DNA from: Acetobacteraceae bacterium
Lineage (GTDB): Bacteria; Pseudomonadota; Alphaproteobacteria; Acetobacterales; Acetobacteraceae
Assembly: GCA_025352375.1 (NCBI GenBank)
Contig: JANXTL010000189.1
Location: forward strand, 1-37,942
DNA: 37,942 bases
Direction of reading: 5' to 3'
Both the position numbers and the translations under genes were made by a program. The stretch's first letter is position 1, and each line of letters opens with the position of its first letter. The notes beneath the pieces are model-generated. The model ran no database searches. It had not been told where the DNA came from and saw only the letters and a program-made list of their open reading frames with translations. Below, in pieces: positions 1-37,942 of the stretch.

Positions 1-96
1 GCGACGGTGGAACAAGGCTTCGCCGACCCGACGATACGCGATTTTATCGAGGTGCTGGACGGCCCCGCGGCCGTACTGGCCCGCCTGCGCCGCTAA
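1..96 (+). CDS. C-terminal end of an unidentified protein (partial)
   Basis: The first 31 codons read openly in frame 1 and finish at TAA 94-96. The visible tail ends in DGPAAVLARLRR. Only the C-terminus lies in the window and it shows no diagnostic motif, so I do not assign a function. A GC-rich hairpin (141-169) follows, which fits the end of a transcription unit. Confidence 0.6.
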   Translation, partial: ATVEQGFADPTIRDFIEVLDGPAAVLARLRR

Positions 97-140
97 TGCT
101 CCCCACGCTAACCCTGCCGATATGATGGCCCGCTGGCTCT

Positions 141-169
141 AAGGGCGGTGGGACGACCCACCGCCACTT
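141..169. terminator. Hairpin between convergent genes
   Basis: GGCGGTGGG (144-152) and CCCACCGCC (157-165) form a perfect 9-bp stem around the loop ACGA. AAG (141-143) and CTT (167-169) can extend it past one bulged A. It sits between the plus-strand gene ending at 96 and the minus-strand gene ending at 173, so it could serve both directions. There is no good T-tract on either side, so intrinsic termination is plausible but not certain. Confidence 0.6.
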
Positions 170-172
170 GGA

Positions 173-310
173 TCAGCCCTTTTTCGGCGGCGGCCGTTGG
201 CCGGGCTGAGGAATATTCAGGCCCGGTCCGGCGCTGGCCTTCAGCCGTTCGGCGTCGGTTTTCTTGGGTTTCTTGGCCTCGCGGTTAGATTTCTTCTGTC
301 CTTTGGCCAT
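173..310 (-). CDS. Small Lys-rich hypothetical protein (45 aa)
   Basis: ATG at 310-308, TGA at 175-173. The product is 45 aa, begins MAKGQKKSNREAKKPKK and ends in a Pro/Lys tail (QRPPPKKG). It is very basic, has no membrane segment or Cys, and is probably disordered. From memory, short proteins starting this way are common and conserved in alphaproteobacteria, but no function is established that I know of. A purine-rich GGAA stretch lies about 10 nt upstream of the ATG. The reading is supported by the lack of any competing gene between 97 and 371. Confidence 0.7.
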   Translation of the reverse strand: MAKGQKKSNREAKKPKKTDAERLKASAGPGLNIPQPGQRPPPKKG

Positions 311-371
311 GATTATTTTCCATTCCTGGTTGCGGCAGGATGGATACTGGCACGCGCCGATGCGCCGTACG

Positions 372-1385
372 CTACATAATCGCGTCGTTCAGGTGGCACG
401 CACTTTTGTGTCCTGGAGCAACTTCCTTCAGCGTGGGCGCCTCGGACGCGCAGCGCGGCATCGCGCTGGGACAGCGCGGGTGGAAATGGCAGCCTGACGG
501 CGGGGCGATCGGGCTGGGGATCTCGCCTTTAATGGCGGTGAACCGGCGCTTGCGGGCCTCGATCCGCGGGACTTCGGACAGCAGAGCCTGCGTGTAGGGG
601 TGGTTTGGGCGGCCGAAAATTTCCTCGGACGGCGCGGATTCGACGATGCGGCCGAGGTACATGATCAGCACCCGGTCCGACAAATGCTCGACCACGCCAA
701 GGTCGTGGCTGATGAACAGATAGGTTAGGTTCAGGTCGCGGCGGAGGTCCATGAACAGATTGAGGATTTGCGCTTGTATGGACACGTCCAGCGCGGCAAC
801 CGCCTCGTCGCAGACCAGGAATTCCGGCTGCACCGCCAAGGCGCGGGCAATGCCGATGCGCTGGCGTTGCCCGCCGGAGAATTGGTGCGGGTACCGCCGC
901 TTGAACGCGGGATCGAGGCCGGCGCGGCGAAGCTGTTCATCCAGATAGGTGTCGAACTGGCCCGCCGGGATCATGCCGTGGATGCGCGGTGCCTCCCCCA
1001 CGATGTCCGCGACTCGCAGGCGGGGATTAAGCGATGCGTAAGGGTCCTGAAAGATCATCTGAACTTTCAGTTTGGCATCTTTCGCCGCGTCGGGCGGTAA
1101 CGATGCGATATCCCTGCCCTTGAACAGGATTTCCCCGTCGGACGGCGGCATGATGCCGGCGACCATACGGCCGAGGGTGGATTTGCCGCAGCCGGATTCA
1201 CCAACGAGACCGACGACCTCACCTCGTGTCACAATCAGATCGACATTGTCGACGGCGCGGACCGTTTCATTTTTCGGTGTACGCCCGAACCGGGAGCCGA
1301 TGTCGCGCGCCATCCGAGCGGCTGCGTCGTAGCTGGGACCGAAACGTTTGGAGATACCGCGCAGTTCGATGATGCTTTCGCTCAC
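372..1385 (-). CDS. Dipeptide/oligopeptide ABC transporter ATP-binding protein, DppF-like
   Basis: This 337-aa protein is the second of two ATPases that energise the peptide importer encoded upstream. Visible motifs in order: Walker A GESGCGKST, Q-loop FQDPYASLNPR, signature FSGGQRQR, Walker B LVCDEAVAALD and switch His in ISHD. The C-terminus carries the oligopeptide/dipeptide-type extension with Cys-containing PSGCHFHPRCP. About 25 residues lie between the first strand and the canonical RAVDNV segment, as often seen in DppF proteins. The start is GTG at 1385; its GTGA overlaps the stop of the 48-aa ORF upstream, implying translational coupling. It is the last gene of the operon. The family (PepT/Opp/Dpp/Nik) is secure; the transported substrate is not readable from sequence. 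Confidence 0.95.
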   Translation of the reverse strand: MSESIIELRGISKRFGPSYDAAARMARDIGSRFGRTPKNETVRAVDNVDLIVTRGEVVGLVGESGCGKSTLGRMVAGIMPPSDGEILFKGRDIASLPPDAAKDAKLKVQMIFQDPYASLNPRLRVADIVGEAPRIHGMIPAGQFDTYLDEQLRRAGLDPAFKRRYPHQFSGGQRQRIGIARALAVQPEFLVCDEAVAALDVSIQAQILNLFMDLRRDLNLTYLFISHDLGVVEHLSDRVLIMYLGRIVESAPSEEIFGRPNHPYTQALLSEVPRIEARKRRFTAIKGEIPSPIAPPSGCHFHPRCPSAMPRCASEAPTLKEVAPGHKSACHLNDAIM

Positions 1386-1528
1386 TGCCTCGGCTCCAGG
1401 TCGGGATAGTGCGGCCGGTCGGCCGCCGGCGGTTTTTCATCGTTCTTGCGTTTCGAACCCCACCAATCGACCAGGCAAAATAGTTCCAACAAAAACTCGA
1501 ACAGGCCCCCTAAGAAGTCTCCTATCAT
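1382..1528 (-). CDS. 48-aa hydrophobic small protein inside the dpp-like operon
   Basis: ATG at 1528 overlaps the stop of the DppD-like gene (ATGA, 1528-1525), and its own TGA (1384-1382) overlaps the GTG start of the DppF-like gene. A frame locked to both neighbours by 4-base overlaps is strong evidence for translation. Residues 1-23 ([20 protein letters not shown]) form one hydrophobic, Glu-containing helix followed by DWW. Residues 24-48 are charged and Pro-rich (SKRKNDEKPPAADR). It looks like a small single-pass or amphipathic membrane protein. I do not recognise a family. Position suggests a role with the transporter, or simply a coupling spacer between the ATPase genes. Confidence 0.65.
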   Translation of the reverse strand: MIGDFLGGLFEFLLELFCLVDWWGSKRKNDEKPPAADRPHYPDLEPRQ

Positions 1529-2499
1529 GGGGCGTTCCCTTCGATTGGATGGAAGCAACGGGCGGTATGGCCGGGCGATGGTTCGCTGGTTGGCGGTTCT
1601 TGTTCGCAGACGGACGTGGCATGGGTGCAACGGGTGCGGAACGCGCAGCCCGGCGGTAACGACAGCAGGCTGGGGGTCATGCCAGGAATTTGCCGCAGGC
1701 GCTCCCCGCGTTTGTTGCGGCTTGGGACGCTGCCGATCAGGCCATGCGTGTAGGGATGGACAGGATGGTCCAACACATCGGTCGCTTCCCCGGTTTCCAC
1801 CACGCGCCCGGCGTACATCACCGCGATTCGGTCAGCGAGGCCCGCGATGACCGACAAATCATGCGTGATCCAAATCAGCGCGGTGCCGTGATCGGTGGTG
1901 AGTTTTTGTACCTCGGCCAGGATTTGCGCCTGGATCGTGACGTCCAGCGCCGTGGTGGGTTCGTCGGCGATCAACAGATCGGGGTTGTGCAGCAGGGCAA
2001 TGGCGATCGCGACGCGCTGGCGCATGCCGCCGGAGAATTGATGCGGATAGGCATTTAGCCTTTCCTCGGGGCTGGGGATACCGACCATGCCGAGGGCGTC
2101 TCGGGCGCGGGCACGCGCGTCGGCATTGGTGGTTTTGACGTGGGCATGCACCGCCTCGGTCATCTGCGTATCGATTCGCAGAACCGGGTTCAGCGTCATC
2201 ATCGGGTCCTGGAAAATCATCGCGATGCGGTTACCGCGGAGGTGCCGCATATCCCGCTCGCTGAGTTTCGCGAGGTCCTCCCCCTGATACAGGATCGATC
2301 CGCCAGTGAGACGGCCCGGCGGGTCGATCAGGCCGATGATGGAAAATCCGGTGACGGATTTGCCGGAGCCTGACTCCCCGACAAGGCCAAGCACCTGACC
2401 CCGCTCGACACTGAACGAAACATCGTCGACGGCCTTGACCACCCCGGCGCGGGTGAAAAAATGCGTGCGCAAATTGCGCACTTCCAGCGTGGCGCTCAT
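1525..2499 (-). CDS. Dipeptide/oligopeptide ABC transporter ATP-binding protein, DppD-like
   Basis: 324 aa, starting at ATG 2499, which overlaps the stop of the DppC-like gene (ATGA, 2499-2496). Motifs: Walker [10 protein letters not shown]-loop [10 protein letters not shown], signature FSGGMRQR, Walker [13 protein letters not shown] and switch His in ITHD. The C-terminal oligo/dipeptide extension ([10 protein letters not shown]) is present. Length and motif order are typical of DppD/OppD. The open frame extends further upstream to 2886, but that extension is antisense to nothing and lies inside the permease gene in another frame; the [10 protein letters not shown] start is the sensible one. 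It would pair with the DppF-like ATPase to drive import. Confidence 0.95.
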
Positions 2500-3386
2500 C
2501 GTTTTAGCCGGGGGTTGAGCACGTCGCGCAAATGATCGCCGACCAGGTTGATAGACACGATCGTGATCAGCAGCGCGATACCGGGGTAGAAGCTGATCCA
2601 GTATTTTCCCGACAGCATGTACTGGTAGCCGTTGGCGATCAGCAGCCCGAGGGATGGTTCGGTGATCGGCACGCCCAGGCCCAGGAACGATAGGGTGGCT
2701 TCCAGCGCGATGGCGCGGGCCACTTGTTGCGTAGCGATCACGATCAACGGCGGCAGGCAGTTCGGCAGCAAATGCCGGAACATGATACGCCGCCAGGGCA
2801 GCGCGAGGCACGTCGCGGCTTCGATATATTCCCGTTTGCGCTCGACCATCGCAATGGCGCGTACGTTGCGCGCGTATCCGGCCCATTCGACAATGACCAG
2901 GGCCAGGACGACGTTCATCACGCTCTTGCCCAGGACGGCGAGGATCATGAGCGCAACGAGGATGGCGGGAAAGGATAGTTGCAGGTCCACGATGCGCATG
3001 ATGACCGCATCGGTTCGCCGTCCGAAGAACGCCGCGAGCAGGCCGAGGGTGGTGCCGACGCAGGCCGCGAATAATGCCGATCCGACCCCCACCGCGAGGC
3101 TGATGCGCAGCCCAAACAGCATGCCGGAGAACATGTCCCGGCCCTGGTCGTCGGTGCCGAGCAGGTACGTGTACCCGGCGGCAGATTTCGAACCGGGTGG
3201 GAGGCGCCCGTCCATGATGTCGAGCTGAGCGAGGTCGTAGGGGTTTTGCGGCCCGATCCAGTTCGCGAATATGGCGGCGAGCGCGATGAGGACGAACACA
3301 AACAGCCCGAATAACGCGAGCTTGGAGGCCGCGAATTCGGAGACGAAGCGACGGAAGGGGGTTTCTTCGGCGGAGATTGCGCTCAC
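2496..3386 (-). CDS. Peptide ABC transporter permease, DppC-like
   Basis: 296 aa inner-membrane permease. GTG at 3386 overlaps the DppB-like stop (GTGA), and the product begins MSAISAEETP. An N-terminal membrane helix (about 20-42, LALFGLFVFVLIALAAIFANW) is followed by a periplasmic loop ending in YLLGTDDQGRDMFSGM, a signature of DppC/OppC proteins. The inner-membrane core follows, with the EAA-type ATPase-contact segment EAATCLALPWRRIMFRHLLP. Five to six helices are visible. It forms the translocation channel with the DppB-like protein. Confidence 0.93.
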   Translation of the reverse strand: MSAISAEETPFRRFVSEFAASKLALFGLFVFVLIALAAIFANWIGPQNPYDLAQLDIMDGRLPPGSKSAAGYTYLLGTDDQGRDMFSGMLFGLRISLAVGVGSALFAACVGTTLGLLAAFFGRRTDAVIMRIVDLQLSFPAILVALMILAVLGKSVMNVVLALVIVEWAGYARNVRAIAMVERKREYIEAATCLALPWRRIMFRHLLPNCLPPLIVIATQQVARAIALEATLSFLGLGVPITEPSLGLLIANGYQYMLSGKYWISFYPGIALLITIVSINLVGDHLRDVLNPRLKR

Positions 3387-4357
3387 GCCTTTGTCTCCAA
3401 ACGCACCCGCGGATCGAGCATCGTATACAGAATATCCACCACCAAATTGATCGTAATGAACATCAGCACGATCATCATCAAATACGCCACGATCACCGGC
3501 CGGTCCAAAACGTTGATGCTGTCGATGATCAGTTTGCCCATGCCGGGCCATGCGAACACGCTTTCCGTCACCACGGCGAAAGCAATGGTCGATCCCAGTT
3601 CCAGCCCGAGCACCGTGGTCACGGGTATCATGATGTTTTTCAGGATATGCACGAAAATTACCCGAGCTGGCGAAAGGCCTTTGGCGCGAGCGAATTTGAC
3701 ATAGTCCATCGTCAGGTTTTCCCGCACCCCCGCTCGGGTTAGGCGCAACACCAGCGAAATATTGAACAGTGAGAGATTTAGCGCCGGCATCGCCATGTGG
3801 CGCAACCCGTCCCAGGTCAGAAATGACCAGCGAACGCCGAACAGCATCGCCGTCTCCCCGCGTCCGGTGCTGGGCAGCCAGCCCAGTTGCACCGCGAACA
3901 CCATGATCAGCATCAGCCCGACCCAAAAGGAGGGCAGCGAAAAGCCGAGGATGCTGCCGGTCATGATAACGCGGCCCAGGAATCCGTTGGGCTTCAGGCC
4001 GGCGTAAAGCCCCAACGGGATTCCGAAACACATCGACATCAGTACGGCGGTCACCGCCAGTTCCAGCGTCGCCGGCATGCGCCCGCCAATCAGTTTCAGC
4101 GCGGGCTCGTTGAAGACAAAGCTGCGGCCGAGATCGCCGTGCAGCGCGCCGTTCAGAAAATACGCGTACTGCCGCCACAACGGCTGATCCAGCCCCATTT
4201 CCGCGATTATTTTCGCTCGCTCGGCTTGATCGGCCTCGGGGGAAATCAGGATATCCACGGGATTGCCGATCACGTGCACGCCGACGAACACGATGACCGT
4301 CATGGCCAGTAAGACGAAGCTGGCCTGGAACATGCGGCGGAGAATCCAGGTGAACAC
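3383..4357 (-). CDS. Peptide ABC transporter permease, DppB-like
   Basis: 324 aa, starting at GTG 4357 (MFTWILRRMFQ). The GTG shares one base with the TAG stop of the binding-protein gene. The N-terminal helix is followed by the domain typical of DppB (GLDQPLWRQYAYFLNGALHGDLGRS region) and the EAA-like loop near FARAKGLSPARVIFVHILKN. The C-terminal helices end in DPRVRLETKA, a common DppB ending. Together with the DppC-like subunit it makes the membrane pore. Type and length match the family closely. Confidence 0.93.
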   Translation of the reverse strand: MFTWILRRMFQASFVLLAMTVIVFVGVHVIGNPVDILISPEADQAERAKIIAEMGLDQPLWRQYAYFLNGALHGDLGRSFVFNEPALKLIGGRMPATLELAVTAVLMSMCFGIPLGLYAGLKPNGFLGRVIMTGSILGFSLPSFWVGLMLIMVFAVQLGWLPSTGRGETAMLFGVRWSFLTWDGLRHMAMPALNLSLFNISLVLRLTRAGVRENLTMDYVKFARAKGLSPARVIFVHILKNIMIPVTTVLGLELGSTIAFAVVTESVFAWPGMGKLIIDSINVLDRPVIVAYLMMIVLMFITINLVVDILYTMLDPRVRLETKA

Positions 4358-5925
4358 TAGGGTTTCACCTCGATCACGCCAGTCGCCCGCGTTTCCTCAT
4401 CGGTGCGCGCCGCGAAGGTCAACCCCTTACGGGTCGCCCAAATATTCTTTTGCAAATGCAGCATGATGACCGGCACGTCCTCCATCGCCATCTTCATCGC
4501 CCGCAGCACGATCTTATCGCGCTCGCCACGGTCCATGGCGGTCATGGCCTGGTCGATTAGCGCATCGACTGCCGGGTTGGAATACCGGCCGCGATTGGCG
4601 GTGCCCAGTCCGCGTTCGGGGTTCCAGGTGGCGATCTGAGCACGTAACGGATTGGTGCCCTCGCCGCTGTTCACGCCCCAGCCCAGCAGGAAAGCGGCGA
4701 ATTCCTGTTTGCCGGCACGGGTGGCATAGCTGCTCCAGGGCATCGTATCGACGGTGGTTTGGACCCCGATGCGCTGCCACATCTGCGCCACGGCCTGCAC
4801 GATCTTGGCGTCGTTGACATAACGGTCGTTCGGGCCGTGCAAGGTAATGCGAAACCCGTTTGGATACCCCGCCTCGGCCAGCAGCGCCTTGGCGCGGTCG
4901 GCCTGGAACGGGTCGGGGAGCAGGTCGTCCACATGGTTGCTGTTCCCGGGCGGGAGGTACTGTTTGGTCGGGATCGCCGCACCCTCCATCACCCGTTCGA
5001 CGATGCCGGCGCGGTTGATCGCCAGCGAAAGGGCCTGCCGAACGCGCAGGTCTTTCAGCGGGTTTTTGGGCAAAACCTCCCCATTTGGTCCGGTGATTTC
5101 CGGCATTGTCGCGTCATGGGAATGGTCCAGCCACAAATAGATGGACCGGTTGCTGACCACCTCCGACACCACGACGCGGGGGTCGGTGCGCAGCTTGGCC
5201 AGATCGGCGGGCGGCACGAACTCGATGATCCCCACGTCCCCCGCCAGCAACGACGCGGTGCGCCCTGCGTCGTTGCTGATCACGCGGTAATCGACGCGCG
5301 CCCAGTATGGCTTCGGGCCCCAGTAGGCGTCGTTCCGAACCATCTCGATCTTGTTGCCTGGCTGGTAGGACACGAACCGGAATGGGCCTGTCCCTATTGC
5401 ATTCTTGCCGCTGTTGAAATCCTCGGTCGAGGGTTCGGCGCCCAGTTTGTGGGAAATCATGAAGACCTGCAGCAGGTCCTGTGGCAGCAGCGGGTAGGGG
5501 CTGGCGGTCTTTAGCAGGATCGTATGCGAATCGAGGATTTCCGTCGCCACCACCGCGCGGGTGTAAATCTGGAATGACGCGGGACTGTTCTTCACTTTGG
5601 GCACGCGCGCCAAAGTGTATGCTACGTCCTCGGCGGTGAAAGGCGTGCCGTCGTGAAATTTGGCGTCCCGCAGCTTGAGTTCCCAGGTGGTGGGGTCGCG
5701 CAGCGTCCAGCTCAGCGCGAGGTTGGGGATCATGTGGCCGGTCGCGTCCTGATCGATCAGCCTGTCGAAGATGTGGCCGTGCGCCGACAAATTGGGCGTC
5801 AGCGTGTGGTAATGCGGGTCCATGCTCGTGACCGGCGCCGAGGACGCGATCGTCAGCGTCTGCGCTGAGGCAGCGGCAGCCGACAGTCCCAGAATCGCCA
5901 TTGCACGCACAAAAACCCGAACCAT
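4357..5925 (-). CDS. Peptide ABC transporter substrate-binding protein (SBP_bac_5 family)
   Basis: 522 aa, ATG at 5925. Residues 1-21 are a signal peptide with a likely cut after ASA (AAAASAQTLTIA), so the mature protein is periplasmic. The SBP_bac_5 pattern is visible: TSMDPHYHTLTPN near the N-terminus, LRDAKFHDGTPFTAEDVAYTL, GTGPFRFVSY and VRQALSLAINR. This is the solute-capturing subunit and first gene of the five-subunit operon. A GGGG stretch lies about 8 nt upstream of the start. TATAAC on the minus strand at 5957-5952 could be a -10 box in the 83-bp divergent interval, but I cannot pair it with a clear -35. The ligand (peptide, opine, nickel chelate or other) cannot be decided from sequence. 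Confidence 0.94.
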   Translation of the reverse strand: MVRVFVRAMAILGLSAAAASAQTLTIASSAPVTSMDPHYHTLTPNLSAHGHIFDRLIDQDATGHMIPNLALSWTLRDPTTWELKLRDAKFHDGTPFTAEDVAYTLARVPKVKNSPASFQIYTRAVVATEILDSHTILLKTASPYPLLPQDLLQVFMISHKLGAEPSTEDFNSGKNAIGTGPFRFVSYQPGNKIEMVRNDAYWGPKPYWARVDYRVISNDAGRTASLLAGDVGIIEFVPPADLAKLRTDPRVVVSEVVSNRSIYLWLDHSHDATMPEITGPNGEVLPKNPLKDLRVRQALSLAINRAGIVERVMEGAAIPTKQYLPPGNSNHVDDLLPDPFQADRAKALLAEAGYPNGFRITLHGPNDRYVNDAKIVQAVAQMWQRIGVQTTVDTMPWSSYATRAGKQEFAAFLLGWGVNSGEGTNPLRAQIATWNPERGLGTANRGRYSNPAVDALIDQAMTAMDRGERDKIVLRAMKMAMEDVPVIMLHLQKNIWATRKGLTFAARTDEETRATGVIEVKP

Positions 5926-6008
5926 CGTGTGCCCCCGTTCTTCTGTCCCCGGTTATAGCGGCCGGCCCCGAACCCGCGCTAGGCTTTACCGAACGAACGG
6001 AGACGACC

Positions 6009-6137
6009 GTGAAAATTGGGTATCGGAGCATGTCCCGCCAGACCGAATGGGGCGGCTATCCCGCCGTTGTGCGGTCCGTCCTGGCCAAGGTGAAGGATGA
6101 TGGCACCGACATCTATCCGACGGTGAAGGAAGCCTGA
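6009..6137 (+). CDS. 42-aa small ORF preceding the DHP-decarboxylase-like gene
   Basis: GTG at 6009-6011 is preceded by GGAG (5999-6002) at good spacing. It gives a 42-aa product beginning MKIGYRSMSRQTEWGGYP and ending KDDGTDIYPTVKEA. Its TGA (6135-6137) overlaps the ATG of the next gene (TGATG). Placement, ribosome-binding site and one-base overlap support translation and coupling. It has no signal peptide, helix-turn-helix or Cys motif that I can see. It could be a genuine small protein or the shortened remnant of a longer gene; I do not recognise the family. Confidence 0.5.
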   Translation: MKIGYRSMSRQTEWGGYPAVVRSVLAKVKDDGTDIYPTVKEA

Positions 6138-7021
6138 TGCTCACGTTGCGTTCCGCGTTTGCCACCTACCCGCACACCGCCGCGTTGAAGGACGGACGGG
6201 TGAAATCCGACCGGGTTGCGTTCGATTTCGAGGAGGTCGAGCCGATCACCCGGGCCTTCCGCCGCATGGTTCGGACAGGCGATTTCGACCTGTGCGAGAT
6301 CGCGGTGACGACCCTGGCGCAGGCGCATTTCTACAACAAAGGCCTGACCGCGCTGCCGGTCGTGGTGATGCGCGGCTTCCACCACCATGCGCTGATGTGC
6401 CGGTTGGACTCGCCGTTGCGCGGGCCGGCGGACCTCAAGGGCAAACGGATCGGGGTCAGGGCGTTCTCCCAGACCACCGGCGTGTGGCTGCGCGGCATCA
6501 TGCTGGATGATTACGGCGTCGATCACCGCGATATAACGTGGGTCACGGCGGAGGACGCCCATCTGGCGGAATACGCCGATCCGCCCAATGTCGTGCGCAT
6601 CCGCCCCGACCAGGATTTGCGCGCCATGCTGCTGAATGGGGAGATCGACGCGGGCATCGCGTTGGTGGGGATCGATGAATCCAAAATACGTCCGGTCGTC
6701 GCCGACCCGGCCGCCGCTGCCGCGGCCTGGTATCGCAAGGTGGGCGCCTACCCGGTGAACCATGTGATTTGCGTGAAGACGGCGCTGCTCGACGCGAACC
6801 CGTGGCTGGCCCCGGAACTGTTCCGCCTGTACGGTGCGGCGAAAGCAGCGGCAAGCGAACCGAGCGCGGAAGAAAGGTTCCGCCCGCTTGTGGGAGGGGA
6901 CCCGCTGCCGTATGGGCTGGAGGCCAACCGCGCGGGGATCGAAATCTGCGTCCGTTACGCGGCGGAGCAGGGGTTGGTGTCGGAGGCCTATGCGCCGGAG
7001 GTGCTGTTTGCGGGGTTGTAG
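6137..7021 (+). CDS. 4,5-dihydroxyphthalate decarboxylase-related / substrate-binding-fold protein
   Basis: 294 aa starting at ATG 6137. The sequence has the type-2 periplasmic-binding fold pattern shared by 4,5-dihydroxyphthalate decarboxylase (Pht5) and NMT1-like binding proteins: EPITRAFRRMVRTGDFDLCE, the FHHHALMCR strand, GPADLKGKRIGVRAFSQTTGVW, and DAGIALVG. There is no signal peptide, so a cytosolic enzyme or an unusually exported protein are both possible. It lies divergent from the peptide transporter and directly after the 42-aa ORF. The exact substrate is unknown; annotation as a decarboxylase rests on family resemblance only. Confidence 0.75.
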   Translation: MLTLRSAFATYPHTAALKDGRVKSDRVAFDFEEVEPITRAFRRMVRTGDFDLCEIAVTTLAQAHFYNKGLTALPVVVMRGFHHHALMCRLDSPLRGPADLKGKRIGVRAFSQTTGVWLRGIMLDDYGVDHRDITWVTAEDAHLAEYADPPNVVRIRPDQDLRAMLLNGEIDAGIALVGIDESKIRPVVADPAAAAAAWYRKVGAYPVNHVICVKTALLDANPWLAPELFRLYGAAKAAASEPSAEERFRPLVGGDPLPYGLEANRAGIEICVRYAAEQGLVSEAYAPEVLFAGL

Positions 7022-7244
7022 TCCCCGCTTCCGTCATCCCCGCTTCCGTCATCCCCGGTCCCGGGGGTTCAACAGCACCAAGTCTGGCACCAGATGCCGT
7101 GGGGCCGTCCACACCGACAAGCCAGCGGATGACGGACGGGGCGGGGCGCTATTAAACCTGTGTAACGCAGCGACCCCACCGGCTTGCATTACCCGTCACA
7201 TCCGCTATTCCCACCCAACCGAAACAACGGTGGGGGAGCGCGGC
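7022..7244. other. Intergenic region with a short tandem and inverted repeat
   Basis: Two tandem copies of a 15-bp unit containing CCGTCATCC (7031-7039 and 7046-7054) are matched by the inverted copy GGATGACGG (7127-7135). The dyad could fold into a long-range stem downstream of the gene ending at 7021, or be a degenerate REP-type element. The remainder leads into the GldA-like gene, whose GTG at 7245 is preceded by a GGTGGGGGAG ribosome-binding stretch. I see no other gene here. Confidence 0.4.
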
Positions 7245-7997
7245 GTGACAGCCGAACAGCCGCAAACACTTATCGAGATCGACGGCCTGACCAAGCGCTT
7301 CGGCGCCTTCACCGCCGTCGACAACGTCTCATTCAGCGTCGCCAAGGGGGAGGTTCTCGGGTTCCTCGGCCCCAACGGCGCCGGCAAATCCACCACCATG
7401 CGCATGCTCGCAAGCTTCATGATCCCAACCTCGGGCACCGCGCGCATCTGCGGGCACGACGTGCAGACCAACTCGGTCGCGGCGCGCACGGCGCTCGGAT
7501 ATCTGCCGGAAGGCGCGCCGACCTATCCGGAAATGGCGGTCACCGCCTTCCTGCGGTTCTGCGCCAAAATTCGCGGCTACCGGGGTTCCGAACTCAACGA
7601 CCGAGTCGCCCACGCCATCGGCCTGACGGGCCTGCAAGGCGTGCGCCTGCAACCGGTGGAAACATTATCGAAAGGCTTCAAGCGCCGCGTCGGCCTGGCG
7701 CAGGCGCTGCTGCACAACCCGCCCGTGCTGGTGCTGGATGAGCCGACCGACGGCCTCGACCCCAACCAGAAGCATGAGGTCCGCGCCCTGATCCAGCAAA
7801 TGGCGCCGGACAAAGCGATCGTCATCTCCACCCATATTCTGGAGGAGGTGGACGCCGTCTGCACCCGCGCGATCGTCATTGCCAACGGCCGGATCGTGGC
7901 CGACGCGACGCCCGCCGAACTGGAAAAGCGGCACCCCTCCGGCAAACTGGACGACGTGTTCCGGCTGCTGACGACCGGCATGAAGGACGCCGCCTGA
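7245..7997 (+). CDS. ABC transporter ATP-binding protein, GldA-like
   Basis: 250 aa from GTG 7245, chosen because a GGGGGAG stretch precedes it and the ABC domain begins about 10 residues later (IEIDGLTKRFG). Motifs: Walker A GPNGAGKST, Q-loop region GYLPEGAPTYPEM, signature LSKGFKRRVGLAQAL, Walker B VLVLDEPTDGLDPNQ and switch His in ISTHILEE. The YLPEGAP and LDPNQ forms are characteristic of the GldA subgroup, known in Bacteroidetes gliding and present in many non-gliding bacteria. It is the first gene of a five-gene run through 12201 and lies 2 bp before the permease. Confidence 0.92.
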   Translation: MTAEQPQTLIEIDGLTKRFGAFTAVDNVSFSVAKGEVLGFLGPNGAGKSTTMRMLASFMIPTSGTARICGHDVQTNSVAARTALGYLPEGAPTYPEMAVTAFLRFCAKIRGYRGSELNDRVAHAIGLTGLQGVRLQPVETLSKGFKRRVGLAQALLHNPPVLVLDEPTDGLDPNQKHEVRALIQQMAPDKAIVISTHILEEVDAVCTRAIVIANGRIVADATPAELEKRHPSGKLDDVFRLLTTGMKDAA

Positions 7998-7999
7998 TC

Positions 8000-8731
8000 A
8001 TGCGCAAGATTCTCACCATCGCCGACCGCGAATTGGCGGCCTATTTCGCCACCCCCGTCGCCACCGTGTTCATCGTCATCTTCCTTGTGTTGCAGGGTAC
8101 CCTGACCTTCAACCTGGGCAATTTCTTCGACCGCGATCAGGCCGACCTCAACCCGTTCTTCACCTTCATCCCCTGGGTGTTTCTGCTGCTGATCCCCGCG
8201 ATCACCATGCGCCTCTGGGCGGAGGAACGGCGTCTGGGCACCATCGAGCTGCTGCTGACACTGCCGATCACCCAGTGGCAGGCCGTGTTGGGGAAGTTCA
8301 TCGCCGCCTGGCTATTCTGCGGCATAGCGCTGCTGCTGACCTTTCCGTTCGTCCTGACCGTCAATTTCCTGGGCAACCCGGATAACGGGGTGATCGCTTC
8401 GGGCTACGTAGGCTCGATGCTGATCGCGGGCGCTTTCCTGGCCGTGGGCTCCGCCATGTCGGCCGCCACGCGCAATCAGGTCATCGCGTTCGTGCTGGCC
8501 GTGGCCATCTGCTTCATCTTCACGGTGGCGTCTTATTCGCTGGTCACCGACTTTCTGTCGAAAAACACCCCTGTCCTGGCGGAGGTCGCGCGGCGGCTGG
8601 CCGTGCTCGACCGCTTCCAGAATTTCACCCGCGGCCTGATCGCAGCCCGCGACATCGTTTATTTCGCGACTTTCATCGGGTTCTGGCTGTTTGTGAACAC
8701 CGTGTTGGTCGAACAACGCAAGGCGGACTGA
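8000..8731 (+). CDS. ABC transporter permease, GldF-like
   Basis: 243 aa membrane protein with six predicted helices. It begins MRKILTIADRELAAYFATPVA, typical of ABC-2 permeases of the Gld type. LWAEERRLGTIELLLTLPIT is the cytoplasmic coupling segment conserved in this family. Helices cover about 20-40, 60-75, 100-125, 140-165, 170-190 and 215-238. It would form the membrane channel with the preceding ATPase. Exported substrate unknown. Confidence 0.9.
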   Translation: MRKILTIADRELAAYFATPVATVFIVIFLVLQGTLTFNLGNFFDRDQADLNPFFTFIPWVFLLLIPAITMRLWAEERRLGTIELLLTLPITQWQAVLGKFIAAWLFCGIALLLTFPFVLTVNFLGNPDNGVIASGYVGSMLIAGAFLAVGSAMSAATRNQVIAFVLAVAICFIFTVASYSLVTDFLSKNTPVLAEVARRLAVLDRFQNFTRGLIAARDIVYFATFIGFWLFVNTVLVEQRKAD

Positions 8732-8735
8732 TCCG

Positions 8736-10649
8736 ATGCGCCGTCTGTGGTTTTCAATCGTCGGGGTCCTCGCGGCCGCCGGTATCGCCATCGGGATCAA
8801 CCTGTTCGCCGACGCCCGTCTGGGCAGCGTCCAGGCCGATCTCACCGCGTCCCATTTGTACACGCTGTCGGCTGGTACAAAACAAATCCTGGCGGGGCTC
8901 AAGGGGCCGGTGACCCTGCGTCTGTTCTACTCGCGCAAACTGGGCGCCACAGTGCCGTCCTACGGCAGCTATTCCGATCAGGTGCGAGAGATGCTGCGGA
9001 ACTACGCCGCGATCTCGGGTGGGAAGCTGAAGGTCGAGTTCTACGACCCCGAACCCTACAGCGACACCGAAGACCGAGCGCTGGCGTATGGGTTGCAGGG
9101 GGTGCCGGTGGATCAGGGGGGCGAGCAGGTTTGGTTCGGCCTGGTGGGCTCCAACCAGGTGGACGACGAGCGCACCATCCCGTTCTTCCAGGCGGAACGG
9201 CAACGTTTCCTGGAATACGACCTGACCAAGCTGATTTACGAGCTATCCAATCCCAAGCGGCCCGTCATCGGCCTGATGACGCCGCTGCCGATGGAGGGCG
9301 ATCCGCGCGCCATGATGATGGCGCGCCAGCAGGGCGGCAACGCCGGGCAGCCTTTCGCGTCCGACGTGCTGCTGCGGCAGACGAACACGGTGAAGATCGT
9401 GCCGACCGACGCGCAGGTTATCGATGCCGACATCCAGGTGCTGCTGGTGGCGCAACCGCCCACCAACATGCCTGAAGCGACGCTCTATGCCATCGATCAG
9501 TTCGTCATGCGCGGCGGACGGCTGATGATGATGGTCGATCCCTGGAGCGAACTCGCGGCCTCCGCCCCCAGTCCGACCGGGATGCCGACGGAAGACGCAC
9601 ATTCCGACCTCAAGAAGCTGTTCGACGCCTGGGGGATTGTGTTCGATCCCACGCAGGCGGTCGGCGATCTGACCGGCGCCTGGCGTGTCCGAGCCGGTGG
9701 GGATGGCGTGCAGGCGGTGAACTATGTCGCGTGGTTCAGCATCCGCGATGGCATCAACAAAGAAGATCCCGCGACCGCCGATCTGAAGTCGGTCACCGTG
9801 GCGTCCCCGGGTGCGCTGTCCAAGGCCGAGGGCGCGTCCATCGAATTCACCCCGCTGCTGACCACGAGCGCCCGTTCGGCGTTGATTCCCAGCGCTAAAC
9901 TGCGGATGCCCGAACCGGCCGCATTGCTGGCGGCGTTCCAGCCCGATGGGAAAACGCGCGTCGTCGCCGCGCGTATTCGCGGCGTGCTGAAATCCGCGTT
10001 TACCGGCCCGCCGGCCTTGCCCGAGGGCGTCAAGCGCCCCGACAATTTCCCGGAACACAAAGCCAGCACCGACGCCCCAGCCAATATGGTCGTGGTGGCC
10101 GATTCCGACATCCTCGCCGACCGGTTCTGGGTGCGGATCGCCGACTTCTTCGGCCAACCCACGGCGACACCCTTCGCCGATAACGGACCCTTCGTCGCCA
10201 ACCTGATCGGCACCCTCGCCGGCGGCGACGCGTTGATCGGGCTGCGGTCCCGCGGCGATACCAACCGGCCCTTCACCGTCATCGCCCACATGCAAGGCGA
10301 CGCGGAAGCCAAGTACCGGAAAACCCAGCAAGAACTGCAAAAACATCTTGAGGACGTCGAGAAGAAGCTTCGCACTCTGCGCACCGGCGGGGAGCAGGAA
10401 GCCGGCAAGGCACGGCCCGAAGCGGTCATTACCCCCGAACAACGGGCGGCGATCGACGAAGCGCGCGCCGACATCGTGAAGACAAGGCAACAGCTGCGAA
10501 CCGTGCAACTCGAGTTGAATCGCGATATCGCGCACCTGGAAACCACGCTGCGGGTGCTGAATATCGTGCTGGTTCCCACGCTGCTGGCACTCCTCGCCAT
10601 CGCCATGGCCTTCATCCAACGCACCCGCCGCGCGAGGGCTCGGGCATGA
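8736..10649 (+). CDS. GldG-like ABC transporter auxiliary protein
   Basis: 637 aa. An N-terminal membrane anchor (residues 5-25, WFSIVGVLAAAGIAIGINLF) is followed by a large extracytoplasmic domain of the GldG/ABC-auxiliary type: LYTLSAGTKQIL, YDPEPYSDTEDRA, DQFVMRGGRLMMMVDPW. Residues about 525-605 are strongly coiled-coil (KYRKTQQELQKHLEDVEKK and RQQLRTVQLELNRD). A C-terminal helix (VLVPTLLALLAIAMAF) and a basic tail finish the protein. It starts 4 bp after the permease stop and overlaps the next gene by ATGA. The two-anchor topology suggests a periplasmic partner for the transporter. Confidence 0.88.
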   Translation: MRRLWFSIVGVLAAAGIAIGINLFADARLGSVQADLTASHLYTLSAGTKQILAGLKGPVTLRLFYSRKLGATVPSYGSYSDQVREMLRNYAAISGGKLKVEFYDPEPYSDTEDRALAYGLQGVPVDQGGEQVWFGLVGSNQVDDERTIPFFQAERQRFLEYDLTKLIYELSNPKRPVIGLMTPLPMEGDPRAMMMARQQGGNAGQPFASDVLLRQTNTVKIVPTDAQVIDADIQVLLVAQPPTNMPEATLYAIDQFVMRGGRLMMMVDPWSELAASAPSPTGMPTEDAHSDLKKLFDAWGIVFDPTQAVGDLTGAWRVRAGGDGVQAVNYVAWFSIRDGINKEDPATADLKSVTVASPGALSKAEGASIEFTPLLTTSARSALIPSAKLRMPEPAALLAAFQPDGKTRVVAARIRGVLKSAFTGPPALPEGVKRPDNFPEHKASTDAPANMVVVADSDILADRFWVRIADFFGQPTATPFADNGPFVANLIGTLAGGDALIGLRSRGDTNRPFTVIAHMQGDAEAKYRKTQQELQKHLEDVEKKLRTLRTGGEQEAGKARPEAVITPEQRAAIDEARADIVKTRQQLRTVQLELNRDIAHLETTLRVLNIVLVPTLLALLAIAMAFIQRTRRARARA

Positions 10650-11767
10650 ATCAGCGCACGCTTCTCATTTTGGCGGCTCTGGCCGTCGTCGCCCTCGGCG
10701 GAGGCTGGTTCTTCGGCGCCGGCACCATGCCGTCCGGGCAAAAATCGGTGGATGCGGGCAAACTGATGTTCCCCGATCTGGCGCCGAAACTCCAGAAGGC
10801 CGCCAAAATCGAGGTCGTGTTTCAGGGCAAAACCACAACGGTGGCCCTGAAAGACGGCAGATGGGGGATCGCCGAACGCGCGGGCTACCCCGTGCAGGAC
10901 AGCAAACTGCACGCGATGATGGCCGCCCTTACGGAATTGCGGTTGGTGGAACCGCGGACCAGCGATCCCGCCGAATACGCCCGGCTTGGCGTGGAGGACG
11001 CAACCAAACCCGATGCGAACTCCAACCTGCTGCGCGTCCTGGATGCCGACGGCAAACCGATCCTCGAGGTCATCGCCGGCCACCGCCGCACCCGAACGCA
11101 GGGCAAGGTCGAAGAACAGGTCTACGTCCGCCGCCCCGACCAGAAAGAGTCCTGGTTGGCCGAAGGGGCCTTGCAGGTCGACCACGATCCCACCCAGTGG
11201 CTGGATCGGGATGTCGTTAATATCGCGCACGCCCGGATCGCCACCGTCACCGTAACCCGTGGCGAGAACAAGCTGGTCTTCACCCGCGACGGCGAGAAAC
11301 TGACCCTGACCGACCCGAAAGAACATCCCAAGCTGGAAGACTACAAAGTCGAGGATATCGCACGCGCGTTTGAAACCCTGACGTTCCAGGAAGTGCGGGC
11401 CGCGTCCGATCCCGTTGGCGCGACACAGGGAACGGCGGTGTTCACCACGACGGATGGCCTGACCCTGACCGCGACAGTTTTCAAACAAGAAAAGGACATC
11501 TGGGTCAGCCTCGCCGCGACCGGCGACGAGAAGGCGCAAGCCGAAGCCGCCACCCTGACCAAGAAATTCAATGGCTGGCTGTTTCAGGTCGGTGCCTGGA
11601 AGGAGACCGCGCTGGTGCCACAGATGGACGATCTGAAAGCCGCCGAACCGCCGCCGGCCGCGCCCCCCCCGGGGATGTCCCCTGGTCTGCCGCCCGGCAT
11701 CGCCATGCCGCCGGGCCTCCCCCCCGGCCTCCTCCCCTCGGGCCTCGTGCCGCCCGACCGGCCGTGA
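10646..11767 (+). CDS. DUF4340 domain-containing protein with Pro/Gly-rich tail
   Basis: 373 aa, overlapping the GldG-like gene by 4 bases. Residues 1-25 form a membrane anchor (LLILAALAVVALGGGWFFGAG). The body matches DUF4340 in style: a repeated beta-rich segment with KDGRWGIAERAGYPV and LRVLDADGKPILEV. The last about 40 residues are a low-complexity Pro/Gly/Leu tail (PPPGMSPGLPPGIAMPPG). DUF4340 proteins regularly follow GldG-like genes, so it is probably another envelope component of the same system. The tail could mediate protein contacts or span the periplasm; that is inference. Confidence 0.8.
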   Translation: MNQRTLLILAALAVVALGGGWFFGAGTMPSGQKSVDAGKLMFPDLAPKLQKAAKIEVVFQGKTTTVALKDGRWGIAERAGYPVQDSKLHAMMAALTELRLVEPRTSDPAEYARLGVEDATKPDANSNLLRVLDADGKPILEVIAGHRRTRTQGKVEEQVYVRRPDQKESWLAEGALQVDHDPTQWLDRDVVNIAHARIATVTVTRGENKLVFTRDGEKLTLTDPKEHPKLEDYKVEDIARAFETLTFQEVRAASDPVGATQGTAVFTTTDGLTLTATVFKQEKDIWVSLAATGDEKAQAEAATLTKKFNGWLFQVGAWKETALVPQMDDLKAAEPPPAAPPPGMSPGLPPGIAMPPGLPPGLLPSGLVPPDRP

Positions 11768-12201
11768 CCGATCGGGAATATCCCCCGCGCCCGATCGTGG
11801 GCATCGGGATCGTGGTGATCCGAGGCCATGAGGTATTGTTGTGCCGGCGCGGCAAGCCGCCCAACGTTGGCAGCTGGACTCTGCCGGGTGGCGCGCAGGA
11901 CGTCGGCGAAACCTGCCAGGCCGCCGCTCGGCGGGAACTGGAAGAAGAAACCGGTCTGACGGTCGGCGAACTGCATTTCTGCGCCTACGTCGACACCATC
12001 CGGAAAGACGATCAGGGACGGGTGCGGTTCCACTATACCATCCTCGATTTCGCCGCCCGCTACGACGGCGGGCAGGCTGTCGCCGGTTCGGACGTATCGG
12101 AGGTGCAGTGGGTATCGATGGACGACCTGGGACCATACAATCTTTGGAGCGAGGCACACCGCATCATCGCCATCGCGCGCGGATTGGTGGGGGACGATTA
12201 A
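11764..12201 (+). CDS. NUDIX hydrolase
   Basis: 145 aa from GTG 11764, overlapping the DUF4340 gene by GTGA. The NUDIX box is intact: GAQDVGE followed seven residues later by REL-EE-TGL, which supplies the metal-binding Glu residues. The N-terminal strand GIGIVVIRGHEVLLCRRG and the WTLPGG turn are typical of ADP-ribose/nucleotide pyrophosphatases. NUDIX enzymes hydrolyse X-linked nucleoside diphosphates; the substrate here is unknown. It is cytosolic while its operon partners are envelope proteins, so it may share only the promoter. Confidence 0.93.
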   Translation: MTDREYPPRPIVGIGIVVIRGHEVLLCRRGKPPNVGSWTLPGGAQDVGETCQAAARRELEEETGLTVGELHFCAYVDTIRKDDQGRVRFHYTILDFAARYDGGQAVAGSDVSEVQWVSMDDLGPYNLWSEAHRIIAIARGLVGDD

Positions 12202-12202
12202 C

Positions 12203-12319
12203 CGCCGTTCTTCGCCCGCCGGGCCGTTACGATTGCACGCTACCCGGCTGAACGGCGAATGGCTGTTCCAGCACCGATTGGCGGTTCTGGACGGGATGTT
12301 TAAACGCGACGGCATCTAA
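12203..12319 (+). pseudogene. Possible C-terminal remnant of a SnoaL-like protein
   Basis: Between the NUDIX stop and the SDR start one frame reads TRLNGEWLFQHRLAVLDG and ends at TAA 12317-12319. The pattern (GEW followed by a basic strand and VLDG) resembles the last strand of SnoaL/NTF2-fold proteins. No start codon or N-terminal part is visible in this frame. I interpret it as a decayed gene end, with low confidence; it could be chance coding-like sequence. Confidence 0.3.
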
Positions 12320-12338
12320 CAACGGGAACGAGGCTCCA

Positions 12339-13115
12339 ATGGCTCTGCTGGAAAACAAAGTTGGAATAATCACCGGTGCCGCGTCCGGTATCGGCGCCGC
12401 CACCGCCCGCGCGTTGTCGAGGGAAGGTGCGAAACTCGTGCTGACCGACCTCGACGACGCGCCCGGCCAGGCATTGGCGGCCGAGGTCGGTGGAATCTAC
12501 ATCCACCACGACGTCACCGACGAAGCCGGCTGGCCCGCCGTCGTCGCGGCCGCCGAGGCGATGGGGCGCCTCGATATCCTCGTCGCCAACGCCGGCATCG
12601 GCATCATGTGTTCGGTTTTGGACATGAGCCTGGTCGATTGGCGCCGCCAGATGGCGATCAACGTCGACGGCGTTTTTTTAACCGTCAAATACGGCATCCC
12701 GGCGATGCGCCGCGCTGGAAATGGCGGGTCGGTGGTGATGCTGTCCTCGGTCGCCGGGCTGCGCGGGTCCGCCGGTTTGGCGGGCTACAGCGCCACCAAG
12801 GGCGCCGTTAGGCTGTTCGCCAAGTCGATGGCTTTGGAGTGCGCCCAGGCGGGCGACGGCATCCGGGTGAATTCCGTGCATCCCGGCATCATCGCCACCC
12901 CCATTTGGGGCAAGCTGCCGGCGGGTGCCAATGCGCCGCTCGACCCGGACACGATCGCAGCCGCATCCGTTCCGATGGGCAAACCCGGGCAGGCCAGCGA
13001 AATCGCTGACGGCATCCTGTTCCTGTGCTCCGATCTGTCGAGCCACATGACCGGGTCGGAACTGGTCATTGACGGCGGGCTGACGGCGGGGCGGATCACC
13101 CGTATGGGAGCCTGA
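12339..13115 (+). CDS. SDR family NAD(P)-dependent oxidoreductase
   Basis: 258 aa classical short-chain dehydrogenase. Cofactor motif TGAASGIG is near residue 12, followed by LTDLDD, whose Asp at the end of the second strand favours NAD(H). The structural motif NAGIG is present. The catalytic set is Ser in VVMLSSVAG and Tyr/Lys in YSATK. The C-terminus carries the usual GSELVIDGGLTAG. A GGAACGAGG stretch precedes the ATG. Substrate cannot be named. It appears monocistronic, with a 75-bp gap to the next gene. Confidence 0.93.
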   Translation: MALLENKVGIITGAASGIGAATARALSREGAKLVLTDLDDAPGQALAAEVGGIYIHHDVTDEAGWPAVVAAAEAMGRLDILVANAGIGIMCSVLDMSLVDWRRQMAINVDGVFLTVKYGIPAMRRAGNGGSVVMLSSVAGLRGSAGLAGYSATKGAVRLFAKSMALECAQAGDGIRVNSVHPGIIATPIWGKLPAGANAPLDPDTIAAASVPMGKPGQASEIADGILFLCSDLSSHMTGSELVIDGGLTAGRITRMGA

Positions 13116-13190
13116 GCGAAAACGGGTTGCAACCAGACGGGATGTTCGGCCAGTTTGCTGCTATCCACGGTGGTGAGGCCCTGAACACGT

Positions 13191-13673
13191 ATGCTTATCG
13201 TCTGCCCAACCTGCGACGCCGAATACGAGGTTCAGGATCGCTTGTTGCGGCCGGGGCGGGCAACCCGCTGCATGCGATGCGGTCACCAATGGGTGGCCCT
13301 CCCGTTGCCGGAGGCTCCTGGATCGCCCCCGCCGGAACCTCCGGCATCGCCCCCGCCGGAGGCTCCGGTTTTTACCTTGCCGGCTGGACCGACGGCGATG
13401 GAACGGCTCAGTGTTCCGCCCGCCACACCGCGGGGGGCGTTGGGTCTGCGGCTGGCGTGGCTGGTGACGGTGCTGATGTTGATGGGTCTTGTGGGCGGGC
13501 TTTACGTCGAGCGTATCGCGGTGATGACGGCATGGCCACCCAGCCAGCGGCTCTACGCGGTGTTCGGGCTTGCTCCGTCGCCCGAATCGCCGCATCGACC
13601 ACCTGAATCCAAGCGCGAGGGAGCAGAGCATGTCGATGAAACGCGGCAGCATCCTGCGGATCGAGGTCACTGA
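13191..13673 (+). CDS. MJ0042-type zinc-ribbon membrane protein
   Basis: 160 aa. Residues 1-36 are a zinc-ribbon with two CxxC pairs (CPTCDAEYEVQDRLL and CMRCGHQW), the pattern of MJ0042-type fingers found at the N-terminus of many proteobacterial envelope proteins. A Pro/Glu linker with near-repeats (GSPPPEPPASPPPEAP) follows, then one membrane helix (about 88-108, AWLVTVLMLMGLVGGLYV). The tail is short and Pro-rich. The helix places the ribbon in the cytoplasm. The gene overlaps the next one by 44 bp in a different frame, so the extreme C-terminus may be frame-altered relative to homologues. Confidence 0.75.
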   Translation: MLIVCPTCDAEYEVQDRLLRPGRATRCMRCGHQWVALPLPEAPGSPPPEPPASPPPEAPVFTLPAGPTAMERLSVPPATPRGALGLRLAWLVTVLMLMGLVGGLYVERIAVMTAWPPSQRLYAVFGLAPSPESPHRPPESKREGAEHVDETRQHPADRGH

Positions 13674-13842
13674 ACGTCTGACACCGGTTTTCGGCGGCAT
13701 CGAGTTAGAAGGCGCCGCCTGGGCCGCGGGTGTCGCCGAAGCGACCGAGGCGCTGGTCGAGGAACGGTTGTTGCTGCGGGAGGATGCGGACCGTCCGATC
13801 GCGGCGAAGAAGGTGTCCCGCGACGTGCTGGCGGTGCTGTAG
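13630..13842 (+). CDS. 70-aa hypothetical protein
   Basis: ATG at 13630 (MSMKRGSILRIEV) is preceded by GGGAG at good spacing. The product is 70 aa, acidic with Ala/Glu-rich helices (WAAGVAEATEALVEERLLL). Its stop (13840-13842) abuts the convergent P450 gene, whose stop begins at 13843. It overlaps the zinc-ribbon gene, suggesting coupling. No family recognised. Confidence 0.55.
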   Translation: MSMKRGSILRIEVTERLTPVFGGIELEGAAWAAGVAEATEALVEERLLLREDADRPIAAKKVSRDVLAVL

Positions 13843-14991
13843 TCACCACCTCACGGGCAAATTCAACACCCCCCGAAACGCCCATCCGCCAATCCGAACC
13901 GGTTCGTTATCGTCCAGCCGCAGCCCAGGTAACCTCCGGAACACACTCGGCAACGCCACATCCGCCACCATCGCGCGGGATGCCCAGGCGCCAACGCAGT
14001 AATGCGGTCCCGCACCGAATGCGATACTTTTCGAAGTATCGCGACGGGCATCGAACCGGTCGGGATCGCGGAAAACGGCCTCGTCCCGATTGGCAGAACC
14101 AATCAGAAAAAACACCCGCTCTTCCGGTTCCAGATCGATCCCGCCGATGGTCCAGGGTTTCGCGATACGCCGCGGCATCATGCCGATGGGGGAGATCCAG
14201 CGGGCGAACTCCTCGAACGCCTGAAGCCAGGAAACATTGCCAAGTTGCTCGGGATGCGTCAGCAACGCCCATACCGTACCAGCAACGGTGTCCCGTGGCT
14301 CATTCTGGCCGCCGGAAATCGCGAGCTTGATATTCGCTCTGATACTTTCCATCGGCAGCCCAGCCGCGAGCAGCAGGCTGAGCATGCCACGGTCCGGGTG
14401 TTTGCGCACCACCGGCAGCATGTCGTCGATCACCGCATCGATGCCGGCGGTGGCGGCGTGACAACGCGCCTCGATAGCTGGATTTCCAGCGTAGTTGGCG
14501 ATGCCGTCGATCATCCCTTGCGACCAGGCATCCATGTCCTGGAACCGCATATTGGTCAGGCCGGTGATATCCTTGAGGCACTCGGCGGAAAACGGCAGCG
14601 CGAATGTCTGGAATAAATCGCCGCCGCCGGAAGGCGCCACCTCGTCCAGCAGCCGGTCGGCATGCGCCTGAAACCGCGCCGTCCAGAATTCTTTGACGGT
14701 ACGCGGCGACATCGCGGAGAAGACCATTTTGCGTTCCGCCGCATGCGCCGGTCCGTCCTTTCGCATCATGTTATGCCCCATCAGCCGGGTCATCAGACCA
14801 CCCGGCTGCTCGGAACTGAACACCTCGATCGACTTTTCCGACGCCACAATGTCGTCGTGCCGCGATAGCACCGTGCCATTGAGCTGGGGGACGAAGGCGA
14901 TCGGTGCCTCGGCCCGCAGGCGCGCCAAAATGGGGTATGGGTCGTGCCAAAACGCGCCGAGATCGATGTCGAAGCGCGGTGCGTTGCTCAT
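13843..14991 (-). CDS. Cytochrome P450
   Basis: 382 aa, a soluble class-I-type bacterial P450. The heme-binding loop is FGAGPHYCVGAWA with Cys332 as thiolate ligand. The K-helix ExxR is E261-R264 (EEFARW), and the C-helix region shows HNMMRKDGPAHAAERK. The I-helix reads ISGGQNEPRD (225-234), where most P450s have AGxDT/AGxET, so the usual acid-alcohol pair is missing. No membrane anchor is seen. ATG at 14991 overlaps the DJ-1 gene stop (ATGA), so it is translated after it in one operon. Redox partners are not in the window. Substrate unknown. Confidence 0.93.
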   Translation of the reverse strand: MSNAPRFDIDLGAFWHDPYPILARLRAEAPIAFVPQLNGTVLSRHDDIVASEKSIEVFSSEQPGGLMTRLMGHNMMRKDGPAHAAERKMVFSAMSPRTVKEFWTARFQAHADRLLDEVAPSGGGDLFQTFALPFSAECLKDITGLTNMRFQDMDAWSQGMIDGIANYAGNPAIEARCHAATAGIDAVIDDMLPVVRKHPDRGMLSLLLAAGLPMESIRANIKLAISGGQNEPRDTVAGTVWALLTHPEQLGNVSWLQAFEEFARWISPIGMMPRRIAKPWTIGGIDLEPEERVFFLIGSANRDEAVFRDPDRFDARRDTSKSIAFGAGPHYCVGAWASRAMVADVALPSVFRRLPGLRLDDNEPVRIGGWAFRGVLNLPVRW

Positions 14992-15623
14992 AACGGAAGC
15001 GCCATGCGCGGGTCGCGTTGCCAGTGGTATTCGGCCGCGGCCGCGGCGTTATCGGCGACGGCCTGGCCGGCAAGCTTGGCAACGAGGTAAAAGGCCATGT
15101 CGGTGCCGGACGATACGCCGGCGGAAGTTACGTATTTACCGGCGTCGACCCAGCGCCAGGTGCGGTTCCACAACACGTCGGGGCCCAGGGTCACGATCCA
15201 GTCGAACGCGTTATGATTGGTGGTCGCGGGTTTGCCGTTCAATAATCCGGCTTTCGCCAGCACCCCGGCACCGGTGCAGACCGATGTCATAAGGGGCACC
15301 TTGGCATCCATCGCCCGCACCCAGTCGAGGGTGATTGTGTCCAGCACGTCCTCGGTGCCACGCCCGCCCGGGATCATGAGGACATCGAACGGCTTGGTCA
15401 GCGCTTCCTGCCGGGTCATATCCGGCAACACGCGCGGACCGTTATAACTGCGCACCGGGTCCATGGTTTTGGCGATGAAAACGATCTGAAACGGATAGGG
15501 ACCTTTGTCGGCATAGCCCTGACCCAGGAATCGCGCGATGGAGAATGCCTGCACGAATCCCCAGACATCGATCGGTTCGAAGTTCTCGTAAATGAAGATG
15601 CCGATTGTTTTCGTGTTTGGCAT
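14988..15623 (-). CDS. DJ-1/PfpI family protein (isonitrile hydratase-like)
   Basis: 211 aa with a glutamine-amidotransferase-like fold. Residues IGIFIYENFEPIDVWG at the N-terminus contain the conserved acidic residue near 13-16. DVLMIPGGRGTED forms the oxyanion turn, and the nucleophile elbow is TSVCTGAG with Cys116. ATTNHNAFDW follows in the position where isonitrile hydratase-like proteins have ATTHW. Length suits the single-domain DJ-1/isonitrile hydratase group rather than an AraC fusion. An AAGGAA site lies 7 nt before the ATG. It is co-transcribed with the downstream P450. The enzymatic assignment within the superfamily is tentative. Confidence 0.85.
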   Translation of the reverse strand: MPNTKTIGIFIYENFEPIDVWGFVQAFSIARFLGQGYADKGPYPFQIVFIAKTMDPVRSYNGPRVLPDMTRQEALTKPFDVLMIPGGRGTEDVLDTITLDWVRAMDAKVPLMTSVCTGAGVLAKAGLLNGKPATTNHNAFDWIVTLGPDVLWNRTWRWVDAGKYVTSAGVSSGTDMAFYLVAKLAGQAVADNAAAAAEYHWQRDPRMALPL

Positions 15624-15640
15624 GACGCGGTTCCTTCCGG

Positions 15641-15997
15641 TTACGGCAACAAATCCTTCACACGTTCGGCGGGCCGGCAGACGAACGTGCCGCGGTCCGT
15701 CGTTACGATCGGTCGTTCCATCAGTATCGGGTGCGATTGTAACGCGTCCAGCAGGTCGTCGTCGGTCTTGGCCGGATCGTCCAGGCCCAGTTCGCCGAAC
15801 AGGCTGCCCTTGCGGCGCAGCAACGCCCGCGGGGCCATGCCGAGCTGTTTCAGCAGGGCCTTCATCGCGTCGCGGCTGGGCGGGGTTTTCAGGTATTCGA
15901 TAACGCGCGGCTCGATGCCGGCATCCCGCAGCATGCCCAGCACTTTCCGCGACGTGCCGCAGGTGGGGTTGTGGTAGATCGTGACCTCGTTGGGCAT
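15641..15997 (-). CDS. Arsenate reductase, glutaredoxin-coupled ArsC family
   Basis: 118 aa thioredoxin-fold protein. The catalytic motif HNPTCGTSRK supplies the nucleophilic Cys near residue 13. The arsenate-binding region is shown by YLKTPPSRD and MERPIV. GGAGG is 5 nt before the ATG at 15997. Some ArsC/Spx/YffB relatives do not reduce arsenate, but the CGTS motif and ERPI are those of true ArsC. It lies 17 bp upstream of the DJ-1 gene in the same direction, so the three genes may form an operon. No arsR or arsB/acr3 lies nearby. Confidence 0.9.
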   Translation of the reverse strand: MPNEVTIYHNPTCGTSRKVLGMLRDAGIEPRVIEYLKTPPSRDAMKALLKQLGMAPRALLRRKGSLFGELGLDDPAKTDDDLLDALQSHPILMERPIVTTDRGTFVCRPAERVKDLLP

Positions 15998-16089
15998 CGC
16001 ATCCTCCGTTACAGATTATTTATCCCCGCCAGGATTAAAAGCGCGGCTATCATCGTCCACGTTAACTGAACCATAAACGGGAGTCCGCC

Positions 16090-16692
16090 ATGTTCAAGTC
16101 GTTGTTCGCTGCCGCGCTGGCACTTTGCCTCGCTGGATCGGCTCTGGCGCAGACCGCTCCGACCGTCCGCATTCGCGGCACGGTTGCCGCGCTGTCCGGC
16201 CAAACGCTCACGGTCAACGGCCGCGACGGGCAGAAGGTGGAAATCGCCCTCGCCGACACCCTCACGGTCGTGACGGTGAAGAGGGTCGATCTGGCCTCCA
16301 TTGCCGCCGGCTCCTACATCGGCACCGCCACGCGCACGGGCGCCGATGGCAAACCCCAGGCGATAGAAGTGCTAGTGTTTCCCGAAGCGATGCGCGGCGC
16401 CGGGGAAGGGCACTACGCCTGGGACCTCGAACCCGGCAGCATGATGACCAACGGCAATATCGACGGCGTGACAGCGGCTGCCGTCGGGCGCGATCTGACC
16501 GTGTCCTACAAAGGCGAGAAAATCACCGTCCACGTCCCGGCGGACGTCCCCGTGGTGACCTTTGCCCCCGCCGAGAAGGCCGATCTTAAGGTGGGCGCCC
16601 CGGTGTTCCTGACCGCGACGAAGGCCGCCGACGGTCACATGACCGCCGCGCGCGTTACGGTCGGCAAGGACGGCGTCGCACCGCCAATGTAG
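16090..16692 (+). CDS. Secreted beta-rich protein (DUF5666-like)
   Basis: 200 aa. Residues 1-20 are a signal peptide ending in LAGSALAQ, with a cut after ALA. The mature part contains two or three OB-like beta units (RIRGTVAALSGQTLTVNGRDG, VTAAAVGRDLTVSYKGE) separated by FPEAMRGAGEGHYAWD. This layout matches DUF5666-type periplasmic proteins of unknown function. GGGAG lies 6 nt before the ATG. It is divergent from the arsC operon, 92 bp apart. No metal-binding cluster is apparent. Confidence 0.75.
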   Translation: MFKSLFAAALALCLAGSALAQTAPTVRIRGTVAALSGQTLTVNGRDGQKVEIALADTLTVVTVKRVDLASIAAGSYIGTATRTGADGKPQAIEVLVFPEAMRGAGEGHYAWDLEPGSMMTNGNIDGVTAAAVGRDLTVSYKGEKITVHVPADVPVVTFAPAEKADLKVGAPVFLTATKAADGHMTAARVTVGKDGVAPPM

Positions 16693-16721
16693 CCAGGCGG
16701 GCGATGTAGCCAAGCGGGGCG
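16687..16721. repeat. Short tandem duplication at a gene end
   Basis: A 17-18-bp unit beginning ATGTAGCCA is present twice in tandem (16687-16703 and 16704-16721) with two differences. The first copy contains the stop codon TAG of the preceding gene. It looks like a local slippage duplication without further meaning. Confidence 0.6.
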
Positions 16722-16763
16722 CACCGTCCGCATACTCTCCCGAAATAACGCGGGGGGAATCGG

Positions 16764-18122
16764 ATGCGGGTCGCGTGGGATAATTTGGCGGAACCAGCAG
16801 ATGGCGCGGTCGCCTCGTTAACGGGCTATGCGCTCGCCCTGGGGGCAGCGCGTTCCGTGTCGAACTTCCTCTTGGTGCCGGAACTGCAATGCTGTGCCGT
16901 CCACGCCCCAGCCGACCCGACGGGAGCGGTCGAGGTTTTCGCGGCGCTGCCGATCGCCGTGCGGGCCGGCATGCTGCGCCTGACCGGCCAGTGGCGGGTG
17001 CGCACCGACGATCCAACCGGCTGGCGCTATCAATTGCACGATGCCCGGCCCGCCGACCCGCCGGGCTGGCGGGGTGTCACAAGGCGCACCGCACTCATGA
17101 GCGGCCCGCTGATGTGCCTCGCTGTCGCGGCCCGCGCGGCCGGGCCATTGTCCCTGGGCGCCACGCCGACGATCGACATCCATTCGCACGCGGGTAATAT
17201 CGCCAGCGAGCGCCGCATTCGCGCCGGGGCCGATTTCTCGCCGATTGCCGCCCCGATGCGGCAGGGCGGCATGGCCGCGATCTGCCTGGCTATCGTGGCC
17301 GATAGCGCGACTCATCGCGTGATCGATGGTCGCATTCGGCCATTCCGGGACCCAGCGGGTGGAGAACTTTACAACTACGGTATGTTGGCGTTCGAGCGCG
17401 TCCACCAGGTCGTTAAATCGGAAGGGCTGCGTGTTGTCGCCACCGCCGCGGATCTCGCCGCCGCCACGTCCAGCACGCCGAGCGTGGTGATCTCGGCGGA
17501 AGGGGCGGATTTCCTGGAAGGGCGTTTGGACCGGTTGGATGAGGCATACCAGCGTTGGTCGCTGCGACACCTGCAACTGACCCATTACCGGGTGAACGAG
17601 CTAGGCGATATACAAACCGAACCGCCGGTGCATGGCGGCCTGACGGACTTCGGCGCGGAGGTCATCCGGCGCTGCAACCGCCTGGGAATCGTGGTCGACG
17701 TGGCGCACGGGACGCTCGATCTGGTGAAGCGTGCCGCGTCGGTTTCCACCAAGCCGCTGGTCCTGTCGCATACATCGTTGACCACGCGCCCCGGTCCGCA
17801 CAGCCGGCAGATTTCCCCCGAACACGCCATGGCCATTGCCGCGACCGGGGGCGTGATCGGCGTGTGGCCCGTGGTCGATATCTACCCGAACCCCCAGGCC
17901 ATGGCCGTCGGCATGGCTCGTTTGGCGGATGTCGTTGGGGTGGATCACGTCGGCCTCGGCACCGATCTGCGCGGGCTGGTCGGGGCGAGCGCGATCCGGG
18001 ATTACACCGATCTTCCGTTACTGGCGGCGGCGCTGTTGAACGTCGGATTCAGCCAGCAGGACGCCGGAAAGATCCTGGGCGGCAACTACGCGCGCGTGTT
18101 CGCCGCGAGTTTGGCGCTATAG
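16764..18122 (+). CDS. Membrane dipeptidase (peptidase M19) with N-terminal extension
   Basis: 452 aa from ATG 16764, preceded by GGGGGAA. Residues about 130-450 are an M19 (renal-dipeptidase-like) zinc peptidase: TIDIHSHAGN (H140, H142), Glu in VISAEGADFLEG, His in VDVAHGT and LSHTSL, and Asp in VGLGTDLRG. The usual first ligand motif HxD is HxH here. Residues 20-101 (RSVSNFLLVPELQCCAVHAP, then WRVRTDDPTGWRYQLHDA) resemble DUF3299. Between the two parts, residues 105-127 (VTRRTALMSGPLMCLAVAARA) look like a twin-arginine signal peptide. The sequence therefore reads like two genes joined in one frame. A TTG near 17034 is the only plausible later start. The 3' end overlaps the convergent antiporter gene by 6 bp. 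Confidence 0.82.
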   Translation: MRVAWDNLAEPADGAVASLTGYALALGAARSVSNFLLVPELQCCAVHAPADPTGAVEVFAALPIAVRAGMLRLTGQWRVRTDDPTGWRYQLHDARPADPPGWRGVTRRTALMSGPLMCLAVAARAAGPLSLGATPTIDIHSHAGNIASERRIRAGADFSPIAAPMRQGGMAAICLAIVADSATHRVIDGRIRPFRDPAGGELYNYGMLAFERVHQVVKSEGLRVVATAADLAAATSSTPSVVISAEGADFLEGRLDRLDEAYQRWSLRHLQLTHYRVNELGDIQTEPPVHGGLTDFGAEVIRRCNRLGIVVDVAHGTLDLVKRAASVSTKPLVLSHTSLTTRPGPHSRQISPEHAMAIAATGGVIGVWPVVDIYPNPQAMAVGMARLADVVGVDHVGLGTDLRGLVGASAIRDYTDLPLLAAALLNVGFSQQDAGKILGGNYARVFAASLAL

Positions 18123-19889
18123 CCGATCCCGCAAACGGCGCCGGCCCAGGGTTCGCACCGACGCATCCGGCGCCATCGCCTTGATACCGGCCTGCAACTC
18201 GGCGCGTTTCTCATGGATCGACGCGATGACGGGCCCCATCGGCACGCCGAGGTCCACCAGCAGGGCCTCCGAAAGTTGCAGGCTGGCCTCGATTGTCTCG
18301 GTCACCGCGTCGGACGCGCCAATGCGATACAAATGCGCCGCGTGGCCGGCGTCCCGTGCGCGGACGACGATCAGCAGGTCGGACCGCTCGGCTCGGGCGC
18401 CGACGACCAGCGCATCGGCCTCGGTGGGTTCGTCCAGCGTGACCACCAGCGCCTGCGCGGTGTCCAAATGGAGCCGGCGCAACAGTTCGATCTGGGTCAT
18501 GTCGCCATAATAGACGGGCCGGCCGCGCGCCCGCTCCTGCGCCACGCGGTCCGGGTCGCGGTCAATCGCGACATAGGCAACCTTGTGCACGTCCAGCATC
18601 GCCGCGACCATCTGCCCGACCCGCCCAAAGCCAGCAATGATCGCGCGCGGTTCGTTGCCGGACGTCTGCGGCGGCAACAGCGCCGGATCGATGGCCGGTG
18701 CCGGACCGAGACGCGGCGCGATCCAGTCGCCCAGCGTCGCCAGCAGCGGAATGGCAGCCATCGTCAAAGCCGTGACGAACAGCACGACGCCCGCGGTTTC
18801 CGGGTCCAGCAAATGGGCGCCCGCCGCCACGGACACGATGACGAAACCGAACTCCCCGCCGGGACCCAGCAACAGGCCGGTGCGCAGGCTGTGCGCCCAG
18901 CTCGGTCCGAACGCGCGTGCGCCCGGGACGATGATCAGCATTTTCAGTAGCACCGTGCCGCAGGACGCACCGATGACCAGGACCGGGTGCGCGCCAAGGG
19001 TGCGGATGTCGAGACTCATGCCGATGGAAATCAGGAACACACCCAGGAACAGGCCTTTGAACGGCTCGATCGTGACCTCGACCTGCCTTCGGTATTCGGT
19101 GCCTGCCAGCAGCAAGCCCCCGATCAGGGCACCCAGCGCCATCGACAGGCCGGCGGCGGCAGTGGCGAGGCCGCTCGCCATGACTACCAGCAGGCAAGCC
19201 GCGACGAACAAATCCGCGCTGCGGGTGCGGGCCACGCCGCGGAACAGCGGGCGCAATACCAGCCGGCCGACCGCGACAATCGCGACGACCGTTAGCAGCG
19301 CCTGGCCAATCGCTCGGGCGAAACCGGTTCCGCCGGTGGGGCCAAGCGCGCCGAGGGCAAACAGGATTGGCACGACGGCCAGATCCTGGAACAGCAGGAT
19401 AGCAAAGCTGGTTCGGCCGGTTGGGCTGTTGAGCTGCTTTTCCTCCGACAGCACCTGGATGGCGACGGCGGTGGAGGACATCGCGAACGCCAAGCCGATG
19501 ACCGCCGCGGTGGTGGGGGCGTAGCCGAGCACGATGGCAGCCCCAGTCAACACGCCGGCACTCAGTATGACCTGCACGGTGCCGAGGCCGAACACCAGCC
19601 GGCGCATGAGCCACAAGCGCTCGAACGACAGCTCCAGCCCGATCATGAACAGAAGCAGTACGACGCCAAGATGCGCGATCGGCTCGATCGACTCCCGGTC
19701 GGCTATGGTTATGACCGATAGAAAGGGCAGGCGCGTCGCCAGCGAGGCCAGGCCGAACGGCCCAACCACGATGCCGACGAGCATGAAGCCGAGCACCGGG
19801 CTGAGGCGGAGGCGGTGGAACAGAGGAATGACGACGCCGGCGGCGCCGAGAACGATCAAGGCTACTTTGTAGAGGGAGGTGTCTTCCAT
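18117..19889 (-). CDS. Kef-type monovalent cation:proton antiporter (CPA2) with TrkA-N domain
   Basis: 590 aa. The N-terminal about 385 residues hold 11-12 membrane helices of the Na+/H+ exchanger fold: LSPVLGFMLVGIVVGP, HLGVVLLLFMIGLELS and the LLFQDLAVVPIL segment with its conserved Gln-Asp. The C-terminal cytoplasmic part is an RCK/TrkA-N Rossmann domain with AIIAGFGRVGQMVA and the Asp-ending strand YVAIDRD. The architecture matches KefB/KefC. Such proteins exchange K+ for H+ and are often gated by nucleotide or glutathione adducts. No kefF/kefG-type partner is adjacent. ATG GAA GAC at 19889 is the only sensible start. Confidence 0.93.
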   Translation of the reverse strand: MEDTSLYKVALIVLGAAGVVIPLFHRLRLSPVLGFMLVGIVVGPFGLASLATRLPFLSVITIADRESIEPIAHLGVVLLLFMIGLELSFERLWLMRRLVFGLGTVQVILSAGVLTGAAIVLGYAPTTAAVIGLAFAMSSTAVAIQVLSEEKQLNSPTGRTSFAILLFQDLAVVPILFALGALGPTGGTGFARAIGQALLTVVAIVAVGRLVLRPLFRGVARTRSADLFVAACLLVVMASGLATAAAGLSMALGALIGGLLLAGTEYRRQVEVTIEPFKGLFLGVFLISIGMSLDIRTLGAHPVLVIGASCGTVLLKMLIIVPGARAFGPSWAHSLRTGLLLGPGGEFGFVIVSVAAGAHLLDPETAGVVLFVTALTMAAIPLLATLGDWIAPRLGPAPAIDPALLPPQTSGNEPRAIIAGFGRVGQMVAAMLDVHKVAYVAIDRDPDRVAQERARGRPVYYGDMTQIELLRRLHLDTAQALVVTLDEPTEADALVVGARAERSDLLIVVRARDAGHAAHLYRIGASDAVTETIEASLQLSEALLVDLGVPMGPVIASIHEKRAELQAGIKAMAPDASVRTLGRRRLRDRL

Positions 19890-19942
19890 CGGCCCTGATT
19901 AGCAGGTTCGCCGGGTTTCGCCCAGGCGAACCGCTGGGTCGA

Positions 19943-20995
19943 TCAGGAGAGGCCGAGCTTGTCGGCGATGCCGTAGCCCTTCGCGAGGTCGCGGACCTTG
20001 TTCCAGGTGGCGTCTTCGACCGGAATGCCGTTCTTGCGGCGATCCTGTTCCTTCCGGTACTCGACCTCGCCGGGGTAGTATACTTCCGTGAAACCCTCGG
20101 CCTTCGGGGTGTCCTTTAAGTACATGGCGAAGTCGGTGACTTCCTTCTTGAAGGTTTCCAGCGAACGGAACGCGTTCACATTGAACACCGCCATGAAGCA
20201 GCCGTCGTTGTGCCGCCCAGTCGGTTCGACGCCGAAGCCGAGGCCGGTCAGCAGGCCGGACAGGATTTCGACGATCACGGCGAGGCCGGTGCCCTTATAA
20301 CCCTCGGTCCCGCCGAGCGGCAGGAGCGCACCGCCGGCTTTCAGGACGCGCGGGTCCGTGGAGGGCTTGCCGTCCTTGTCGATCAGCCAGCCTTTGGGCA
20401 CCTGCTCCCCGCGCGCGGTGGCGACGTTTATTTTCCCCGCGGCGGCGGCGGAGGTCGCCATGTCGAACACCAGCGGGCCGTCCAGGTTGGATGGGATGGC
20501 AAAGCACATCGGGTTGGTGCCGAGCCGCGCTTCCCTGCCGCCGTAGGGCGCGACGCCCTTGGGGCTGCGGCCGGAGTCGGCGGTGATCATCGCGATCATG
20601 CCCTCGGCCGAGGCCATGAGCGGGTAGCTGGCAAGGCGTCCGATATGGCTCTGGCGGAACACCGTCGTTGCCGCGACGTTCTGCGTCTTCGCTTTTTCGA
20701 TGGTGTATTTCATCGCGCGATCGGTGACCGCATAACCAAATCCCCAGTTGCCGTCGACGACCGTGGTGGTGGCGGTTTCTTGGGTGATGACCCAGGGAGC
20801 TTTCGGCACGATGTGGCCGGCTTTGATACGTTCGATGTATTGCGGGATCAGGATGATGCCGTGGGAGTCGTGACCGACCAAGTTTGCGCCAATATTGTAC
20901 TTGGCAACGGTTGTGGCCTCCTGCTCCGATGCGCCGGCCGCGATCAGCAGGCCTTTGGCGATTTCCATCAGTTGTTCGGCGGTTACGTTGGGCAT
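19943..20995 (-). CDS. Ldh family (malate/L-lactate/ureidoglycolate-type) oxidoreductase
   Basis: 350 aa. The type-2 malate/lactate dehydrogenase fold shows GHDSHGIILIPQY, with the conserved catalytic His, plus FRQSHIGRLASYP, APYGGREARLGTNP and a Ser/Ala-rich turn MATSAAAAGKI. These NAD(P)H enzymes reduce 2-oxo acids or cyclic imines; the precise substrate cannot be told. AAGGAA precedes the ATG at 20995 by 6 nt. It stands alone on the minus strand, 85 bp from the divergent flavin monooxygenase gene. Confidence 0.9.
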   Translation of the reverse strand: MPNVTAEQLMEIAKGLLIAAGASEQEATTVAKYNIGANLVGHDSHGIILIPQYIERIKAGHIVPKAPWVITQETATTTVVDGNWGFGYAVTDRAMKYTIEKAKTQNVAATTVFRQSHIGRLASYPLMASAEGMIAMITADSGRSPKGVAPYGGREARLGTNPMCFAIPSNLDGPLVFDMATSAAAAGKINVATARGEQVPKGWLIDKDGKPSTDPRVLKAGGALLPLGGTEGYKGTGLAVIVEILSGLLTGLGFGVEPTGRHNDGCFMAVFNVNAFRSLETFKKEVTDFAMYLKDTPKAEGFTEVYYPGEVEYRKEQDRRKNGIPVEDATWNKVRDLAKGYGIADKLGLS

Positions 20996-21080
20996 TTGCG
21001 GTTCCTTCAGCTGTTGGACGCGACGCTACGCCAGGCGCCGAGGTTGGCCAAGCCCCGGGCCGGTGGGGTAGGGTTTCGGG

Positions 21081-22283
21081 ATGGAGGCTGTTGAAACCCT
21101 GATTATCGGCGGCGGGCAGGCCGGCCTGACCATGAGCCAAGCGCTGTCCAAGCACGGCCGGCCGCATCTGGTGCTGGAGCGGGGGCGGGTGGCCGAACGC
21201 TGGCGGTCGGAGCGATGGGACGGCCTGCATTTCCAGACGCCGAACGCCCTGGTGCGGCTGCCGGATTTTCCGCTTCCTGCCGACCATCCGAATGGTTACG
21301 CGACGGGGGCCAAGATCGCGGCGTATTTGGACGCGTACGCGACGTTCATCGAGGCGCCGGTTCGATGTGGGGTTTCGGTGACGGCGTTACGGCGCGGGTT
21401 CGTTGCCGAGACGTCGGCCGGTGAATTCCGGGCGCGGAATGTGGTCGTCGCGACGGGACCGTTTCAGCGGCCGATTGTTCCGCCGTTATTGCCGGAGACG
21501 CCCGGTATTTTGCAGTTGCATGCCAGTGCATACAAATCGCCCGGGCGGCTACCGGAGGGGGCGGTGCTCGTGATCGGGGCAGGGGCGTCAGGTGCGCAGA
21601 TCGCCGATGAGCTGATGCGGGCGGGCAGGCGGGTGTATTTCTCGGTCGGCAAGCATAAGCGCGCGCCGCGGCGGTATCGTGGGCAAGACCACGTCTGGTG
21701 GTGGATCGAAACGGGCATGGACCAGACCCCGCCGGAGCGACGTCCGGCCGACCGCTCGCCGATCGTCCACACTGGGGCGTATGGCGGCTACACCATGGAT
21801 TTCCGGGATTTCGCCCGCCAGGGGATGGTGCTGCTGGGGCGGGCGGAGGCGGCGGTCGATGGCGTGATGGGTTTCGCGCCCGATCTGCTGGACAATTTGG
21901 CGCATGGGGACGCGGGATACTTGGGGTTCTTGGATTTCGTGGACGCGCATATCGCTTCGCACGGCCTGTCCTTCCCCGAAGACCCAGACGCTCGGGTTAT
22001 CTCCCCGACACCGGCTGCTTTGGCGGAGCCAATCCGGTCGTTGGATTTGCACGTGGAGGGGATCGCGACGGTGATCTGGGCGACGGGGTACGGGATGGAT
22101 TTCGGGTGGATCGATCTGCCGGTCTTGGATGCGCGCGGGATGCCGGTGCACCGGTTAGGTGCGACCGACGTGCCCGGGCTGTATTTCCTGGGGCTGCCGT
22201 TCTTGTCGAAGTTGAGCTCAGCGTTTCTGTTTGGAGTGGGCGACGACGCGGAGCGGCTGGCGGGGGTGATTGCTTGCACCTGA
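21081..22283 (+). CDS. FAD-dependent monooxygenase / putative flavoprotein (FMO-like)
   Basis: 400 aa. The first Rossmann motif binding FAD is LIIGGGQAGLTMS, and the second for NADPH is VLVIGAGASGAQIADEL (about 155-171). ATGPFQRPIVP and WATGYGMDFGW are the two ATG-type linkers of flavin monooxygenases, and LYFLGLPFLSKLSSAFLFG near the C-terminus is typical of the soluble group. The fingerprint FxGxxxHxxx(Y/F) of Baeyer-Villiger enzymes is reduced to LQLHASAYKSP. Substrate unknown. The gene is monocistronic and ends 47 bp before the FitAB-like pair. Confidence 0.88.
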   Translation: MEAVETLIIGGGQAGLTMSQALSKHGRPHLVLERGRVAERWRSERWDGLHFQTPNALVRLPDFPLPADHPNGYATGAKIAAYLDAYATFIEAPVRCGVSVTALRRGFVAETSAGEFRARNVVVATGPFQRPIVPPLLPETPGILQLHASAYKSPGRLPEGAVLVIGAGASGAQIADELMRAGRRVYFSVGKHKRAPRRYRGQDHVWWWIETGMDQTPPERRPADRSPIVHTGAYGGYTMDFRDFARQGMVLLGRAEAAVDGVMGFAPDLLDNLAHGDAGYLGFLDFVDAHIASHGLSFPEDPDARVISPTPAALAEPIRSLDLHVEGIATVIWATGYGMDFGWIDLPVLDARGMPVHRLGATDVPGLYFLGLPFLSKLSSAFLFGVGDDAERLAGVIACT

Positions 22284-22289
22284 TACGCG

Positions 22290-22315
22290 TCATTGCTATC
22301 ATTTGCTAGCAATGA
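22290..22315. promoter_or_regulatory. Operator-like inverted repeat upstream of fitAB-like genes
   Basis: TCATTGCTA (22290-22298) and TAGCAATGA (22307-22315) are perfect 9-bp arms around an 8-bp spacer, 16 bp before the antitoxin ATG. TTGCTT (22270-22275) and TGCTAT (22294-22299) with 18 bp between them could be a promoter whose -10 lies inside the dyad. Ribbon-helix-helix antitoxins repress their own operons at such sites, so autoregulation is likely but inferred. Confidence 0.6.
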
Positions 22316-22330
22316 TGGTCTAGGTGTGCG

Positions 22331-22615
22331 ATGCCCAGCCTGCTGATCCGAAACGTCGATGAAGGATTGCGCGCCCGCCTCAAGGCCCGAGCGGCTGCAC
22401 ATCGGTGTTCGCTTGAAGAGGAGGTGCGAGAGACTCTGCGAGCCGCGGTCGCCCGCGAGGAGGCTCCGCCGCGAGAGCGGTTCGGCGATCTTGCGCAACG
22501 GTTGTTCGGCACCCTGGGCGGTACCGATCTCGATCTTCCGCCGCGCAGTTCCGAACCGGATCGTGCACTGCCCGATTTCTCGGGGCCGGAATACGATCCG
22601 CCGGGCTGGCGATGA
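22331..22615 (+). CDS. FitA-like ribbon-helix-helix antitoxin
   Basis: 94 aa. Residues 1-45 form an Arc/FitA-type ribbon-helix-helix: strand SLLIRNVDE, helix GLRARLKARAAAHRCS, then LEEEVRETLRAAV. The C-terminal half (FGDLAQRLFGTLGG, PDFSGPEYDPPGW) is the typical extended toxin-neutralising tail. The stop overlaps the toxin ATG (ATGA, 22612-22615). The dyad at 22290-22315 lies immediately upstream. Together these show a type II toxin-antitoxin module. Confidence 0.88.
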   Translation: MPSLLIRNVDEGLRARLKARAAAHRCSLEEEVRETLRAAVAREEAPPRERFGDLAQRLFGTLGGTDLDLPPRSSEPDRALPDFSGPEYDPPGWR

Positions 22616-23037
22616 TCCTCCTCGACACCAATGTCATCTCCGAGGTTACGAAGATCGGTGCGAACCAAGTGGTTCTTTCTTACGTCAACGGTTTGGCGCC
22701 GGAGACGATTTTTACGGCGGCGATATGCGAGGCTGAGATACGTTATGGCCTGCTGCTTCTTCCCGCTGGACGCAGGCGGGAATTATTGATCGCGCAAATG
22801 GCTGCGTTTTTCGACATTGCCCTCCGCGATCAGGTGCTGCGCTTCGATCGGGCATGCGCGGCGCTCTATGGCGAGATTCGGTCGGCGCGGGAGGCTGCCG
22901 GACGCCCAATATCGGCGGCGGACGCGATGATCGCGGCGACGGCGCGGGCTTATGGGGCCACTTTTATCGCGACCCGAAATACGCGGGACTTTGAGTTATG
23001 CGGCGTGGGGTTGGTCGACCCCTGGCGGGCGGCGTGA
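22612..23037 (+). CDS. PIN-domain ribonuclease toxin, FitB/VapC-like
   Basis: 141 aa PIN domain. The acidic residues expected for Mg-dependent RNase activity are present: D5 in LLDTNVISE, E42 in EAEIRYG, D104 in ISAADAMIA and D126 in ATRNTRDF. Length and motif spacing match FitB/VapC toxins. It is coupled to its antitoxin through ATGA. All catalytic positions look intact, so the module may be active. It ends 11 bp before the first 118-bp repeat. Confidence 0.9.
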   Translation: MILLDTNVISEVTKIGANQVVLSYVNGLAPETIFTAAICEAEIRYGLLLLPAGRRRELLIAQMAAFFDIALRDQVLRFDRACAALYGEIRSAREAAGRPISAADAMIAATARAYGATFIATRNTRDFELCGVGLVDPWRAA

Positions 23038-23048
23038 GTTAGTTGGGC

Positions 23049-23166
23049 TAGAGCGTGATCGCCTGAGGTTGACTTCAACCTCGGGCGTGAATCACCCTCT
23101 CAAACAAAGGCTTAGACCATGATCGAACGCCGAGATCGCGTGCAACCTCAAACGATCATGGTCTAG
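23049..23166 (+). repeat. 118-bp dispersed repeat, copy 1
   Basis: Begins TAGAGCGTGATCGCC and ends CGATCATGGTCTAG. It is identical over 118 bp to copy 3 (30217-30334) and differs at two positions from copy 2 (26343-26460). The first half folds as GAGGTTGA-CT-TCAACCTC, extended by GCC/GGC and GTGAT/ATCAC. The second half is bounded by the perfect 13-bp pair TAGACCATGATCG / CGATCATGGTCTA. The extreme ends (CTAGAGCGTGATCG and CTAGACCATGATCG on the other strand) match at 12 of 14 positions. It has no coding capacity. It lies between the convergent toxin and pntB genes. Confidence 0.9.
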
Positions 23167-23201
23167 CGGCATTCCTTAGGCTTGACGCAGACGAACTCTG
23201 A

Positions 23202-24611
23202 TCAATGCCCCAACGCCTGCACGATCTCTTCCGTCATCTTCTTCGCATCCCCAAACAGCATCATCGTATTAGGACGGAAAAACAGCTCGTTATCCACGCC
23301 CGCGTACCCCGAAGCCATCGACCGTTTCACGAATAGCACGGTCGCCGCCTTCTCCACGTCCAGGATCGGCATCCCGTAAATCGCCGAGGTTTTATCGGTT
23401 TTCGCCGCCGGATTGGTAACGTCGTTCGCGCCGATCACGTAGACCACGTCGGCGGTGGAGAATTCGTTGTTGATTTCCTCCAATTCGAACACTTCGTCGT
23501 ACGGCACGTTGGCCTCGGCCAGCAGCACGTTCATGTGCCCCGGCATGCGGCCCGCCACCGGATGGATAGCGTACTTCACCACCACGCCTTCTTTCTTCAG
23601 GGTGTCCGCCATCTCCCGCAGCGCGTGCTGCGCCTGCGCTACGGCCATGCCGTAACCCGGAACGATAATCACCTTGGAGGCGTTCTTCATGATGAACGCC
23701 GCGTCCTCGGCGTTGCCGCTTTTCACATGGCGGTCGCCCGTCGGGCCGCCAGCAGCCGCCGCGCCGCCGGTATCGGTGCCAAACCCGCCCAGCAGCACAT
23801 TGAAAATACTACGGTTCATGCCTTTGCACATGATGTACGACAGGATCGCGCCCGAAGCCCCCACCAGCGACCCGGTGATGATCAGCGCCAGGTTCTGAAT
23901 GGTGAAGCCGATGCCCGCCGCCGCCCAGCCGGAGTAGCTGTTCAGCATCGACACCACGACCGGCATGTCCGCCCCGCCGATCGGCACGATGATCAGGAAG
24001 CCCAGGGCCAGCGCCACCAGCGCGACCAGCCAGAACAGGATTTGGTTCCCACCGGAAAGCACGAACAGCACCACCAGCACCGCCAGCAGGATGCCCAGCC
24101 CCAGGTTCAGCTTATGCTGACCGGGGAACAGCAGCGGCGCCCCCGGCATCAATGCCTGCAATTTGGCGAAGGCGATCAGCGAGCCGGTGAAGGTGATCGC
24201 ACCGATCGCCAGACCCAGCGACATCTCCACCAGGCTCTGGGCATGAATATGGCCGGGGGTGCCGATATTGAACGCTTCGGGCGCATTTAGTGCCGCCGCG
24301 GCCACGAACACCGCCGCCAAGCCGACCAGCGAATGGAACCCGGCGACCAGCTGCGGCAGTGCCGTCATCTGAATGCGCAGCGCCAGTGCGGTGCCGATGC
24401 CGCCGCCAATGACAATGCCGAGCGTGATCAGGCCGAAACCCCAGCCGCCCATGCCGTGGTGCAGCAGCGTGGCGACAACGGCGATACCCATGCCGATCAT
24501 GCCAAAGCGGTTGCCCTGGCGGGATGTCACGGGCGACGATAATCCGCGCAGTGCCAGAATGAACAGGACGGCGGCGACGAGATACGCGAGCGAGGTGAGG
24601 CTGGCCGACAT
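23202..24611 (-). CDS. pntB: NAD(P) transhydrogenase subunit beta (PntB)
   Basis: 469 aa. The N-terminal about 270 residues hold eight to nine membrane helices forming the proton channel (LAYLVAAVLFILALRGLSSP, ALALRIQMTALPQLVAGFHSLVGLAAV). The C-terminal domain III binds NADP(H): VIIVPGYGMAVAQAQHA, YAIHPVAGRMPGHMNVLLAEA, YVIGANDVTNPAA, and the ending KRSMASGYAGVDNELFF. Length suits PntB. AGGAG precedes its ATG by 6 nt. It is the last gene of the three-gene pnt operon that couples hydride transfer from NADH to NADP+ with the proton gradient. Confidence 0.97.
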   Translation of the reverse strand: MSASLTSLAYLVAAVLFILALRGLSSPVTSRQGNRFGMIGMGIAVVATLLHHGMGGWGFGLITLGIVIGGGIGTALALRIQMTALPQLVAGFHSLVGLAAVFVAAAALNAPEAFNIGTPGHIHAQSLVEMSLGLAIGAITFTGSLIAFAKLQALMPGAPLLFPGQHKLNLGLGILLAVLVVLFVLSGGNQILFWLVALVALALGFLIIVPIGGADMPVVVSMLNSYSGWAAAGIGFTIQNLALIITGSLVGASGAILSYIMCKGMNRSIFNVLLGGFGTDTGGAAAAGGPTGDRHVKSGNAEDAAFIMKNASKVIIVPGYGMAVAQAQHALREMADTLKKEGVVVKYAIHPVAGRMPGHMNVLLAEANVPYDEVFELEEINNEFSTADVVYVIGANDVTNPAAKTDKTSAIYGMPILDVEKAATVLFVKRSMASGYAGVDNELFFRPNTMMLFGDAKKMTEEIVQALGH

Positions 24612-24620
24612 GGTGCTCTC

Positions 24621-25013
24621 CTAGCCCTTCTTCTTGAACATCGAGAGCATGCGCTGTGTCACCACGAAGCCCCCGAATATATTGATCGACGCCAGGGTCA
24701 CCGCGATGAAGCCGAACGCCATGGCCCAGCCGGATGTTGCCAGGCCGGTTGCCAGCATCGCGCCCACCACGATCACCGATGAAATCGCGTTGGTCACCGC
24801 CATCAGCGGCGAGTGCAGCGCCGGGGTCACGTTCCACACCACGTAATAACCGACGAAGCATGCCATCAGGAATACGGCGAGCAGGAAGATGAAAGGCTCG
24901 ACCTCGGGCGCGACGGCACCCACGGTCGTTGCCAGCGACTGCACATGCACCGCCAGTTCATGCGCTCGGTCCGCGAGGCGGTTGGCCTCATCGGCCAGTT
25001 GGTTCGGGTTCAT
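24621..25013 (-). CDS. pntAB: NAD(P) transhydrogenase subunit alpha part 2 (PntAB)
   Basis: 130 aa with three to four membrane helices: [38 protein letters not shown] and [20 protein letters not shown]. The C-terminus ends [13 protein letters not shown], characteristic of this subunit. A separate alpha-2 gene is the three-subunit layout known from Rhodospirillum rubrum, unlike the fused PntA of E. coli. It starts 7 bp after the pntAA stop and ends 9 bp before pntB. Confidence 0.96.
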
Positions 25014-25020
25014 CTGGGCC

Positions 25021-26151
25021 TCACGCGGCTATGAAACTGGGATGCACGACGGCGCCGCCGCGGGTCAGCATGACGCCCTTCACGATGTCGTCGTCTTCCG
25101 GCAGCTTCGGCCTGCCGGTTTCCTTGTCCCAGAACGTGGACAGGAACGTCAGCAGGTTGCGGGAATACAGCGACGACGAGGCAACCGGGATGCGGCCGGG
25201 CCAGTTATTGTAGCCCAGGATGGCAACGCCGTTCGCGGTCGTGGTCAGCACGCCCGGGACGGTGCTTTCGCAATTGCCGCCGGCGTCGGACGCCAAATCC
25301 ACGATCACGCTGCCAGGGCGCATCGACGCGACCATGGCCGACGTGACAATGGTCGGCGCCTTGCGGCCCATCACCAGCGCGGTGCAGATCACGATGTCGT
25401 TTTTCGCGACTGTCGTGGCCATCAACTCGGCCTGTTTCTGGCGGAAAGCGTCGCTCATTTCGCGAGCATAGGCGCCCGTCTGCGTGGCGGTTTCGGCGTC
25501 CTCGACGCCAACATAGGTTGCGCCGAGGGACTTGATTTCTTCCTTGGCGGCCGGGCGAACATCGGTCGCGGACACGATCGCGCCCAGGCGGCGGGCGGTG
25601 GCGATGGCCTGCAAGCCGGCCACGCCGGCGCCGATCACGAACACACGGGCCGGCGGCACGGTGCCGGCGGCGGTCATCATCATCGGGAACCCGCGGGAGA
25701 ACGCGCCGGCGGACTCAATCACCGCGCGATACCCAGCCTGATTGGCTTGGCTCGACAAGACGTCCATGGCCTGGGCTCGGGTGATGCGAGGCAACATCTC
25801 CATCGCGGCGGTGTCGATGCCGGCGGCAGCGAGGGACGGCACCAGGTCCGGATCGCCGAACGCGCCAGCTATGCAGACCAGCAACGCACCCTTCTGAATA
25901 TGCGCCCGTTGCTCGGGCAGCGGCGCTTGCACGGCGAAAACGATGTCGGCGCCGGACAGCGTGGCTTCAGGCCCATCCATGATGCGGGCGCCGGCGGCGG
26001 TAAATTCGCTGTCTGGAATGGCGGCCGTGGCACCGGCGCCGGTTTCGACCACCACGTCCAGGCCAAGGCCGATCAGGCGTTTAACGGTTTCGGGGGTTGC
26101 CGCGACGCGGGTCTCGGCTGGGCGTCTTTCCTTCAGCACCGCAAGGCGCAT
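25021..26151 (-). CDS. pntAA: NAD(P) transhydrogenase subunit alpha part 1 (PntAA)
   Basis: 376 aa soluble domain I that binds NAD(H). It starts [20 protein letters not shown], shared with alanine dehydrogenase relatives. The NAD-binding motif is [22 protein letters not shown], followed by [12 protein letters not shown]. The mobile-loop region and [18 protein letters not shown] are present. AAGGAA lies 7 nt before the ATG. First gene of the operon; the promoter should lie in 26152-26342. Confidence 0.96.
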
Positions 26152-26342
26152 CCGCTGGTTCCTTCAATCCGGCCCGGCAAGCGGGCGATCGCCTGAGAAA
26201 ACGGACGAACGTGCCGCCCCTCATCCCATCCAAGTGCAGTGCAGCAATGCACCGCGAGGGTCCGCCGTGCAAGGGGACATCGCACTGCGTCGCGCCAGAC
26301 CATGCTATGGAAGTCGAATCCTGCTTCGAGCGTAGGCTTCAC
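26152..26342. other. Upstream region of the pnt operon
   Basis: No convincing gene is seen. The stretch holds the pntAA ribosome-binding site and a small dyad, GTGCA (26237-26241 area) against TGCAC, in a run of repeated TGCA. I could not assign a promoter with confidence. The upstream edge meets repeat copy 2. Confidence 0.35.
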
Positions 26343-26460
26343 TAGAGCGTGATCGCCTGAGGTTGACTTCAACCTCGGGCGTGAATCACCCTCTCAAACA
26401 AAGGCTTAGACCATGATCCAACGCCGAGATCGCATGCAACCTCAAACGATCATGGTCTAG
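26343..26460 (+). repeat. 118-bp dispersed repeat, copy 2
   Basis: Same element as at 23049-23166, in the same orientation, with two substitutions (GATCC for GATCG before AACG, and CGCATGC for CGCGTGC). The first substitution breaks one pair of the 13-bp inner dyad. It separates the pnt promoter region from a truncated minus-strand reading frame, which it appears to interrupt. Confidence 0.9.
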
Positions 26461-26584
26461 GCGGAAGTAGGGCGACACGTCGAAATCCCACGGCGCATAA
26501 AGCGAGTGGTGGCGGATGCGGTGCGCTGAGGAAACGAGCGAAACGGTGTCCAACGGCCGCTTGCAGCGCGGTGAGCGGGTTCAT
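26450..26584 (-). pseudogene. Truncated, frameshifted gene fragment ended by repeat copy 2
   Basis: An ATG at 26584 has a very good ribosome-binding site (GGAGG, 5 nt away) and starts MNPLTALQAAVGHRFARF. In that frame the reading soon becomes Pro/Leu-rich and ends at a TGA inside the repeat. In the +1 frame the same DNA reads RIRHHSLYAPWDFDVSPYF, which looks like real protein, and it too runs into the repeat. The simplest reading is a gene with a one-base shift whose 3' part was lost at the repeat insertion. The family is not recognised. Confidence 0.4.
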
Positions 26585-26758
26585 GACGTCCTCCGGCAAA
26601 TTTGCCGGCGCTATGCGGGCCGCACGGGAAGGCAATCGGCCCCGCCAAATTGTCGTCCTTCATGAAGCGGCGGGACGGTTGGCGGATCGTGTGCGCCCGC
26701 CTCCTGGACGGGCGCGTGCGTAAGGCAACGGAGAGCCCGTCAGAAATATTTGGCAGCG
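26585..26758. other. Intergenic stretch, no gene seen
   Basis: Between the truncated fragment and the operator cluster at 26759 I find no frame with a credible start and protein-like sequence. GCAAATTTGC-type symmetry near 26596-26607 (GGCAAATTTGCC) is a short perfect palindrome lying just upstream of the fragment's ribosome-binding site. Confidence 0.35.
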
Positions 26759-26841
26759 TTAACCGATGGTTAACCTATCGTCGTCATGACGGGTCACGAC
26801 AAGCCAGTTTCGGCCTTGCATAACCCATCATGATAGGTTAA
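26759..26841. promoter_or_regulatory. Palindromic operator cluster upstream of DUF4160/DUF2442
   Basis: TTAACC-GAT-GGTTAA (26759-26773) runs into GGTTAACC (26768-26775) and TTAACCTATC (26770-26779). The latter is repeated in inverted form as GATAGGTTAA (26832-26841). The second site is itself a near-perfect 20-bp palindrome, TAACCCATCATGATAGGTTA (26821-26840, one mismatched pair). The repeated word TAACCnATC in both orientations, ending 8 bp before the DUF4160 ATG, looks like a cooperative repressor site. Confidence 0.55.
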
Positions 26842-26848
26842 ACCCACC

Positions 26849-27097
26849 ATGGTTACCGTGGTTCGAGCCTACGGACTGCACATCGTCATCTTCGTCGACG
26901 ATCACCGTCCGGCGCATTTCCACGTGTTCGGTGACGGGCAGGCCAAGATCGATCTGTTGGGGCCCGGTGGGCCTCCCGTGTTGCTCTGGTCGGAAAACAT
27001 GACGAAGGCCGAGGTCCCCCGGGCGATGCGGACGGTGACGGAACAGCAATCCCTGCTGCTCCAACAATGGGAGCCTATCCATGGCCGACTTGACTGA
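26849..27097 (+). CDS. DUF4160 domain-containing protein
   Basis: 82 aa. The family signature is clear: YGLHIVIFVDDHRPAHFHVF, followed by AKIDL and a C-terminal helix ending LLLQQWEPIHGRLD. DUF4160 proteins are small, contain the conserved HxPHFHV-type motif (here RPAHFHV), and are usually adjacent to DUF2442, as here. No Shine-Dalgarno sequence stands out; the operator half-site ends 8 bp before the ATG. The gene overlaps DUF2442 by 17 bp. Toxin-like function has been suggested for such pairs by gene neighbourhood; it is not shown by sequence. Confidence 0.88.
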   Translation: MVTVVRAYGLHIVIFVDDHRPAHFHVFGDGQAKIDLLGPGGPPVLLWSENMTKAEVPRAMRTVTEQQSLLLQQWEPIHGRLD

Positions 27098-27488
27098 TAC
27101 CCAGCTTGACGCCGCCGCCGCCCGCGGCCGGATCGCGCGCATTTCGGAACCGCGTGCCACCAGCGCTTGGTACGATCGGGGGCGGGGGCATGTGGCTGTC
27201 GAACTGACCAACGGCAGCACGTTCAGCTTCCCGACCAGTCTCGCTCAGGGGCTGGAAAACGCCACGCCCGATCAGCTTGCCGATATCGAAATCCTCGGCG
27301 CCGGCTACGGTTTGCATTGGGAATCACTGGACGTCGACCTGTCTATCCCCGGGTTGGTGTCGGGGCTTTTCGGCACCAAGGCGCACATGGCGCGTCAGGC
27401 CGGTAAGGCAACATCGCCCGCCAAGGCCGCCGCTGCTCGGGCTAACGGCGCCAAGGGCGGCCGGCCGCGTTCGTCCGTCGACGCCTGA
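27081..27488 (+). CDS. DUF2442 domain-containing protein
   Basis: 135 aa starting MADLTDTQLDAAAARG. The DUF2442 core has the Tyr-Asp/Gly turn ATSAWYDRGRGHVAVELTNG, FSFPTSLAQGLENATPDQL and GLHWESLDVDLSIPGL. The C-terminal tail is basic and Ala/Lys-rich (KAAAARANGAKGGRPR), the form expected for non-specific nucleic-acid contact. It overlaps the DUF4160 gene by 17 bp. It is the likely DNA-binding partner of the pair. Confidence 0.88.
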   Translation: MADLTDTQLDAAAARGRIARISEPRATSAWYDRGRGHVAVELTNGSTFSFPTSLAQGLENATPDQLADIEILGAGYGLHWESLDVDLSIPGLVSGLFGTKAHMARQAGKATSPAKAAAARANGAKGGRPRSSVDA

Positions 27489-27492
27489 AACG

Positions 27493-27909
27493 TCAGAATT
27501 TCCCTTCCGCGATGAAGCGGTCGATTTTGCGGTGGACGAACATCCATTTGCCATCCTGCTTCGCCATCTTGTCGATGTAGCCGCCAGCCGAGCCGATCTT
27601 CGGGCCGGTGTCGCTGTTTAGCACCGTGGTCCAGTTGGACAGAACATGCGCGGTGTCGCCATGCAGGTCGATTACAATATTAGTGCACAGATGCACCGCC
27701 CGTGGCCGTTTCTCCGTCCCATGCGCGCGCAGGCTCCGGCCATGTTCGGCGATGCCGGCGCGACCGGTACCCTTGCCAAAATCCGTCTCCCACACGCCGT
27801 CCGGCGTAAACAGCGCCGCCATGGCGTCCATATCGCCGGCATCGAGGCGGAAGCAATATGTCCCCAGAACTTCGCGGATCGCGTTCTTTTCGGCGTTTTC
27901 GTCGGCCAT
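27493..27909 (-). CDS. SnoaL-like (NTF2-fold) protein
   Basis: 138 aa from ATG 27909, preferred over the ATG at 27924 because GAGGAG lies 7 nt upstream. The alternative start would give five more residues and an ATGA overlap with the CoA-transferase gene. Fold signs: AIREVLGTYCFRLDAGDMDA, ALFTPDGVWET, VHLCTNIVIDL and the last strand GKWMFVHRKIDRF. SnoaL-like proteins include isomerases, dehydratases and ligand carriers; no catalytic assignment is possible. It is probably co-transcribed with the CoA-transferase. Confidence 0.85.
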   Translation of the reverse strand: MADENAEKNAIREVLGTYCFRLDAGDMDAMAALFTPDGVWETDFGKGTGRAGIAEHGRSLRAHGTEKRPRAVHLCTNIVIDLHGDTAHVLSNWTTVLNSDTGPKIGSAGGYIDKMAKQDGKWMFVHRKIDRFIAEGKF

Positions 27910-27920
27910 GTCCGGTCTCC

Positions 27921-29117
27921 TCATGATACGATGTCGTCGATTTCGGCTTCCGTGTATCCGGCCTCGCGCAGCACATCTCGGTTATGCTCGCCCAGCGTGG
28001 GCCAGAGGCGATGGACGCTCGGTGGCGTTTCCGAAAACCGGCCGGGGATGGCGGTTACGACGACGCTGCCTTCCACGGGGTGTTCGGCTTTCTGGAAGAA
28101 ATTCGTCTCCTTCAGGTAGGCGTCGTCGAACAGGTCGAGCAGGGAATTGGCGGGTCCGCAGGGGATGTCCCGCGGGCGCAAAATCGCCAGCCACTCGTTG
28201 GTGGTGCGCGTGCGCATGCCCTCGGTCAGCGTGCCGTACAACGCATCCACGTTGTCGGAGCGGCCGGCCAGGGTGGCGAAGCGCGGATCGTCGGCGAGTT
28301 CCGGCACGCCCATGGCGGTAAACAACGTCCGCCACTGCTTGTCGCTGACGGCGATGACGCTGATAAAACCGTCCTGCGTCCGATACGGCCGGCGATGCGG
28401 CGTCAGCATACGCGGGTAGCTGACGCCTTTTTCCGGCTCGCCCAGAACGCCGTTCCACAGGTGCTCGACCAGCATGAACGACAGGATCGTCTCCATCATC
28501 GGCACATGCACCGCCTGGCCCTGCCCAGTGCGTTCGCGGTGAAACAGCGCCATGCCGATCATGCTCGCCAACGTACTCCCGGTCAGCTTGTCCACCACCA
28601 CGGTGGGAAAATAGCGCGGAGCCCCATCCGGCCCGGCGTTCAGCGACGCGGTGCCCGACATGCCCTGGATCAGGTCGTCGTAAGCCGGAAACTCCTGCAT
28701 GGAGCTGCCCTCCCGAAACCCGCTGGCGGCGGCATAGACCAGTTTCGGGTTGCGCTTGGACAGGCTCGCATAATCCAGGCCCAACCGCTTGGCCGCGCCC
28801 AGCCGCATGTTGTGCACGAACACATCCGCGCTATCGATCAGCTTCAGCAGCGCGGCGATCGCGGCGGGTTTCTTCAGGTCCAGCGCCAGGCTGCGCTTGT
28901 TGCGGTTGAGCGTGGCGAAATAGGCGCTCATGCCCTCGGTGCGGCTGGGACCGATGTAGCGGGTGTAATCGCCCTCAATCGTTTCGATCTTGATGACGTC
29001 GGCGCCCATGTCGCCCAGCACCTGGGTCGCGAAGGGGCCGAGAACGACGGTCGTGACATCGATGACGCGGATGCCGGCGAGCGGGCCGGTGGGCTTGTCC
29101 AAACTCTGTTCCTCCAT
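27921..29117 (-). CDS. CaiB/BaiF family CoA-transferase
   Basis: 398 aa from ATG 29117 (MEEQSLDKPTGPLAGIRVID). Family III CoA-transferase signs: GIRVIDVTTVVLGPFATQVL, LGDMGADVIKIE, NRNKRSLALDLK, and YDDLIQGMSG containing the conserved catalytic Asp that forms the glutamyl/aspartyl-CoA intermediate. The family moves CoA between carboxylic acids. A longer open frame exists upstream but it overlaps the divergent gene and is not protein-like. The acid substrate is unknown. Confidence 0.93.
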   Translation of the reverse strand: MEEQSLDKPTGPLAGIRVIDVTTVVLGPFATQVLGDMGADVIKIETIEGDYTRYIGPSRTEGMSAYFATLNRNKRSLALDLKKPAAIAALLKLIDSADVFVHNMRLGAAKRLGLDYASLSKRNPKLVYAAASGFREGSSMQEFPAYDDLIQGMSGTASLNAGPDGAPRYFPTVVVDKLTGSTLASMIGMALFHRERTGQGQAVHVPMMETILSFMLVEHLWNGVLGEPEKGVSYPRMLTPHRRPYRTQDGFISVIAVSDKQWRTLFTAMGVPELADDPRFATLAGRSDNVDALYGTLTEGMRTRTTNEWLAILRPRDIPCGPANSLLDLFDDAYLKETNFFQKAEHPVEGSVVVTAIPGRFSETPPSVHRLWPTLGEHNRDVLREAGYTEAEIDDIVS

Positions 29118-29184
29118 GGTTGCCGACAAGCTTCGCCGGGTCGCCGCAGGTTGGCAACCGTTGGGGCGAGGGGTAGCGTTCGGC

Positions 29185-30219
29185 ATGGCCAAACTCATTC
29201 TGACCGGCGACGTCAATCTGATGAACGTCATCGACCCAGCGACGCCCTTCGCAAGGGTGGCCGAGGAATTCCGCGCAGCCGACATGGTATTTTGCAACCT
29301 GGAATGTTGCCTGTACACCCCGCCAGCGGCGCAATCCTTCCACAACGAAGGCTTCTTCGCCGACCCGGCGGTAGCCTCCGCGACACTGAAGGGCGCGGCA
29401 ATCGGCGCGGTCGGGATCGCCAACAACGTGAATTACGGCGAAGCGGCGATCCTGTCGTCGCTGGCGCACCTCGACGCGGCCGGCATCCCGCACACCGGTG
29501 CTGGCGCCAATGCAGATGCCGCCAAAGCGCCCGTCGTCGTCGAGCGGGCAGGCATCCGTTTCGGCTTCCTCCAACGCAGTTCGGTCTACTGGCCCACCAA
29601 CCATGAGGCCGGGCCGCACGATCCGGGCATCGCGGTGATCCGGGGCAACACCGCCTATCAGGTGCCGATGCACAAGACCCGGCCGGAAATCCCGCCGATG
29701 AACCGTCCCGGTATTCCGCCGATTATCGTGACCTGGGCCGAGCCCGATCATCTCCGGGCGTTTCGTGAAGATATCGTGGAACTACGAGCCAAAGCCGACA
29801 TCTTGGTGGCGTCGTGCCACTGGGGTCTTGGCAAGGATGTACTGCAATACATGCGCGACATCGCCCACGCCGCGATCGATGCCGGCGCGGACATCGTGGT
29901 CGGCCACGGTCCGCACTACGCCCTCGCTGTCGAGGTCTACCGCGGCAAGCCGATCTTCTTCGGGCTGGGCAGTTTTTCGTTCCATACCGGCCATGGCGGA
30001 AGGGCGCACGGCAACTGGATTGGCATGATGCCGCGCGTTGCCTTGGAAAAAGACGGGATTAGATCCGTCGCCTTCCAGTTCGTCCGCCGCAACGCCGCGA
30101 ATGAAACGGTGTTGTGCGCGCTGGCGGACGAGCAGGCGGAATTGGCTGACATCCAAGAACGCAGCGCCGCATACGGCACCACGCTCACACCCCACGGCGA
30201 CGAAGTAAGCGTGATTTAG
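29185..30219 (+). CDS. CapA family protein (calcineurin-like phosphoesterase fold)
   Basis: 344 aa from ATG 29185 (MAKLILTGDVNLMN). The CapA/PgsA pattern is visible: TGDVNL, ADMVFCNLE, GIANN, SCHWG and VVGHGPHYALAVEVYRGKPI with GLGSFSF. These provide the metal-binding Asp, Asn and His residues of a dinuclear phosphoesterase site. CapA proteins act in poly-gamma-glutamate export in some bacteria, but most are uncharacterised; no capB/capC lies here. It has no signal peptide. The stop TAG (30217-30219) is the first three bases of repeat copy 3. Confidence 0.9.
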   Translation: MAKLILTGDVNLMNVIDPATPFARVAEEFRAADMVFCNLECCLYTPPAAQSFHNEGFFADPAVASATLKGAAIGAVGIANNVNYGEAAILSSLAHLDAAGIPHTGAGANADAAKAPVVVERAGIRFGFLQRSSVYWPTNHEAGPHDPGIAVIRGNTAYQVPMHKTRPEIPPMNRPGIPPIIVTWAEPDHLRAFREDIVELRAKADILVASCHWGLGKDVLQYMRDIAHAAIDAGADIVVGHGPHYALAVEVYRGKPIFFGLGSFSFHTGHGGRAHGNWIGMMPRVALEKDGIRSVAFQFVRRNAANETVLCALADEQAELADIQERSAAYGTTLTPHGDEVSVI

Positions 30220-30334
30220 AGCGTGATCGCCTGAGGTTGACTTCAACCTCGGGCGTGAATCACCCTCTCAAACAAAGGCTTAGACCATGATCGAACGCCG
30301 AGATCGCGTGCAACCTCAAACGATCATGGTCTAG
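30217..30334 (+). repeat. 118-bp dispersed repeat, copy 3
   Basis: Identical to copy 1. Its first TAG is the stop codon of the CapA-like gene, and its terminal CTA (30331-30333) is, on the other strand, the TAG stop of uppP. The element therefore exactly fills the space between two convergent genes and closes both frames. Its two hairpins could terminate transcription from both sides. Confidence 0.92.
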
Positions 30335-31167
30335 AGAACGAACTTCAACAGGACGACGCTGATCCCACCGATCAGGAAGCAGTAGATCGCGAATGGGGTA
30401 AGAGCCCAGGAGTCCTGGTTTTTGAAATACCGCATCAGGAACCAGGTGCTCAGATAGGCGGTGATGCCCGCGGCCACTGCGGCGATCGCCGACATGGCGA
30501 ACACGCCCTGTGCCACATGCGCGTGCAGCAGTTTGGGCACTTCCAGCACCGTGGCTCCGAAGATGATGGGCGTGGCGATCAGGAAGGAAAAATGCGCCGA
30601 ACCTTCATGGTCGACGCCGCGCAGCAGGCCGCCGACGATCGTGACACCCGAGCGGGAGATCCCGGGGATCAGGGCCAGGCACTGAAAGCAGCCGATGATC
30701 AGCGCGTCGAGTTTGGTCAAGGTGGAGACCGGCCGATTGCCCTTGCCGCGCAGACTCTCCCCGAACAGCAGAACGACCCCGTTTGCTATTAAGAACGCGG
30801 CAGCGATCAGCGGCACGCCAAACAGGCCGCGCACCAGCTTCTCCAGTGCGAAGCCGACGATCACGGCCGGTATCGTCGCGATCACCACGAGCAGGAAGAC
30901 GCGCCGAGCTTCACTGACGTCGTGTTTGTCGCCAATGCCGAGGACGCCGGTCCCGATGGCCCACCAATCCCGCCAGAAATACGTCAGCAACGCGGTCGCG
31001 GTTCCTAGATGCAGGAACACCAGGAACGGCAGAAATTCAGGGGATTTCTGATCGATCCCGGTCTTGAACAGGGCGGGCAGCACGACCGCGTGGCCCAGGC
31101 TGCTGACGGGGAACAACTCCGTCGCCCCTTGCAGGATGGCGATCAGGATCGATTGCAGAGCGGTCAT
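30331..31167 (-). CDS. uppP: Undecaprenyl-diphosphatase (UppP/BacA)
   Basis: 278 aa, seven to eight membrane helices. The two family motifs are present: the Glu-rich segment QGATELFPVSSLGHAVV (usually EGxTEFLPISSTGH) and PGISRSGVTIVGGLLRG with the catalytic Ser/Arg. It dephosphorylates undecaprenyl diphosphate so the lipid carrier can be reused for peptidoglycan, and confers bacitracin tolerance when abundant. AGGA precedes the ATG. Note that the first motif has Gln where most members have Glu. Confidence 0.94.
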   Translation of the reverse strand: MTALQSILIAILQGATELFPVSSLGHAVVLPALFKTGIDQKSPEFLPFLVFLHLGTATALLTYFWRDWWAIGTGVLGIGDKHDVSEARRVFLLVVIATIPAVIVGFALEKLVRGLFGVPLIAAAFLIANGVVLLFGESLRGKGNRPVSTLTKLDALIIGCFQCLALIPGISRSGVTIVGGLLRGVDHEGSAHFSFLIATPIIFGATVLEVPKLLHAHVAQGVFAMSAIAAVAAGITAYLSTWFLMRYFKNQDSWALTPFAIYCFLIGGISVVLLKFVL

Positions 31168-31238
31168 AAAGGGTCCTGTGCGAATCGGCGTGGTGGTGGA
31201 CTGTACGGACAGGCGCCTTTTGTGTCATTGTGCCGCCC

Positions 31239-32279
31239 ATGGACGGGCATGAACACCATCATCGGGCGCATGACAACCGGGATTCCCCCCAGGGGCATTC
31301 CCCCCAGGGGCATTCCCCCCAGGGGCATTCCCCCGAGGGGCATTCCCCCCAGGGGCATTCCCCCAGGGGGCATTCCCCCGGGCACGCGCATCATCACCAC
31401 GCGCCTGCCCGGATGGACCGGGCATTCGCGGTGGGAGCAGCCGTCAATCTCGCATTCGTGGTGGGGGAAGTCGGATTTGGCGTCGCTGCCAATTCCATGG
31501 CTCTCATAGCCGACGCGGCCCATAACTTCGGCGACGTGCTCGGGCTGTTGCTGGCCTGGGGCGCGGCCTATCTGGGCCGGCGGCCGCCGACCAGCCGGCG
31601 CACCTATGGCTGGGGCCGGGGCACCATCCTGGCGGCCCTGGCCAACGCGTCGGTCCTGCTGATCGGGGTAGGTGCGATCGGGATCGAGGCCCTACACCGC
31701 CTGTCGAACCCGCAACCGGTGCAGACCGGGTTGGTCATGATTGTGGCGGCGGTGGGCATTCTGGTGAACGGCGGCAGCGCGCTGCTGTTTCTGCGCGACC
31801 GAGAACACGATCTGAACGTTCGGGCGCAATTCACGCATTTGGCCGGAGACGCGGCCATCGCGGCCGGCGTGGTGCTGGCAGCGCTGGCCATCCGGTTAAC
31901 CGGGCTTGTCTGGCTCGACCCAGCGGCAAGCCTGATCGTGGCCGCGCTGATCACCCTGGGAACCTGGGGCCTGCTGCGGGAATCGCTCGGGTTGGCACTG
32001 GACGCGGTCCCCGAGACGGTGAAACAGGATGAGGTCGCGGCCTTCCTCGCCAGCGTGCCGGGCGTGACCGAGGTGCACGATCTGCACATCTGGGGCCTGA
32101 GCACCACGGAAACCGCACTGACGGCGCATCTGGTGTACGCGGGGGAGGCAGAGGACCGCCGTCCGCACGAATTGTCGGCGGAGCTACGTCATCGTTTCGG
32201 CATCGGTCACGCAACGGTGCAAATCGAGAGCGACGCCGACGCGGCGTTATGCCGCCTGCGCCCAAACAACGTGGTCTGA
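31239..32279 (+). CDS. Cation diffusion facilitator (CzcD/ZitB-like)
   Basis: 346 aa from ATG 31239 (MDGHEHHH); a GTG at 31230 would add three residues and neither start has a strong ribosome-binding site. Residues 1-60 are His-rich with a pentapeptide repeat GHSPQ. Six membrane helices follow. The transport-site motifs are DAAHNFGD in helix 2 and HLAGDAA in helix 5, giving the expected His/Asp zinc ligands. The C-terminal cytoplasmic domain contains VTEVHDLHIWGLSTTE, the family hallmark. It exports Zn2+ or related divalent ions in exchange for protons. It is divergent from uppP. Confidence 0.94.
   Translation: MDGHEHHHRAHDNRDSPQGHSPQGHSPQGHSPEGHSPQGHSPRGHSPGHAHHHHAPARMDRAFAVGAAVNLAFVVGEVGFGVAANSMALIADAAHNFGDVLGLLLAWGAAYLGRRPPTSRRTYGWGRGTILAALANASVLLIGVGAIGIEALHRLSNPQPVQTGLVMIVAAVGILVNGGSALLFLRDREHDLNVRAQFTHLAGDAAIAAGVVLAALAIRLTGLVWLDPAASLIVAALITLGTWGLLRESLGLALDAVPETVKQDEVAAFLASVPGVTEVHDLHIWGLSTTETALTAHLVYAGEAEDRRPHELSAELRHRFGIGHATVQIESDADAALCRLRPNNVV
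31284..31379 (+). repeat. 15-bp coding tandem repeat in the CDF gene
   Basis: The unit GGGCATTCCCCCCAG encodes Gly-His-Ser-Pro-Gln. About six successive units can be read in frame; the later ones vary to GAG and AGG, giving Glu and Arg in the last position. Unit length is a multiple of three, so copy-number changes would keep the frame and alter the number of metal-binding His residues. The C-runs also invite slippage out of frame. Confidence 0.9.
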
Positions 32280-32295
32280 GCACAGGCGGGATCGG

Positions 32296-32937
32296 TCATT
32301 CCGTGATGTAGGGCTGGCCCCAGCGGTCCTGGTAAACGAAATCCGCGAGTTTCCCGCGGCCGACCGGCCCGAAATTGCCCATCGGGTAGCCGATCGGCAG
32401 AATAGCGTAGGACCGCACGCCCGGCGGCAGGCCCAACGCGCCGTCGGTTTCGGCTTCGAACAGTAAATGCCGCGTGGTCAGGGTCGAACCTAACCCCAGT
32501 GCGCGCGCCGCCAGCAGCATGTTCTGCACCGCGGGGTAGATGGACGCACCGGCCCAGCGCGGCGGCGGGTTGGGGCCCTCATCGATGCACGCCACGATCC
32601 AGACCGGAGCCTCATGATAGTGCTCGGTCAAATACTCCACCGCGCCGTGCTGACGCTTGTAGCGTTCGGGCGTCGCGCCGGGGGGAGGGGCGCTCGCGGC
32701 GTAGCGGGGCCCCACCACCTCATCGAACGCCTTTTTGTACCAGACCTGCACGGCCTTCTTGATGGCTGGATCCTTCACCACAAGGAAGCGCCACTTCTGA
32801 GTATTGCCGCCGTTCGCGGCGCAGGCGCCAGCTTCCAGAATTTTATGGATCAGCGCATCGGGCACGGGGTCCGGCTTTAACCGGCGCATGGAGCGCGTGG
32901 TGTGCATGATCTCGAACAGGCCGGGGTCGTCGCTCAT
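32296..32937 (-). CDS. Nitroreductase family protein
   Basis: 213 aa from ATG 32937 (MSDDPGLFEIMHTTRSMRR), chosen because GGAGG lies 8 nt upstream. FMN-binding signs are TTRSMRRLKPDPV, GACAANGGNTQKWRFLVV and the later GLGSTLTT with LPIGYPMG. Members reduce nitro groups, quinones or act as dehalogenases/flavin destruction enzymes using NAD(P)H. The His/Pro insert AASAPPPGATPE is longer than in NfsB. The start overlaps the end of an upstream broken frame by ATGA. Confidence 0.9.
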   Translation of the reverse strand: MSDDPGLFEIMHTTRSMRRLKPDPVPDALIHKILEAGACAANGGNTQKWRFLVVKDPAIKKAVQVWYKKAFDEVVGPRYAASAPPPGATPERYKRQHGAVEYLTEHYHEAPVWIVACIDEGPNPPPRWAGASIYPAVQNMLLAARALGLGSTLTTRHLLFEAETDGALGLPPGVRSYAILPIGYPMGNFGPVGRGKLADFVYQDRWGQPYITE

Positions 32938-33079
32938 GGTTGGATCCTCCGTTCTTCGTACCAGGCAATGATAGCAGGAACGGCGCGGGAGTCTCGGGGG
33001 GCCTGACCTTCCTGCGCGGTCACCGCGATGTCGTGCTTGTCGGTTCAACGAGGCGCAGCACGGCGGCGTCGAAGGGCAT
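32934..33079 (-). pseudogene. Frameshifted small gene upstream of the nitroreductase
   Basis: ATG at 33079 has GAGGAG 8 nt upstream and reads MPFDAAVLRLVE before stopping at a TGA near 33020. In a second frame the following DNA reads KHDIAVTAQEGQAPRDSR and AVPAIIAWYEERRIQP, ending with a TGA that overlaps the nitroreductase ATG (ATGA, 32937-32934). Joining the two frames would give a protein of about 48 aa. A one-base deletion near 33045 would explain it, either natural or a sequence error. No family recognised. Confidence 0.4.
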
Positions 33080-33229
33080 GGAAAGTTCTCCTCGCCGTTA
33101 CCAGATGTGCCGTTCCCGGCCTTTTGGCCACCCGGTCATCTGGCCGGGTTGTGCCCCGGCCATCCGGCCGATGCCCCTCGACGCTGAGACCTGCCACTCT
33201 GCCGCTACCGAAACAGGAGCACACCGACC
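33080..33229. other. Divergent intergenic region with GC hairpin
   Basis: GGCCGGG (33142-33148) and CCCGGCC (33155-33161) make a 7-bp stem with a 6-base loop, without a T-tract. The region must hold the promoter of the HtrA-like/LuxR pair. An AGGAG site precedes the ATG at 33230 by about 12 nt. No gene is seen. Confidence 0.4.
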
Positions 33230-34099
33230 ATGGACATCATTGAGCAACTCTCCACCGCGCTGGCCGACCGGGTGGCGGCGACCGGCCAAAGCGTAGTCTC
33301 CCTGCGCCTGGGTTCCCGCCCGCGCGCCGGCATCCTGTGGCGGCCGAACGTCGTCGTGACGTCGGAGCAGGTGGTGGGCGATCGCGACACCGTCACCGTC
33401 GCCCATGGGGGGCAGGAGGTCGCGGCAAAGCTCGCCGGCCGCGATCCCGGCACCAACGTGGCGGTGTTCCGCCTCGAAACGCCGCTGACCGGCACGCTGC
33501 CGCCCGTGGGGGCCGCGCCGCGCGTCGGGTCCCTGGCCCTGATGATTGGCGCCGGCACCGCGCGCCTGGCCATGGTGCACGCGGTCGGGCCGGAGTGGCA
33601 CAGCATGGCCGGCGGCCGCATCGAGGCGTTGATCCGCCTCGATGCCCGGCTGGGCGCCGACGAAGGCGGGATGGTGCTGGATCAGGCGGGCGGGTTGCTC
33701 GGCATGTCCACCTCCGGCCCGCGCCGCCGGGTGCTGGTCATCCCCGCCGCGACCATTTCTCGGGTTGTCGATCCCCTGTTGGAGCACGGCCACATGCCGC
33801 GCGGCTGGCTCGGCGTGGGGCTGCAATCGGTGGTCATCCCCGAGGGCTTGGTCGCGGTGGCCGGGCAGGGGCGCGGCGCCATGGTGCTCAATCTGGTGGC
33901 CGGCGCGCCCGCCGCCAAAGCCGGAGTCATGGCGGGCGACATTTTGCTCGTGGTCGATGGCTTCGCGTTCGGCCAAAATCGGCGGCTTTCCAAGGTTTTG
34001 CGCCCCGAGCGAATCGGGTCGGCGGTGGACGTCCGGCTGCTGCGGGCGGGCGAACCCAAGACCGTGTCCGTGGTGATCGCCGCGCGCCCGCAAGGATGA
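33230..34099 (+). CDS. HtrA/DegP-like protein with lost catalytic triad, plus PDZ domain
   Basis: 289 aa. The order trypsin-like domain then PDZ follows HtrA/DegP. Aligning by eye to the family landmarks, VVTSEQVVG (43-50) replaces VVTNNHVV, so the His is Gln47. GRDPGTNVAVF (70-80) replaces GRDPxxDLAV, so the Asp is Asn76. LGADEGGMVLD (141-151) replaces xxGNSGGPLxN, so the Ser is Glu145. All three catalytic residues are gone while the scaffold is kept. The PDZ domain (about 192-285) has RGWLGVGLQ, APAAKAGVMAGDILLVVDG. There is no signal peptide, so it is probably cytoplasmic. The stop overlaps the LuxR-type gene by ATGA. It is likely a non-enzymatic binding or sensing protein. Confidence 0.88.
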   Translation: MDIIEQLSTALADRVAATGQSVVSLRLGSRPRAGILWRPNVVVTSEQVVGDRDTVTVAHGGQEVAAKLAGRDPGTNVAVFRLETPLTGTLPPVGAAPRVGSLALMIGAGTARLAMVHAVGPEWHSMAGGRIEALIRLDARLGADEGGMVLDQAGGLLGMSTSGPRRRVLVIPAATISRVVDPLLEHGHMPRGWLGVGLQSVVIPEGLVAVAGQGRGAMVLNLVAGAPAAKAGVMAGDILLVVDGFAFGQNRRLSKVLRPERIGSAVDVRLLRAGEPKTVSVVIAARPQG

Positions 34100-34617
34100 G
34101 CCTGCGGGTCCGGCTTCTCGCGACCGACCCGGTCCGCCGGCATGGCCTGTGCGCCGTGCTGGCGGAGGCGGGGCACGCGGTGGTTACGGACGTGCCTGAC
34201 GTTGTCCTGTGCGATTCAGGGGCCGGTACGCCCCGGGAAGCCGAGGCGCCGGTTCTGGCCCTGACCGACCGCATCCCGGCCAACCCGCCCGCCGGAGTCT
34301 TGCCGCGCGACGCGACCCCCGAGCATATCGATGCGGCGTTGCGAGCGGTGGCGGCGGGGTTGATCGTACGGGCGCCTGGGCCGTCGGAGGCGGCGGGTTT
34401 CGCCATGGCCCCGGACGATTCCCCCCTGACCCCGCGGGAGACGGAAATCCTGACCCTGATCGGCCAGGGGTTCAGCAACAAAGCCGTCGCTCGGCGGCTG
34501 GGTATTTCGGTGCACACGGTGAAGTTTCACATCGAGGCGTTGTTCGGGAAGCTCGATGCCTCCAGCCGGGCGGAGGCAGTGGCGAAGGGGTTGGTGGGTG
34601 GGGTGATTGAGTTGTAG
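34096..34617 (+). CDS. LuxR/NarL-type transcriptional regulator with degenerate receiver
   Basis: 173 aa. The C-terminal about 65 residues are a clear LuxR helix-turn-helix: LTPRETEILTLIGQGFSNKA, VARRLGISVHTVKFHIEALF and the final helix. The N-terminal about 105 residues are receiver-like but reduced: RVRLLATDPVRRHGL has only one of the paired acidic residues, VVLCDSG keeps a possible acceptor Asp, and the conserved Lys is replaced by Arg (VLPRDA). Phosphorylation is therefore doubtful. It starts within the HtrA-like gene's stop (ATGA), so the two proteins are made together. Targets unknown. Confidence 0.88.
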   Translation: MSLRVRLLATDPVRRHGLCAVLAEAGHAVVTDVPDVVLCDSGAGTPREAEAPVLALTDRIPANPPAGVLPRDATPEHIDAALRAVAAGLIVRAPGPSEAAGFAMAPDDSPLTPRETEILTLIGQGFSNKAVARRLGISVHTVKFHIEALFGKLDASSRAEAVAKGLVGGVIEL

Positions 34618-34810
34618 GGTGGGGGGTAAGGCTGGTTTTCAACCCGGAGCGGACGTTCGTTACCGGGGTTCAACATAGACTTCCTCGCTGATGGGCGAAT
34701 TCTTGATAAAATAGGTTATCAAGAGGTCATGGCGAGGTAGGCCAGTTAGAAAACGGGGTGGCGCTTGACTTCGCCCATTTGATCGGTATATGCGTGCACG
34801 TCTGCATTGA
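34618..34810. other. Start of the AT-richer accessory patch
   Basis: AACCCGG (34641-34647) and CCGGGGTT (34663-34670) form an imperfect hairpin after the LuxR-type gene and could terminate it. TCTTGATAA (34701-34709) and TTATCAAGA (34716-34724) are perfect 9-bp arms with a 6-bp spacer, 87 bp before the next gene. The base composition drops from here to about 36440. Confidence 0.45.
34660..34743 (-). pseudogene. Possible C-terminal gene remnant
   Basis: On the minus strand one frame reads TGLPRHDLLITYFIKNSP then ISEEVYVEPR and stops at TAA 34662-34660. It looks like a genuine protein end, but the sequence upstream in that frame is low-quality Arg/Cys-rich and another frame carries MGEVKRHPVF up to a stop. 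I interpret it as a decayed gene end. The family is not recognised. Confidence 0.3.
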
Positions 34811-35314
34811 ATGGGAGCGCAGGCGTTGCCGCAAGTTACAAAGGACTGGATCCTTGGCATGGACAAAGCTCAATTAGAAAAAGTCCTCGCCCTTGGCGCC
34901 TATAATCGACGCGCTGTCCTACTTTTTATCCATACTGATGAATGGTTCCATGCACACTTTGACCGAGGGCGAAGCCGGAAGCAGAAAGAAGAAATATTCT
35001 GGGCCTTCTTCATTCCATATTATACGCTATGGGCTTCAATGGTCTATGTTGTCCACGAAGGGCTTACCGAACTAGAAGTTGAAGACAAAAAACTCGAAAA
35101 AATAAGAGTGGCTGTTGATATGCGTCTCTTAAAGAGGTTTAGGAACGCGACATTCCATTTTCAGACTAGATTTCGCAGCCCTAAACACGACGAGTTTATT
35201 ACGCAGAAGGGGTTCGGTATAGCGAGAGAATTGTTCGAGAGACAGGATTTTCTCGTCAGAAAAATGATCCGATTTAGCAAGGATAACCCGCATTCAGCAT
35301 CTTCAATTATGTGA
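34811..35314 (+). CDS. Hypothetical protein with HEPN-like Rx4H motif
   Basis: 167 aa, clearly AT-richer than its surroundings and with Lys-rich codon use, suggesting transfer. It is predicted all-helical. RFRNATFHFQ contains R111-N112-A-T-F-H116, the Rx4H form of the HEPN ribonuclease motif, at the start of a late helix as in HEPN domains. The preceding helices (EIFWAFFIPYYTLWASMVYV) are aromatic. I cannot name a family, and one short motif is weak evidence. The start is uncertain: ATG 34811 lacks a ribosome-binding site and ATG 34859 (MDKAQLEKVLAL) is an alternative. It converges on the DUF4238 gene. Confidence 0.6.
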   Translation: MGAQALPQVTKDWILGMDKAQLEKVLALGAYNRRAVLLFIHTDEWFHAHFDRGRSRKQKEEIFWAFFIPYYTLWASMVYVVHEGLTELEVEDKKLEKIRVAVDMRLLKRFRNATFHFQTRFRSPKHDEFITQKGFGIARELFERQDFLVRKMIRFSKDNPHSASSIM

Positions 35315-35363
35315 CCGATCCACCTCCCACGACCGTAATTCAGGCGTCCCGCATCGGACTGAC

Positions 35364-35415
35364 TTACTGGACTTGCAACCCTTTAATTTCATAGGGGTGA
35401 TTTTTCGTCCAGTAA
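35364..35415. terminator. Nested dyad between convergent accessory genes
   Basis: TTACTGGAC (35364-35372) and GTCCAGTAA (35407-35415) are perfect 9-bp arms. Inside them ACCCT and AGGGGT can form a second short stem, and a run of T (35401-35405) follows. Lying between two convergent genes, it is best read as a bidirectional terminator, though an integration or recombination site is possible. Confidence 0.4.
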
Positions 35416-35487
35416 CTTACCCGTTGATGGACGGTCACGCGATTTTGTGTGTGTCGGCGCAGAATGGGCTATATGTTAACTGGCGGC

Positions 35488-36438
35488 CTATTCTCTCGCA
35501 CGCACTCTGTCGCGCATACCGAATATAAAAGAGTCAGGCCCACGTATCTCGATGAATTCAACATCGATCTTGTGTCGCGCATACTTTCTAGCAAGAGATT
35601 CAACAGATGGATGCTTGCACGATGAGATAACCAAGTCCTCCGCACACTGCGCAATGGCACGGTTGATGCGACGGACGCCGCGAGTCTCAATTGTTGCATG
35701 GCGCACCGCCCCTTTGGGCGGTTGAGAAAAATCAGGGTCGGTCTGCGGTCTCTCCTTAGTGTCCCAATGCAGGCAGAGGTTGGGCGAGATAGGAAGATAT
35801 CTTGGCAAGCTTGGCTTGCCTCCTCGCCATATCCCCGGATCGTCAAAAGAGGCAGGATTATCACTCGTCAAAAATCCCGTGCCAGAGTTGTTCTTGATGA
35901 TGATCCAGTTGGAATTGTAAAGCGTCCATGCCAGTCTCATAACATGCCGAACTCGCATTGCCCGCATCGCGTCCGGCTCTGTGTCGAGGCGATACATCCC
36001 AGAGTCGAACGCTTGCAGCATCTCTTTTAGCTTCGCGTCGGGTCGGCCTGCTTGGGTTTTTAACGCGTCGGTTGCGCGAAGGTGCTGCATGACAGCATAA
36101 TCGTGCGATTTCACATCGACCCGCAGCCTCGCCGGAGTGCATACCAACAGATTGCCCCAATAGCCTGCGATGGCCATTTTCGTGGTCTGCGACGGCCTCC
36201 CAGTCTGCAAATCGGCAACTGCCGGATTCCATTCCGATTCAAACATCTTGCGATATTGTCCAAGGAGCGTTGGATCAGACAGAAAGTCTTTGATGATATC
36301 TCCGTCCAACTCCCGGCAAATGTCCTTAGGGTGGCAAGGAAAATATTTCCCGTCAGACTTGCGGTAGGCGTGAAGCATTTTGTCGGGTCCAACGAAATGC
36401 TTTAGGTAGGTCTCTGCAACATAGTGGTCTTTCGGCAT
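35488..36438 (-). CDS. DUF4238 domain-containing protein
   Basis: 316 aa. The family opening MPKDHYVAETYLKHFV (consensus HyVpxxYLrxF) is followed by the mid-domain FLTSDNPASF and later PISPNLCLHW, as in DUF4238. Gene order and the lower GC suggest an acquired accessory function. DUF4238 proteins are uncharacterised and often found on mobile or defence-rich islands. There is no membrane segment. ATG at 36438 is the only sensible start. It lies immediately downstream (2 bp) of the truncated resolvase. Confidence 0.85.
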   Translation of the reverse strand: MPKDHYVAETYLKHFVGPDKMLHAYRKSDGKYFPCHPKDICRELDGDIIKDFLSDPTLLGQYRKMFESEWNPAVADLQTGRPSQTTKMAIAGYWGNLLVCTPARLRVDVKSHDYAVMQHLRATDALKTQAGRPDAKLKEMLQAFDSGMYRLDTEPDAMRAMRVRHVMRLAWTLYNSNWIIIKNNSGTGFLTSDNPASFDDPGIWRGGKPSLPRYLPISPNLCLHWDTKERPQTDPDFSQPPKGAVRHATIETRGVRRINRAIAQCAEDLVISSCKHPSVESLARKYARHKIDVEFIEIRGPDSFIFGMRDRVRARE

Positions 36439-36440
36439 AC

Positions 36441-36797
36441 CTAGTTGAGCCTCGAAATCGTGCTGCTGCTGACGTTATAGCTCCGCGCGATCTCACTTAG
36501 CAACTCCCCACCCTCGCGCCGCGCAAGCGCCTCCTGCCTCTGGTGCGCCGTGAGCTTGAACGGTCGGCCGAGGCTCTTCCCTCGTGCCTTGGCGCGGGCG
36601 CGGCCTTCGCCTGTCCGTGCACGGATCAACTCGCGTTCGAACTCCGCCAGCCCGCCAAGCACGGTCAGCATCAGCCGCCCGTGCGCCGTCGTCGTGTCCG
36701 CCCATGTATCGCCGAGGGATCGGAAGCCCGCCTTGCGCTCGGTGATCGTGGCGAGTGTGTTCAACAGGTCGCGCGCGTTGCCCGGCTCGTCAGCCGT
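36441..36797 (-). pseudogene. 5'-truncated serine recombinase (resolvase family)
   Basis: The frame reads RDLLNTLATITERKAGFRSL, DTWADTTTAHGRLMLTVLGG, LAEFERELIRARTGEGRARA and a C-terminal helix-turn-helix (LLSEIARSYNVSSSTISRLN). This is the second half of a Tn3-type/Hin-like resolvase. The N-terminal catalytic portion with the nucleophilic Ser and Arg residues is absent: the frame meets a TGA at 36800-36798 just upstream of RDLLNT. An internal ATG (36764) could make a 107-aa DNA-binding fragment. It marks an old mobile-element junction at the edge of the AT-richer patch. Confidence 0.8.
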
Positions 36798-36889
36798 TCA
36801 AGCGATTGCCCACACCCAGCCATTGGCACCGCTTGACCCCCGCCCCAGCCCCTCCCACCCTGCGCCCAACCGACAAATGGGAGCCCGCC

Positions 36890-37942
36890 ATGCCGCTTCT
36901 CGCCCTTCCCGCCGTCTTCATGCGCGGCGGCACCAGCCGAGCCGTCATGTTCCACGCGAAGGACCTGCCGGAGCGGGCGGCCTGGGACCCCATCTTCATG
37001 GCCGCCATGGGCACTCCAGACCCCAACGGCCGCCAACTCAACGGCATGGGCGGCGGCATTTCCTCGCTCTCGAAAGTCTGCGTCCTGGCCCCCTCCGCCC
37101 GAGACGATGCAGACATAGACTACACCTTCGCCCAGGTGCAGATCAAAGACGCCTCCGTCGACTACCGCGGCAACTGCGGCAACATGTCCTCCGCCGTCGG
37201 CCCTTTCGCGGTGGATGAGGGCATCGTCCGCCCCAACGGCGAGACCGCCGTGGTGCGCATCTTCAACACCAACACCCGGAAAATCATCCGCTCGACCTTT
37301 CCTCTACAAGATGGCCGCGCCGCAACGGACGGCACCATGGCGATCCCGGGCGTCCACGGCTTCGGCGCCCCCGTGAAGCTGGACTTCCTGACCCCAGGCG
37401 GTGCCACCACCGGCAAGCTGCTGCCCACCGGCCACGTAACGGACTGGCTGGACGTGGAGGGTCTCGGCAGGTTGGAAGTCTCCTGCGTCGACGCCGCCAA
37501 CGCCTGCGTGTTCGTGCGCGCCCGCGACCTCGGCCTCACCGGGCGGGAACTGCCGGACGCGCTGGACGCCAACACCGACCTGCTGGCCACGCTGCAAAAA
37601 ATCCGCCGCGCCGCCTCCGTCGCCATGGGCATCGCCAAGGACGAGAATGAGGCCCGCACCATCGCCGGCGTCCCCATCATCGGCTTTGTCGCCCCCGCCA
37701 TGGATGCCCCCACCCTGTCCGGCATCCCCATCGCCGCGTCCGAGGTCGACCTGACCGCCCGCTTCCTGTCCAACGGCCAACCTCACAGAGCACTGCCCCT
37801 GACCGCGTCGCTGTGCACGGCGGTCGCGGCGCGGATCGAGGGCACCGTCGCCCACCAGGCCGCCGGAGGCGCGACGGACGGACCCATCCGCATCGGCATG
37901 CCCTCCGGCATCCTGACGGTGGATGCCGACGTCGGCCGCGAC
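36890..37942 (+). CDS. PrpF/AcnD-accessory family isomerase (partial, runs off the window)
   Basis: At least 351 codons from ATG 36890, with GGGAG 6 nt upstream; the frame is still open at the window end. The PrpF/DUF453 pattern is clear: PAVFMRGGTSRAVMFHAKDL, NGMGGGISSLSKVCVL with a conserved Lys, and YRGNCGNMSSAVGPFAV with the catalytic Cys in GNCGN. FNTNTRKII and the second-half repeat of the diaminopimelate-epimerase-like fold follow. Members isomerise 2-methyl-trans-aconitate in the methylcitrate cycle or 4-oxalomesaconate in gallate breakdown; neighbours give no clue which applies. Typical length is about 380-400 aa, so little is missing. Confidence 0.9.
   Translation, partial: MPLLALPAVFMRGGTSRAVMFHAKDLPERAAWDPIFMAAMGTPDPNGRQLNGMGGGISSLSKVCVLAPSARDDADIDYTFAQVQIKDASVDYRGNCGNMSSAVGPFAVDEGIVRPNGETAVVRIFNTNTRKIIRSTFPLQDGRAATDGTMAIPGVHGFGAPVKLDFLTPGGATTGKLLPTGHVTDWLDVEGLGRLEVSCVDAANACVFVRARDLGLTGRELPDALDANTDLLATLQKIRRAASVAMGIAKDENEARTIAGVPIIGFVAPAMDAPTLSGIPIAASEVDLTARFLSNGQPHRALPLTASLCTAVAARIEGTVAHQAAGGATDGPIRIGMPSGILTVDADVGRD

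Follow-up and report, generated by a model that had tools for sequence, protein, structure and literature searches.

A divergent HEPN-like protein and a DUF4238 protein, probably separate cargo, in a low-GC island of an Acetobacteraceae genome

Introduction

What does a short AT-rich block between a LuxR-type gene and a PrpF gene carry, and do its genes make up one system or several? The question is raised by a contig of an Acetobacteraceae bacterium (GenBank assembly GCA_025352375.1, contig JANXTL010000189.1; 5.1 Mb genome in 355 contigs), whose positions 1 to 37,942 were analysed in full and are called the window here. An initial annotation, made from the letters of the window, had placed an AT-richer island at 34660–36800 and described in it a HEPN-like candidate with an Rx4H motif, a DUF4238 protein, gene debris and half a serine resolvase, which it took for possible defence cargo.

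Results

The low-GC block and its borders

GC content was 0.492 in both 34501–35500 and 35001–36000 and 0.526 in 35501–36500, that is, 49–53% in the block compared with 0.61–0.73 on both flanks, and the proposed island was thereby borne out. The island proper, to which no strand is assigned, spans 34623..36826 (2.2 kb) as delimited by its borders and GC, and was not found in relatives. To its left lies the LuxR-type gene (34096–34617; GerE, E = 1.6e-17) and to its right the PrpF gene (PF04303, E = 1.3e-104). The block contains a 167-aa ORF on the plus strand, a 316-aa DUF4238 gene on the minus strand and a partial serine recombinase, also on the minus strand; the ORF strands confirm that the first two are convergent. 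What had been called gene debris came down to the truncated recombinase, nothing else in the block being recognisable.

To map the borders, window positions 30000–37942 were compared by BLAST with 52 loci, of which two were the window's own. DNA similarity ends at 34615–34622 in relatives in which the LuxR-type gene is retained; on the other side it begins at 36826–36833 in four close PrpF relatives (L077, L078, L079 and L081) and at or near PrpF itself in most other relatives. The LuxR-side flank is kept in the loci of 11 relatives and the PrpF side in other loci. No shared empty site was found among the relatives' loci compared with the window, and the gene lying upstream of PrpF varies, as does the one downstream of the LuxR-type gene. 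Because the neighbours of the conserved flanks differ between relatives in this way, the insertion event is not reconstructable.

The best plasmid DNA matches to the block, among the 20 of 70 records listed, cover only the recombinase, at ~68–81% identity. Between the convergent genes a 9-bp inverted repeat (35364..35407) would form a weak hairpin (fold z = –1.97). A general repeat search showed no attC-type repeat family flanking the window's HEPN-like gene. By their sequences, both intact genes look like mobile defence cargo.

Elsewhere in the window, two plus-strand ORFs were picked out by eye, one PIN/VapC-like at a local GC dip (22612–23034) and one cation-efflux-like with a tandem His-rich HSPQG repeat near its start (31230–32279). 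A pair of small plus-strand ORFs at 26849–27485 resembles, by eye, DUF4160 and DUF2442.

The serine recombinase is a remnant

The recombinase is represented by its C-terminal part (36441..36775, minus strand; approximately residues 70–180 of 181). The fragment at 36441–36764 matches only residues 84–144 of the resolvase domain, plus the HTH, and its reading frame stops 2 nt ahead of the DUF4238 start codon. Compared with a 181-aa recombinase from an Acidiphilium plasmid, it is without about the first 69 residues, and a serine-bearing N-terminus was absent from all three minus frames upstream. The fragment thus lacks the N-terminal catalytic serine and does not qualify as a functional serine recombinase, in keeping with its earlier description as half a resolvase.

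A divergent family with a conserved R-N-x3-H-x-Q motif

The 167-aa protein (34811..35314, plus strand) was characterised from its ORF, a family alignment, a structural model and its structural neighbours; an alternative ATG at 34860, giving 151 aa, suits the N-terminus of its relatives better. It had no match at E ≤ 1 in NCBIfam, PADLOC, PHROGs or Pfam, its sequence searches of the PDB gave chance matches or none, and no match was found on plasmids or in phage records. A first scan of the genome collection with the single protein yielded 0 relatives among 196 pattern matches; an alignment-based scan of the species-level collection confirmed 36 relatives among 65 pattern matches, and one further locus came from a viral contig. 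About a dozen phyla are represented (Pseudomonadota, Planctomycetota, Acidobacteriota, Nitrospirota, Bacteroidota, Verrucomicrobiota, Bacillota, Actinomycetota, Elusimicrobiota, Myxococcota, Margulisbacteria and candidate-phyla-radiation groups), and one locus is from the window's own family (Roseomonas sp. GC11, L015). Members are very divergent, most being 130–190 aa long as read from the loci; the branch leading to the window protein itself is very long (4.48), and the N-terminal half of that protein aligns poorly. Judged by these searches, this is a family that lacks a passing model in all four libraries; it probably lies within a known superfamily.

Residues 111–118, RNATFHFQ (35141..35164, plus strand), form a predicted active-site motif, R-N-x3-H-x-Q, that is conserved in relatives. 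A single-sequence Rx4H is weak evidence because 48% of shuffles of the window protein carry it, and it is conservation in relatives that carries the case. The stricter R[NDH]x3H arose in 6% of shuffles and is present in 42 of 183 ORFs of 120–220 aa, a count that includes the family's own members. R-N-x3-H-x-Q occurs in all 38 rows of the family alignment A3, but 37 of these were fetched by motif-requiring scans; the species-level scan demanded [FY]RN[AG][TV][FL]H[FY]Q, which makes motif conservation in those rows circular. Four relatives that came from whole-protein or two-row-profile searches (L003, L005, L006 and L007) all have RNx3HxQ. A motif-blind profile, truncated before the motif and run on 318 + 293 genomes, recovered the window's own gene, the already known G471 (L005/L122) and a new relative in G1131 (L123, RNGIFHYQ). 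Its match in G1169 was an HflC-like protein and was rejected as a false positive. R111, N112, H116 and Q118 are thus kept in 5/5 relatives found without the motif pattern (L123 and the four above), as Rx4-6H conservation in HEPN proteins leads one to expect, and the lack of conservation that would speak against the assignment was not seen. N112, matching the N, D or H that follows R in the superfamily, is invariant in alignment A2 (6 rows) and in A3 (38 rows, pattern-selected), and E83 is near-invariant (>90% conserved in A3).

Predicted structure and HEPN membership

The AlphaFold2 model made from the 38-row alignment (pLDDT 88.1, pTM 0.82) has helices at 19–49, 56–87, 93–101, 104–115 and 134–157. 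In the HEPN layout, as given in the available sections of the superfamily survey (PMC3710099), the motif ends helix 3, a polar residue follows R, an acidic residue is often found in helix 2, and inserts occur between helices 2 and 3. The model agrees with this layout: R111, with N112 next to it, is near the end of helix 104–115 and H116 just past it, which places the motif at the end of helix 3 and the start of the loop to helix 4; E83 lies in helix 56–87, the modelled helix 2; and helix 93–101 is an insert between helices 2 and 3.

Foldseek with this model gave no match at E ≤ 0.001 in the PDB or BFVD. In VIA-align, 13 of the 26 rows with Z ≥ 6.0 were HEPN-type structures (3jrt, 8xeh, 7ae6, 8yuf, 8xdj, 7ae9, 7ae2, 7ae8, 1jog, 9bj7, 7bxo, 4nqf and 9bj5), all at Z < 8, in a range (Z < 13) that is common and in which helical bundles may share a common arrangement only; HEPN families missing from the rows are not thereby excluded. 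Among them, 7bxo is a toxin-antitoxin complex, presumably of the HEPN/MNT kind. The best HEPN row was 3jrt (Z 7.8, 136 residues, 3.9 Å) and the top row was the unrelated SUGP1 (Z 7.9).

For two divergent family members the only Pfam match was PF18730, HEPN_Cthe2314 (E = 0.0099 and 0.045); it spans the motif in register, with scores that are sub-threshold and stand amid other chance matches of similar E-value. No HEPN_Cthe2314 members were found in 22 relatives or 14 controls. An alignment of HepT from relatives' genomes, the one HEPN family compared by hhalign, gave no profile match to the family (probability 0.2%; negative control with DUF4238, 0.1%). Remote profile searches were all that joined many families to the superfamily in the HEPN survey, according to its available sections (PMC3710099). 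The earlier HEPN proposal is supported by the conserved motif, the helix layout and the VIA-align rows, and found no significant counterpart in the Foldseek, Pfam or HepT comparisons. We conclude that membership, as judged from sequence and model, would rest on layout and motif rather than on statistical homology; with that basis stated, the 167-aa protein very probably has a HEPN-type fold.

Occurrence and neighbourhoods

The occurrence of the gene is strain-restricted. Own genome included, it was found in 1/33 genomes of the genus, 2/299 of the order and 3/299 of the family (the last with a two-row profile), and the family-level carriers include G195, G723 and G143. The window's genome also holds a decayed second copy (C229:1327–1491, minus strand; L002) adjoining a leuA-like ORF, with 53% identity over residues 107–161 and three stops, which points to repeated gain and loss of the gene. 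HepT-like PF01934 proteins are common in the window's genus (12/22 relatives) and occur at four places in the window's own genome.

The initial annotation had called for a check of conserved neighbourhoods. When all ORFs in 37 loci were clustered by BLAST, the largest cluster was the family itself, and no recurring partner gene was found save in close genomes (Bradyrhizobium, two Nitrospirota) and in a few groups of common genes from 2–3 loci. Neighbouring genes encode TIR, reverse transcriptase, KAP ATPase, DNA methylase and integrase domains, and plain housekeeping genes are also frequent. PADLOC defence models matched both near and far ORFs (125 and 121, respectively; the sets omit the near-duplicate L022 and ORFs <120 or >900 aa, and of 127 near ORFs L039:9031–9489 and L045:6183–6647 were also left out of the scan). 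The defence link of the HEPN-like gene is only suggestive.

In three Bradyrhizobium loci (L039, L042 and L043) the gene is divergent from, and 58–106 bp away from, a GajA-type (Gabija) gene (PADLOC, best E = 2e-202, three members; adjacency read by eye), after which an apparent helicase gene comes next, likewise by eye. At L005:1474–2384 (minus strand), beside an integrase-like ORF, two HEPN-like genes are adjacent, the second with a weak match to HEPN_RiboL-PSP (E = 1.8e-4).

Two Vibrio loci, L036 and L038, have ~120-bp repeats ending in GCGTTA(G/T) between their ORFs, and the gene stands alone between two of these VCR-type repeats, a context that marks it as a single-gene integron cassette. 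In L036 the copy is truncated to 105 aa, and the L038 cassette has no room for a second protein gene. That the gene occupies a cassette by itself and has no recurring partner speaks for a protein able to function with no linked antitoxin, and on balance we favour the view that it acts alone.

The alternative that survives best, though an improbable one, is a HEPN-fold toxin held in check by an unlinked or non-protein antitoxin or by antisense RNA, in an addiction element that would retain mobile DNA and have no anti-phage role. Structures of HEPN toxins from HepT/MNT pairs are among the VIA-align neighbours, integrons often carry toxins according to the available sections of PMC3710099, and the decayed second copy would fit such an element; the 37 loci lack a nucleotidyltransferase or any other recurring partner, and another protein gene would not fit into the L038 cassette, both of which count against it.

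Discussion

A proposed function for the HEPN-like protein

We propose that the island is horizontally acquired cargo that would have remained after truncation of its recombinase, that the 167-aa gene may encode a divergent and so far uncatalogued HEPN-superfamily protein working alone, and that the DUF4238 gene would be independent of it; the explanation as a whole seems to us rather probable. The protein would most likely form a homodimer and act as a metal-independent endoribonuclease, His116, together with Arg111 and Asn112 and aided by Glu83, making the RNA 2'-OH attack the phosphodiester bond; RNase chemistry is known for other HEPN proteins (PMC3710099, available sections). Phage infection or stress might be what releases it from an inactive or poorly expressed state, whereupon it would cut cellular RNA and stop growth.

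That the protein is a catalytic RNase is likely, judging by its sequence and by analogy with characterised HEPN proteins. A non-catalytic, HEPN-like RNA-binding or regulatory protein has a small chance by comparison: some HEPN families are inactive according to the same survey sections (PMC3710099) and no biochemical data for the family were found in the literature, but few positions are better conserved than R, N, H and the acidic residue of helix 2, which argues for chemistry. Equally slim is the chance that the protein is an unrelated helical bundle with a coincidental Rx4H. The frequency of that motif in shuffles and the lack of a significant Foldseek or HepT profile match are what such a bundle would produce; against it, the two true relatives recovered by the motif-blind profile, the window protein aside, both carry the motif, and helix layout and motif position agree with HEPN.

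For the preferred reading, an RNase acting alone, an anti-phage role falls slightly short of an even chance. Doubtful is the stronger idea of a widespread, partnerless one-gene defence RNase, small and self-inhibited, that would be spread over about a dozen phyla in single-gene integron cassettes and as island cargo and fire on phage infection without a linked antitoxin or sensor. If right, a broadly distributed family missed by four model libraries would join a superfamily central to anti-phage immunity, and the question would arise how a HEPN RNase without linked antitoxin or sensor is kept off.

The DUF4238 gene as independent cargo

The DUF4238 protein (316 aa; 35488..36438, minus strand) has a complete domain because its match to PF14022 (E = 2e-24) spans profile positions 1–280 of 281, and this part of the initial annotation held. 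It is a stand-alone complete PF14022 protein, as one-gene DUF4238 defence would have it. Sequence searches of the PDB gave chance matches or none, and structure prediction from three sequences reached a pLDDT of 31.8. Relatives occur in six plasmid records, including rhizobial plasmids, and two more in viral contigs; in the four plasmid regions opened they adjoin HipA, HTH, AAA ATPase + HNH, AbiJ-NTD4, Fic, abortive-infection and VapC genes. In the available part of their study, Rousset et al. (2022; PMC9122126) describe a single DUF4238 protein from a P2 hotspot that gave strong T7 resistance, with a molecular function then unknown, and DUF4238 is listed among defence systems in the accessible portions of later surveys. 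By analogy, the gene is an independent one-gene anti-phage candidate, and we lean moderately towards an anti-phage role for it. The initial idea of defence cargo thus gains from the published anti-T7 member and the defence-type plasmid neighbours of DUF4238, whereas for the HEPN-like gene the link is only suggestive. For the DUF4238 family, whose molecular function was described as unknown in 2022, the window supplies a further occurrence in an accessory island.

That the two intact genes might be separate cargo had also been suggested, and the BLAST clustering revealed no relative of the window's DUF4238 protein in any of the 37 related loci (0/37); they are probably separate. That they form one two-gene system is highly improbable, their sharing of a 2.2-kb block being outweighed by their convergent orientation, by the lack of a shared neighbour family in the clustering and by their distribution, the HEPN-like gene being present in G195, G723 and G143 and a DUF4238 relative in 1/249 family genomes, the window's own (G723 is among those without a match).

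Comparison with known systems

Vpc_cass2 (3jrt), the best HEPN structural match, is a four-helix bundle, as predicted for the window protein, and, like the Vibrio members of the family, comes from an integron cassette; the two proteins have no detectable sequence similarity. It is listed as a HEPN protein with Rx4-6H in the available sections of PMC3710099, and the accessible part of its 2013 structure paper (PMC3548836) describes how a loop disrupts helix 4 and names Shewanella and Moritella as sources of close homologues. HEPN_Cthe2314 matches two divergent members in register across the motif, below its curated cut-off, but not the window protein itself; no fusion or operon is reported for it in the available survey sections (PMC3710099), and in having neither it resembles the family described here.

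HepT of the HepT/MNT pairs (PF01934) has the HEPN fold predicted for the window protein and shares its Rx4H-type motif (rows 8xeh, 7ae6 and others). Such a pair requires an adjacent MNT gene, whereas the neighbours here are the LuxR-type and DUF4238 genes; the window family has H-x-Q where HepT alignment A10 has H-x-Y, with no profile-profile match between them. DS-11 (NF053863), described in the available part of PMC13092281 as a one-protein CBS + HEPN anti-phage system, offers a one-gene HEPN likeness, and 3/38 family members match it weakly (best E = 0.0022); it differs in its CBS domain, none of which was matched in the window protein or family members. For the second gene, the closest parallel is the DUF4238 anti-T7 protein of P2-like prophages (PMC9122126, available part), a single gene with the same Pfam domain, to which the window's DUF4238 protein is likened by domain rather than by identity.
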